From assembly GCA_022925895.1 (NCBI GenBank), contig JAKSYS010000058.1, positions 62,001 to 126,000 of the forward strand: 64,000 bases of DNA, written 5' to 3'. Source of the stretch: Fragilaria crotonensis. Its lineage: Eukaryota; Bacillariophyta; Fragilariophyceae; Fragilariales; Fragilariaceae. How positions within the stretch are numbered: the stretch's first letter is position 1; each line of letters begins with the position of its first letter. A model generated the notes under the pieces. It was given only the letters and a program-made list of their open reading frames with translations, was not told the DNA's origin and ran no database searches. Positions 1 to 64,000 of this stretch are shown piece after piece. The position numbers were made by a program, and so were the translations under genes.

Positions 1-332
1 TTTCCAATCACACTCCTCAGTATCTCTGCGATTTTCGGCGACCTTCGATCACCAATTTCCAAGAGAGATCGCAAAACGTTGCGTACCTTGGTAACATAGG
101 GATTGACGGATATGATGGAAGATTCATCCTCATCAGCAGCTTCTGTCACCAACACTTCTCCTCCTCGAATACCCAGAGCAACCTGTTTCGAATAGTCCAG
201 GTTGTCATTCGAACGGCGATATGTCGCGAATGCCGATTGCAATGATGAGGTTGTTGTGGCATCCGAAAGGCAGCAACCCAACGCAAACGCTACTGCTACC
301 GCCACAAAGCAGTTCAATTGCATGATCTTCAT
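1..332 (-). CDS. N-terminal part of a signal-peptide-bearing protein (runs off the window)
   Basis: Reading the minus strand from ATG at 332, the frame stays open to the window edge (110 codons), so the gene is cut by the window border. The first about 24 residues form a hydrophobic stretch (VAVAVAFALGCCLS) typical of a signal peptide. It is followed by a Ser/Thr-rich segment, SAFAT, and then ALGIRGGEVLV. The SAFAT stretch resembles the cleavage-site region of diatom bipartite plastid signals, but that is only a resemblance. The remainder (VTKVRNVLRSLLEIGDRR) is probably helical. No family is recognised. An ATG three codons further in (323) is an alternative start. Secretion or plastid import is inferred from the N-terminus only. 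Confidence 0.6.
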   Translation of the reverse strand, partial: MKIMQLNCFVAVAVAFALGCCLSDATTTSSLQSAFATYRRSNDNLDYSKQVALGIRGGEVLVTEAADEDESSIISVNPYVTKVRNVLRSLLEIGDRRSPKIAEILRSVIG

Positions 333-1452
333 GACAACTTAATGCTCAACTACAATCCGTAGAGAGAGAGAGTATAGGGTGTTAAAGAAAGGTGCGTAAT
401 AGTACAAAACTCGCGAAACTGCCGACACTCGACCACAAATCTGTAATCTGTACACATCAATTTGACTGTGTATCCTTGAATAACGTTTATGTGTATGGTC
501 GTTTCATGACCTGAACACGTGGAGGATCGCATCACTCGTTACCGTCATAATGTACTGCCATACGCAAAAAGCTGAGAGTCGATTTTCATGGTGTCACGGA
601 TGAATGGATTCGGAGAGGTACAGTACATGTGCTACCCGTACTCGGTGCGGCTACCAGTAAGTTGTACCATGTACTCCAGTACCAATTACAGGGATTGGAA
701 ATTGAAATCGGTCGAACGAAATATTGGGACAAGCAACAGCGCACCAATACAGAATTGACGATTTCGTATTAAAGAATTTCTTAAGACTATAGTATCAAAG
801 CCAAACACGAGCAACCTCGGAGTTCTCAAACAGTACTGGTACACTGGTACCTACCACCGCTGTAGGACGTTTTACTATACAATTTTAGAGATTATTAGCT
901 CGGGTTATTCGTATTTCGGAGTATATGCAAATGACCCCTTGAAAGCGAACTCGGAACATTCATTCGAAAAATGACCCACTTTGACAGGAGCATCCATACC
1001 CTCGCCTAACTCATCACTCCAGTATTTGCAACCAGTGCCACGAAACGTTGTACGCATGTTCCGTACGAGTGATAAGATTTTAGTGTCCTGTATTTCCGTA
1101 CTATTCGTACGTTCTATGTACGAAAACAGGTGTCCTGGTCTGTACTCCGAACTTCGTATCGGTACAAGTAGAACCTAGTACTCTGTGCTCTGTGGGGTGG
1201 GTGACTTTCATAATAGATGGTCTGGCAAACGAGAAGTTTAGATGCGTTCACAGGTGTAGCAGGATTTGAATTTGTCATTCGCAGAACCTTTATCATCATG
1301 CGCGTGAGTATTTTATCCGGCATCCTGGCATTCTTCGCTGTGAGCCTTTGCTTCAATCCGACAATTGACAACGAACTACAAGCACTCTGCTACGAGGCAT
1401 TTGCAACAAACAATACTGAGCACGCTACACAGTACAACCAAGAACGATCACC
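333..1452. other. intergenic, divergent promoters
   Basis: This stretch separates the minus-strand gene at the left edge from the ankyrin gene on the plus strand, so it should hold both promoters. It has an (AG)n run near 361-372 and repeated GTAC palindromes around 620-690, 830-860 and 1050-1150. No protein-coding frame with recognisable content was seen. Confidence 0.6.
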
Positions 1453-2163
1453 ATGTCCCTTTCCGCAGATGAAGCACCTTATGAAAAACAGACCGATCTC
1501 TTCCGTCAGATTGGTTGCAAGGACTGGACCAAGGCGCTGGCGACCCTCCACTCGAAGCCGCACGAAGCCAGGCTCTGGATTTCCACCAAATATCGTGGTG
1601 GTGTCCTGGCGGAGAACGAGGATGATATTACTGTCTGGTATCGTCGATTGCCACTCCATCATGCCTGTAGCGCCAAGGGCGTGCCGGTATCCTTCATTCA
1701 AGCACTTATTGATGCCTACCCAGATGCATTATTATTGGAGGATGAGACGGGCAAGGTTCCTCTCATTCATGCCTGTCGACGTGGCACAAGTTTGGAGGTT
1801 GTCAAGGCTGTCTTGACGGAAGAAACAGCCAAACGACCAGATAAGGAAGGAAAGTGCGCTTTGCATTGGGCGTGTGAATACAAGGCAGACAAGTCAATGA
1901 TCAAAATGCTTGTGGAAGCCGCTCCGTCGATACTCGAGCATTGCGACAAGTACGGCCGTCTACCTTTGCATTGGGGATGTGTGAATGTTTCGGAACGTTC
2001 AGACATTATGCCGGTAGTGGCGTATTTGCTGGAGCAGTACCCAGTGGCTGTTTCTGTGCAGGACAGTGATTGTCGCGCGCCTCGGCATATGATTGACATC
2101 GCCAATGTCCTAGAGCTACTGTTGAAGACAGAGGAAAGTCTTCCTGGGATTGCCGAAGCATAG
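1453..2163 (+). CDS. ankyrin-repeat protein (236 aa), family member 1
   Basis: One open exon begins at ATG 1453 in a good context (accATGt). The N-terminal block DWTKALATLHSKPHEARLW is the family's lead-in. About four to five ankyrin units follow from roughly residue 58: RRLPLHHACSAKG, GKVPLIHACRRG, GKCALHWACEYK and GRLPLHWGCVN, each ending in a helix with a YP or AP turn (ALIDAYPDA, LVEAAPS, LLEQYPVA). Unlike the four paralogues in this window it has no long coiled coil and stops soon after the last repeat. Ankyrin repeats bind partner proteins, but no partner can be named here. It lies tail to tail with the next paralogue (stop codons about 230 bp apart), which suggests an old inverted duplication. 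No signal peptide or membrane segment is seen in this frame. Confidence 0.85.
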   Translation: MSLSADEAPYEKQTDLFRQIGCKDWTKALATLHSKPHEARLWISTKYRGGVLAENEDDITVWYRRLPLHHACSAKGVPVSFIQALIDAYPDALLLEDETGKVPLIHACRRGTSLEVVKAVLTEETAKRPDKEGKCALHWACEYKADKSMIKMLVEAAPSILEHCDKYGRLPLHWGCVNVSERSDIMPVVAYLLEQYPVAVSVQDSDCRAPRHMIDIANVLELLLKTEESLPGIAEA

Positions 2164-2393
2164 ACCGTCATGAGGAGTAATCAACCACATTTGTCTTCCG
2201 AAAACATTAGGGGAACGGTGTTTCACATAATCTGTACGCGGCGACGCCAAACCGTTGACACCCAACTTATACTGAACCATTCATAATGATTATGAAGGAA
2301 TAACGGTACCTACCACTTCCTCACAACGATGCGGGTGTAAACGATACATACACACACAACTATTCCTACTTCAAAATTTGGTAGTGCGACATA

Positions 2394-4525
2394 CTAACAT
2401 TCAGACCTGGAAGCCTCCACTTCATTAGCAGAGGCGCCCATCAGGACCTCCACTCCACATCCTTCATCGTCTTCCTTCTTTTCATCCTCTGACACTTGCA
2501 CCTCCGGAGTCTCCTCCACCTGTTGCACGACCGGGATCTTCTCCGCCGCAGAAGATGCCTGCACTTTCCCTCCTCTCTTGGCTTCCGCATTTTTCTTGGC
2601 ATTAAACATGACAGTCTCCATCGCCAGAGCAACACGCTTCTCGGCATCGACCTTTAAGCCCGCCTCCACCTCTGCATACTTAAGGCCATCCGATTTGGCG
2701 AGAGCGGCATTTTTGTTCGCTTCCGCGTCAGGGACTGGCATCGCATTAGCTCTCCTGACAACTTCGTCGATCAGTTCACCGTGGTCCAACTCCTGTGTGA
2801 GAGACGTCGGAATAATGTCGAGGTCTTGTTCCACAATCTTGCGAACATCCCTCATCTGTTGGTTAACGCGGGAGACGAGTTCACCGCGTTGCCTGGATGA
2901 CTCCGCGTGCCTCTCAGCCTGGCGGGCAATAACCTCTCGGAGGAATTCTCGCTTCTCCGCCGAATCCAAAATTTCTTGTTCTTGGGCGACCAACATGTCC
3001 AAGATCTTGCGACGCTCCTCATTGATTCGTTCAATGACAGACTCGTGATGATGGGCGTTCTCCATGATTTTGGCATGTGCCTCTGACGCAATCTTCATGC
3101 TGGCCTCGTGCGCGCCGGCTGCCTGAATGATCTGGTCCTGTTCGCTTGACACCTTGAGCAGTTCGTTGGCAACCAAGGTCAGTTTCTTGGTAAGTTCTCC
3201 GACAGTGTTTCGAAGAGCAGATCTTTCCGTGTTCAATGTTTCAATCTTGGCGGTGTAGGTGGCGTTGGCAGTTGATGATTCGTAGGCCGATTCGGCAAGC
3301 TTGAGGCAAGACTGCTCACCTGGCACGCCAAGGAGTGTTCGGTCTCGATCTTCTTCTTCAACTGTGCCTCGAGGACAGCAGCGCTGGCCCTGGCAGTTGC
3401 CCATTCCATCTCTAGTCGTTGGATCTCTTCGACCGACTTTTCCTTGGTGATTCCAAGACCGGCAGCGAGTTCGTGGTTGTCGGACTCGAGCGTCTCGATC
3501 TGGCCCTTGAGGTCTACAATGAGCGCATCACGAGACTCAGCATACGCCCTGAGAGACTCGTTAGACTCAAGCAGCTGCCTGTTCTCAGTCTGCAGAGTAG
3601 TCTCGGTTTCTTCCTTGACCCGGCTGACATCGCGAAGGGAGGTGTCGAGAGTAGCAATTTTTGTAGCGAGGAAACGCTCCGTGTCACTTCGGCTTGTGAG
3701 CTGCGCCTCCAAAGAGTTGACGTGATCAACCAAGATCTGACTTGTTTCTTGAGTCTTATTCAATTCCGTCTCAAGTTCCACAATTTTGTATTCCAACTCC
3801 TGCTGGCGGTATAAGGCATCTTCTTTCAGAGCGTCAATCTCGTCTTGATGCTGGTTCTTGATCTCCATCAGCTTGGCATCGAAGATGGCGCGAAGCTCAG
3901 CCGTGACTGCGGCTCTCTCAGTAGCAGCGGCTGCAACAGCGTAGTAGGTTGGTCCTCTCTCTAGGGCACGCATGAAGGCGTCGCGATTAGGACTCGTTGA
4001 AGCTTGAGCGAGGACAAGGGGAATACGTCCCTTACGATCCTTAACATCGATGGATTGAGGGTAGGCGACGAGCAGAAGGTTGACGACACCCTCTGTGCTT
4101 CCATTTCTGAAGGCCAAGTGAAGAGGAAGCATGCCTTGATCATCTTTGCATTCAGCACCACTGGGGTACGCACCAAGCAACGCCTCAATCACCTGTTCTG
4201 GTGCCTTGAAGATAATGGCGGCATGAAGGGGAAGGAGTCTCCAGCGAAGCTTTCCATCGAACTCTTTGCGAACTACCCACGTGCGAGCTTCACCAGGATC
4301 GGTTACAGCACGCGAGACAGCAGCTTCCCAGTCTTTCTTCTGCAATTCAAGGTAAAGAGGAGTGGGATCCTTGTCAAAGTCGCATTCACGAGTAGTTACA
4401 GGGCTACGAACTTCCTCCATATCGACAGCCATAAACGGCTCTTTACTCCGAGGCGAAGCCGTTGTTTCCGTCTCTGAAGCTGCCTCAGAAGTTAATCCAA
4501 AAAAGGATTGGGCAATGGGCGGCAT
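2394..4525 (-). CDS. ankyrin plus coiled-coil protein (about 685 aa), family member 2, one intron
   Basis: The model is complement(join(2394..3245,3320..4525)). ATG is at 4525. Residues about 55-190 carry the family lead-in (EARTWVVRKEFDGKLRWRLL) and ankyrin units LPLHAAIIFKAP and DDQGMLPLHLAFRNG. From about residue 200 to 540 the sequence is long heptad-rich coiled coil (for example EIDALKEDALYRQQELEYK and LETELNKTQ). An acidic Lys/Glu-rich tail follows. The minus-strand frame changes near 3320. A 74-nt intron (3246..3319) with donor CAG|GTGAGC and acceptor GCCAAG|ATT, both in phase 0, joins ...EHSLACQ to IETLNTERS.. and keeps the heptads running. If the intron is retained, the protein ends about 28 residues later. 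The function is unknown; the architecture suggests an oligomeric scaffold. Confidence 0.8.
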
Positions 4526-7500
4526 AGTTGTTCAATGGCAGAGTAGGGAAAACAGGTGAGCCAAATTGTAATCTTGTAAGGTGAGCCTTTTGCTTCTAGG
4601 TCGGGCGATCCGATCAGATACACATACTACATTATGGATATCTACAATCCGTTGTATTACTGGGATAGCTTAGGCGATGGGGTGGCTTCTTATATCTTCG
4701 TAGTTGAATAAATGTAAATAATTGATCCCGCCAGAAAACTCGCTAGCCATTGCGCGATACCGAAGCACGAAGAAAAATTCTCCATGTAAACACTGTATGA
4801 CATAATAGTCAGCGATTTGCAAGGTGTGCCGAGATGGACGGAACTTGCGTTCATCGGACAGCGGACAGGTGACAATTTCCCCTCAAATCAGAATTTTCGA
4901 GTCGTCAACATTTGATACTGACACTCGATGGGTGTCCTAATCGAAGGGAAATACCGAACTGGCACTCCGTTGTGTCGTGCGGTTCAGCTACTAGGGCGTC
5001 GAGTATGAGAAACGCTTGTCGGTCATGCTGGCACGCGCGAGGTCGCTGAAACCATTGAGATACTCCGAGCTCAGTTGCACCTGGTACAAGTACTACAGCT
5101 ACTGCACCGACATAGCATACAACATACCGTACAATGGGATTACAAGCGTTTTTGGGGAACGGCTGGAATCATCGTTAAGAAAAAACCTTGAGTACAGCTA
5201 CTGGGGCCATTTATTCTGGGATTCGAGTACATATTACGCCTAATCCATTACCAGACATGCCACCTTTCGGAATGTCCCAAAAAAGACCACGACCGGCAAC
5301 CGGCAAGGGGATTGCGTTTCATTTTTCATTTAGAATGATTTCGGATTTCGTGCAATAACCTTTTAAAAACGCTTTTGGTAATCATGCTTTTCGAAAAATA
5401 TTGAGATGATAGTGAAGGCATAACCTACTGTACATATCTGGACGGGTTTCTTATGAAGAGTTCAGGGCCTTGGGACGCCGACCCTATGACGAAGGCAGCT
5501 CAAAATCTCGAAAACAAAGATAAATCCTATAACCACTGGTATGTCAAATATAAAAAACCATGAGGTGTATGGTATACTGTTCTTAAGAATGCATTCCGGT
5601 GTTGACATCACATGATGGAGTAATTAATGCATTATCAGCATAGCTTCACTGCATGGTTCTTGGGACATTCTGACGATGAATATATAATATTGAAATTCAT
5701 CATACAACATGTTCCTCGCATTGTTCTCAGAATTGTCGCATACAATTTGATCTAACAATACTAACAAGGAGATGTTTCAACTTCGCTCATCATCATTCTG
5801 AACAAGGAACGGGAGCATAATGTCAATGGCCTTGCTGTCAGGGCAGACAAGCTAGTGAAGGCATTGACAACAACAAGGATGGAGACCATTTTCATCTCAA
5901 GTGATATCTTGAAACTGATAATGACAACTCTGCTAGACTGCATGCTGATTGATGGGAGTAACATAATCTGGATTTGAGTTGAGGGAGGACATATGGCTGT
6001 GGTCCTGATGCACCAGAAGGTTCCGTCTCTGTTCTTGATGGTGTTGGCTAGAAATGTTTACTTGACAGGGCTTCCCAGGAAGGAGTTCCTGCAGATGGTG
6101 CAATTGAATGCATGTCGTGAAGCAAACAATTTCAGACGAGAAAATATAGCCAATGAAGAATAACTCAGTTGGCTCCTCGCTCGTAAGCTATACATACATT
6201 GTTCACAATCAAACCTTCTTTCATAGACTCTTAAAGTGTCGGAGCGAGAAATACTGTGTGAAGGTCATCTCCAAAATTCTCCAGTCACTTTGGCCGCCGG
6301 GGGGCGGGGACACGGCTACGGCGTACCGGCCGCGACACGGTCACAACCCGATCATTAGTTCACGTTTTTGTTTTCCTCCCAAACCTGCATTGCCATTTAG
6401 CTACCACCAAAATTCTTTCTTCATTCCTTCAAATAGCATAATAAACATTTAATTATATATGCAAGAATAAGTAAATAAAACGATCAAATCATACATTAAA
6501 AACACACAACATTTTGAATAGTATGATATGTCATAACAATTTTGCACAACAATATGTACAAATATTCAGGTTTAGAATTTTGAAATGAAAACACAGGTTT
6601 CACCAAAATGAAAGACAGTGAATGGAAAACATTGAAAAGTATCTGTGAAGTTAAAGAGGAATCTTGTTTTGGAGTCAAGCAATATGGATTCCATGATGTT
6701 TTAAGTATTATCTACAACGCAGTGGTTGGAGGATCCAACAAACAAACCTTTTCCATCATCATATGGCAAACCGCTGTTCATTTTGCAGAGAACAAGTGTT
6801 TCATAGTAGTAGAATGTTGCACCATGTATGTGTACTTTTGATGACCTCCAAATATGTACTCTGATTTGACAGCAACGTAGAGGGCAACCTCTTTTTCACC
6901 AACAAGGTTAACAGCATATATTCCAAAGGCGGAGGCAACCTGTAGGCGCAAAGGTCCTAACAAGAATGCTGTCTAAACATGCTGCTTCCAAAGGGGTGAA
7001 ATGAACCTTTTCACCTACTTTATGCGCTGCTATCACAATGCAAGTAGTAGCTAGATGATAAAAATGCAAGTCATAGTTAGATGATAAAAAGCAATCCACT
7101 CAGCAAGAGGTCCACATTTTAAGGTGATACAGAAAGAGATGTGCACATCACCGCCAATTAGCTAAGTCCAACCAGGTAGACACCTACCTTGACTTATAAC
7201 TACCTGAAATAATTGTTGGAACCAGCAACACTAGTAGCAAGTAAAGAACAAGGCATTTGGGGAGGGAAGGAATTTCATCATGACAAGCTAACAACATATA
7301 CTAGGAGACGTTAGATAACCTCCATATTGGGCGATGGGTAATGTTCAATGACAACCAAATTACACAATGTCATAGCGATAGGATCATCCACCAGCAGGAA
7401 CAGCCTGCTAAAGAAGGTACACATTCAAGTCCTGACAGATTTGAGACGGTGACAAGCTTATAATTAGTTTTTATTTTGTTTTGTATTACATTCTAGTTGG

Positions 7501-9924
7501 ACTGGTCTTTATAAGGATCAATCTAACCAGCAAATGTGTTGATTATTCGTGGATCAAGCACGTTTGAAAAGCATTCAAAACATGAATTTTGTTTTTTGTA
7601 TTTGGATGGAGTATTAGGTGGATATGGTGGATATGGTGGAGTCTTATATTGCATAAGACTTGCCCACCAGCAGGAAGCTGCATTCAAACCACTAGTATGC
7701 TGCATATTGTATCACGTAAGTAGACGAGTTGTGGTGTATCACAGAATATTACACAATAGCTGTTTGTATGGTAATACAAGGTTTGTGTAGGCTTTAGAAC
7801 TATCTGGAATTTCAATGCAAGCAAGTTGTGCATGTAAGGTTTTGAAAACAAGATCAGAGTGCAGTATTGATGATGATCAGTCTTGGGTCTTTGGACTTTC
7901 ATCTTGTCTGATGGCATTGCGTCATGCTCAGTGGTGATGTGTCTTTATGTCTTTAAATCATCATCAAAGTTCAGTACACCGGTTGCTGTATGTAGTACCC
8001 TCCTCCAGCAGTAGCCTCTGAGAAATTTACCAAATTGAATTCAAAAAGATTTGTGAGCTGCAGAGTCTTTAATGTGCCATCCTCTGACAGTCGGCGGGCG
8101 ATTGTTACACCTTGCGAATCCACCTTCTTGTCCCAGTAGCCGGCGGGCAATGTCATAATAACGGGTGACTACCACACTAGCTACCGGTAGTGTCGATTGG
8201 CTGCCAATGCGCAGTAGGTTGGGCCGGCTAGTAAGTAAACCGATCTTTCCACCAACTTAGCTAGCCGACCAAATACAATCTGGGGTCTGATCGTTTGGAT
8301 AGTAAGCAAAGCTGCATTCTGCGAGAGCCACCAAAGACGCCGAACATGAGGGCTGAGAGCAGAAATGATTTGCTACATTCGTTTCTTTCGTATACATTGG
8401 CTGATCTGAACTCTGATGCCTGAGTGCTTTAAGGAATACCCTTTGATGGTGTTAGACCAAAAAAATTGTAAGCCTCCATTGCTCTGTAATCATTCCTGGA
8501 ATTGGGGTGGTGGACATTGGGAGGTTATCGGCGAATTGCTTGGAGAGGCTGCTGCCTGCGCTTTTGGGATATTGGGGTACTATTTGAAGAGTCTGTACTA
8601 TGTCTGTTGGGCCACAATCAGTTGCTTTGGGACGTGAAACAAGTGCTCCTTCATCTGGCTGCTTATTGGTGTCTGACATATTGTTTGTTGTATGAGATGC
8701 GTGGACATGGCAAAGTGGTATAAATGTATGATTTGTTGAGTTACCATCAGCTTTTGACATGCCTTGTTTCAAGAAAATGGAAACACACTAATTATTACAT
8801 TTATCTGACTCTTGTGCCCAATATGCTGTCATATTGATTCAAATCTCACACAAAGCTGTGACCAATCATACCAACTTTTAGACGCATCAAACCAACTTTA
8901 CAGCCAGCCAGTATTGTGATCTTTCAACATCCAGCACAGCCTTTTGAGAAACATTTGTCATGCAAGTGCCTCAGAACGTTTTGTTGTTGTGACAGCAGAG
9001 GCTCCAACGTTGAAGTGGTTTTTGACATTGTTTTGTGAATATGCCCTCAAAAAAGTGTTTGCCAAAACAATCACATGAGGAATAATCAAATATCGCAGTC
9101 AGATCACGACGCATTGAGAACTCATCAACAGCCATGCAATTCCTATCATACTTTCGTGAGGACGTACCAGAATTGACAGCCAGTACTACTTTATGCGGAC
9201 AGCGAGAGTGGTGGATCTGACTTGAAGATACAGCGCTGCCAACTAGCTATGCATCTAGTACTATGCTGCTCCTAGTACCAACAAGTAACGAAACACATTA
9301 TTCATGCCACTTGTGATGAATTTTGCAAAAGCATGCGTACATATGATTTCTACGAGTGTACAAGCAACATCACATCAGCGGAACTCAAATCAAGGCAATC
9401 GAGAAATTTCGTTCAAAGTGGCAAGGAATTGTTTTGGTTGACAATGTGCAAATCTAGACAGACCAGCAGGTATAACAAAGTTGATGCTGGGTGGAGCAGG
9501 TTGGAAGAAAACATTTCTTGGAGTAATTTTTTTATCTGGAGAGATGATAGCTATTACATATCTAATTTGTCGGACCTTCCTGCTGCTATCAGCAGGTACT
9601 CGAGTAGTACCTACTAGAGTTGTAGGAGTAGAATAGAGGAGTAAGACTGGTAGTGCAGTTTTAGCATGGATAGGGTACTACCGTAATTACCGACAGTTGA
9701 GCACCGGGAATTGTGCACAAAATTAGTGAAATGGAGCTTATGTCCCGACATTATTTGGAGTCTCATTGTGTTAAAATACAAGATTAAAATATCATAAAGC
9801 AGCATTAAAAACGGCATGGTTTGTTTGAACGCACACCAACGTTGAGCCCATACGGCACACCACAGACAGAAATACGCGCCAAGACCAAAGAGCGATGCCA
9901 CTTTAGCCGCAGTGATTAAAAAAT
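4526..9924. other. gene-poor region with no recognised gene
   Basis: About 5.4 kb with only short open frames. Plus-strand 5767-5976 and minus-strand 7971-8156 and 8452-8772 are open, but their translations match nothing I recognise and have no neighbouring coding signal; they may be decayed mobile DNA. A short direct duplication (TAG-C/T-TAGATGATAAAAA) occurs at 7048 and 7074. GTGGATATG is repeated near 7617-7640. A C/G-rich patch lies at 6293-6345. GTAC-rich stretches appear at 5080-5140 and 9590-9690. Confidence 0.5.
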
Positions 9925-11187
9925 ATGACAAATGGACAGCAGCAGTACTGCCATTTCAAGAAAACACCAATCGGGCAATCCATGCCCATCCATCCATCAC
10001 AGAGGTTGGCTCCTCCACCAGTTAGTAGGGGGCGACGGTGCTTCTCATTACTGGAAAAGCTTGCAATCCCTCAAAATGTACGAAAGAAGATTGACATGGG
10101 GATGAGTCAACTGGCTGCATGCGAGGATCTAAATATCCATCACACCATCATGTAGCTACGGTGTATGGGTAAAGCAGACAGACACCATGCAACAGGCAAA
10201 GAACAGCAAGAAGGCAAGAAGCCTTTGTCCCGGTCCGTGTTCAACTGTGCTGGGTCCAATGCAACATGATGCTCCTCCAATATATTTTGAACTTCGTGAA
10301 CAGGGAATGCCTGTTTCAATTTCAATTGTTATGCTGAAAGCGGTGCAACACAGTCCAGCATTCAGTCAAAGTCAAGAACATCACAGTAGTACACTGCTAC
10401 ACAGAGGTATGTAAGAACCCACGGTATTGTATGATTCAAACTTGGAACTCGTGAATCGCAACACTCCCCCACTGAAACTGCCGCAGAGGCAATGGATTAC
10501 ATGGTAACATTTGCTCAGCCAAAAGTTGCTGATAAACCTTCCCGGCATCAAGATTTTATCTTGAATTTGGATCAAACGCCGATCCCCTTTACCTACAATG
10601 CAAAGAAGACATTAGAGGTTGGCACTTGTCGGTCGTCGAACCGTGCACATTCGGAAATCAACGAAGGACACAAAGCGTGCAACGTTTGCTATGACAGTGA
10701 CAGCATCCGGTAAGATTCTGAAGCCGCTACTGGTTTTCAAAGGAACTCCAAATGGTCGCATTGTAAGAAATGAATTCCAGGTCATACAAGCGACATGGTT
10801 TATGCATGTCAGGGAAACGCGTGGATGGATGAAGAAGTGATAATGATGTGGGTATCAAAGGTGCTACAACCATACATTGCAACAGCTCCAGAGGGCATTG
10901 TCCCAATCCTTTTTCTCGCTTCTTACCGATGCCACATGATGGCATCGGTTAATTCAAAAATCCAAGATTTGGGTGTTGAAGTAGAGCACATCCCTGGCGG
11001 CTGCACCCCTTTACTATGTCAACCAGTCAACATCAGGGTGAAAAAGCCATTCAAAGACCATGTCCAAAGACAGTGGGAAGCATGGATGATCAATCAAAGT
11101 ACCCTTACTGGAACAACGTCACCGCCTTCAAGGGCTGATATTGTTCAATGCTGCGGCAAACGATTTGACGCAAAACATAGCGTGTAA
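9925..11187 (+). pseudogene. decayed pogo/Tigger-like (Tc1/mariner superfamily) transposase
   Basis: Three plus-strand frames in succession carry pieces of one transposase. 9925-10155 holds a helix-turn-helix-like start (KKIDMGMSQLAACEDLNI). 10187-10414 continues with FELREQGMPVSISIVMLKA. 10492-11187 carries the DDE core, with DFILNLDQTPIPFTYNAKKT (first Asp), RRTVHIRKSTKDTKRATFA, LKPLLVFKGTPNGRIVRN and VEVEHIPGGCTPLLCQPVNI. The usual second catalytic Asp in the L-F-L-D-S-Y-R-C-H motif reads Ala here (FLASYRCHMM), and the frame changes at least four times with in-frame stops. It is therefore a dead DNA transposon. No convincing terminal repeats were found, so only the coding remnant is delimited. 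Confidence 0.75.
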
Positions 11188-11515
11188 TTCATGGCGTCAT
11201 GGGAACTACACATGATTCCCTGACACACCCCCACCTGCTGCGGCGGCGGCAGCAACAGGCAACTAAACAGCATGGTGGAGGACCAATAGCTAGTGTTTTG
11301 CATATTACTATAGTAACAAGGACAATTAATTGATCATTCGAGTAGTACCCTACTACAATAGTGATCATCAGAGACTTTGGCCTATTCGAGTGAAACTACT
11401 AATGATAATTTCATACTAATGATGATACAAATTTGACAACCGCTGCCATGTTGTTAATCAGCTACGTGTATAATTCTAACGACAAGAGCTCTCTTCTTCT
11501 TCTGGAACATAGTCT
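11188..11515. other. intergenic remnant after the pogo-like transposase
   Basis: Holds a (GGC)n-like patch near 11240 and A/T-rich sequence. No gene is seen. The 3' end of the decayed transposon probably lies here but has no clear repeat. Confidence 0.4.
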
Positions 11516-12300
11516 TCATCCCTGCTGTCGTTGCTGAACCATGACCGAGTCTTGGGGTGAAGCACAATTGGTGTTGTGATGACTGTTGGCAATACATTCT
11601 TGGTCTCGCTCCTTTGTTGCTGGTGCTGCTACAGTTTTTGCATCACCAGCATCTGTGGCTTCCTTCTTTCTCTGTAAGTTGCTGCTGTTACCCGTGGTAG
11701 TAGCCAACGATGCCATTGACACATCCTCGTTTTCCGAGGTCTCTCCTGCCATACAACTTCTTTTTTGGGCTTCATCTTGAGCATTGTTGTTGCTGCTGCG
11801 TTTGGCCGCTGGAGCCAGATCAAGGTTAGGAGCGGATGGTGTAGCAGAACCTGTTGGTGTTGGTGGAATGTATGAGATGATTGCAGCAAGACAACACCCA
11901 CGATTATGATGATACTTTTTTCGTTTGCTGGGGCTCTCACTATCGCTTCTGTCACCTCTTTTATCTGAGCCAATACGCCATCATAGTTCTTTGCGTGCGG
12001 CACTAGCTAAGTGCCGCTGAAGGAAGCCAACCCGATATTGATCAATGCCGTCTGACACCAAGTATGCCGCAATCGCTTTGTCCTCCACTCCAAGCAGTCT
12101 GCGTACCATTGGATGTTCCAAAAGTTCCGTCCTTGGAGTTTACCTCCCGGTGGAGTGTAACTGCCGGTAATTATGGTAGTGCTTGTACTACATTCTTGCT
12201 TATGAACTGCCAGAGACTGGAGCCAGGCAGCATGTATACTTGCTTGTTGGTTTAACACCCCCAAAACCGCTTTTGCCTCAATGTAATCCCACAATATCAC
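11516..12300 (-). pseudogene. possible decayed minus-strand ORF pair of unknown origin
   Basis: Two adjoining minus-strand frames look protein-like but are broken at about 12005. The upstream part (12300..12007) contains PPGGKLQGRNFWNIQWYADC and EWRTKRLRHTWCQTALINIG. The downstream part (12003..11629) begins MPHAKNYDGVLAQIKEVTEA and then loses coding character, with the better continuation shifting to the frame ending at 11516 (Ser/Gln-rich). I do not recognise the family. Position next to a dead transposase suggests mobile-element origin, but host pseudogene or chance cannot be excluded. Confidence 0.3.
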
Positions 12301-14072
12301 CTATTCTAAACCTTTTTGTTATCACATGATGTCTGTGTCACTCACTACATGTTGCAAGAAGGAAATGAATACATTGCTTGCTATGGACACTGCTAGTGAT
12401 GGTGATGACAATTCATTGCTCAAATGTTGGACTGCACCAAGTTTTCTTTCATCTTAGTGGTTTTTGGATTTGAACCCCGCCGCCCCAAAACTGCAAAAGT
12501 GTTTTGGCAGCCATGAATATGATACTAGGCCTCATATAAGAATGACGACACCCCCGCATACCAGCATACCCTTGCATGTACCTGTACAGCATTAGTACTC
12601 TTTCTCATAGCTACAAAATCACATGTTGTTCTTGACCATATTGTCTTCACACATGACTTCTTTTTCTGTAGCAATCACTACTCACTACATCTTGTATGAT
12701 TTCCTCGTTACTCTAGAACTCACTACATGGCTGTTGGATGATTTCTTCCAGTAATAAAAACACTGCTTAAAATTGATTCTTCTTGCTCAGACAGACAGTG
12801 AATGGATCATTTTCAAAAGAGTGCTCACCAGTTGGAAGAGTGAAGTAAACATAGTCCTATGCATGCCATTCATTGATTGTGCTCCACTATTAATGGAACC
12901 AACTGCTAAGAGAATTTCCTTGCATTTTTGCTTATTCTGTGAAAAAACTACTGAGTATACTCGGAGTCCTGTCGACAGTACTGGTAGTACAGTCCTGTAT
13001 CTCCTTTTGGGGACCCCCAAACCAATCTGCGCAAAAACCACTTTCTTGCTTTACCAAAGCAGTTTTGAGCAAAAGAGGGTTTTTCGGTAGTTTTGCTGTA
13101 GCAAACGCACCAATTGGACTCGAAAGGCATACCAGCACTTACAGTAGTATGTAAAACTCACCAATCTACTACTCTGCTCGTACCTATGCATACACAATGA
13201 TATAGTAGTAGTCTTGTATGAGGTGGATACAGTGGCACGAGGGCTGTATGCATTATGCATGCGTGAGCCTCTCGAAATGTTGTATCATATGCATACGTAC
13301 ATGGTATCCGATTTTGTTCACGCAGCAGTCGAGTCCATAGGACAATACTGTAAACAGCTGCTAAAAGCACCTTCTGCTCTGTGTACCGGCAGAAGGAATT
13401 CGCTCTTTCATTATAAATCGTGAAGAAAGACGGTCATGATCTGAATCTTAAAGATAATTTGATTCGTGAACGATTACTAAACCCAAAACATCTTCATTTA
13501 TTCATCCCAAAATACATTTGATTATTCGGATAAGACTTCGTTTGTCACAGTCATTTTGTCGTATCCCCTCGAAAGACCCAGAATGCATAAGTACAAAACG
13601 TGCAACGCATTCGGATAAAATGGTCCCTTTCCAACTGCAAATGTACTTCCAACGCTAAGTGGAAAATAGTCCCACGTGAAAGACACCAATGCTCTAAGCA
13701 CGGTTTTGGAACAGTATTCGAAATGGTCAAGGACGTAAATCATTTGTCGATGGTCTTACGACATTTTGGAGGACATCCTCAGAGAATTCAACACGAACGC
13801 TACAAGTCATTACCAGAGCACGCAAAACGGTACTCAATAAGTATCGGCGTCCATGCAGCCACTGGTGCGGGTGCTGAATTCCTGAACTCTTAAAAAAAAA
13901 GGGAAAGTGACAAGTGACTCAAACGAACTGCGCTGTGTATACGTACCAGGTATCACAAGCAGCGTCACAACAAACTTTGGGAGAGGGTGTACGTCAAACC
14001 AGCAAATCAACACAAGCAAAACCATTGCACACACCCCTCAGAGAAGAAGCGACTAGTGTGTTCGCCATTCCC
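12301..14072. other. intergenic, upstream of the receptor gene
   Basis: No recognisable gene. An unassigned plus-strand open frame at 13600-13893 contains KWSLSNCKCTSNAKWKIVPR but has no homologue I know. GTAC-containing and ATGCAT-containing repeats occur around 12970-13330. The promoter of the receptor gene should lie at the right end. Confidence 0.45.
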
Positions 14073-16672
14073 ATGCTGACTGCCGCTTTGGTGGCAAGTA
14101 AGTCAAGATAATAATGTCCTTTCCCAAGTTAAAGACGGTTCGCCAGTCATTCGATTGAATGCTACAACTCGGTTGGTACATCTACCCCTTGTCGTTCCAT
14201 TCACCTATGAGGGTGACGACGGTTCGTATGAAGTGGATGGATGGGATTTATCTATTATTGTCGGATATTTTCTGGCTGTCAAGCACATTAATGACCGTAA
14301 TCCCGCCATTCTGGCCAATCTACCGGCACTCTTCGAAGGGTGTGACATTCAATTTTCTACTGAAATATTCGATTCGCAGTACAGTCCAGTCGTGGGATCG
14401 CGGTACATTGCAGAACTGTTGCAACGGAACCCTCACTCCATCGAGGCACCCTACCCCGCGGCGATTGTGGGAGGTGCTTACAGTAGCGAAGCCAAAACTG
14501 CGGCTGTGTTAAGTGGCATTTATGGAGTACCGTTGGTATCGAGTTCGGCAACATCGTCCGAACTCGAGAATCGAGAAGTTTACTCAACGTTTGCGAGAGT
14601 TATTCCCACGGATGCAGGTAATGCTCTTGTCATGGTGGAACATCTTGCTGATCTTGGTGTTTACGAGTTTGGGGTGGTGTACATTCGAAATGAATTCGGG
14701 GAGAATTATCTCCGTGACATCCGTACCGAGGCTGCCAAACGGAACATGCGAATTGAAAGCTTTTGGTACGAGACAATAGAGGAGGCATTGCAACCAGGGT
14801 CATTAGACGCTGCCATGACAGAGTTACAAAAGACGAAGCTCAACTACTTCTTCGGCATTCCATACTTATCGAAGGCAATCGAGGCTGAGATCATGAGAGC
14901 AGCGTATCGAGCCGGTATTGCAGGACCTGGTTTCGTCTGGTTCCTGAACGATTCATTACTGGACGAGCTAGAATTCGATGCTGATGATAGGAAATTATTG
15001 ACTCAGTCAACGGAGTCGGAACCCTTGTTCTTCAGCCGAAAGTGCCAGATACAGCAGAGGCCGTTCTTATGCAATTCCAGTTCGATGAAGAACTACAAGA
15101 GGAATTCGTCCGTACTGTCAAGAACGAGGACAAGGAAGTTTTTGTGAACTATAATTTGACGAAGGAGGAACCGTTTTATACGTTTTGGTTTGCACTCGCA
15201 TACGACGCCATGCTCCTGCCGGCATACGCAGCTTGTAATATCGACAAGGAATTCTTTTCCTCAGCTGACTTATACAGCGCGATATCGCAGAGCGAATTTG
15301 ATGGTGCCACTGGACGCATCCGCTTATCACGGAGTACACAAACTCGTGATCCGGCGTCGATTCAGTCCTCCCTGGATAATTTCGTCATTGACAAGGCCGC
15401 TTCCAAAAATGGAAAGGTGCGATTCAAACGGAGAACCGTGGAACTTATTCGATACGATGAAGCCGATCATGGAAACTCCGTGAACCAGTTCATATACTCG
15501 GATAACTCAACCAATCCACCACTTCCAATGCCACCACAAGAAGTTAATTTGAACTTGATTAACAATACAACCAGGATCTCGGGATTGGCGCTGTGCATAC
15601 TTGTCATCCTCACTGCACTGGGTTGGATCGTCTTCACCTACGTGCACCGGAAGCAAAATACATTCGTGGATCCCAGCCGCCTTTCTTGTACATGCTGTGC
15701 GTCGGCGTTATCGTGATGGCGGCCTCCATCATTCCAATGAGCTTTCAGGAGCCCATGCCGACGTCGTCCTTGAATGTGTCGTGCATGTCACAGCTTTGGC
15801 TGTTATCCGCTGGATTCACAACCACTTTCTCAGCCCTCTTTTGCAAAATCTGGAGATTGAACAAACTGATAAAATCTTCCATCCGATTCAAAAGAATGCG
15901 AGTGCGAATTCAGGATGTGCTTTATCCGTTTGCGATCCTGCTCAGTGTGAACTTTTTGTTGTTGACCGTCTGGTCAGTGGTTGACCCTCTTGTGTGGGTT
16001 CGCTCTACCGATGATCAATTTATGACTTCTGGCCAAGCCAGTGGTTCAACGGGAGCTTGCGCGAGCGCATCGAAGCAAAATGAAATCATTTTCTACACGT
16101 TGTTTTGTGTGTTTAACTTTGCTGCCCTCGGATGTGCGAATTGGCAAAGTTACAAAGCTCGGTCATTACAAACCGATTTCAACGAAAGTACAAATATTAC
16201 CCTGTCCATGTTGTTCATGACGGAAGCAGCAGTGCTGGGTGTGCCAGTGTTGTTTCTAGTCGGTCAGGATCCATCGGCTTTCTTTTTGGTCCGATCTGTG
16301 CTGATTACGATTATATGTCTCGGAGTTCTAATGCCCATCTTTGTGCCAAAGGTGTCACTGAGGAACAAAACGGCGCTCGCAGCCACTCGTGTGGTGGCCT
16401 CCAGACGTCACGACGAACCAGTGATCCGCCGGGGGAGCGGCGGACCATGGTGGCACGGCAGCAGCGACGATGGCTCGGGGACCGAACTCGTCGACGCTGA
16501 ACCCCGACGAACGCGCTTGGTACGAATGAGTGCCTCAACACTGGACCGAAACCGATCAGATTCGCGGCAGGCCACTGGGGAATTTCAGTTTGCTCCCAAA
16601 CATCAATCATTGCACCAGAGGATTGTCGAGGCGACGATTGATCCTCTTGCCGTTGATGAAAGTGATTCATGA
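14073..16672 (+). CDS. class C GPCR, GABA-B-receptor-like, with periplasmic-type ligand domain
   Basis: An extracellular Venus-flytrap domain (ANF-receptor type, about 14155-15540) contains YFLAVKHINDRNPAILAN, PAAIVGGAYSSEAKTAAVLS and VPLVSSSATSSELENRE. Seven hydrophobic helices follow, among them LALCILVILTALGWIVFTYV, PPFLYMLCVGVIVMAASI and VRSVLITIICLGVLMPIFVP. The loop after helix 3 (FCKIWRLNKLIKSSIRFKRM) and IFVPK after helix 7 are GABA-B-like. The tail is basic. The frame steps by one missing base twice, at the AAA run 14992-14994 and the AAAA run 15655-15658. One more A in each gives uninterrupted family sequence, so these are probably base-calling errors. The N-terminus is uncertain: ATG 14073 plus a short intron (donor GTAAGT at 14098, acceptor CAG up to 14146) fits the phase but is unusually short. 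Confidence 0.85.
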
Positions 16673-17220
16673 GTGACATGCAATGTGTGGTTATTGCGAT
16701 CTGATCTCACGGATTTCCGACTGATGTATTACCAATATACCATCAATCATATGATGGCCGAGCGCACATACGCCTGGCTTTTCCGGGGTCTTGTGGGAAA
16801 TGGGATGGTTCGAATAAACGTCGATTTTCTTGCGAGAACGAGAAGTTTGCGTTTTTGATTTACGATCATGGTAGTATCAAGAATAGTACTGTTCACATCT
16901 CTATACATGGCCTCTATTTTTCACAACTGCAGCATTAACTTGTATCATTTTCCATTCAATGATGACTTCGCGACAGTTGCGGGATTGGTCAATGGCCACG
17001 GAGAAAGATCATTCCATTGAAACCATGTCAGTGGGTATATGGCTTGCAGTTTCAGGAAACATTATACATGTGTCTGATCGTGACACTAAAACACCCGGAC
17101 ATGGTTTCCTGGTCCACTTGTTTCCCGCCTATGATGACGGCGGCGGCTGTCCAGCTTCTTTGTCGTACAGGAGTAACACTCAAGCAATCACTCATGATGA
17201 TCAAAGGAAGATGGAGCAAA
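16673..17220. other. intergenic between convergent genes
   Basis: Lies between the receptor stop and the stop of the minus-strand GT43-like gene. It probably contains only the two 3' ends. No feature recognised. Confidence 0.5.
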
Positions 17221-18640
17221 CTACACTGCCGGGAAAATCTTGGAATGCAAGTTATCTTGCTTCTCCATAGAAATAGGGACCTGTCGTGACTTCCAATATG
17301 GATACTCTGTTTTAACGTGATACACGTACATGCGTTGGCAATTGTTCATCAATGGCTCCAACTCATGCTTCGAGGAGATCAATAGTTCTAGAAATCTGGT
17401 TTCTAGATATCCAAGGCCCCAATCATGAGCGAACCTTGGTCTCTTTTCTGTGAGAAGCACTGACGTATGAAATGACAAGCTGCCCATATCTACGAAATAG
17501 TTGGTGATACATGCAAAATTGTGCTGTGGGTTGAATACTTTGCTGCAAAACACAAGAGAGGATTCAGTTTGGCACTTACCGACAGGGAATTGTCGACCAC
17601 CGATCCAGTTTGTGACAAAGGTGGCCACCTTGCCAGACTTTGGGTTCACCATACAACGTTCATATGTACCCCCACCCGCATATGCCACTCCAAACGTTCC
17701 AACTCGTTTGGTGCGTCGGAGTTCTGGAAACATTCGTACTAGTTGTGGAGAAAACAGAAACGACGTGAGAGATTCCATGGTCAGCGCACAATCCCGTGAC
17801 AAATAACACTACATACCATCATAGGCATTGTCATCGTCACCAAAGTAGACAACACCCTCCAGTCCCAAATACTCAATCACATCCAATGCAACATTGCGTT
17901 GTTCGACACCCTTGCAACTTTAAAATTCTTGGGAAGTGGCGACGGCGGTGGCGGTGTCTTGGCAGCCACATGGGCATAGGGAGTCCGGTCCGATCCAATA
18001 TATCTCGCACTCGTTTCGAACAGCCAGTCGCGTCCTCCACTACGATCCAATAAATGGCACAATCATGATCCAAAGTATTGGCCAGACGAATCAAATCGGC
18101 AATTTGGGTAACTCGTTTGTACGTGGGTGTGACAAAGTAAATCAAGGTGGGCGGCGGGGAAGTAGCATTCGTTCCGTAGTAAAATCGCATGTGTGCTTGA
18201 ACTGTGTCAGCGTCCGTAATGCGCATGGGAGTGGTTTCCAGACCCTGATCCGGCCGAAAGTGTTCCAAGGATGGTTTCATAACTCCCGATCCGGGCTTTG
18301 TTGGTAATTGACGTGACAATGGTTCATGATATTCGTCAACCACGTAAACATCAGTTGGAATGGTGACTTTGCCTTTGACAGACAAGGGAGGTTTCGTGCT
18401 TGTTTGCGGCGATTGGACATTTGCTGCAACGGGGACATCGGGGCGTCGACCAAAATTCTGAATCCTACTCGACACGGATAGCACTAAACACGTCACCAAG
18501 GCACCAAGCAAGAATCCTTGAAACTGGGAACTACCTTGATGCCGCTGTTGCGATTGTAGTTGCGGCTGCTCCCAGCTCTTCTTGCTGTTGGTAGACCTCC
18601 TCATCGTTCCCAGTGACTTTTTTGCTTTTGTATGTTGCAA
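17221..18640 (-). CDS. GT43-like (beta-1,3-glucuronyltransferase family) type II membrane glycosyltransferase, two introns
   Basis: The model is complement(join(17221..17489,17580..17738,17817..18640)), about 417 aa. A basic N-terminus is followed by one membrane anchor (GFLLGALVTCLVLSV), then the family core: IYFVTPTYKRVTQIADLIRL, YWIVVEDATG, GVEQRNVALDVIEYLGLEGV, the metal-binding VVYFGDDDNAYD, FGVAYAGGGTYE and GLGYLETRFLE...NCQRMYVYHVKTEYP. Introns: 17739..17816 (78 nt, GTATGT..CTAG) and 17490..17579 (90 nt, GTAAGT..CGTAG); both restore family order (AYD|VRMFPEL and FPV|DMGSLSF). Exon 1 loses one base at two homopolymers (minus-strand CCC at 17978-17980 and GGG at 17909-17911); one added base in each makes the phase exact. 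The likely role is transfer of a uronic acid or related sugar in the Golgi. Confidence 0.85.
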
Positions 18641-19698
18641 CTTGCAACTTGGAACTCCGTCGGCTGTGGGTACAGCGGAGAAAGTACAGAAACGGCCAAA
18701 AAGCCTCTCCCAGAGGCATCTACAGAAATGGCGTTAGGTGTTTATTGCGTGTGTTCTTTCCATGTATATATGTACAGCTGCGCTTGTAAATTAAGTGTAC
18801 TGTAGTACGAGAATATGCTGCAGTACTGGAGGGCCTGGTACTGGACTCCAGGTGTCATTGGTCATTGGTTGCATTTCGCTCTACTCGTACCGGTACTGCG
18901 TAGAGAGAAGGAGTCTGTGGTACTTACAAATGGTACTGAGTACAGTGTGTACTATACACTATACACTATGCACTATACTCCCGAGTACAGCAGTATGACA
19001 CACTGTTGCTTGTGTGATGTGCGGTCAATTAAAAGGACAGTACTGGTACTGCTGTTATACGTCACAGGTTTTTCGAAATAAATTGAGAGATATGATCAAG
19101 ACATGCAAAAAGATCAGAAAATCTCCTGGTAGTATTGGTGTATGTATAAGTAGATTTCGGTAATAAGTAGGTCCATGACACCATGACACCACTCGCATTC
19201 ACCATTTCAGCAACATTACCTCTATGAAAACGATAAGAAGTAGACTACTAGAACTTGACAAAGTGAGTTATCTTTATATCTGCTCTACAAGTATGTCCAA
19301 AGTATGTTTCTCGACTACCACCCACCTCTTCTCACTACGATCTTTCAGCTGTAACACTCCTTCTAGGCTGTACTTGGCGAGTACTACCGGTACTTCCAAA
19401 GAGCTAAATCGCTCTTGATTATAATATTGGATCAGTTGCTGCGCTTCGTTTCCCTGATCACCATCCGACATCTTCTATTACGAAGTAGTACCAGACACAA
19501 AGTTCGCACGGTGCAATTCCTGCCCATGTGAGCCTCATCAAATTTGTTCTTCACCAGTTGCTTATGGTAAAAAACTTCTAGTCGTCTGGTCGAATAGGAA
19601 ATCTCATGCACAAACGATTCTTACACTTAAATCTGATAATCTACCTCTCGGTCAAAATGGAACACCTCCACTCATGGTGTGTTGCACACAACAAGGGT
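18641..19698. other. intergenic, rich in GTAC
   Basis: Carries one of the densest GTAC clusters (about twelve copies between 18797 and 19048) and the short repeat CTATACACTATACACTATG near 18952-18970. It should contain the promoter of the GT43-like gene at the left. No gene recognised. Confidence 0.5.
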
Positions 19699-20862
19699 TT
19701 ACTGTGCGATTTGTTCAACGACGGCTGGGGCTTGTTCACTCGCAGCACTCTCCACCACAGTTTCGATGATGATCTCCGCATCACTGTCACTAGCTGGGTT
19801 AGACTTCTCCTGCTCATCTTCTGATCCAGCGATTGTAGCTTCCTTATCCTCTTTCGATGTTTCATTCAGGGGTTCCGTCGCAACAGCAGCTTTGGAATCG
19901 GACGCTGCTGTCTTGCGCTTTCGTCCGCGGAATCCACGGAAAATCATCCTGATCAATGGCATCCTCTTCTTTGGTTCGACAACAACTTCCTTGGTGGTGC
20001 TCTCTTCGGTTTCAGTAGTTGGTTTAGACGCTTCCTCCTTGGCGGTGTTGCGCGTAGCCAAGGCAGCAGCTCGTTTATCTGCGGAATTCTTTCTCTCGGT
20101 AGATCGTACGGACATGATCGGCATGAACGATGGGCTCGCCGCTGCCTCCTTGAGATCGGCAACCTCTTGCTCGAGAGTCGCGACTTGCTCCTTCAGTGCC
20201 TTGTTTTGCTCTTCCAACAGCTCATTCTTGTTCTGCAAATCTGAATTCAACTGATCGGCAATCGAAAGTCTCTCCTGAACTGCCGAGATCTTCTCATCCG
20301 TCAATGCCTTTCGTGCTCGCGTCCTGGCATTCTCTTCAAACATGGTGATGATTTCAGCCTTTTTGGAGGGCTGAACTTGGAGAGGAGTGCGCCCTCTGGA
20401 ATCCTTGGCGTTGATGGATTCTGGGAATTTGGTCAAAAGACAGTGCAGGATGGCATCATTGGAGCACTTACGAAAGGCCAAATGGATTGGGAGCATGACG
20501 CGATCGTCGGTACATCGGACTCCCTTGGGGTAGATTTCGACAAGGAGTTCAATGAGCTTGGTCGGACCGCCAAACACAATGGCGGCGTGGAGAGGCAGTT
20601 GAGACCAACGAATCTTCTTGGGATTCTCCTGCTCATAACGGGTAACCCAGGTACGACACTCATCGTAAACTTCTGGCTTGCCGGATTCCAAGAAATCAAT
20701 CGCAGCCATGAAGGCCTTGTCTTCAATGGCTTGGTAGAGCATGGTGAGCTCAGCGGAGTCGTAGTTGATCTCGATCGGCTCCTCATCTTCCAGATCAAGG
20801 CCATTGCGGGTCAAATGCGTAGGCTTGGTGAAGCATGGAACGTCAACGCCGCAAAGTGCCAT
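19699..20862 (-). CDS. ankyrin plus coiled-coil protein (387 aa), family member 3
   Basis: Single uninterrupted exon with ATG at 20862 in a strong context (accATGg). Residues about 40-190 carry the family lead-in ECRTWVTRYEQENPKKIRW and ankyrin units QLPLHAAIVFGGPTKLIELL, DDRVMLPIHLAFRK and KDSRGRTPLQV. A coiled coil spans about residues 205-245 (NKNELLEEQNKALKEQVATL). A basic patch (FRGFRGRKRKT) and a long acidic, Glu/Ala/Ser-rich tail follow. The basic patch could be a nuclear-localisation or membrane-contact site. No signal peptide. It sits head to head with the kinesin gene across 440 bp. Confidence 0.85.
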   Translation of the reverse strand: MALCGVDVPCFTKPTHLTRNGLDLEDEEPIEINYDSAELTMLYQAIEDKAFMAAIDFLESGKPEVYDECRTWVTRYEQENPKKIRWSQLPLHAAIVFGGPTKLIELLVEIYPKGVRCTDDRVMLPIHLAFRKCSNDAILHCLLTKFPESINAKDSRGRTPLQVQPSKKAEIITMFEENARTRARKALTDEKISAVQERLSIADQLNSDLQNKNELLEEQNKALKEQVATLEQEVADLKEAAASPSFMPIMSVRSTERKNSADKRAAALATRNTAKEEASKPTTETEESTTKEVVVEPKKRMPLIRMIFRGFRGRKRKTAASDSKAAVATEPLNETSKEDKEATIAGSEDEQEKSNPASDSDAEIIIETVVESAASEQAPAVVEQIAQ

Positions 20863-21302
20863 GGTAGATTGTTTTGATCTGGTCGCCTTTGTTACTTTGG
20901 ACAGAAAGATGTGAAGGCATCTTTGTACTTGGAAACGGAAAAGAAAAACATGTTTCCGGCGATGCTCAAATATGTTATAGAGCCGGCTACTTTTACAAAA
21001 ACTTCAAGTGTGGATGTTCCAGATGTATCTCAACTCGCGTGTACAGTTGACGTTCCAGAATTTTGGTCTAAGTGGCGACGGAGTCTTGGCGTCGGCACGC
21101 TCTCAGCGATGCCAACTGCCGGACCAAAAATACTGGAGCATCAGATATTATCCCTATGAACTAACTCGCAAACTAGGAACGCAAAAAACCGTTCTTTCCC
21201 AGATTTGAATTATTTAGCTGATTCTGTCCATACGTAGATCAGGACAAGACCGACACACTGTCGAAGAGCTTGGAAACGACGAACAATTTTGACGGTTTGA
21301 CC
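20863..21302. promoter_or_regulatory. probable bidirectional promoter region
   Basis: 440 bp separating the divergent start codons of the ankyrin/coiled-coil gene (20862) and the kinesin gene (21303). The call rests on position only; no TATA box or known motif was identified. Confidence 0.4.
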
Positions 21303-23824
21303 ATGACGGGGAACGCCGAGATGAACGAGGCGAATAACGCTGCGGAGAACATGAACGATATAACCGTTGTCATGGACGAAGAGGATGAGCTCAGCATTGA
21401 GAGCGATGGAAACGACTTTGAGGCTGCAATGAAAGTGCGAAAGAATCTGAGTGAAACGTTTGATCGGCATGCAAGCGTAGCAGAAAAGATTGCTCGATTA
21501 GAGTCCAAGAATGCTGCTGTAGCGTCCATGCTTCCTCCACGATACGCTCCTTCAACTGCTTCATCGGCACTGTCAGTATCCCTTCGCATTCGTCCACCGG
21601 CTCTTGGACACGCTGCAGCGAAACATCATGGCACACTTGCCAGTATTACCAGTAACAGTGCGAACGACGAACAGTACAACACCATCGAGATCTTGCCATC
21701 AAGCACTGGCCTTCCGACGACTGTTCGCACTCATCCTCCGTCCAACTCAAATGCTGGGAAAGCTGTGCGTGACAGTCTTAACGCTGGCGGTGTCAAAGAA
21801 TTCACTTTTCAACGTGTCTTTTCGCCAGAAACAACACAGTATGAACTTTACTCGACCATCGCAGCACCGTTGGTACAGGGTCTCTTTCCGAACGGGTCAA
21901 AATCGAGGGAATCTGCACTCTTGTTTGCATACGGAGTTACCAATGCAGGGAAAACTTTCACAATCATGGGCAACTCACTTCCCGATCAACAGTCGAATTG
22001 GGGTATTATCCCCAGGGCACTGCAGGATATCATAGGGAGACTTGAAGGCACCAACTTGCAACTCACCATGAGTTACATGGAGGTATACAACGAAAATGTA
22101 TACGATCTTCTCCCCGATTCTTCTACTTCCAAAATGCCAAACTTCAAACCCACATCGCTAAAGCTGCGAGAGTCTCAAGAGGGTGACATCTATGTCAAAG
22201 ATTTAGTCAAACACCGCGTTCACAATGTGCAAGAAGGTCTTGAGCTTGCTAAACAAGCTACGGCCAAGCGTCACACATCCTCGAACAACATTAATGCGGA
22301 CTCCAGTCGATCACACTGCATCTGTCAGATGGAGTTGAGCCCCCAAATTGTAGAGTCTAACGACGGAATTGACGACGAAAGCGCCAAGTCAATCAAATTT
22401 TGGATCGTCGACCTGGCCGGCAGTGAACGAACCAAGCGAACCGGGGGTCTTCGACAAAAAGAAGCCACTATCATCAACACCTCTTTGATGAAGCTCATGC
22501 GCTGCTTGAGTGTCATGCGCGAGAACCAGGGGTCAACAAAGGCAGTGGTTCCCTTCCGTGAATCCAAACTCACTCACTTGTTTATGAGCCACTTGACCGG
22601 TCCAAGTGCGTCGCGGACTTCAATGATCGTCAACGTCAATCCGAGTGCATGTGATTTTGATGAGACGCAGCATGTTTTAGGCTATGCTGTTTCGGCCAAG
22701 AATGTCCTCATTCAACCCGTTGCAAGTAAAAAGACTACTGTGGGTGGCTATAGCCTTAATGGCCACAAGAAACAAAGCCAGATCTCGAAGTTGGTCAGCA
22801 AATACTCTCCGAAACTATTGGGCAAACGCAAGGCAGTTGACGACACCAACGATCGCGATATTAAGCGTGCTGCTTCCAAACCAGCAACTACTTCAACTCT
22901 GCACGACAGAATGATGCAGCGCGTCACCGCACAGACAGGCTCATCCGACGATGCCCTTCGGAAAGAAATCAGTTCTCTCGGGCGTCTTTATCGATTGCCG
23001 AGGCGGAAATCTCAAGTCTTCGCTTGACATGTGAAGAACAGGCACAAGAACTCACCAGCCTTGAAGAGAACGTGCGGGCAGAAGTTTCTGAGGAAATGGA
23101 GCAGCATTTTAAGTCGACCAGAGAAGACTATGACCGCATTATTGAAAATCTCCAGAATCAGGTCAAGAGTTATCCAGTGGGTGCACGTAGCGAACGAAAA
23201 GCGAAGATGCACAAGGCTGAAAAGATGATTGAAGAGTTGGCCGACAAGGTGGAAGAGTGTGAAGAAGAAATGGTACGAATGCGCCTTGAACACGAAGCAG
23301 AAATCGAGCGGCTTAAGAATGAACACGAGACTGCTTTGGAAGATAAGCAGAACGAACTAGCCCAAACTCTTGCGACTCATGCGAAAGAATTGGCGGCCAA
23401 GGACGTTGAACTACAGCGTCTCACAGATGAACACGCCGCTGAGATTCGCGATTTACAGGCGAGCAAGGATGAATCCACAGCATTCTATAGAGAGCAGATC
23501 CGCGAGTTGGAAGGAGAACAAAAGGAAAATGGAAATGACAACTTAGGGGACAAAACGTGTCGTCTTCCAAGATCCCGCACCAGCAAGGCTGATTCTGAAT
23601 CAACGACGGCCATCAACATTACGAAGGAAAACACTCGTAGAATGCCATTTGGAGCTGTTTGTGAAAATTCAGAAGAAGAGGAGGATTTGATCTTTCCAAA
23701 GAAACCAACTCCGTTGGTCGACGGTGGTTTCAGTCGTCCCTCGGGAAGGGCTCCCAGGGGACGCGAATGGGACATGCAGCGAGGAGCTTGGCGCCTCTCG
23801 GTGTCCTCGTCGTTCGGCCAGTAG
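21303..23824 (+). CDS. kinesin-6-like (KIF20/MKLP type) motor protein
   Basis: ATG is taken at 21303 (gaccATGa). The motor domain begins near residue 85 (LSVSLRIRPP). It shows the P-loop AYGVTNAGKTFTIMG, switch I NNINADSSRSH, switch II VDLAGSERTKRTGG and the helix NTSLMKLMRCLSVMREN. The Val-Thr-Asn-Ala/Ser form of the P-loop lead is typical of kinesin-6. After the motor comes a basic neck (about 22790-22860), a long coiled coil from about 22960 and a tail ending SVSSSFGQ. The frame steps by one missing base at the GGG run 22980-22982; one more G joins ISSLG to ASLSIAEAEISSLRL with heptads intact. About 840 aa in total. Kinesin-6 motors bundle midzone microtubules at cytokinesis; that role is inferred from the family. 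Confidence 0.88.
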
Positions 23825-24166
23825 TACAAAATGATACGACTTTTTAGGACATTATAAAATTGTGAGCTCTCTCTCTCTCGTTGACTCTGTATGCGTTATG
23901 CATCAATTAGGCAGAACGAGTGTTACCCCGAGTATCATGCAAATAATGCCCGAGTATGCATAATGCATAGCTGCGCTCAACAGCGAGAGAATTCAATGTC
24001 AACAAAGCACTCGATTGTTTCAACCCAATTGAGAAGGCCTATCATGATCCTGTGATCATAGTAGTCTAGCAGGCACCAGCTGCCGGAGAGATGCGAATCG
24101 AGCAATGGGGAGATAATTTTGCATTTTCGCCGCAAGCGAAGGGAAAGAATGATAGAAACCCATAGT
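23825..24166. other. intergenic between convergent genes
   Basis: Contains a (CT)n run near 23864-23880 and inverted ATGCATAATGCAT-like motifs at about 23892 and 23954. No gene. Confidence 0.5.
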
Positions 24167-25753
24167 TTAGTAGTGTGGGTATACTCCTGTCAATGAGAGT
24201 TCAAACCCGCCGTCGCGGTATCCTTCCAAGATGGACGAAAGCGTTTCATTCGGAGAAGGCTGATATGCATCTACGATGCGGCCAAGTCCTTGGACATAAA
24301 GCTTCTGAAAAGTCGTTTTCCAGTACGCATTCGAAGCCATGTTTCTTGCAAACTCTTGCCCCTGTTTGGCAATCTTCTTGGCTTCTATCGGATGAGTTTC
24401 AGCCCACACATACATGTCGTACAGGTTGGAAAGTGTAAGGTCCACTGGAACATAGTGGACCCAAGGTTGGATTTCGTCATAGAACCAATCCTTGGCAGGT
24501 GTCTCATGATGAAACAACAGCCCAGGCATGGCCAATTTTGTAATGGTGCCCGTCCACGACGTTCCTCCTATACCACCGAGATCAATTTGATACTTGTACA
24601 TCGCCATTTCCAAGCTGGGCGTTGACTTGGTCTTGAGCAATTTTGCATGACTGGTTGATTGATGCAGGTGCATACCACCATCAATATGAAACCTAGCATC
24701 AATCCATGAGAATGTATGAAACATGTCATCTTCAAAACTTTTGTTTTGTGCCACCAACGATTCTCCCTTGAGGGACAGGGCAACGATACGACATCGCGGT
24801 TGCAAATGTGGTTCTTGCAGTAAAATATCAGCGACTTGACCGATGGTTAGATTGGTTATATCCGGAGGCAGAACATGGCCACAGGCTTTCAAATGGTCAA
24901 AGCCTTCTCCGTACCAAAAGAATTTAAAATCTGCTCCTCGATAGTACAATTGAGGTTTGAGTCGTTTCCATACTTCAGTTGTGCTCTTGAATTGTTTCAA
25001 CTCCCGACGAATTGCACATGTTCCAGAATTACGTCTCCAAATGTGACGATGTCTCCACATGTGCATGCACGAACCAAAAGGTTCGGATGGAAGTTGATGA
25101 ATAAACGTGACCAGCGGATTCTTCGGTATGGATACAGCAGTGACAACTGGCGGAAAGCTATAATTGGAACATCCCATCTGATGGTCAATGGCACAGGGGT
25201 AGTACGTGTAATCCATAAATGCCTGACATCCGGCAATTGTCAATTGGAACGGTGGCATTGCTTTGGCAAAGCGGTCAGGTCGAGATGTGAGCAATCCATC
25301 CATGAGCAATTCACTGAGCCGATCTCGACAAAGAAATCCATCTTGACTGGGGTGAAAATCATACATTTTGAATTCCCATCCATCAAAGATAAGCACTGAG
25401 GTCTTCTTATTCTGGTGATGTTGATACAATCTCAGAATATCGTGCTGTGTATATGGGGGAACTGTCGTCTCGGGTTGAGTTCCAGTGGTGACATACGACA
25501 TAGTCGACGAGTCCGTGCCATTTCTTCGATTCGGAAGTTGTATAGTATGATCCAGTTTGTTGTCCATTTTCATGTTGGAATGAAGGATAGGAAGCACAAA
25601 TAAATCGAATACGACAAACAATGCACCCCATAGGAACAACTTTCGAAACAGCAATGCAAGTTTCATTATAGTTGGTTGTGCGGCGTTGCGATTGGAGTTT
25701 GCAGTTGGGAGGCTTCTGCACAGGGAGGTTCGCCTCCTGCGAGCTGTGACCAT
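24167..25753 (-). CDS. GT90/CAP10-like type II membrane glycosyltransferase (528 aa)
   Basis: Single uninterrupted exon, ATG at 25753 (ccATGg). A basic N-terminus precedes one membrane anchor (LFLWGALFVVFDLFVLPIL, residues about 38-56). The lumenal part ends in the family signature: KYQIDLGGIGGTSWTGTI, KLAMPGLLFHHETPAKDWFY, HYVPVDLTLSNLYDMYVW and AKQGQEFARN. These are hallmarks of the CAP10/POGLUT domain (Glyco_transf_90), which transfers xylose or glucose in the secretory pathway. Several NxS/T sites fit a lumenal location. The substrate cannot be told from sequence. Unlike the GT43- and GT49-like genes here it has no frame step. Confidence 0.87.
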   Translation of the reverse strand: MVTARRRRTSLCRSLPTANSNRNAAQPTIMKLALLFRKLFLWGALFVVFDLFVLPILHSNMKMDNKLDHTIQLPNRRNGTDSSTMSYVTTGTQPETTVPPYTQHDILRLYQHHQNKKTSVLIFDGWEFKMYDFHPSQDGFLCRDRLSELLMDGLLTSRPDRFAKAMPPFQLTIAGCQAFMDYTYYPCAIDHQMGCSNYSFPPVVTAVSIPKNPLVTFIHQLPSEPFGSCMHMWRHRHIWRRNSGTCAIRRELKQFKSTTEVWKRLKPQLYYRGADFKFFWYGEGFDHLKACGHVLPPDITNLTIGQVADILLQEPHLQPRCRIVALSLKGESLVAQNKSFEDDMFHTFSWIDARFHIDGGMHLHQSTSHAKLLKTKSTPSLEMAMYKYQIDLGGIGGTSWTGTITKLAMPGLLFHHETPAKDWFYDEIQPWVHYVPVDLTLSNLYDMYVWAETHPIEAKKIAKQGQEFARNMASNAYWKTTFQKLYVQGLGRIVDAYQPSPNETLSSILEGYRDGGFELSLTGVYPHY

Positions 25754-27928
25754 GGGTGATGCAATGTTGAAAGGTTGTTATCGGTGCTTCTTTATTATGT
25801 GATGGCTAATGGCTATACTCTGTCCTCGGTCCAACATAGTCGGATGTCGGATTATCCAGTTCTTGGAGCATGTGTGTTTCGTCCATGTTTGACATGGCAT
25901 ACACCTACCGCTAGTAGTAGGAGTACAAGTACCGTAGTAGGGTGGGAGCGTGGAAAACTGGAGTGCCGAGTGCGGAGTCCTGTACTGTACCAAGTGCACC
26001 ACCGTAATAGCGACACCCGCTACTTGCATACCCGCTTTCCAAATTTTGAAATCTGAAGTCTAGTACGGTAGAGCATTTGTACGACTAAAAGCATGCTTGT
26101 AGCTTGTAGCACATCTCGTACAGTACCGTAGTGCTTGCCAGTTGACACTATCGTAGTATGGTAGTGGCTCGTATGCTGTGCGGATGGAGTGCACAAATAT
26201 GGATACGGCGGCCTTCAGGATGATTGCTGCAAAGTTGCATCTCCGGAATGGTATGAATGATCCCAGTCCTCGGATGAATGCTTCATTGATGTGATATGTG
26301 ATGTGATTGATGATGTGTTTCCATTTTCATAGCATATGCCTTTTGTCCTGATACTACACAAGAACCCGGTCATGATCGATGTGGCTTTTTTCTGATTTCC
26401 TCTGATTGATAACATGCATCAGATCACGAGTCATCGCCATTGCTTGTTTCACTTCAAATAAAAAAAATTCAGTCAAGGCTGATCAATTACAAAACCTAGT
26501 TGTGTCGTTTTCCAGCATTGTCTCCCTGCTGCTTGTCGAGGGGAGCGTTCTGTGGTGACGATCAGGGTCTTTTCTTTCCAACTCTGATGCCATTCTGTTG
26601 TTCTTATCCTTCTGTCATGTCAACCAGCAAGCCATCAAGTTCTACCTTTCCATCTGTCCTAATGCGAGCCATCAAAGCTGCACCTTGCGGGACACCATCA
26701 AGTTCTACCTTGCCATCCGCAGAACCAATTGACGATATCCCACCAGGTCTGGCCAGTTCTCCAGGGTATTCTCTGTCATTCCTGTCATACTAATGTTGGG
26801 CTTTACCGGACCTATTGAAGAACCAACACCTTACAACAAATACCTGACTTCCGTGCAATTGTTGCAAGTCGAACTCGGAGAGTCACCCCATTTACCCGAA
26901 CAAGTCCCCCCACAGTGTTTGGAGTCGGAGCTTCGCAACGTGCGATAGGTTCAGGGAGTCCTGTTGCCATTTATCCAGTTGTAACAATGGAAACAAAGTC
27001 ACAACAGTAGTGTCGTTGCCAAGAGCTGCTGTGTGAACACCTGCTGCACTAATCAGCCAGGTATCACTTTATATGCTGGGCGGAGAATACGACAAGGGCA
27101 TTTACCCACAAAACCCCTTGATGATGTCGCCTTAGCCTGCACTGTGGGAAGCCTGGCTGCTGGTAGCCATCAATTGATCTGGTGTTGACAGGGCCAAGCT
27201 CAAAGAAACACCCAGCAGGCGCGCTTCAAGTTTATCAATTTCCTTGCTCTTTACCTCGTCTGTGTCTTGAATGTCAAAAGTGCTGTGGAATGTTGAAGCA
27301 TCATGCATTTTGGGGTGCATGCTTTCTACAATGCTCAGCATCTCTTAAAGCCTCTGGGCTGCTTTTTGCTGCATCTGTCGGCGATTTGGGTTGGGGATGC
27401 GCTGTCGTGCTGTGAACTGCTGGATTTGCACTCCGTCTTGTGACAACCAACCTTGATCCAAATCTTAATGATTTCAGGGGCTGCGCTGTGCCACTCCTCG
27501 TACCAAATGTATCGGAATACAGAAGGCGGCCTGCATTCTTGCTATTCTTAAAACCAAGTTAGACCCCAGCCTCGTCACCGGCATCATCGTACTATTCTCG
27601 TTTACTGGTGGTCCCGAAGCGGAATTGTCGTATCAGTACCAATCTGAAAGGAATCAAAAAAAACTGCTGAGGATCACCTGCATACTAGTGACGGCAAGAC
27701 CTAGTATCCGAAGTACCGATAGGTCGAGTTCGATGATTGTTCATTGTTGTGTCATTGCGGTCATGATGCGTATTCCGCGGCGCTGTTTTTTGTGATCGAA
27801 GGATTGACAAACTCGAGTACATGCTCTCTACTAGTGTACAGTTGTACTGGTTTCTACGAGATGACCCAATTTTCCATTGGAGCTGTCTATTCGTATCGGA
27901 GGTACACTTGCGACCCGTTTGGAGCTAG
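25754..27928. other. intergenic with decayed coding-like fragments
   Basis: GTAC-rich at 25900-26110. At 26632-26654 and 26695-26717 a 23-bp unit is directly repeated with one mismatch; on the minus strand both copies read DGKVELDG within an open stretch of about 60 codons. Minus-strand 27341-27132 (EVKSKEIDKLEARLLGVSLS) also looks coding-like but is short. None can be assigned to a family; they may be relics of mobile DNA or host pseudogenes. Confidence 0.4.
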
Positions 27929-27930
27929 TA

Positions 27931-27976
27931 TGGCTGGGTGCACGAAAAAAGGATTTTGGGAAGACGCGGTAGGCCT
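27931..27976 (+). repeat. left terminal inverted repeat of the DDE transposon
   Basis: Begins TGGCTGGGTGCA right after TA. About 34 of 46 positions match the reverse complement of 32136-32181. The inner copy TATGGCTGGGTA starts at its last base. Confidence 0.7.
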
Positions 27977-28191
27977 ATGGCTGGGTAAAAAATTCGGATC
28001 CTTCTTGTAGCTCTGTGTAACCCTAGTACGTGACGTCAAAAAACGCGCCGTCCGATGTCTTCGCGCCATTATTTTTCCGCACAAACAACACGAGGACCGT
28101 CTCTCGACGATGGTGAAAACGCCGTCGCTCATTTCCAATCTTTGAGTGCTTATCAGGTGGAGCCAAAGCGTCTATTCCCTTCTTCAATTGT

Positions 28192-31100
28192 ATGAGAATG
28201 CAGTCATCCATTTGGCTCCACCCAAGAGAAAGGTATCGGTTCATCAGAAGCTCCGTAAAGTACCTTTGTCGTGAAACTCGTTTCCGACACAAGTGGCGGA
28301 CTGCTGACCACCTTGTTGCACTCTGTCATGAGTGGTTTACAATTCCAGAGCCCCTACAATTCAATGCCAATGATCTTAATAATGCTTTGTTGAAAGATCC
28401 GGCATTGAAGCTAGATATGCAGGCAGAAAAGTCAGCTCCAAACCAGTTTGGGATCTATTACGATACCTACCGCCCAAAAGATACCAAGCGAAGAAATCAT
28501 TGTTACTATCTGTGTGATCCAAATGGAAACGATCATGTCCAGAGTCCATCATTAGGAAAGGCTTGGTTTGCCACTATCCCAGATATGATGGATGACATAA
28601 GGGCACTGGAACGTGCGACCCGAAACAAAGAACAACGGCAGTTTCCGCCCGATGTAATTGACTTGGTGTCAATCGCAAAGAACCAAGAAGCAATCCAGTG
28701 TAAACGACAAAATAAAGAAGAAGAGGTTGAAAGAGCAGCTAAAAGACTTTGTTGTCAAGACTCTACTCCGACAACTAGTCAGCATACCGAACAAGTAGTA
28801 CCAGCATGCCGTCTTTCCAATCATACTTCTAGTAGCAGCAGCAATCGAGATGAGCAGGAGACGCCGACCAGCATAACGATAAAGACGGAACAAGAGTCCG
28901 ACACAAAGCCCCAGCTTCCTCCAGGATGCAATATCTGGTGGCAGTCGAAACTGGCATTCAAGCTTTTTAATGCCTCCGAAGACAAGGAGACTGTACTCGA
29001 CCGAGTTGAGGAATTGATTGCCGTCCTCGACAACGCAAACTCATCTGCTGTCGCCTTCAAAACAATTGTCGAGGGTTTGGATTCTGAGGATGACGAGGAC
29101 ACAATGAGTGAGCACAAGAAAGAGGACATAAGAATGAAAGCAAGATACCTCGCGCAGGCTTACCGTGTTGCCATTGAGGAGATGCCATTCAAGAAGTGGA
29201 ATGATTGCTGCCGTGATGCAATCGATCAACTTGCTGCCGTTCATATAAAATACATAACGAACGAAAAGTTCTGCGACGATGGCATGTTCAGTTTTGTAAG
29301 AAGAAATTGTTTTCCATCAAGAGAAAGGGCAACAGAGACTTACCTGCTTTCCTAGAGGCACATCCTATTGTCGTTACTGTGATAAAAGAGTATGGCCGCG
29401 CGAATCTTACTGAGCTTTCAGTCGAGATGATGCATTCGTATCTTCACGATACAATTGTAAAATCGCTTGTCATGGAACGCCTGCAAGGACAGAATGAAAT
29501 AATCAATTGTGAGTTTGAAGAAGAGAAGTTGAATCTGTTCCAAGAGTACGGCTTAAGCTGTCTCTGTCGTAAGACGACTTACCAATGGATGTTGAAGCTA
29601 GGATTTCGATATGAAACACGTCGAAAGGGATATTACGTTGACGGACATGAAAGGAAGGCAACAGTTCAATATCGGTGGGACTTCTGCGACCGATATCTAT
29701 CGCTTGAGCGCAGAATGTTTCGGTGGATTCAAGTAAGTCTGGAAGAGGCGGAGAAACTGCAAGCGTTAGGCGAAGTCACAAAGGGCAGCGGATACAAGTA
29801 CACCGACGAACTTACCGGAAAAGCAATGGTGGAGTATCATGTTGACACCTGCCGAGGATTCATGGATTGCATGAACGAACAAACTATATTTGGCGGAAAT
29901 CTCAGCGTGCGAATGAATCCGGATGAGCGCCCTGTCATTTCGTTCGGTCAAGACGAATGCATTGTCAAACAGTATTCATTTACAAACAAGAGTTGGACTG
30001 GGCCAAATCGCGAACAGGCACTGATACCAAAAGACGATGGCCTTGGGTGATGATGTCGGATTTGCTTCACGTGAGTTTGGGTTTGGAGTGTCGCTAACAA
30101 CCGAACAACTCCAACGCGTGAATGCTAATAGACTTGGAAAGAAATACAAGGATGAGTCGGCGGCCAAGAAGAAACGAGGAAGCGAATTCAAGCAGCCACT
30201 TACCATAAGTCCCTTTGTTCTGGAGTTCGAGTATGGAGCGTCTGCAGAAGGATACTGGACATACGATTCAATGGTCCTTCAATTGGAAGACTGCGCTGAT
30301 GTTGTCACAACTCTGTATCCCCAGTACGACTTCCTTTTCCTATTTGATCACTCATGCGGTCACGATAGAATGCCCGAAGATGCGCTGCGAGTAGATGGAA
30401 TGAACAAGGGATACGGGGTGAGCAAAACATCATGAGAGATAGCATTATCAAAGGTGAAGATGGATACCTTGGACCACACAACCGCAGTCTCAATGTGGGC
30501 GACGTTCAATCTATGGTCTTCCGTTCCACAGACAACGGGCCATACTGGATGACTCCAGAAGAACAAGAGCAAACGAGGAAAGATCATTTCGTAACGACGG
30601 TTACTACAAAGGAGCACACCAAGCCACAGCTGATTGAGCTGCTCCGGCAGCGAGGCATTGAGAATGCAAAAGGAAGTAAGAAACATATCAGGAACATGGC
30701 AGAGCGCGCAGGCATCTCACTCACTTACCAGAAACAAGATGTGCTTCAAGGCTGGGAAGGAAAAGCAAAAGGGATGGAGCAGATTCTTTGGGAGCGTGGA
30801 TGGATTGATCCCAGTCAGGATCGAAGAACCTATACGGTTAATGGTAAAAAAGATTCGATGGGAGCACTCAGAAAAGACACAAGCCTTCGCTACCTCATGT
30901 CAAACCTCAAGGACTTTGAGGGCCAAGAAACGATGCTTCAACTCAAGGCAACGGAGATGGGCGTATTTATGGATCGAACTCCGAAATGCCATTGTGAGTT
31001 GGCTGGAGAGGGGATTGAATATGCATGGGGATGCGCCAAGAATCATTATCGAAGACAACCTCTGAAGGACAAGCGCGGAAAGGACAACTTCCGAAGGACA

Positions 31101-31385
31101 GTGAGAGCATGCTTCTCACGAAATGTGGTGACAACAGAGCGAGTACGACTCTTTTCACAACGCGCCCGAGCATACATGCAAGCATATCACAAAATACGAC
31201 ACAAGCAACTTACCAATTCAGCAACAATGGACTCCGGCATCGACGACGACTCTGCGTCTCCAGTGAAGGTAGAAAAGGTGCTGAAAGAATTCAAGACACA
31301 TAGATGCGCCATGGACTTCGACAGCAGCTTCTGTAAGGCTGTATTCCTTAACGATGCTCGTCCTCAGGGCGATACGGAAGCATGA
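28192..31385 (+). CDS. long DDE transposase (eukaryotic IS630/Tc1-related, 'YVDGHER' type)
   Basis: The N-terminal 380 residues are lineage-specific and Gln/Ser-rich. Then come a winged-helix-like segment (SCLCRKTTYQWMLKLGFRY) with YYVDGHERKATVQYRWDF, and the catalytic core with FGQDE (first Asp, about 29950), YDFLFLFDHSCGHDR (second Asp, about 30345) and GEGIEYAWGCAKNHYR (Glu, about 31015). IEYAWG is the usual DDE closing motif. The frame steps four times by a missing base, each at a homopolymer: TTTT 29292-29295, GGG 30045-30047, TTT 30061-30063 and GGGG 30415-30418. One added base in each gives continuous family sequence. This points to sequence error rather than decay, though a recently dead copy is possible. 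The start is uncertain; ATG 28192 is the first in frame. Confidence 0.75.
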
Positions 31386-32135
31386 TCGTCGCGCTTCATG
31401 ATTCTTGCGTTTGTGTTGTTGGTGTCGAAACTGAAATCTTTATGACATGCGTCTTCAATGATGCCATTTGTCTACGGTAGTGGCAGTATTAAAATCTCGT
31501 ACTATTTTTTTTGTATGAAAGCCTACTAAGCCTACTAAGCCTACTTGAGTCACTCTGATATTGTACCCAGCCATATGGCTATAGTATGATATTTATTTAG
31601 TTTTTTTGCACTCCGATTCTTTCATCACGTATCACGTCAAATGTCGTGCTCTATTGCTGTTGACATTGATCCTTGATTATCTTCTGATCAGGACCACCTC
31701 CCGCGTGGCCTAAGGTCTCAAATTGACCGCCATGAGTAGCTATGATGAGTGGGATCAAAATCTACCCACGCGGAAAACACACTCCTGCATATGTTTTCTC
31801 AATATACACGTCAAGCATGACAGTTTGCCATGCTGTCAACACTGCGCATGTTGATCCCCAAATTCAACATGATTGTTAAGTTTCGGTCCAGCAGCCAGCA
31901 GTTGACAAGAAGTCTATCAGAATATAATCATTCAACGTTTTGAAGTTGACTTTGACCACAAGGTGCCTCATGGAGGCATGATGAGCGTCAATGGTGTTCA
32001 CTCATTGTGAGCGTACATTTTCGTTCATTTGAATTTCGTCAAGTATTCCCGTATACAAAAATACTACATCGTTGTATACAGATAACTACTCAAGGAGTTT
32101 CCTTCCATTAATGGCTAGCTAATTTAATTTATATG

Positions 32136-32181
32136 AGTGCTACGGTGGCTACCCAAGGTACTTTTTATCTGCACCCAGCCA
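32136..32181 (-). repeat. right terminal inverted repeat of the DDE transposon
   Basis: Reverse complement begins TGGCTGGGTGCA and is followed outward by TA. It is separated by about 600 bp from the inner copy at 31564-31575, whereas the left pair is adjacent. Confidence 0.7.
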
Positions 32182-32203
32182 TATCATACAGCACAGAGTA
32201 GTG

Positions 32204-32430
32204 CTAACCATGCCCCAAGCTACGAAGGTACCCAAGACTGACAGACGAGGAACCGGTACACCATTCATTTATACAAACACAGCAACGGTATCAATTCTTT
32301 TGAAAAGTCATTTTCAAGAATCGGCACTTTGGAGCAACATCTCATACATACGTCGAACGAGAATAACAACAGGTTGAAGAGAAAAGACTGATCATCTTTT
32401 GGACCCGACTGCGTCGTTATTTTTGATTTC
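32204..32430 (+). repeat. split direct repeat A1
   Basis: 227 bp, identical by eye to 40476-40702. It marks the left end of the retrotransposon and starts CTAACCATGCCCC. Confidence 0.85.
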
Positions 32431-32821
32431 GTCTTCGCTCCGCGTTGTGTAACACGCCTTCAGCTCGTGTGTTATTGCTTTTATCGGTGGGTGTCATGTC
32501 TGCTTTGTTTGGCCTTTCTGCGGGTCGCCCTCGGGCGTCAAGCCCCACTGATCGTGGAGCGGAAGGTATGTATCGTGGACGGGGGGGGGTGTTGTTTTGT
32601 CGTCGCGTTCTGGCGTCAGTCTCTGGAAAGGGAACGGGTCTGGGCTTGGTGTTTCGTTCTGCGGCGGTGTTATCGGCAAAGCTGGTCACAAGATGTGCGT
32701 GATGACCGATTGCACAGTCGGTGCACGTTGGACGGAAGGCAGTATTCCCAACGCTGGATGATGGTAGCGACGAGGCTGTTTTCATTGTCAGCAATGCCGG
32801 GGCGCTAACGACGTTCAGTCA

Positions 32822-33517
32822 GTGCACTTAAGCCCATGTGTTGGTACCCTGAAACTTGGCACAAATTTGGACCGGTATTTGGAAGAGAGACGCGAAGTGT
32901 TAGATTGGGAAACACTATTCAATGGGATTAACGCTCGAGTAGCGGGACGCGAAGGACAAGTTGACGAAGAAGACTTCGAACGAATCTCTCGTAAGTTGGA
33001 TGGAGACTTAGCCATTGGAATGACCCCATTCAAGAAACGGCCTAAGTTGGAGGTGGTTTCGCCTCCGGAAGAATTTGAGGACATCTCGGAATTTGCTCTT
33101 GAAACGGCTGTTGAGTTGGGCGATGACTTTCTCAACGATGGGTCACTAAGAATGGCAATTCGGAGTCTTGGAGCGGGGCTCCAATCTATTGGTAATCGTG
33201 CGGATAGCAATCGCAGTGCGCTTCGCGCGCTCGCTTACGAGACGAGGGAGGAATTGGAGTTGGTGGATCTGCAATTGTCCAAACTTAACAGCTTGTTAGG
33301 CAAACGCGGTCAAGACGATGGGACTCTTTCGGCTTTCGAAGTGCTCAGGGAACTGGAAGAGCAGGTGGAACGCTTGCGAAACGCTATTCAACCAGCCATC
33401 GTGTTGGCAGCTGATGCTTCCGAGCAATCTGAGTCGATGAAGCGGGAGATTTTTGACACCATGCAAAAAGGGCTGTGCCCCCCTATTTCATCTTTATCGT
33501 CTTTACTCAACCGATGA
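32822..33517 (+). other. retrotransposon leader-side ORF (Gag-like position)
   Basis: First sizeable open frame of the element. The product is acidic and helical (for example EVLRELEEQVERLRNAI). No domain recognised; its position before the reverse transcriptase is that of Gag. Confidence 0.5.
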
Positions 33518-34214
33518 GCATACTCCGGGTAACTTGCTAAACCAACGCATTCGAAAACTGGAGGCAGGAGTGTTGGAGTTGATGTCTAAGGTGAACGACT
33601 CGGGTGGGCCGGTGTCTATTTCGTTACCACCTTCTCCAGCTCGCACTGGAGCACAATTCGGTTTCAGTTTGAGCAACAACAACAACACAGACGTGCCGAG
33701 TAGTGCAAGGAATCCCGAAGTACGTTTTACAGCCGGAGGAGTAAACGAGCCAGAATCGATGGCGAAACTTTTGGGGATGGAGATCCAAATCCACGAACTA
33801 AAGAACCAGATGCAAGCAAATGCGGTGACTATCGGAGGAAAACTTTTTAAGTCGCGCGCGGACGTTAAATCTTGGTTGGCTGTGCACGCTGGAGCGTCAG
33901 GGTCGTATGTTTTCTTTTCGGATATTCATTCTGTCATGGCGCTCAAAATGGGTGTCACCTTAGATGATGCGGCAGCGGACGCAGATTTTGAGAGTAAGGT
34001 TCGCAAGAACGGATACGCTCACACGGAAGAAGCGAGAGTGGCATCCTCTTTCTCGCGAAGTCTGCCTTCATTCTTTGGGAAGCCTACGCCCACGGAAGCG
34101 AGGAAGCTGCCTGCAGTCAAGAAGCCAGAAGACTGGGAACCCAAAACGATGGGTGATGGAGCGCGAGCAGTGTTGGATAGGGGCTTGACGGCGGCTGCGA
34201 GGGCTACTGTCTAG
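33453..34214 (+). other. retrotransposon ORF in Gag-like position, second part
   Basis: Overlaps the previous frame. Contains a helical segment (MEIQIHELKNQMQANAV). No zinc knuckle was seen. Part of the element's structural-protein region by position only. Confidence 0.45.
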
Positions 34215-34227
34215 TGCCAGCGACTTC

Positions 34228-34713
34228 TTGGTGGGTGAAGGTTTGTTGGTAGCCCAGGCCACCATTCAAGCATCGGTCAAGTTCATGACAGATCTATCGA
34301 CCTGGATGACGCGAGAGTACCTTGAGCTGCTCAAGCGTGGAGGTTCAGAAACTGAATGTTGGGGTCTCATCTCGCATTGCGTGCGTGCGGTGTTTGAAGA
34401 CCTTCATGAAGCAAGAATGCCTGGGCGAGGACCTCACATGACTACTGCCGATCGCGCCGCCTCAAGCGCATGGGGGTGTTTCCAGGCGCAGTTGAAGATG
34501 CAGGAGTTTGAGAAAATGGGCTTCGGAGCACACCCCACGCTCAGTTACATCTTGAACATTCACTTGAGGGATCACACGGTGTCTCGAGCCACGTTCGATC
34601 GTTTGGTGACTCGGTTGGAGGCCGTTGAAGCGGCAGTGAAGGTGAACACGAACACGATTCGCAACACGTCGTCCAAAGTGGGGGAGATCAAGAAGGTGGC
34701 GTTGAAAAGCTGA
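34228..34713 (+). other. retrotransposon ORF before the reverse transcriptase
   Basis: Open frame rich in helices (FDRLVTRLEAVEAAVKVN). It ends just before the reverse-transcriptase frame. Family unknown. Confidence 0.45.
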
Positions 34714-34749
34714 CAAAGTGCAGGGAGGGAGGAAAATGAAGTCGGAAGG

Positions 34750-37416
34750 GTGACTAATCGCCCTATGTCTGCTGGAGTGGATCAGATGATCTCCACCAGA
34801 CTCCAACTACATGATACGAATAAAGTTAAACTTTCCTTCGTATCCTCCTCTGACCCGCAGGTTTTTTATCTTTTTGTTGGTCGAAAGGCGCAGGTAGAAT
34901 GGATTTTAAGCGAAAAACCGTTCGTGGCGAGACGAGAATGTGACCCTGTGTTGGTTTCTCCTGCTAAAGCATCTACTGTCACTCTTGCAAAAGATAGTCC
35001 GGTGGACGTCTTAATCTTTGAAGGGAAGCCTCCCAAGTCCGATGACCTGGTCTGGGAAGCAATCGAGGTTAGGAGAATTGCTTGGATTGACGACACAGGA
35101 AGAGGCCGATTCAGGTGGGACAACAAGGTGGGTTGGCGCATTCACCGTCGTTCAATCAGCCATGCAGCGATCGGCGGGGTCACCGACGGGATTTTTTCGG
35201 TGTTTCTTGCGAGTCGTGTGGAAGAGGACGTCGGTTGGTGTATCCCAGCGACAGGGGTGCGAGCGACATTAAGCCGAGTGGTTGATCCTACGAAGGGCGG
35301 GCGAGCTGTAGATCCGCCAGTGGCTACCACTGGATCGGTGGAAGCAAGGAATACTGCGAGAGGTCTATTGGAGTGGAAGAAGAGATTCGATAAGGTTTGT
35401 GTCCCAACAGTTTACTCAAAGGATAAGTGGGCAGTGCGGAAACTGAGCGATACCGAGCTAGTCGATGTGTTGGACCTCCCGGGAACGATGAGGAAGAGGA
35501 TGAACAGTGGGCAGTTGGCACAGTTGAGCAAGTTGAAGGTTCCAGGAAAAGTGATGGCGGCCGTTGTAGAGTCTTTGGTAACGTTGGTAACGGACGGTCG
35601 AAAAAGAGATGACCTTACACTAGCCGTTAAGAATCTGTCGAGGAAAAGACCGATGGAGGAGGCGCAGGGTGCCAGTAAGAAAACAAGGCACCTCGAAGGT
35701 GACTCGCACTTTGAACAAGCTAAAATGACGAAAGGCAACGGTGAGTCAGAGACGACAATCTCGATTGCGAGGGTTGAAAATGCTGAAGCAACGGCGCCGG
35801 TGGAATTGTCCACGGTTGTTGACAAGGCTGTCAAGTCGGATGACGCGCCGGCTCCAGTACATTTGTTTGATCGGAGAGTGTTGGAGGCTTTCCCTTTTGT
35901 TATCGATAGAGAACGGAATAAATGTGGAGGGAAGCTAGGTTGGGTCGAAGCGCTGGAATTGCTACGCAGTTTCTGCCTGCACATTTGGAAGCGTAAGGTC
36001 CGACGGGAGTTCGTCGAATGGTTGACAAGTCGTAAGAGCACGACAATTGATCTGATAAGCATGGAGAAATTGGGATGGGACGCGTGTCGACGAGTGGATG
36101 GAGCGTCGTTCTGGGAGTGGGACTGTGGGTCTACACCCTTATTTTGGAGGTGGCCCGAAGTCTTTCAGCGGGATATCTGGCAAGGTGCTGCCCCAAGGTT
36201 TGTGGGTGCACCGCCGACTTCAAAAGAGGCTCAACCAGCGTATGAAGATATGAAGGTGCGAGCGAAGGTGTCAGCCAAGCTGCAGAAAGTTGTTGATCGG
36301 GGGTACATCGAGATCGTGGAGGATGCAGAGAAAGTTAAGTCGTTCATGTTCATGTTTGATGTGCCGAAAGGAGATTCAGACATCAGAATGGTGTATGATG
36401 GTTCACGCAGTGGTTTCAACGAGTCGATCTGGGCGCCCTGGTTTGCTTTGCCAACGGTGGATACAATGACCAGAACAGTGTTGACAGGAGGCTGGTGCGG
36501 AGATCGCGATTTCGGCGAGATGTTTTTGAATTTCATGTTGCACCCCGAGGCAAGGGTTTACTGTGGAGTTGATCTGGCACAATTAGATCTTACTGTGCGA
36601 GGCCCGGCTGCCAGCAAGGCTACGTTGATTGGATGCTGGACTCGAAATGCGATGGGGCTTCGGTCAAGCCCATATTTGTCTGTACAATCCGTCACGAGGA
36701 TCAAGCAAGCCTTCTTGGGGAACCCCTCGGATCGGGAAAACCCTTTTCATTGGGAAACAGTAGGTTTGAACCTTCCGGGATCCGAAGGATACGACCCATC
36801 AGTGCCGTGGATATCTAAGTTGAGGTATGACAGGACCATCGCCGTTGACCTACACATATATATTGATGACGTGCGGATTACAGGCCAGTCAAAGGAGTTA
36901 GTTTGGAGGGCTGGGTCGCGGGTGGCTAAACTTTGCAGTTATTATGGGCTGCAGGATGCGCCAAGGAAGCTCAGGGAGCCTAGTCAGACTCCTGGCGCTT
37001 GGGCTGGCTCAGTGGTGGCGACGGACGGAGGATGTGTCACAAAATTTGTGACGGACGAACGCTGGGGGAAAACTCAAAGGAGTATTCGATGGATCGCGAG
37101 CAAGTTGGGCATCGCCGGCGACGACTGGAGTGTTGGGTTACCCGCAGATGAGGACGAAGGAAGGATCCCGCAGGGGAAGATTCCTCACAAGCAGGCTGAG
37201 CGGATTCGAGGGTTCCTGATCTACGTCTCACGTACCTACACGGCAATGGTGCCTTATCTCAAAGGATTACACCTGACGCTGGATTTTTGGCGAGGCGGGA
37301 GGGACAACGAGGGTTGGAAGATCATCGGAAGGGAGGAGGAAGGGAATGGGAACAAAATGCGTTGTTGTCGAGTAATCGAAAGGCTCCGCGTTTCGTGTCG
37401 GTTGCACCAAGGTTAA
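34750..37416 (+). other. retrotransposon reverse transcriptase ORF
   Basis: About 890 codons. The C-terminal third carries the polymerase: MFDVPKGDSDIRMVYDGSRS (fingers), YCGVDLAQLDL and NAMGLRSSPYLS (palm), and the active-site box IYIDDVRITG. This arrangement is that of DIRS/Ngaro-type reverse transcriptases. The N-terminal part has no recognised domain. Confidence 0.8.
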
Positions 37417-38459
37417 CGCATGACATCAAAGCGTTAATGGTGTTGACCGCGTTTCAAGAGGCGCCCCGCATGGAGGTACGAGCAACTAGCACGGCAGCGG
37501 CCTATTTGGTGGGAGATGCCTCAGGCTCGGGGTTCGGAGATTGTCTATGGGTGCAAGGTGAGGAAGGCATGAATATAGCCTTCGGTTCATGGGACAACGA
37601 GGTCAGCGAGAGGTCGTCTAACTTCAGAGAAGGATACAATCTCGTGTTGCGCCTGGAAAATTTGCTTCATGAAAAAGCAATGTGTCGAGGAACAGAGCTT
37701 TGGGTGTTCACGGATAACGCGGTGGCGGAAAGTGCTTTTAACAAAGGGGCCAGTAAGTCGAAGCTGTTACACGAGCTATGTGTGCGGCTAAGAAAGGCAG
37801 AAATGGCACATGGTCTGCACATCAATATGGTCTGGATCGCGGGCACGCGGATGATTGCCCAAGGTACTGATGGGTTATCAAGGGGAGACCTTACCAGTGG
37901 AGTGATGGCTGGCGACAGTTTTCTCTCCCACATCCCTTTGAATCTCGGGGCTTTTTCACGTTCCATGGCGCTACAAGAGTGGCTTGAAAGTGCACTACCT
38001 CGGGAATGGCAGTGGCTAAAGACAGGAGAGGATTGGTTCAGACTCCCTTTTGGTGATGGGATGGGTCGATATGTCTGGGATCCCCCCCCGGTTTTGGCCG
38101 ACGTGGCCTTGGAACAACTTTGTGAAGCAAAATTGATGCACCCCTTTTCGAGTCATTTGTTCGTTTGTCCTTTGTTGTTAACCGGGCGTTGGCGAAAGCA
38201 GTTTCTGAAAGCTGTGGATGCTTGGTTTACTGTTCCTGTCGGGTCCGTTGTGTGGGATAACGCTTGTCACGAACCTGTTTTGATCGGACTAATGTGCCCA
38301 CTTCTTAGACATAGTCCATGGTCGGTCAAGCGTCGGAGCGCAGAAGTGGACAAGTTCCGACATACGATGTATTCTATGTTCCGGGATCGTGACCCAGCTA
38401 CACGGAGTTGTCTGCGCAAATTTTGGTTTTCAGCGTGGAGTGAGTCTGGGATCATGTGA
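37287..38459 (+). other. retrotransposon RNase H ORF
   Basis: Overlaps the end of the reverse-transcriptase frame. Contains LVGDASGSGFGDCLW, a conserved Glu region (SSNFREGYNL) and ELWVFTDNAVAES, followed by IAQGTDGLSRGD, the RNase H layout found after the polymerase in DIRS-order elements. Confidence 0.75.
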
Positions 38460-39864
38460 AGGAGCATGGCACGGGGCGTGTTACAAGCAGTCGGAGAAGG
38501 ATAACTTTCCGGTTTTCAATCAGGAGACGGAGGCTGAAGACTTGGTGTCAGACGACAAGATGGAGGAAGAGGACCCGAATAGATTTAAGGAGGCAAGAGA
38601 CGGTGACCATCTAATGACGCCTTTTCAATGCGATGGGTGTCATTTCGAAAATTGTAAGCGGCGACATCCAATTCCGAACAACTCCCAAGATGAAGTTGCT
38701 TTGTTATGCATTCGACGAGCGAATTTGGATGCGTTATGGTCGAGGGAACGATCAACGGTAAGATCGAATCGGCTACAAGGGAAACACTGGGTTTCAGCGA
38801 GTGAAAGTGCAGGATGGAGTAATCTCGCGCTGCCCAAGAGGGGGCCATTCCCAGTTGAGGACACCTTTGGAATGCAAGCGGCTGTCAACATGTTGTTGCG
38901 ATCAAGAGACGTGGGTATCAACTCGAAAAACATTCAGTATGAAACGATGAGGAAGCTCAGATCCTTTCTGTCCAACTTCGTACACACAACCTATGGAGGA
39001 CATGGCGATACATTCATGTCGGAAGATGGTGGGGGTGGCACCATCTCAATGTCTCCTACGAATTCACCGTGGTTTAAACGCTTCATGAGGGGAGTGCATA
39101 AGAGGATGGGCGACGTATGGATTCCAGACCGAGCGTTAATGAAGCGTGAACTTATGTTTTGTCTGACCCTGTTGGAAGAAGATTGGATATGTTATTTCGA
39201 TGCGGATGATGGAGGAGGAAAGCTGAAAGCTGCTCTCACAGCAACAATGCTGATCGCAGGTTGGTTTGCAGCTTTGCGGGGAGAGGAGATCGTAAGAATT
39301 GACGTCGGACAGATGCGGCAGCACTGGGTGGAGAGCGTAAACCACACTGAAGAACCACACGTCCCGCTGATGTTGTCGGGTCGGTTCAAGCGCGAGATTG
39401 GTGAGAAGGTATTCTGTCAACCACTAGCTATGACATCAAAGTCGGGAGTTAACATCGGGGAATGGATATGGAGAACTCTTGAGACTTTGGGACAACAAAA
39501 CATTATGTCGGGCCCAATGTTTCGAGTGGCCGATAAAGGGAAGGGAGTCTACAAGCGAGCCACGACGGCTGATTTGAACCCAAGTTTTATTGGACTGCTG
39601 GAGAGAGTCCAAAAACGTTGGGCTAATGCTTTTGTAGGAAATTTGGATATCGGCAAAGAATTCAGCATTGGTCGTTCATTGCGCAGAGGAGTGACTTCAG
39701 AAGCACAAAATGTTGGAATACCAAGAGAAGTCATTGAAGCCAACAACAGATGGAGACGTCAAGCGCGATCTAAAGGACTCACTCCGGGAATGTCAATGAT
39801 GGAACGATACTCGGATGCCAAAGCAAGCGTTCCGACGCTGGTGCGGTTTTCGAAGGACTTGTAG
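38389..39864 (+). other. retrotransposon tyrosine recombinase ORF
   Basis: The C-terminal half has the recombinase pattern of Ngaro/DIRS elements: GWFAALRGEEIVRID, then SIGRSLRRGVTSEAQN, NRWRRQARS and SMMERYSDA with the presumed nucleophile Tyr. This enzyme replaces the integrase of LTR elements. Confidence 0.8.
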
Positions 39865-39978
39865 TAGGAGAACCAAAGCCCAATTTCCCAAAAGTCTCTA
39901 CTGGGAAAGCGTTGTCGACCGCTAACCTATGACGACTAATCGATGAGGGAAGTTTGGGAGGTAGAGTGCCGAGGGGGG

Positions 39979-40475
39979 TTTTTTGCGCTGAGAACTCTAC
40001 GAGTTCGCAGCCCATGTTTTGTGAAGATTCTTGAGACTACCAAGCGAATCCTTTTGAAGTCGAAGCAGAGCGATCGGATTTGCTATCCGATCGCTCTTGG
40101 CGAGAATATGCACATATAGCGTATTTTCGTCAGAAGGCAAACCCGATGGGAATGTACTTGGACGCAGACTCCAAGTCGGGCCTTCTGTCAGACAGAGACA
40201 TCAGAGGAGGGAATTGGATTAGCAAGAATTGGAGACCGGCCTTGCATTTTTATTTTGTGAGCCGGGAAACATTTGGAATTTTGTCACGAAATCCATATTT
40301 AAGCAGGGAATCGGGAAAGTGACAAGCCACCCCCCACTACGGCAGTGCTTCTACAATTGAACACTGCTATTATCGGTTGAAGAAGTTGTAAACTCTAATT
40401 TTTATGTCTGGGAGAAGACTCCAGGGTAGATATAGATAATGGTGTCCCGAGGACGAATCTGAAACGATTAAGTAC
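39979..40475 (+). repeat. split direct repeat B1
   Basis: 497 bp, two differences by eye from B2. Contains a perfect 13-bp stem with 5-nt loop at 40067-40097 and, just after it, further paired segments around 40133-40192. Confidence 0.85.
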
Positions 40476-40702
40476 CTAACCATGCCCCAAGCTACGAAGG
40501 TACCCAAGACTGACAGACGAGGAACCGGTACACCATTCATTTATACAAACACAGCAACGGTATCAATTCTTTTGAAAAGTCATTTTCAAGAATCGGCACT
40601 TTGGAGCAACATCTCATACATACGTCGAACGAGAATAACAACAGGTTGAAGAGAAAAGACTGATCATCTTTTGGACCCGACTGCGTCGTTATTTTTGATT
40701 TC
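40476..40702 (+). repeat. split direct repeat A2
   Basis: 227 bp copy of A1, placed directly after B1. Followed by a 15-bp C/A-rich spacer before B2. Confidence 0.85.
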
Positions 40703-40717
40703 CACACCCACCCACCC

Positions 40718-41214
40718 TTTTTTGCGCTGAGAACTCTACGAGTTCGCAGCCCATGTTTTGTGAAGATTCTTGAGACTACCAAGCGAATCCTTTTGAAGTC
40801 GAAGCAGAGCGATCGGATTTGCTATCCGATCGCTCTTGGCGAGAATATGCACATATAGCGTATTTTCGTCAGAAGGCAAACCCGATGGGAATGTACTTGG
40901 ACGCAGACTCCAAGTCGGGCCTTCTGTCAGACAGAGACATCAGAGGAGGGAATTGGATTAGCAAGAATTGGAGACCGGCCTTGCTTTTTTATTTTGTGAG
41001 CCGGGAAACATTTGGAATTTTGTCACGAAATCCATATTTAAGCAGGGAATCGGGAAAGTGACAAGCCACCCCCCACTACGGCAGTGCTTCTACAATTGAA
41101 CACTGCTATTATCGGTTGAAGAAGTTGTAAACTCTAATTTTTATGTCTGGGAGAAGACTCCAGGTTAGATATAGATAATGGTGTCCCGAGGACGAATCTG
41201 AAACGATTAAGTAC
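40718..41214 (+). repeat. split direct repeat B2 (right end of the retrotransposon)
   Basis: 497 bp copy of B1 with the same hairpin at 40806-40836. The flanking sequence after GATTAAGTAC differs from that after B1, which sets the right border. Confidence 0.85.
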
Positions 41215-41602
41215 CGCTCCGAACTCCGACATTTACCGACAAACAGCTGACGACCTTGTGTTCCTCGTCCGCGACAGAGAATACAGACGCGATCTCATGT
41301 GCGTATGCGCATAAATGTTATCCAGTATTTCTTTTTTTGTCGTATGCGTGTATCACGTATGATTCGCTTCCTGAAGGACGAACTATGATATACTTACTTG
41401 AATGGGAGAGCATCAATGTATTTTCATTGTGAAGAAGGCATAAATAATAAATAACGAAAAAAAACGAAAGACGTAGTCTAATCCTTTCGACGACTTTCTA
41501 CCTTTCTACCAATACAGGTTGCTCCCTGTGAGGACAAAGAGGATCCCACTCTCGCTGTCACAAGGTGCTGACAATCTTTATCGAAATAAAACGACTCAGA
41601 TC

Positions 41603-43651
41603 ATGTCGCAGACTGCCCCGGATACCTTCCGGTTTTCATTGTCGGATGAACAGATGGTGCAACGAGCGGCGGCTCGTGCACAGAGTCATCATAGCAGGGG
41701 CAGCATTGTCTCTATTGGAACTTCGGCGTCACGACGAGCCTCAAGAATGTCCATGATTGCCTTTGCTTCAGCTGAGCTTATTCATCCTGATGAGGAGAAT
41801 GTCGGAATATCCTCATTCCTGTCCGCTTGCCTTACAGCCAATTACATTTCGGTTGGATACATACTTGTGCCATGGGGTGAGTCAGCGTGAATCGCTTGTA
41901 ACAAGATAAAGGACGATGATGTAACCTCAACCTTTGATCTTGTCTGCCATCAGCGTTTGCACAGGCAGGTCTCGTTCTCACAGCTGTCGCTTTTTTATTG
42001 ATCATGCTTCAGTCCTACATTACCTGCACGTACGTTATGGAAGCATGTGCAAGAGCTGAGCTTCTGGCCACCATCTCCGAGGAACGAGATTGGCAGCAAG
42101 GTGTCGGCAATGTGCCTTCGTCACTATCCCTTGGAGAAAAAGTTGGGGTCGATACGAAAGTGCCAGTTTCCTCTCGCAATGTGCACCGATTATCCAATAC
42201 GGTTGAGAGCATTGAAAGTGATTCCCCGGAATGCGATGTTGAACAGACAGTTGAGTCAGAGGCATTCCATACAACAAAGACTATAGTCAAGCATGGCGGA
42301 AACCAACCTCTCTCATGGTCCAGTCTCGACGACAACAACACTCTTCCCAAGATTCGCAATCGAAAATTTGAGTTGCCAGAGCTTTCTCGCATCTTCTTGG
42401 GACGGTCGTGGAGTCTCGTCTTCACTGCAACGGCATGCCTCGATCTTTACGGCCTGACGTGGTCGGTTGCGGCCGTCTTTGCGTCCTCCCTTGCTGCCGA
42501 GTTCTCAATTCTGAGCAGTGTGGATGATTATGTTTCCTTCATCCTCATCTTTGCTGTCGTGGTTATTGCAATATCCTTCGTCCCGATTGTCGCGCAAGTC
42601 TGGCTTCAGATGGCGTTTTTCGCGGGGCGAATGTTGATGGTGATAATCATGTTGACAACAACAGCTGCGGCCTTTGGGGCTGCAGAACCACACTTTGGGG
42701 ATCAAGATGGTCCTCAGAGAACAGCTCCCTTGGCTAACTTTGGAGTCCTTCATCTGTAAGTGTGAAACGAGGTGATTACCTGGCAGCGTATAAGTGGTAT
42801 GAAGGTTGTCTCACAGTCTCACCCTCGCGCCCCGTGCCTTGTGCACCTGCACCTGGATGCAGTGCGACTCAAATCTGCATATTTTCGACTGCATTTCAGT
42901 TCTCGGTGCCAGTCATTGCATCGATTTCGATCGATAAGTCGAAAACGAAGCTAATCTACTTGGGATCGTCTGCGTACATCTGTGGCTCCGTCTTGATCTT
43001 GAGTTTGGTGCTGGCTTCTTATTTTGGCAGTGATCTCATGGAAAAATCGTCCAACATTAACTGGGCGGTGTATCATGGTGGCACTGGCTCATTTGACGAG
43101 GAATCAGGACAACAGATCAACGTCGCATGGTGGGCCACTATGCTTTCCAAGTACGTGTTGATATATCCAGCAATTGACAGCGTGTCAACCTTCGTCCTTT
43201 GCTCGCTTTCGATAGCAGAGATTATCATGGGAGCTTGGTACGGTGATGCAATTCATGACAAGCCGCCAAGTTGGGTGCGGCAGATATTGTTTCGTCTCGT
43301 CGCCCTAATTCCTCAGATTGTTGGTGCAACGTTTGTACGAGATTTGAGTGTCATGTAAGTGTACGACCCCGAGTACCTCTCGTCGCTTAATGTTTGAGAT
43401 GTCTTTCCCACCCTTTTTCTCACGTGGCCCGAAGTGCAAACTACACAGGTTTGTTCACAGTTTTCAGCTACACTGTTTGCCCGTGTCTGCTACAAGTTTT
43501 TAGCTCCAGAATAGTCAAAAAGGCTGGCATGGGAACGACAACCCGATACCACACCGCGTTTTCGAACGAATCGTCAGCCTGGATGGTAGCGCTCTTTGGT
43601 GTGTTAATAATTTTCTACGCCATTATCGGATCCGCCGTAATTGCTACATAA
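41603..43651 (+). CDS. AAAP-family amino-acid transporter (594 aa), four exons
   Basis: The model is join(41603..41876,41954..42755,42863..43354,43435..43651). The introns are 77, 107 and 80 nt with GTGAGT or GTAAGT donors and CAG, CAG and AAG acceptors. All phases agree and no frame step is needed. The junctions restore hydrophobic family sequence: ISVGYILVPW|AFAQAGLVLT, NFGVLHL|ATQICIFSTA and DLSVI|ANYTGLFTVF. The protein has about ten to eleven membrane helices starting at ISSFLSACLTANYISVGYIL, the Aa_trans start pattern. A Ser/Glu-rich loop of about 85 residues lies between helices 2 and 3. The cytosolic N-terminus is Ser/Arg-rich. It should move amino acids or related solutes with protons at the plasma or vacuolar membrane; the substrate is unknown. 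Confidence 0.85.
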
Positions 43652-43885
43652 GCCAGCGGAATGACATGCTTTATGAAGGCGCGGCCACATGAGCCACAAG
43701 ACGCCTCTGCTTGATCTATTGGAGAACATCCGACGCTGAAAACATCGCATTAGACAAATTACAGATCGTTCTGGAATACATTGTTGTCGTACTCCTGATG
43801 CTCAGAGCTCCCTTCTTTCCCACATTTATTAAAATTAGTTTATCTGAGCGATGATTTACAACCTCGATAATGTACAGGCGGACAT

Positions 43886-45215
43886 TCATGCAACTTTAGT
43901 TTCGCAGGGTGGCAATAGTCGCTGCGATTGCATCCATTTCTTAGCCTGTTTCTGAAAGCCTTGGGCAGTATTCCCTTCATTGTCAAACTTCACATCATTG
44001 ATAAGGCGATCTTCCATCTCAATCAGTGCCTCTAACTTGCTTCTTCGAACCATGGCCTCCTCTGTCACTCGTCCCTCTCGGTCTTTTACGCTTTTCATCA
44101 GGTCAGCTTGTTGATCCATCATGCTTGAAAGTGAGACCGCCAAGCTTCCGATTCGATCACTCAAGTTGTCTGCCTTGCGTTTATACACGTCAGTGCTGGC
44201 GGAGACTTCAGCAAGTGTTTGGCGAAGGTCGTCACGTTCGCGTTCGAGATCAAAGAGTTTGGCTGTCAACTCCTCAAGAAGCTCATCCTTTTCCGCACAT
44301 TCACGTTCTTTTCGGCTCAAAGAAGCCTCCATTGACTTGAGATTCTGGTGGGCATCCTTGAGTGCAGCATTAGAGGCATGAACCTGTCTCTCCAAATCGA
44401 ACGTCTGCGACTTGAGACTCGACACACTATTGGTCATTTTGCTTTCCAATTGCACCTCGCGCTTCTTCTGTTCTTGCCTTAGCTTCGTCACTTCTTGGCG
44501 GAGACGACCAACGGTCAAGGGCGAATCTCGGCCAGTTGACTCTCCAGAAGTTGACTTGACCAAAGCCGGCACGGAGTTTGATGACGCATCTCCGTCGGTC
44601 TTACCTTTGTCGAACCATCTCTTGAGGGCAGCAACAACTGCATCCTTTTCTGGGTATTCAGCATCTTTCGCTAGATCCATCGCTGTATTTCCATCAGCAT
44701 CCACCGAGTCGCCGACATCACGATGTGCCACCAATACCATATCAATGATTGAAACGGAGGAAGGGCCCCAGCATGCCAAGTAGTGGATGGGAAGCATGCC
44801 ACGAGGATCCGGAATCTTGGCGGCTTGTGGGTTCGCCACCAGCAGCAAGCGAATGACCTCGCGGGAGGCCTGGTTCCCGCAGGCGTAGTGTAGTGCGAAC
44901 ATTCCCCTGATCATCGACACACTTGGCTCCTTCTGGGTAGGCTTTCAGAAGGGCTGAGATGACAGATGCAGGTGGTTGGCGGGCGCACGCAGAATGGATT
45001 GGGAGGAAACGCCACATGATCTCATCGCTGTCTTCGTAGTGACGAACAACCCATGTGCGTGCTTCGCGAGGCACTGCATGGACGGCGTCAATCGCCACAT
45101 CCCAATCACAGCTAGTGATAGCTTCATACAATTTGGTTATGTTTGTGTCGTAATCGACTTCATATTCCTCCTTGCTGCTGGTCATCTTGTCGCTACCGTT
45201 ACCGACGAAATGCAC
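43886..45215 (-). CDS. ankyrin plus coiled-coil protein (about 440 aa), family member 4
   Basis: ATG at 45215 (a second at 45185). The family lead-in EARTWVVRHYEDSDEIMWRF is followed by ankyrin units LPIHSACARQPP, DDQGMFALHYACGNQ, DPRGMLPIHYLACWGP and DADGNTAMDLAKD. From about residue 235 a long coiled coil runs almost to the end (LRQEVTKLRQEQKKREVQLE). Between DDQG and MFALHYACG the frame steps by one extra base (an A of the pair at 44902-44903). Paralogues have Met directly after DDQG, so the step is best read as a sequence or assembly error. It lies tail to tail with the transporter gene, with stops about 235 bp apart. Confidence 0.8.
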
Positions 45216-45524
45216 CGACAGAAAGATGCTATTGGCGCGTTAATCAAATGTAGATAAAGTTGAGTCGTTTTTGGACTTGAGAAATGTGGGCCTCGCTAAA
45301 TGCGGACCTTCGGCGACTTTCGTTGTACAAGTTCTAACGTACTTGTACTCCGAGCATAATTTTATAGCCTGAAGCCTGAATATTAGAGAGGGGTATGTAG
45401 TGTATGTATGAACATCGGGGTTCATTGGAGGTTTCGGAAGATTATTGGCCAAACGTTATGCATACCCCCCCAAATTCTGGGTCCGTTGAAGTCGTAAGTA
45501 CTGTAGGTTGTGACTTTAAACACA
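45216..45524. other. intergenic left of the Harbinger element
   Basis: Promoter side of the ankyrin/coiled-coil gene. No feature seen. Confidence 0.5.
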
Positions 45525-45527
45525 TAA

Positions 45528-45557
45528 GAGCATCCCCACCGCTGGAGCGAAATCTGA
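45528..45557 (+). repeat. left terminal inverted repeat, Harbinger
   Basis: 30 bp, exact reverse complement of 49173-49202. Preceded by TAA. Confidence 0.92.
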
Positions 45558-45909
45558 GATATGACCCGATAGGACCATTTGCGTCGACAATTTTGTCCAA
45601 AATGCATGGCACCGCTTGGGCTCGATACCTCAGATTTCGCGCCCGAGGGGCTCGAAATCTGAATTGGGGCTCGAGAATAGAACCAAATTGCTGAATTCTC
45701 GAGCCGGCTCCAGATTCTCGCGCCCCTCGTTTTGTCCTATTCGACCCATTCGAATAAAAAATTAACCAATAGAATGTTATCACGGACGCTGTTTGAAGAG
45801 ACCGTGACTGATGTCATTTTGCCCGTGATCGGAATGTATCATGTATCATGTATCATGTATGAACATTCTCATGTATCATGTATAACAACAGAATTTTGAC
45901 TTCCAAAAA

Positions 45910-47322
45910 ATGAACTTCTTTGACGACGACGACGATGACATCATGGAGTTCCTCATCCATGAGGAGGACGATGACTTCACCGAAGCTCTGGTTATTATCG
46001 CCGACAATCTTGAGGACGATACCGACGAGGATGACGATGACATTCCTTTTGTTCCCCCATTTGTTTGGGGTAGTGGTTCTCGTGTTGGAAAGGCTCCCAA
46101 CATTGAACGTCGTCGTGTTTTTTACTCACACCTCCTTTTCAATGATTTTTGGGGTCCTACTCCCATTTACAACGCCACATACTTCAAGAAGTTCTTCAAG
46201 ATGCCAATTGCATTGTTTGACGACATCGTGGCAAAAGTGACTGCAAACGACGACTACTTCCGACAGAAGACGGATGCTGTGGGTAAGATGGGACTGTCAT
46301 CGCTTCAGAAGATCTGCTCAGCTGTCCGTCAGCTCACATCTGGTGTCAGTTCCGCAGAACACGATGACAAGTATCGTATGGCTGCATCAACAGGGTTGGA
46401 AGCCTGCAAACGCTTCTGTCATTCAGTCATTGAAGTGTATGGTGACGACGCGCTCCGTCACCCAAATGCTATTGACATCGGACGACTGCTTGATGAGGGT
46501 TGCGCTGCTGGCTTTCCCGGATGTATAGGCTCAATTGATTGCATGCATTGGGAGTGGAAGAACTGTCCTTCCGGTTGGAAAGGCATGTTTCAAGGAAAGT
46601 CAGGCGTCCCGACAGTTGTTTTGGAGGCAATCGCTGATAACCGATGTCGTTTTTGGCATTTCAACTTTGGATCTGCAGGGGCATTGAATGATCTCAACAT
46701 CTTGGACCGCTCTCCCTTGTTTGACAATGCCGTTCGCGGTGAATCTCCTTCTGTTCATTTTGTTGTGAACGGGAATGCCTATCAGTACGCATATTGGCTT
46801 GGTGACGGAATCTATCCTCGCTATGCTTGCTTTGTGAAAACGTTTGCAAAACCCCAGACTCGGATGCAAAAAATGTTTGCATCGGCGCAGGAAGCAAAGA
46901 GGAAGGACATTGAGCGAGCGTTTGGAATGCTCCAAGCAAGATTTCATATCCTGACCTCAGCTTGTCGTCTTTGGGAACGTCATGCGATGAAGACAGTCAT
47001 CAAGACATGTGTGATTCTTCACAATCTTGTGATTGACTTCGAGCGCCAGAACGGAATCGATTCTGACTACATTAACAATGAAATGTACATCCCGCAGCAT
47101 CCATTTGTTGTCATTCCTAGAGAGGGAGGACAAACTTGTGATACGAGATCCCAAATGATCTCGGCGATGCAGAACTCGGAACTTCACACTCGTCTTCAAC
47201 ACGATTTGATGATCGACAGGTGGGAAAAATGGTACGCAAACAACAATGATGACGATGACGAAGAAGAAGCTCACGACGACGACGAAGCTCACGAAGAGAA
47301 CGAAAACGAAAACGAATTGTAG
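45910..47322 (+). CDS. PIF/Harbinger transposase (DDE_4, HARBI1-like), 470 aa
   Basis: Single open exon, ATG 45910. The N-terminus is extremely Asp-rich. The catalytic domain shows IGSIDCMHWEWKNCPSGWKG (first Asp), FGSAGALNDLNILDRSPLFD (second Asp) and KDIERAFGMLQARFHILT (Glu), the DD(35-50)E pattern of Harbinger nucleases. WLGDGIYPRYACFVKTF and CVILHNLVIDFE are further family blocks. The C-terminus is again Asp/Glu-rich. All three catalytic acids are present and there is no break, so the protein looks functional. It needs the Myb-like partner encoded opposite to reach DNA, as known for the family. Confidence 0.92.
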   Translation: MNFFDDDDDDIMEFLIHEEDDDFTEALVIIADNLEDDTDEDDDDIPFVPPFVWGSGSRVGKAPNIERRRVFYSHLLFNDFWGPTPIYNATYFKKFFKMPIALFDDIVAKVTANDDYFRQKTDAVGKMGLSSLQKICSAVRQLTSGVSSAEHDDKYRMAASTGLEACKRFCHSVIEVYGDDALRHPNAIDIGRLLDEGCAAGFPGCIGSIDCMHWEWKNCPSGWKGMFQGKSGVPTVVLEAIADNRCRFWHFNFGSAGALNDLNILDRSPLFDNAVRGESPSVHFVVNGNAYQYAYWLGDGIYPRYACFVKTFAKPQTRMQKMFASAQEAKRKDIERAFGMLQARFHILTSACRLWERHAMKTVIKTCVILHNLVIDFERQNGIDSDYINNEMYIPQHPFVVIPREGGQTCDTRSQMISAMQNSELHTRLQHDLMIDRWEKWYANNNDDDDEEEAHDDDEAHEENENENEL

Positions 47323-47489
47323 AACGAAAACGAATAGTAGTATGACAATAACCAGCACGGCAACTATTAGTTTGTTGACGATGCACGACGACGACATTGT
47401 TGTTTCAATCTCCTACTATTAGAAGTAGTAGTAGTAGCGGTAGAAGTTGTCGTGTATTATCTTACTAGTACTATTGCTAGGCGTGGTTG

Positions 47490-48937
47490 TCAAGTGCAGT
47501 CCACTGCTTCCTCCTCTTCCATCGCCTCAACCTTAACTTTGACCATCAATGGAATTGGAGCATCGTTTTCCTTTTCGTCGTCAGAAAAATCAGATCCACG
47601 AATCATTGTTAAGTCGATGACGGGCGGCGTATTCTTCTCCAGCCACTTGCGTGCATTAAAGTACGTTTCATCCTCGTAATCGTCGTCATCGTCATCCTTT
47701 TCCTCGTTGTCGTTCATTGACGTGGCTGCCGCTGCGTCAAGAAGACACCCAACAAGCTTCTGCGTGTCAGGCAAAAGTCCGAAATCCTCTGGCTCGTCAT
47801 CATCGTCGTTGTTGAAGCTAACAGGAACGTCCTCGTCGGGCTTCGTAATGACAACAGCAGAAACCTCCCTAGCAGCACCAGCATAGTACTCCGCGGACTT
47901 TGCGGCAAAAAAAGCGAGTGAAGCAACAGATTGCGGATTGGCCAAGAAGAGTTGCATCATCAACTGCTCTTTAGCAATTCCGTTTTTGGCTTCTACAGCC
48001 AAAGCCATACGCATTCCAACTTGGTTTTTGGTTTCCGCCGCCGATGCCAAACGTTCAAGCGAAACCTTGTTCGAATCAAAACGGGCGGATGGTAACTGTA
48101 CCTTCAGCCTTTTGTTAGCAGAAGCAGCCTGCTGCTGTGCAATGACTTTCGCTTTCTTCTTTCCAATTGAAGGGCGAGGTGTCATGGAAAGGTCAGCATG
48201 AAGAACAGCACGACGAAAACCAGAATTTGCCGCACTTGTCCTTGCATCATCGTCAGAGCAGCGTCGTCGTCAGCGGCAGACATAGCAGGTTCTGCTTCAA
48301 CGATGTTGCTCTTGTCAACAAGAACATTTGAATTTTCGTCGTTGCTATCAACAGATGAATTCAACAAAGCAGTTATGTTAGCAACAGGGAACACTGCAGC
48401 AACACGAATTGCATCACGTTCCATAGCACGTTCGTTGTCGTTGTCGAGGAGGGCCAATGCCCGAGCCACTCTGGGATGGATAGTGTCAAGTGAGATTTCA
48501 TACTTAGGCAATGTCCTCTTGAGTATATCATACACAATGTCGTGTTTAAACATCTTTCCCTGCTTGGTCTGAAACTCAGCCTTCGCCTTTGTTGTGTAGT
48601 CAATCATGGACCAACCACTGTGGAATTCACGAAGAGCGGAGTGAAGATAGCCAACATACTTGTTCACTTCAGCCTGCAACACTTTGTTGAACCGATTCTT
48701 CAATGAGAGAAGAGTACGGGTTGCCAATCCTCCGCCCTTGATAAAACTGTCACGAATCTTCTTCCAATACGTCTCGCCATCTTGATCAGTACCGATTGCC
48801 GCATTCGTCGTGACGAAAACATACGCAGAAGCCAACTTCATGTCTTCATCAATCTTGAAGTTACCAGTTTGACGACCAACAGTGGAGCGAATGCTGGCTC
48901 GGTTTGTACCCTGGTTGTCCGCATTGGCATCTTCCAT
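47490..48937 (-). CDS. Myb/SANT-like partner protein of the Harbinger element, one intron
   Basis: The model is complement(join(47490..48158,48236..48937)), about 456 aa. ATG 48937. The N-terminal region (residues about 20-110) has the trihelix/Myb-like layout common to Harbinger partners: FKIDEDMKLASAYVFVTTNA, DQDGETYWKKIRDSF and TRTLLSLKNRFNKVLQAEVN. After a 77-nt intron (48159..48235, donor GTGCGG, acceptor GGAAAG, phase 0) follow KKAKVIAQQQAASANKRLKV and an acidic tail. The donor is weak and a frame step is the alternative. In this family the partner binds the ends and recruits the transposase to the nucleus. Confidence 0.75.
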
Positions 48938-49172
48938 GGTGGATGACGTTAAAAGAAGTGACAAGGAGGTGAGGATCAATCGACAAAACACTCGTTGACA
49001 CCAGACGACAATACTCGAGACTACACACAAAATTCAAATCGGAGCCTAATTTACGGCGCGCGCCAGTATTAATTGCTGGAGAATTTGAAAAAAAATCTGC
49101 ACGCGGTGCGAGAAAGATACCACCAAAATGTCCAAAATAGGTTTCTAAAGGCTCGAGACCAATATGTCCGAT

Positions 49173-49202
49173 TCAGATTTCGCTCCAGCGGTGGGGATGC
49201 TC
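49173..49202 (-). repeat. right terminal inverted repeat, Harbinger
   Basis: 30 bp, exact reverse complement of 45528-45557. Followed by TAA. Confidence 0.92.
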
Positions 49203-49205
49203 TAA

Positions 49206-49680
49206 CCTCCTTTACGCTCATAGTCTTTCTCTTGCTACTACCGGTATTTTACTAATACTCCGGACTCCGGAATCCGTACTCCGGGCCTCCTCCTCACAGT
49301 GCTGTCTGTACATCTGTCAAAAGTCAAAAGCCATACAAGATACAAAAGTACAAGTGCACCGGAAGCCTTGTACAACCTCTACTGGAGTACTCCGAAAAAA
49401 GACCCGAGTATATGTATTTGGTCTTCGACACCTCGACTTACATACGACTATGCTACGTACGACATCCTCTTCTCCACAAGTATACTTCTATCGTAGCTGT
49501 ACTGGTAGAAGTACTGGTACCCAACAACAAAAACAGGATATGAACCTTGTAGGACCACCAGAAATTATTAACCTACTACTATTTGACCCAAGATTCACGT
49601 ACAAGTAGACTGCTGCGAGTCTGCGAGTATGACATCTGCATTCCCATGCCGACTAATATGCATAGTTCGATGCATCCATC
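49206..49680. other. intergenic, GTAC-containing
   Basis: Short stretch between the Harbinger right end and the membrane-protein gene. GTAC copies occur at 49310, 49349, 49389 and around 49440-49520. No gene seen. Confidence 0.5.
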
Positions 49681-50388
49681 ATGTCTATAGACCACAGCCA
49701 GAACAAAGCTTCTCGATTTTTGATTCGATGGAGAAGTCTTCGATTTGGCTTTCATGGCATGTGGGCCATGCTGACCATGCTTGTGACGACAATCTGCATT
49801 ATTTCCGAGAATGATGTATATTTCTGGCCTTCCGTCATTGGCAATCAAGTTCTGGCAATGCATGCCTATTCACTCCTTGACCAAGTCCCATTGTCCACCA
49901 AAATCTGTCGCGGTTTCGTTGCGCCGCACCGCGAGGCCTTCAAGAGAACCATCGCCATGATGCTCTACACAAACCTGCGGTTGGTTCATCCATGGATACC
50001 ATCCGGACTGCTATACTATCCCTTATTGGCAGTGACTTGGTGGCAATTTGTACCGCTGAATTCTGATTTTCGAAATGGCAATACCTGGATATTTGTAGTG
50101 CCAATGTTTGTCGGGGTGTCTCTCGAAATGGCACAGTCGCTGCTCATGGAGCATCACTGCGGTGGCCTCCCCTCGTTGGTCCCACCGAGAATCCTGCTAG
50201 TCGTAAATTGGTCGGCCATGGTCATGGCATTCGGCTTTACATTGGCATTTCGAGGCATGGTTTCGATACAACGCATCTACTTTGGAGCAGCGTTCTTTGT
50301 GGCACTCCTGTTTGTCGCCGGATGTGGCCTCATTTTTTGGAACTCGGGATCCGAGATTTGCTCGTACAGAACGCCGGTCTTCAATTAG
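49681..50388 (+). CDS. polytopic membrane protein of unknown family (235 aa)
   Basis: ATG 49681, single open exon. Five to six hydrophobic helices: AMLTMLVTTICIISEN, GLLYYPLLAVTWWQFVPL, TWIFVVPMFVGVSLEMA, ILLVVNWSAMVMAFGFTLAF and IYFGAAFFVALLFVAGCGLI. The N-terminus is basic (RFLIRWRSLRFGFHG), suggesting cytosolic facing. I recognise no family or transport motif. It could be a conserved diatom protein; that is untested. Confidence 0.65.
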   Translation: MSIDHSQNKASRFLIRWRSLRFGFHGMWAMLTMLVTTICIISENDVYFWPSVIGNQVLAMHAYSLLDQVPLSTKICRGFVAPHREAFKRTIAMMLYTNLRLVHPWIPSGLLYYPLLAVTWWQFVPLNSDFRNGNTWIFVVPMFVGVSLEMAQSLLMEHHCGGLPSLVPPRILLVVNWSAMVMAFGFTLAFRGMVSIQRIYFGAAFFVALLFVAGCGLIFWNSGSEICSYRTPVFN

Positions 50389-51073
50389 CCCCTACTACTA
50401 TGAACATAGATTCCACGCTCTACTAAATGATAGCTATGCATACAGTACAAGTACTTGACATGGATCTGTGGCGTCGGCATTGCAATGCGAACTCCCGACG
50501 TAAAACACTCTCCTAGTAGGTTGTGATGGTGACAGAATCCGCAAATGTGTTGGATTTCCTGTTTGCTACTAGGCCTACCATACCTGGTGCTCTGCCTTCA
50601 ACTTAATTACCTTGTAGTGTTGGCTGGAGAAGTTGACTATGCATACTTCGAGGACCCAGTGGATGGATGGGCAGATGTCGTAGATTTCTTGTTAGACCAC
50701 ATGTCCTTCTCTGTAGTCCGCAGTCCACATGCATTGCTAAATGCGTCCATTTTAATCAACGCATGCCCTAAGCATGGTTGGGGACCACAGCTCTACACAC
50801 ACGTATATATGAAAACATTCATTGGCTAGGTACGACAAATTTGGTGAAGCGCAGGGACACCGCCACTCCGATTACTTTCTACATGTCCCGATTTAAACAT
50901 AAAATGGAATTACTTAGATAATCATGTTTCTGGCGGGACTTAGCCGGCCGTCCCTCTCGCCCAATTTTAGAACGCAGTCGACAGCCGTTACAGTACCATT
51001 TGCACATGCTATACCTCCCACTCACTGCTTATCAAGAAACAGGAAAGGTTTCGTCGTCCCGCCAAAACGTACA
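50389..51073. other. intergenic / 5' region of ankyrin gene 5
   Basis: The frame of the next gene stays open upstream to an ATG at 50924, but the stretch 50924-51073 (basic, Ser/Thr/Pro-rich) has no family counterpart. It is treated as probable leader. Confidence 0.4.
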
Positions 51074-52291
51074 ATGGCATCAGCCACAATGACGTCCTCG
51101 CCAACAAATCAAGGAGTCGGCGCTAGCAAGTCGTTCGGTAACCCTGGCCATGGATATACTCTAGAGTGTGATTATGACGCGAATCCTAGCTTTCTCTATC
51201 AGGCACTCGAAGCCAAGCAATGGGATTACGCCATAAAATTCTTTAGCAAACCCGATGGTGCTCTGCAGGCAGCAACTTGGGTAACTCGCAAGGAGAAGAA
51301 TGGGAAACTCCGTTGGAGACTCCTTCCCATCCATGCGGCCATCATCTTTGGTGCGCCTGTCAAGGTTATTGAGTTGCTACTGCAGGAATACCCCCCGGGA
51401 GCTCAACAAAAGGACGACCAGGGCATGTTGCCCCTCCACCTTGCCTTTCGCAACGATTCTAGTTGGGATGTATTGGAAGAGCTCTTGACTGCCTTTCCTC
51501 AGGGGATTAATGTCAAGGACCGCAAGGGTCGATTGCCCATTGGATGTGCCTCGGGCACAACCTCCAAACGTGCCTCCGTCTTGGAACTGTACTCCCAAAT
51601 TGCCATTTCCAGTGAACGACAAAATGCCGTGACCGAATCCAGGACGGCACTGGATGCGCGCATTGCGGCATTGCAAGAGACACACATCAACACTCTGACC
51701 AATCTCAAGGAGGAATGGGAATTCCAGCATGAAGCGTTGGAGAAGGAGGTTCGAGATTCGAAACGGGCCGAAGAAATCACGGCGGTGCGATTGAAGGAAG
51801 CTCAGGCACTCTTGGCGCAAAAGTCCAACTCGGAAGCGGAACTTACTCACAAGTTGGGTATGGTGACCATGGCATTGCAATCTGTGAACAAGGCGCGTGC
51901 GGAAGAAGCAAAGGCCGTGGCTGAGCGTACGGCAAGTGAGAAAGAGAAAGAAACCGACACCACCACCAAGGATCCGTCGCAATTGCAGGAGGCCAACGAA
52001 GAATTGTTGTACCTTGTGCAAACCCTGTTGGATCAGCAGACGGAACTCAAGGCGCAGTTGGATAAACAAGCGTATAGCTTCAAGGACGAAACCAAAAGGA
52101 AGGCGGCCATTCTCAAGGAGCTTGCCGAGGTTCACCGAGCGGAGGAAGAAGCCGCATCGACGGATCGCGATATTTGGCGCAGCAGGTTGGGTGAGTCCAA
52201 CGAGCAAGTTTCGTGGAAGCTCAAATCAGTCATGGCAATGATGGATGGAGCAGCCGCTCCCAAAGCTTCTCGAGGAGGCAAGGGACCATGA
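51074..52291 (+). CDS. ankyrin plus coiled-coil protein (405 aa), family member 5
   Basis: Start chosen at ATG 51074 (acaATGg); an in-frame ATG at 50924 would add 50 residues resembling a mitochondrial presequence (MFLAGLSRPSLSPNFRTQS). The family lead-in ATWVTRKEKNGKLRWRLL is followed by ankyrin units LPIHAAIIFGAPVKVIELLL, DDQGMLPLHLAFRND and KDRKGRLPIGCA. From about residue 190 a coiled coil follows (EEWEFQHEALEKEVRDSKRA). The tail ends in a Gly/Lys patch. It is the closest in sequence to member 2. No frame step. Probably an oligomeric protein-binding scaffold; partner unknown. Confidence 0.87.
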   Translation: MASATMTSSPTNQGVGASKSFGNPGHGYTLECDYDANPSFLYQALEAKQWDYAIKFFSKPDGALQAATWVTRKEKNGKLRWRLLPIHAAIIFGAPVKVIELLLQEYPPGAQQKDDQGMLPLHLAFRNDSSWDVLEELLTAFPQGINVKDRKGRLPIGCASGTTSKRASVLELYSQIAISSERQNAVTESRTALDARIAALQETHINTLTNLKEEWEFQHEALEKEVRDSKRAEEITAVRLKEAQALLAQKSNSEAELTHKLGMVTMALQSVNKARAEEAKAVAERTASEKEKETDTTTKDPSQLQEANEELLYLVQTLLDQQTELKAQLDKQAYSFKDETKRKAAILKELAEVHRAEEEAASTDRDIWRSRLGESNEQVSWKLKSVMAMMDGAAAPKASRGGKGP

Positions 52292-52440
52292 ATATCGCGG
52301 TCGGAGTGTGGACTGGTTCCCAAGGCCTAGATGTAACGTAAGTTTTGATGTACATGGTTACGCCTTGTGAGAATAGGAGTATGGTCCTTATTTGATTGTT
52401 ACGCGCTTCCATGCACCATTAGCGATTATAGTACAGCACA

Positions 52441-53964
52441 TCATGCTGATGAAGCATGACATTTGAAAAGATAAGAAATAGAGCTCACAAAAATCCCATG
52501 AACCACGTTGTCAATTTGCCACCTTCTCATACGAACATTACTTCCACTTCTCAAGTTCCTTCCGTGGGACATGATACGTCTTGGCCAAATAATTTCGAAA
52601 GTCTTCCCTAATATACTTCGAATCACCTCCCTTATCATTCCGTCCCTTGCGTCCCCATGATTCATGTGTACCACAAAGGCGTTGGGATGGACCTGGTACT
52701 GATATCCACGATAATGTGCCTCCATGAAGAATGACATTTTATTAAAGGCAAATCCTCGAAAGGTGGGAAAGTATTCGGGCAAACCGATTTTGTGTACAAT
52801 CACGTAGGGTTCAAACAAAAAGTCGTACGTAATGTTGTACATGGTAGTGGCATTGTACCACTTGGTGTAATTGCAGGGAGCATGACCGGCAGGAAAGTAT
52901 GTGTGGAAGGGTGCTACTGTTTTGGTTGGCAGGGCTTGTACAGTGCCGCCTTGGTATCAGGGATCCATGAAATGTTGGTGACGGTAGATCTTGGACCTTT
53001 TGGACCAAATCGTTCAAAGGCAGGAAGAACCCAAAATATGTTTGGTGGTGGCAGTGATGATGATGATGATGATGGATGAGGGAATCGTAATTGTCGGGTG
53101 GTCGGAGGAGCAGGTCATGTGCATTGGCGGGTGGCATAAAATCAATATCGTTCAAAAAGACATGGTCCGTCTCTGCATTGCGCAAGGCAAGGTTGCGTAA
53201 TTTATTAATTGGATGACGATTGACCGTCAAGGGCAATTGTGGTTGTTCCATCAGGACATGAAATGAAACATACGTGGCGATGAGTTGTTGGTCTTTTGGT
53301 TCCTCGACAAAGGTCAACCATGTATCCAATTGTTCCTCAGTGGTAATGTAAATCGCACACGAAATGGGTCCCCGCCACCGTCCCGCAAGATCCACCAATC
53401 GATCTAATTTGGAAACACCTCCCTGGGTGCAAAGCGTAATCTTTCCACCTTGACCTGTTCGAACGACTGCGTCCGACATTTCTCGCTGTGTCGTATTGTT
53501 GGGCAGTGTTTGAAGGAGATGCAACAGTCTTGATCTCAAGGGCACGTCTAATGTCGATGTTGTTGATGAAGTTGGATCGTGATTTGGGGAACGTTTGCCC
53601 CCTTGTAATTGTAATTGTAGGTTGTCATTAGCGTATTGTTGTCTTTTCCTTGGTCGATATCCGACAACAACAATGACAACGGATGTGTCTCTTGCGTTGT
53701 TATGTTAATATTTTCACCAATATGTGGGACAGCCATGATCATTTTCATGACAATAATCATAATGACGAATAGTAGTAACATGAGTATCATCCATACGTGT
53801 CGAGGTCGAGATGGTTGTCGTCGGCGTTGTTGATGTTGATGTTGCGGTTGAAGGGAACCGCTTGCGCCCATACTAGGTTTCATTGATCTTGTCACGTTAT
53901 TATCAATGTGACTGATGATATAGTTAGGTCGCCGTTTTGGCAATTGATCAATTCGGGATGTCAT
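52441..53964 (-). CDS. LARGE-like GT49 glycosyltransferase, type II membrane protein
   Basis: ATG at 53964. One membrane anchor (MILMLLLFVIMIIVMKMIM, residues about 58-76) is followed by a Ser/Thr stem and the GT49 domain: HPINKLRNLALRNAETDHVF, the metal-binding FLNDIDFMP, FWVLPAFERFGPKG, GHAPCNYTKWYNATTMYN, FEPYVIVHKIGLPEY, FRGFAFNKMSFFMEAHYRGY and HPNAFVVHMNHGD. A run of His codons precedes FWVLPAF. The frame steps three times by a missing base, all at homopolymers (plus-strand GGGG 53586-53589, TTT 53041-53043, TTTT 52920-52923); one added base each gives the continuous family order above. About 508 aa. LARGE-type enzymes add xylose/glucuronate or GlcNAc in the Golgi; the exact sugar here is unknown. 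Confidence 0.82.
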
Positions 53965-54696
53965 TGTTGAGTTGGTTCAATGTTGATTTGGAAACAGAAG
54001 GCAGATTGCAATCAAACTTTTGCAATGTTGATCAGGAAGTAACTGGGGAATGGAACACCAAGTATACTACTAGTTGTAGTCCAATAGAACAGAAGAGAAC
54101 AAAACAGCGCTCAGCACTTACCCTCAAGAGTCGAGAGGGTCAGGTGAGTAACCGAATGGAAATGATATTGGTTTGAGATGATCCCAAATTTCGACTTCAT
54201 TTCGAATTTCGACGGCGTGGACGTCTCCGGTACTGTCGTACCAGTACTACGAAGAAGTGTACTGTAGGCAATGAGATTCCGTAGTAGTCTAGTACTTGTA
54301 CCAGATACCAGGTCCATCATACTTGTAGTACGTAGTAATTACTGTACAGATATATACTGTGCGATTGTCACTCCCGTCTGTTCAGCACCCGACATGTGAT
54401 TCCACGTGTTCTGCTACTCAACCTTGGGCGACCCAACAAGTGAGAAGAGCAAGGATTCGGATCCCCCCCCGCCATCTCAGCAGTGTTGACAAGACGATCA
54501 ATCGCTTCCCTCATTCCATTTCGTCACAGCTCAACGTATCATACGACGTGGAACACAAAGAGTTCTAAAGTTACCAGGAGCCGTATCGCAGATACACAAT
54601 CATTCAATCTGAAGCTTTAGTACTGCAGACTGCTGTCGGAGTACAGAAGTGTTCCATTCTTTATACAACAACACAATCACGCACACACGGAAAACG
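53965..54696. other. intergenic between divergent genes, GTAC-rich
   Basis: Eight GTAC palindromes between 54230 and 54347. It should contain both promoters. An open plus frame at 54359-54568 has no recognisable content. Confidence 0.5.
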
Positions 54697-55288
54697 ATGT
54701 TGTCACTTGCCCCTGTTAAAATGTCCCTCCTATTTGCCGTTTCAACACTGTCATTCACAGCAACGGCATGGACATTGGTTCCAACAACGTCGACGATGAC
54801 AAGGACATTTCAACAACAACTACTACAATCAGCACCTCACCGTCGTCATAATCATGGTGCCACAACGATGACACAACGGTCCATGTCCAGCATCTCGACA
54901 TCCTCCGACACAAACGAGAGTGAATGGGAATATGTGGAATTCGATCGTCTTTCGGAATCTGATTTAGTCGGCAGTGAATGGTTGATTGGTACGTGTTGGG
55001 ACAATCGTCCAAATGCGATTGACGATTAGTCTGGATGTGGCCACTCAGTATGTCACAATCTCCAAAACACGACCGTGGGGAAAACAAATTTGGGCCTGTC
55101 TTGTGGAGGATTACTATTTTATGCGAGGGACGGTCCGTGGATGGTCGTTCTGGGCGGCTGCAGCCGTCGAAGGACAGTGGCAGGCGAGGAGATTGGGAGT
55201 TGATCCAGAGGAAGCGGGCGTGGCGCCGTGGTTTGCGAATGAAGTCAATGAAAATGAAGGAGGCGATGATGATCGTGGTGATGTTTGA
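54697..55288 (+). CDS. small targeted protein of unknown family (about 196 aa)
   Basis: ATG 54697. The N-terminus looks like a signal peptide (MSLLFAVSTLSFTATAWTLV), followed by a Ser/Thr/Arg-rich stretch, as in diatom plastid or ER targeting. The mature part contains EWEYVEFDRLSESDLVGSEW and, after a frame step, SLDVATQYVTISKTRPWGKQ, LVEDYYFMRGTVRGWSFW and an acidic C-terminus. The step is one extra base, best placed in the TT at 55019-55020 (removing one T reads NRPNAMTISLDVATQ). Tryptophan-rich beta-like segments hint at a small beta-barrel fold, but I do not recognise the family. Confidence 0.6.
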
Positions 55289-55465
55289 CGATGAGGCATC
55301 TCAGCCATTACAGGACAACAACATGGAAGTTGTCAATGTCAAGACTCCCATCGCAATACCAGTAATAGTGAGTGCTAGTGACGCTCCAGTAATCCATTTC
55401 TATAGATACACATTTATATTACTACCTGTTGTACAGGTATAATACAATAAATAGAAATTGATTAC

Positions 55466-56167
55466 TCACGCATCCTTCAACTTCTCAGTTGTGGTTCTCA
55501 TGAACGATTGGGGAATCACAACCAACGTATCGTACAGCAAAAGCGTATTGAGGACGTGGGTCGTCCAGCACAAGATGCACAATTCCTGAAGGAGTGTCAG
55601 GTGGTAGGCCAAGAATACAGACGACGCCATGGCAGCCACAGACGCAAAGACCGTCACGGGGTATGGAAAGTAGTCGCGCAAGACGAGTTGGTAGAAATAG
55701 TAGACAGCTCCCAACGCCGCATTTGGAACATTCAACAAGGATTCTTGCGAAACCAATCCAAAGTAACTAAGCAAGTGACCCTGGGGAGTTGAAAGACGGC
55801 ACTGTTGGGGGAGCACGCAAAACACACGAGACAAGAGTTAGCAGGGAAAAGGTGGTTTTGGACTCTGTCAAAGTGATCATACACCGATTGAATCGGTAAA
55901 ATATCTAGCTCACACAGCAGAGTTGGCACTGTACTCAGTACTACTCTCAACATGCATGGAGAATTGCAATGTATGCCACGTCCATCACGACAACAAACCG
56001 AACAATGCTTACCTACACGATGCCTTGATGGCTTCAATGTCACACATGGCGGAAAACTCTTCACCTTCCTTCAGGTGATGAACCTTATGCTCGACATATA
56101 GAGCATATCCTGATAGGATGATTCCCACAGTGGCAAGGAACGACGGTGAAGTCAGAATTCCCATCAT
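55466..56167 (-). CDS. vitamin K epoxide reductase (VKOR) family protein, one intron
   Basis: The model is complement(join(55466..55801,56013..56167)), about 163 aa. ATG 56167. The sequence follows VKORC1 order: first helix TVGIILSGYALYVEHKV, first Cys pair MCDIEAIKASCS, then VFQLPQGHLLSYFGLV, LNVPNAALGAVYYFYQ and the active-site CxxC in LLQELCILCWTTHVLN. The intron 55802..56012 is 211 nt (donor GTAAGC, acceptor CAACAG). One base is missing in the minus-strand CCCC run (55783-55786); one added C gives the sequence above. VKOR enzymes reduce quinones and drive disulfide formation in the ER or thylakoid membrane. No fused thioredoxin domain is present, so a partner thiol protein is expected elsewhere. 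Confidence 0.85.
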
Positions 56168-57884
56168 CTCTTCAGTTCTGATTCTTTGATCATAAATTGA
56201 GCAGAAGCGAAGTATTGGAGGAGTGAGGTGTGAGTGATGAGTCTCTACGAGTAGACGTGCGGACCAGTATTAATGGTACGATGGTACTCCAGTATTGTGT
56301 GTTGTATCGTAGTTCAATACTGTAGATTCTACTTCTACGTGGCCGACTATAGAAATGATACTGGGATACTTGTTGGGCCGGCGCATTAGGCGACGTGGTG
56401 TGTACGGATGCATGACAGACGTCATGATGACCTGTCTTTGGCTCGACACTCGAACTGCTGCTCGAAGCACACGACGAGTATAATTCATGTACGAGAACAT
56501 AGTCAAACTCCTCTCAAACCAATCAGGCATTTTAAGCAATTGTAACCAATAAATCTGGCAACAAAATCCTGCTGAATATCATTAATGCCAATGCCTTGCT
56601 GGTGCAGATGTGAGCAAAATTCATGAGAATCATGAGGAAAATGCCAGTCAGTTTGCATTCAGCTGCATTCACAAGAAGTGCTAGAGCGGCTCTTGCAGAA
56701 CTGAACAAGACATAACCGGGAAGAAGTGGCAACAAGAGTCCTCAAAATAGTACATCAGCATCATGCATCACCCCCAACTTCCTTGGAAGACATAGCTACA
56801 TGAGCCACTTCTCAGTGCTTCTTGGGGTTATTTTCTGCCCCTTTTTTGCTTTGACATGCTGGCAAATAGTCTCTTGCTCAAGATCCGTGATCAACTAAAT
56901 CAACCAAGCAGACAGCATTCATTGGAAAACTGAAGTCCTCGCCACATTTTGGGCTTGTTTTTGTTGCTTTCCGGTCGTAGGTTGAAGAAGCAGTCAGTCC
57001 TGGAATGGTAGTACCAAATCATGTGGGGGAGAATGCCACCTGCCGACCTGACCTGGTGATATGCTGCAGCCACGTTCTTGGTGGTTGTACTAGTACTAGC
57101 TAGTTCTGGAGTAGATGCTCATCTGCATAATCAGGACAACAGCAGCACATGGTTGCAGCATGTAAACTAATTGTTCTTATTCATAGCAACCAATGTAGTT
57201 GAGAAGGCAGGAGATGGGCGTTGTAGTGATCAGGAGGAAGATGACAGTGAAGGAACGTTCTACATACTGTACGTGAAGCTATTCGACGGACGGGCTGGCG
57301 CGTAAAGACATTTCAAATGACGTTCATATCTACGCATGTCTGCTGTCTGTGTTCCCCAAATTCTCGGAGAACCGTACAGTGGAAGTCTGATACTGCTACA
57401 GCAAATCATAGCATAAAGCGTACTACCGTGGTAGTACGCAGTGCCCATCTCAAATTTCCCTCGTGACAAAGATCACCACTCACCACGCAGCTTGTGTACT
57501 CCTACTAGTACCAGGTATTACTATGTCATATACACGGACTCGAACTGCAGTGTGCACGCTCGGAGTATGGAGCCAGTACCTGGTACTGGTACCTGGTGGC
57601 TGGTGTCAACGTTTTCACGGTGTTGTAGTAGTCGTGCAAATCAGAATCAAGCGCAACACTGAACAGAACAACACAACAAGGTTGGTGAGCTGCGAGCTTT
57701 GAGAAGCAGTGACCAGTCTTCCTTTTGTGCTGTTTTGATTCAGGAACCTGCATGCAATCCACTCTAGAGGAGACAGTTGGTGCAAAGTACTTCTACTGAG
57801 TTGTTAGTAGCATTGGTCACGAGCTGTGAAAGTACGGGATCCTCCACTACTGTACATCACTAACTAAGGGACGACACTGACACG
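56168..57884. other. intergenic with no recognised gene
   Basis: About 1.7 kb between divergent VKOR and cullin genes. GTAC clusters occur near 57395-57440 and 57500-57590. Short minus-strand frames at 56270-56735 have no recognisable content. Confidence 0.5.
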
Positions 57885-60251
57885 ATGCCGGTCGCCAAAC
57901 AAGGCAAACGCATCACTATCAAGGCATTTGCCAAGCCACCTAAGTTGCCTCCGAACTTCTACGAATCAACGTCGAAACAACTGTTGGAGGCGACATCCTC
58001 AATCCTTCGTCTTGGTCATCAACAAGACCCGCCTGCACTGCAGCACTGCTACACATCTGTGGTTAATCTTGTTTCGCACAAATTCGGTCCCCGGCTCTAT
58101 CATGATTTAGTTCAAGAGCTTCAGGAATCTTGTAGATTTGTCTTACCTGCCGAAGGGAGAGATCGCGACACCACTGATTTGTTGGCCTTTCTCGCTGTTC
58201 AATACCCAAAATACGTCGACTACCTCTTGTTGGTCCGACACGTATTCCTTGCGCTTGATCGCCCCTATGTCTGGGAGTCAACAACAACGACGACAACAGC
58301 CAGTACTACATCTAACAAGGATCCATACAATCACACCCCACGCGATGCTCCCACCACTTCACCACCAACTACAATGAATGGTCATGCCATCAAACGTACT
58401 TCGCAAACCACGACCATTCTCGAAGTTGGTTTGCAGCAATTCTACTTGCGCCTTTGTGAATTGGGTTGGGACACAGATGCATACAACTCCTGGTGGAAAT
58501 TGCTTTGGGAATCCTTCATGGAACACAGCCATGCACAGAATTTACAACAACCATCGTCGATGATCTTGGGGTTGCTCGAGTCCACAATGAATTTGTGGAA
58601 AGATTTGGGAGTGGCGCGATCCATCATTCACCAGACACAGCCGCTCTTGCAGTCCAGTCTGCAACACCTTTCCATGGAATGGCAAGCCAAACAGCCATAC
58701 TTGGCGGAAGCTTTCTTACAGCATGTCTATCAACAGTGGCAATTCGTCAGCACGCAGTGGAACTTTCTTCCCAAAACTTGGTTGCGAGCACTCCTTGAGC
58801 AGTTTCTGTTGGAACCACATTTGAATGCCGAGTATCTTCTCAAATCGTTGGACATTACCCATCACGAGCACTGCCAACACCTCTGGTTCTTGGCATCCCG
58901 CATTGACGGCGGTTTGCCACGTGTATTGGACGCTGTCAGTACACATGTCAACAACATGGCATTCAATGCATTGAGCAGTATCAACAGTCATCACCATCGT
59001 CGTCATCACAACAACAGCAGCAGCCGACTGCCAAATTGGTCATTGGTGGACTCCTACAATTGCACGAGCAATTGTGCGCTCTTCGGGCGATCGTTGGGGA
59101 GATACCGCTCAAACCTGCATGGGCGGACGTTTTAAATCACACCCCACTCGTGGCCGAGTGGTTGGCCAAGTACATTGATTTGGAATTCAAAAATTTAAAA
59201 AGCGAAACATCCCTCGAGCCACTGCTCTATCTCTTTGCACACATGCAGGCCAAGGATATCTTTGAAGCATTCTATAAAAAAGATTTGGCTAAGAGACTGC
59301 TCATGAATCGAGTGCAATCCATGGATTTGGAACGACAATTTGTGTCTTTGTTGAAGACAGAATGCGGTGCTGGCTACACATCCAAAATGGAGGGCATGTT
59401 TCAAGACATGGAATGGAGTCGAGAATCGTTGGCACGATACCGAGAATCGCCCGAGTACCTGTCGATGCGCGGGAATCGAGAATCACCCGCGGTTGACATG
59501 GAAGTGCAGATTCTGACGACGGGATATTGGCCCGTCTACACGCAATACAAGATTTGGTAATTCCCGAAGAACTGACTGTTCCCAAGAGAATTTTTGGAAT
59601 TATTACAAGAAGAAACATCAAGGGAGAAAGATTACTTGGCAATATGCACTTGGGAATTGTACGGTTGCGTTTACAACTACTGTTGGTTCCAAGACTAAAA
59701 CATACGACCTGGTCGTGACTTTGTTGCAGGCATTGATCCTATTATGTTTCAACGAACGTGATCACTGGACGCTGTCCGAATTGGAGCAACGCGTTGGAAT
59801 GGACGAACGTGAAGAAATGGAACGCACGCTCATATCCATGTCTGCGGGAAAGGAACAGTTTCGCGTCTTGCTTCGCAAAAAAGGGCCGACTGCCCGAGAT
59901 CCCAATGTCATGGTCGCACCAGATGATATCTTTCAAGTCAACAAGAAGTTCTCGTCGAACTTGAAACGCATCAAGATCCCCAACATTCTCAAAAAGGCAA
60001 CCAAGGAGGAACGCGACAAGGTGGTGGAGGGCGTGTCGCGGGATCGACTGTATTTGATTGATGCCGTTCTGGTGCGCATCATGAAGGCACGCAAGACGAT
60101 ACTTCACCAGCAACTCATTCCGCAGGTATTGGAACAAGTCAAGGTACCGGCGCAACCGTCGGACATTAAGCAGAGGATCGAATCATTGATTGAGCGAGAG
60201 TATATGGAACGTGATGAAAAGGATCGGACACGATACAATTACCTCGCATAA
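57885..60251 (+). CDS. cullin-4-like ubiquitin-ligase scaffold (about 789 aa)
   Basis: ATG 57885. The N-terminal cullin repeats (57885-59000) end in a Ser/His/Gln-rich insert. The cullin-homology part is clear: KDIFEAFYKKDLAKRLL, ECGAGYTSKMEGMFQDMEWS, TTGYWPVYTQ, NFWNYYKKKHQGRKITWQYA and TYDLVVTLLQALILLCFNE. The C-terminus carries the winged helix with the neddylation-site Lys (AVLVRIMKARKTI) and ends RIESLIEREYMERDEKD..YNYLA. The FEAFYKKDLAKRLL form is that of CUL4, which holds DDB1 and RBX1 in CRL4 ligases; orthology is inferred. The frame steps three times by a missing base: within the CAA/CAG-rich insert (about 58980-59030), at AA 59544-59545 and at CCC 59581-59583. The full conservation on both sides argues for sequence error. 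Confidence 0.85.
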
Positions 60252-60422
60252 TAATAAACAGAGAGGCACTAATAATTTAGGGACAATTATGGTTTGCACT
60301 TTGTGATCTTGTTTTAGGAAACGATGATCAGAACTCTGATTTCGGACATACATTTGGCAGGATATGTATTTTTTCTTATGCAGTCGTGTTTTTTTTCTCA
60401 TACATGCCAGAAGCCCCTCTTT

Positions 60423-62233
60423 TCAGTTTGGCTGGACGGACGCCCCCTGTCCGTCGTGACCAGCATGATAGGGTGGAGGATACCGAGCAATCTGACTAGC
60501 ACCTTGTTGTGGTGGCAATGGTTGTTTCATGTGTGACAAGCTCCAAGAGGGTAGAAGTGGCGCGTACATTGGTGGTCCATTCCATATGGGAGGACTGAAC
60601 CTTGGAAGTGCACGCACTACATATTGTTGACGCCAGACGGCAACTACCGTCGGGCAGGAGAGGTGCGACGAGTTATGAAATGGAGGACGAAAGGGAATTC
60701 CCACTCCCCCTGCAAAAGATTCGTGGCCATGAATGTTATGAGATCCCTGCGGCGCCCGCGATGGTGGTGGGCCGGGTGGTCCAACCAATCTCATTCGCTT
60801 GTTCATGACAAATTCCGATTGTTCTGCTGTAGCTTGGGAGGATTGCTTGCTATCGCTATAGTTGTGGCTCTGCGTCGGTGTGGGTACCACCATTGGTGCA
60901 CGTGGGTATCCGCCCTTGATACCGCGATGCATGCGCAAAGGTGGACGCCAGCATAGTCGTTGTAGCTGCTGCTGCTGTTGCTTTTGAGGGTTTTGCTCTG
61001 CTTGAAATGCTTCAGGTTGTTGTTGATTTTGCTGTTGCGCTTGTTGCTCCTTCTGAATTGCAGCAGGTGGTAGTTGCAAGGAAGGAACATCGACTTGCTT
61101 GCCTTGGGTCTGGATGAGGGGGAGTTATAGGAGGTGATCGTATCATCATGGGCATTGTGAGCATAGGATGATGATCAACGTCTGTCCCCAGGACTGGCGA
61201 GAAAGGTCGTTTGCGAGGCGCTGGAGACAAAAGCACTGGATCCAGATCAATGAACTCGGAACAAGAGGAATCGCTTCGATCATCATCATCATAATCATTG
61301 AGGTCCTCTGGCGGGTATCGTTGCCGTTGTTCTTCGAGTCTCTTTTCAAGTGTTGCGAAGCACCCCATGATATTGACCATCATTTTTCCCAACGGAGTTG
61401 CCTCTTCGTCAGCGGTGAGTGTTGGTACTGTGAGAGCTCCGCCAATATCAAGGAGAGCCGATACGTTATTTGAATAGTCATCCAAGTCCACCGCGAGGTC
61501 TGTCTCGGCGGTGCTTGTAGCACGATCACCTGCATGATCGTCCAACATGCAACAGAGAGATAGTGAAGCTGCCATTTCCCCCCGCTCCAATGGATGTAAG
61601 ATCCGCCATCTTGGATATATCGTCTGATGATACAATTGTTGGCGTGTTTTTCCTTTCCTGATCGACAAGTTTCTCTCGAGAAGTCCTCATCCACTTATCG
61701 TATTCTCTCATGAAATCTGCTTTCGACCTGTCCTTGCCGACGCGATACTTCTGCAAGTGGCTCTTGATCTTCTCCTTAGTAATTCCCTTCTCTGACAGAG
61801 TTGATAACCCATCCTTCATGTTTTCAATAATGACACTGGGCGACGCCTTTTGGAGTCCAATCTCAAAGACATTCGCGACAAGGGCACGATGACTCTCCAT
61901 GGTCCAGCTGGTTCTCGAACAACTACATGGATTGGATTGTACTGTTGTGTCAGTGTCGGGAGTGTCTTCCAACGGTAATAAACTGCAACAGAAGTTGTTC
62001 ATGTTGTTGTAATTGGAGCATGTCGTTCGTGAATTTTCAGGAGACGACGGTGGAGAACTTTCGACGCTAGTGTCAGAAGCGAGAATCTTGTGGGGTGCGG
62101 GGAAGGATCTGACGTTCAACGTCGGTATCGGCAGAGGTGCTTTCGATATCGATGACGATGCCATATGTGTGGAAGATGTGGGTAGGTGTTGACAATCTGG
62201 TGTTGTCGCAAGATGTTGAGGACTCATACTCAT
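60423..62233 (-). CDS. GARP/Myb SHLQKYR-type transcription factor (about 602 aa)
   Basis: ATG 62233. After a Ser/Pro/Thr-rich N-terminus, the single Myb-like DNA-binding domain spans residues about 109-163: WTMESHRALVANVFEIGLQK ... KGITKEKIKSHLQKYR, with the GARP signature SHLQKYR. An acidic middle (LNDYDDDDRSDSSCSEFIDL) and a Gln/Pro-rich C-terminus suggest transcriptional activation regions. The frame steps twice by one extra base, in the C run 61578-61583 and the G run 61118-61122 (plus strand). No receiver domain is present, so this is not a type B response regulator. Nuclear; target genes unknown. Confidence 0.78.
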
Positions 62234-64000
62234 AGGATAGTCCTGGTCATCAACAAGATTCTAACACCTTGCCCTTGGAAGTAATGAAAAATACCGAAAT
62301 CTACTTAGGGTAACAAAATTGTGACACCGAGGGCTTATTATTACGAGAAGTTCTCGAGTCCTGGTTGCATTATTGCTCGCATGAGTTCCAGGTATTTCGT
62401 TCACAGTACAATTGTCATATGGGTGGCTGAGGTGGCTGCTACCTGGTACTCCTAGATCCTAAGCTATCGTACTCCAATCCAAGAAATCGGAACATAATTT
62501 ACGTACTTGTCATGCTACAGAAACTATAACAATACACCTGGTGGCCAACAAAGGTCGGTGGTAAAAATTCTCAACAACCCCGTGCGGGTGACGGGGGGAA
62601 AGTGCGAATCTGAGAAGATTCATGGAAGATTCATTGTTCGGTTTGCACTTGCAAATTATGCAGGCTGCATCAGTTCTCACCAACCACTTCCGTCACGTGC
62701 AAAACCGATTTACTTAGGGTGTCATGCGTCACCAAATTCGGAATGCAGGTGCATCAACCTAGTATCTATCGAGTCGTTGAGTCAGACAACAAGTTCTGGG
62801 TCTAGTACAAAAACCAATTTTTAACACCTCAGGATGATAAATCTTGTCCTAGGAGTATTCGGACATCTTTTGCGACGAATATAAACGTCGTGAAATTGTC
62901 GTGTCTCATGGAATTCGAAAGAACGGTGTCGTCCGATCTTTCCTGGCCATACATTCGTTGTATTTTTGGCGTGTGACTTTTCCTGTCTACTAATTCTACA
63001 CCACTCGAGAGTCGAGAGTTCCAACGACAGATGTTTCCGGTATGAGATATGTCGACATCACGACCTGTTGTAACATATCATACGTCCATGCAATCGCAGA
63101 ATGCAGCGTAGCTTCGACACAAACGCGACACAGTGCTCTCTCTAGCTACGGTAGGACCACAAAACTAAAAAATCGTTCTGGGTGCCGGGGGGTCCCAAGC
63201 ATACATCCTTCAACAAATGGCGGGACCCCTGCGTCACTGTGTCAAATTCCTCGACCAGAATTCGAAAGCACTCCCAACGGACCTCGAACACGTGTGCAAT
63301 ATGGCGTAACACCGTGAAATAAGTACTGTACCATGTACGGGTAGTCTGGTAGTGTACTTGTCCAAAATCCAGACATTGTATTGCAGATAGCAGGTACTTG
63401 TACTGGTACGTACCTGGTACTCGAGTACCAGCCGGTAGCATACACCCACTTGAGACTTGATACTATCACCGGAGATGATACTCTAATCGTAGGATGTAGT
63501 ACGTAGTACCGTAGGAAAATTACTGTAGGAAGGTTTCACACAAAGTACATGTACCGCCCGCCGTTCTGAGAAATCAAGCTACCAGGTACATTGTAATTGT
63601 ACGCCTGGTACAGTAAATTCGGCACTCGATCGAACGAAAGACAAACTCGTCGAACGTGTCAAATGGCGTTTGACATTTCAACTCTTTTGTCGGGTAGTTA
63701 GAGATTGGGCAGTACTGTACGCAGGGATTGGAAAAATAATACTGTCCCACGTTGAATCTGGTATTACAGTCCTCCAGTAGGTAGAATGGTATTGTGCTGT
63801 TGCAGTGGGAGGTATTTTGGTATTGAAAAAATCCTTCAGTCCGGTATGAATATAACTTCTCTTCATTTTTCGAATCGCAGTACTTACTCGGTTCCATTGG
63901 TTTCGTCCGGTAGGTATAATGGTAGTAAAAACACTACAGTAACAGTAAACTTCAGTACTACAGTACAGAAATGAACCGTAAACACACTGATGCAGGACAG
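62234..64000. other. intergenic with no recognised gene, strongest GTAC cluster
   Basis: Ten GTAC palindromes lie between 63323 and 63428, far above chance. Further copies occur at 63490-63600 and 63700-63970. Open frames here are short and unrecognised. Confidence 0.5.

Follow-up and report, generated by a model that had tools for sequence, protein, structure and literature searches.

A probable PAT/Ngaro-type retrotransposon with split direct repeats in the diatom Fragilaria crotonensis, and candidate splice signals for its recombinase

In a 64,000-nt stretch of the Fragilaria crotonensis genome (the window) we identified an element that is quite probably a retrotransposon with split direct repeats, belonging to the DIRS order (PAT/Ngaro type) and inserted recently, whose cycle would pass through an RNA and a circle and whose recombinase would be made from a spliced RNA. 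The features of the element are listed in Table 1.

Table 1. Coordinates of the element and its candidate expression signals within the window
Feature	Position	Strand	Basis
A1 repeat, left end, begins CT	32204..32430	+	identity to A2
Candidate exon 1: gag ATG and 23-codon leader common to Gag and the putative recombinase mRNA	32496..32565	+	ATG conserved in window, C547, C354
Gag-like region, interrupted; open frames 32768-33514, 33441-34211, 34189-34710	32496..34710	+	position
Candidate splice donor AAG|GTATGT	32566..32571	+	sole donor with a score of 4 or more in stop-free stretch after ATG; phase 1
In-frame TGA, last gag-like frame to pol frame	34711..34713	+	frame reading
RT open frame, YIDD motif; RT part about 36058-37350	34714..37413	+	motif, profile
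RNase H open frame (D-E-D-D) and conserved post-RNase H domain without family	37200..38456	+	motifs
Candidate acceptor region: branch point CTAAT, pyrimidine-rich stretch, AG at 38307-38308	38289..38314	+	conservation
Recombinase (tyrosine-recombinase-like) frame, candidate exon 2, overlaps pol to 38456; start 38315 if second AG used	38309..39861	+	motifs, frame conservation
B1 repeat	39979..40475	+	495/497 match to B2
A2 repeat, abuts B1	40476..40702	+	identity to A1
15-nt spacer, A2 to B2	40703..40717	+	repeat coordinates
B2 repeat, right end, next base C	40718..41214	+	495/497 match to B1

The direct repeat order A1-coding-B1-A2-B2 proposed in the initial annotation was confirmed at the stated coordinates, and the boundary between B1 and A2 is gapless (40475|40476). 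Comparison of the repeats within the window revealed that the A copies are indeed identical (227/227), and that the B copies, noted to differ at about two of 497 positions, do so at two (495/497); two differences in 724 repeat positions agree with the description of the element as young. The arrangement is not due to chance, given the lengths of the repeats (227 and 497 nt), the presence of the full A1...B1-A2-B2 order in two further families (C133 and C307), and the recurrence of the B1...B2 repeat in 15 of the 21 recombinase loci examined, across divergent families. The six loci without B1...B2 (C547, C354 twice, C30b, C255 and C223) were each covered for no more than roughly 1.5 kb on the downstream side.

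The structures named beforehand as arguing against a PAT/Ngaro type, i.e. LTRs or the inverted terminal repeats with an internal complementary region that are the hallmark of DIRS1, were not found in the window element, whose sole repeats are the split A and B; no inverted repeats of at least 40 nt were detected within positions 30000-44000, and B1...B2 in the relatives is likewise a direct repeat. Together with RT, RNase H and the relatives of the same order, this supports the PAT/Ngaro assignment. In all five independent insertions inspected (window, C547, C133, C307 and C456) CT starts A and a C follows the last B. The flanks share at most this single C (CT in C133) in the window element, C547, C133 and C307, so that there is no target-site duplication. 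A search for empty sites gave none: the sequences that border the window copy and C547 were found only next to occupied sites.

Approximately 31 RT loci of the same kind are present in the host genome, and the families group into a few deep lineages; no relatives were confirmed in viral or prokaryote contigs. The genome yielded 18 silicon-transporter matches above the Pfam cut-off, as befits the diatom host that the initial annotation had assumed. C547 is a near-copy of the window element.

The gag and pol frames of the window copy are interrupted; the latter is broken between RT and RNase H, which occupy one open frame in C547. The gag-like region, named from its position, gave no family match and contains no CCHC zinc finger. 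A weak RT profile match (PF00078) was obtained in all 15 aligned relatives (best E 3.4e-4, all below the Pfam cut-off; E 0.21, also below it, for the window RT protein alone), and RNase H was recognized by its conserved D-E-D-D motifs, with weak Pfam RT_RNaseH matches in 2 of 12 (E 0.14-0.18). These two parts of the predicted coding capacity are present; the third, the recombinase, is identified by motifs only, with Arg in the place of His. A PDB profile search with RT gave no match. The RNase H alignment hit methionyl-tRNA synthetase in the PDB (E 0.0055), solely along a Trp-rich stretch, which we take as chance. The domain following RNase H is conserved; searches of Pfam and NCBIfam gave no match to it, and PDB none of significance. 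It may be methyltransferase-like (putative motif WxPPP).

The downstream enzyme is a candidate tyrosine recombinase, assigned by motif order: R, K, RxxR-G, W and Y follow each other with the usual spacing. The residues R, K, R, W and Y are invariant in 12/12 sequences, and in the same 12 the His of the catalytic set is replaced by Arg (RxxR for HxxR). No match was found in Pfam (including PF00589), in PHROG or in a PDB profile search. Against the other recombinases of the genome, the profile gave a weak alignment (hhalign E 0.067, probability 0.8%; RT control 0.62), which falls exactly at the HxxR...RW box. The models predicted from the recombinase and RNase H proteins of the window copy alone had low mean pLDDT (34 and 38, respectively) and were set aside, those of the recombinase being unusable.

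The recombinase frame and pol overlap, with constraint on the two frames along some 150 nt in 16 families (the near-copies C353, C760 and C547 were left out). In 13 of them the recombinase frame has its first ATG only after the conserved CANFG, and an in-frame ATG is present upstream in three; in C547 an ATG occurs 42 nt before CANFG. This overlap carries splice-like signals, and the combination is the candidate novelty of the present work. The initial annotation mentioned neither the overlap nor the signals.

The acceptor side was analyzed in 15 families, C58 also being omitted (its frame is broken there). The candidate acceptor AG is kept in 15/15 while the encoded amino acid switches between Arg (nine families, all AGR; background 0.39) and Ser (six families, all AGY; background 0.21). 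The codon preceding AG is CTY in 10/10 Leu cases (background 0.28), and the Leu of CTAAT is CTA in 11/15 (background 0.086). CTAAT itself occurs in 12/15 families, counting that of the window copy (C549), which is shifted 9 nt further on. Among 34 Leu columns of RT and RNase H used as a control, the CTAAT column had the top CTA share (8/11; next 31%), and the AGN column was the sole Arg/Ser column. Outside the 15-family set, C58 still reads GTC AGA and C680 fits the pattern. A second AG (38313-38314) has the same phase and is aligned with the acceptor of C354. The naive p, 1.6e-8, takes no account of relatedness, and the pyrimidine tract is partly explained by the amino acids LFPF.

Donor-like sites were found 70-172 nt past the gag ATG. 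The GTATGT site of the window copy also occurs in C354, and the sites of the window/C547, C354, C133 and C307 are all in phase 1, which is the phase that the acceptor needs; since the families form few deep lineages, this agreement counts for hardly more than two independent 1-in-3 events would. In C307 another donor-like site of the same phase scores better. C204 shows GAAG|GTACGG at the corresponding position and a leader frame broken ahead of it. Candidate signals of a spliceosomal intron (donor, branch point, acceptor and compatible phase) are present, with exceptions that include C204, C307, C223 and C109; the last three read CTC rather than CTA and have an ATG in frame before the acceptor, from which the recombinase could start without splicing. 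No copies derived from a spliced RNA were found. C533 was considered as such a copy, having a recombinase without RT, but its contig ends 45 nt past the match.

These features are consistent with the following cycle: (i) a full-length RNA would start within A1 and end within B2, (ii) the internal B1|A2 junction would provide the ends missing from this RNA, giving a circular form that contains a B|A junction, (iii) the recombinase would join this junction to the target, and (iv) the product would be bounded by A1 on the left and B2 on the right, sharing a single C and lacking a target duplication. Unspliced RNA would yield Gag and Gag/Pol, separated by the in-frame TGA, and a second RNA, in which a donor some 70 nt past the ATG of gag is joined to the acceptor inside RNase H-proximal pol, would yield the recombinase with a short Gag leader. 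We consider it rather likely that the lineage controls its integrating enzyme in this way, by a conserved retrovirus-like splice over about 5.7 kb into pol, with approximately 150 nt of dual-coding sequence and one RNA population divided between genome/Gag-Pol and recombinase mRNA, and that the deviant RxxR recombinase adds or removes A-B units at B|A sites. Variation in unit number fits exchange at B|A: C547 lacks A2-B2 and so carries a single copy each of A and B, and C456 has an extra A-B unit (B1-A2-B2-A3-B3).

This variation could also mean that A1-coding-B1 is the whole unit and A2-B2 a small non-autonomous A-B element inserted alongside, since C547, C540 and C30 consist of A-coding-B only and C456 has its additional unit. 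We regard this as highly improbable: the first three share flanks and near-identical sequence and so count as one insertion, B1...B2 recurs in most loci of divergent families, and split repeats of this order are, in the accounts of PMC4157794 and PMC6681497, the rule in PAT, Ngaro and VIPER elements. It is very unlikely that the enzyme encoded downstream is something other than a tyrosine recombinase, insertion being due to another enzyme; the missing profile match, the Arg for His and the unusable models would allow it, whereas the order and spacing of the motifs, the local match at the HxxR...RW box, the position after RNase H, the split repeats and the lack of target duplication speak against it.

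Two further explanations accept the same retrotransposon and dispense with the splice. A programmed frameshift (+1 or -2) from pol into the recombinase frame would suit the constant relation of the recombinase frame to pol and the similar overlap at intact loci, and C64 reads CTT AGG C, which we take to be the Ty1 +1 heptamer, at the acceptor place. However, a heptamer of this type occurs in just 1/15 families, the codon before AGN varies (CTC, CTT, ATC or ATT), and frameshifting leaves the conservation of the upstream CTAAT and the phase-matched donor-like sites unexplained, which makes it unlikely. Initiation at a codon other than AUG, or at an ATG further downstream, with the conserved letters reflecting dual coding only, draws on the constraint on both frames, which lowers synonymous change anyway, and on the three families with an upstream in-frame ATG. 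We judge it similarly unlikely, because the AG (alternating Arg/Ser) and CTA are conserved at positions that precede the conserved part of the recombinase frame, and a downstream start would remove a conserved Cys/Trp stretch in 13/16 families.

The A1-[ORFs]-B1A2B2 order of the window element is shared with Ngaro elements of the stramenopiles Cafeteria burkhardae (PMC8547959) and Ectocarpus (PMC12477816), which, as far as these accounts go, also have the same Gag, RT-RNase H, recombinase order and A-B units that are solo or rearranged; the internal repeats that follow the recombinase, a Ngaro trait, are likewise found here. The Cafeteria Ngaros are described with HxxR and PF00589/PF00078 matches (PMC8547959), whereas the window family has RxxR (12/12) and does not match PF00589; it further has an additional conserved domain behind RNase H and a pol/recombinase overlap carrying splice-like signals. 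PAT elements (Pat1, Toc3, Kangaroo), in the portions of PMC4157794 and PMC3266345 available, have split direct repeats as well; a recombinase in the same direction (unlike that of Kangaroo) is a further common feature, and the domain after RNase H may be methyltransferase-like, as in PAT. The gag region of the window element lacks the CCHC zinc finger. The overlap resembles that reported in the same sources for half of 28 DIRS1-like elements. VIPER of trypanosomes has A1...B1A2B2 repeats, and SIRE, the short version of VIPER, is an A-spacer-B unit comparable to A2-spacer-B2 here; their hosts are kinetoplastids, and the available account (PMC6681497) describes no comparable splice.

A literature search, with most subscription journals and the main group reviews outside its coverage, returned no report of a splice of this kind. 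Word searches found neither 'splic' nor 'intron' in PMC3266345, PMC3783388 and PMC9210276, and a reporter intron only in PMC5633606.

In retroviral env-type splicing, unspliced RNA serves Gag/Pol and spliced RNA a downstream product. BARE, in the available account (PMC3735527), similarly makes a spliced RNA for a separate product besides the unspliced one; here, in contrast to both, it is the integrating enzyme that would come from the spliced RNA, and the acceptor would lie inside pol. In the literature available to us, the expression of overlapping pol and recombinase frames is described as overlap or frame change, the mechanism not being given. If the splice is real, it would provide a testable answer to how these frames are expressed, would represent convergence with the retroviral strategy, and would account for gene finders breaking such elements. 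The present family adds a large group of recombinase-bearing retrotransposons to the diatoms.

The A and B repeats of the element were delimited correctly in the initial annotation, with 227/227 identical positions between the A copies and 495/497 between the B copies. There is no gap between B1 and A2, and a 15-nt spacer separates A2 from B2. Since the A and B repeats together differ at only 2 of 724 positions (0.28%), the insertion was recent, in agreement with the earlier description of the element as young. In this element and in relatives on four other contigs (C547, C133, C307 and C456, used also as family names), A starts with CT and the next base beyond the last B is C; the left and right flanks have at most that C in common (CT in C133). 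These ends are compatible with recombination at a B|A junction through a very short core, without duplication of the target. For the window element, sequence to the right is single copy and the left flank belongs to a multicopy repeat.

Coordinates of the features discussed (window positions unless a contig is named)
Feature	Position	Remark
Multicopy repeat, left flank	31582-32188	many matches at 71-78%; repeat stops approx. 15-20 nt short of A1
A1	32204-32430	
TGA before pol	34711-34713	also in loci L013, L020, L023, L025, L032; same frame open upstream within available sequence
CTAAT	38289-38293	nearer to AG than in other families
Opening of recombinase frame	38293	
End of pol	38456	
B1	39979-40475	
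A2	40476-40702	
B2	40718-41214	
Transposase-like open frame	45910-47322	Plant_tran / DDE_Tnp_4 domains, E 1.1e-79
A1 of C133 element	C133:14174-14571	
End of B2 of C133 element	C133:23969	
Silicon-transporter locus	C97:29749-33762	one 1456-codon open frame with three silicon-transporter units

Searching the assembly (62.1 Mb, 881 contigs) with the A and B repeats, the check proposed at the outset, revealed three other close copies (C547, C540 and C30), with 97-99% identity over the searched parts and a single A and a single B each. Because they share identical flanks and show few mutual substitutions (e.g. 13 in 3584 for C547 versus C540), these copies are a single insertion that was duplicated, or was assembled repeatedly, with either decay or sequence error. 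Despite the few substitutions, the C540 and C30 copies contain dozens of 1-2-nt gaps, a pattern which resembles unpolished long-read sequence and would inflate the number of apparent pseudogenes in the assembly. The window copy differs from the C547 insertion at 26/2099, 92/5605 and 47/3584 aligned positions (three overlapping stretches). A single open frame of 1248 codons covers both RT and RNase H in C547. The window copy has them split over two frames, and the gag region over three, through either damage or assembly error.

RT searches of the genome gave 57 matching pieces, grouped by position into approx. 31 loci (counts that are lower bounds for the large families): 4 belong to the window's own kind, 2 to a close relative on C354, and 25 are divergent (35-42% identity). 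Of 21 loci, 15 carry B-type direct repeats 3′ of the recombinase, and the split order described for the window recurs: in C133 (A1, B1, A2, an approx. 62-nt spacer and B2, with A1 and A2 100% identical), likewise in C307, and as B1-A2-B2-A3-B3, read from B1 on, in C456. The window's kind occupies a very long branch of the RT tree, apart from the other loci, whose placement is unsure.

All 15 RT members give weak PF00078 matches; the paired aspartates are YIDD in the window and VDD or ADD in relatives, and the RNase H motifs are GDASG, E, FTDN and QGTDG. A conserved domain (WxPPP ... HEPLLIG) follows RNase H. It gave no match in the searched libraries, and may resemble the methyltransferase-like domain of DIRS/PAT elements. 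In the last, recombinase-like frame of the element, R297, K334, RxxR 429-432, W455 and Y474 (window numbering) are invariant in 12/12 members, and Arg replaces the canonical His of the catalytic set in every one. None of the 62 genome-wide matches to PF00589 falls on the element loci, and the element recombinases match the PF00589 group weakly by hhalign, at the right box. The 62 matches are themselves weak and spread through the genome (e.g. loci L074-L079); the six examined have canonical HS(I/L)R, and the matches represent a second recombinase group with canonical HxxR, perhaps Crypton-like.

Split repeats with solo A-B units are described for Cafeteria Ngaro (PMC8547959), and for the stramenopile Ectocarpus the family counts are 15 Ngaro and 5 PAT-like (PMC12477816). 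The Ectocarpus study also used RNA data to curate transposon genes that contain introns. Classification rules (PMC4157794, PMC3266345), VIPER and SIRE (PMC6681497) and CryptonS in a diatom (PMC3212892) have also been treated; in the accessible portions of the 2009 diatom retrotransposon paper, DIRS serves solely as a probe or as a group in trees (PMC2806351). The window also carries ankyrin, kinesin and cullin genes, and the silicon-transporter family matches 19 places in the genome, of which 18 exceed the cut-off (best E 4e-193). Taken together, these genes indicate that the host is very likely a diatom.

An in-frame TGA stands directly before pol in the window, C547, C67a, C307, C204 and C680, where for the last four the available sequence covers only 18-63 nt of the upstream frame. 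This TGA suggests that Pol may be produced by readthrough (as Gag-Pol) or by restart.

The recombinase frame opens within pol, and the other loci with intact frames have a similar overlap length and the same frame relation. A T run one letter shorter in C353 (L061) than in C58 (L060) makes the pol and recombinase frames one, either by sequence error or by real fusion. Codon-position diversity across 16 families revealed pol-type periodicity upstream of approx. -75 nt from the conserved motif CANFG and recombinase-type periodicity from approx. -60 nt, both frames being constrained until the pol stop. In 13/16 families an ATG first occurs in the recombinase frame after CANFG; the exceptions are C307, C223 and C109, with an ATG approx. 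135-145 nt before it.

Approximately 103 nt upstream of CANFG (106 in the window) an AG is present in 15/15 families. Its codon is Arg in nine, always AGR, and Ser in six, always AGY; the preceding codon is CTY in 10/10 Leu cases and ATY in the five Ile cases. CTAAT lies approx. 25 nt upstream of this AG in 11/15 families, and CTCAT in three. The recombinase frame has its last stop at -129 to -120 in 12/15 families, and in eight of these the stop lies within CTAAT itself. No other column of the RT/RNase H alignment resembles these, and C680, from outside the original set, fits the pattern. The nearest relative, C354, retains CTAAT and has its AG six letters further on, at the position of the window's second AG and in the same phase.

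Donor-like sites occur 70-85 nt after a common ATG in the window, C547 and C354 (AAG or CAG|GTATGT), and as AAAG|GTA at +154 in C133 and +172 in C307, which also has another candidate at +154. All of these sites are in phase 1, as the acceptor requires. The aligned position in C204 reads GAAG|GTACGG, and the leader frame of C204 is interrupted. In C547 and C307 gag starts at this leader ATG as well. The simplest account of these signals is that splicing would join a candidate gag-leader exon to the recombinase frame, and that Gag and Pol would be made from the unspliced RNA.
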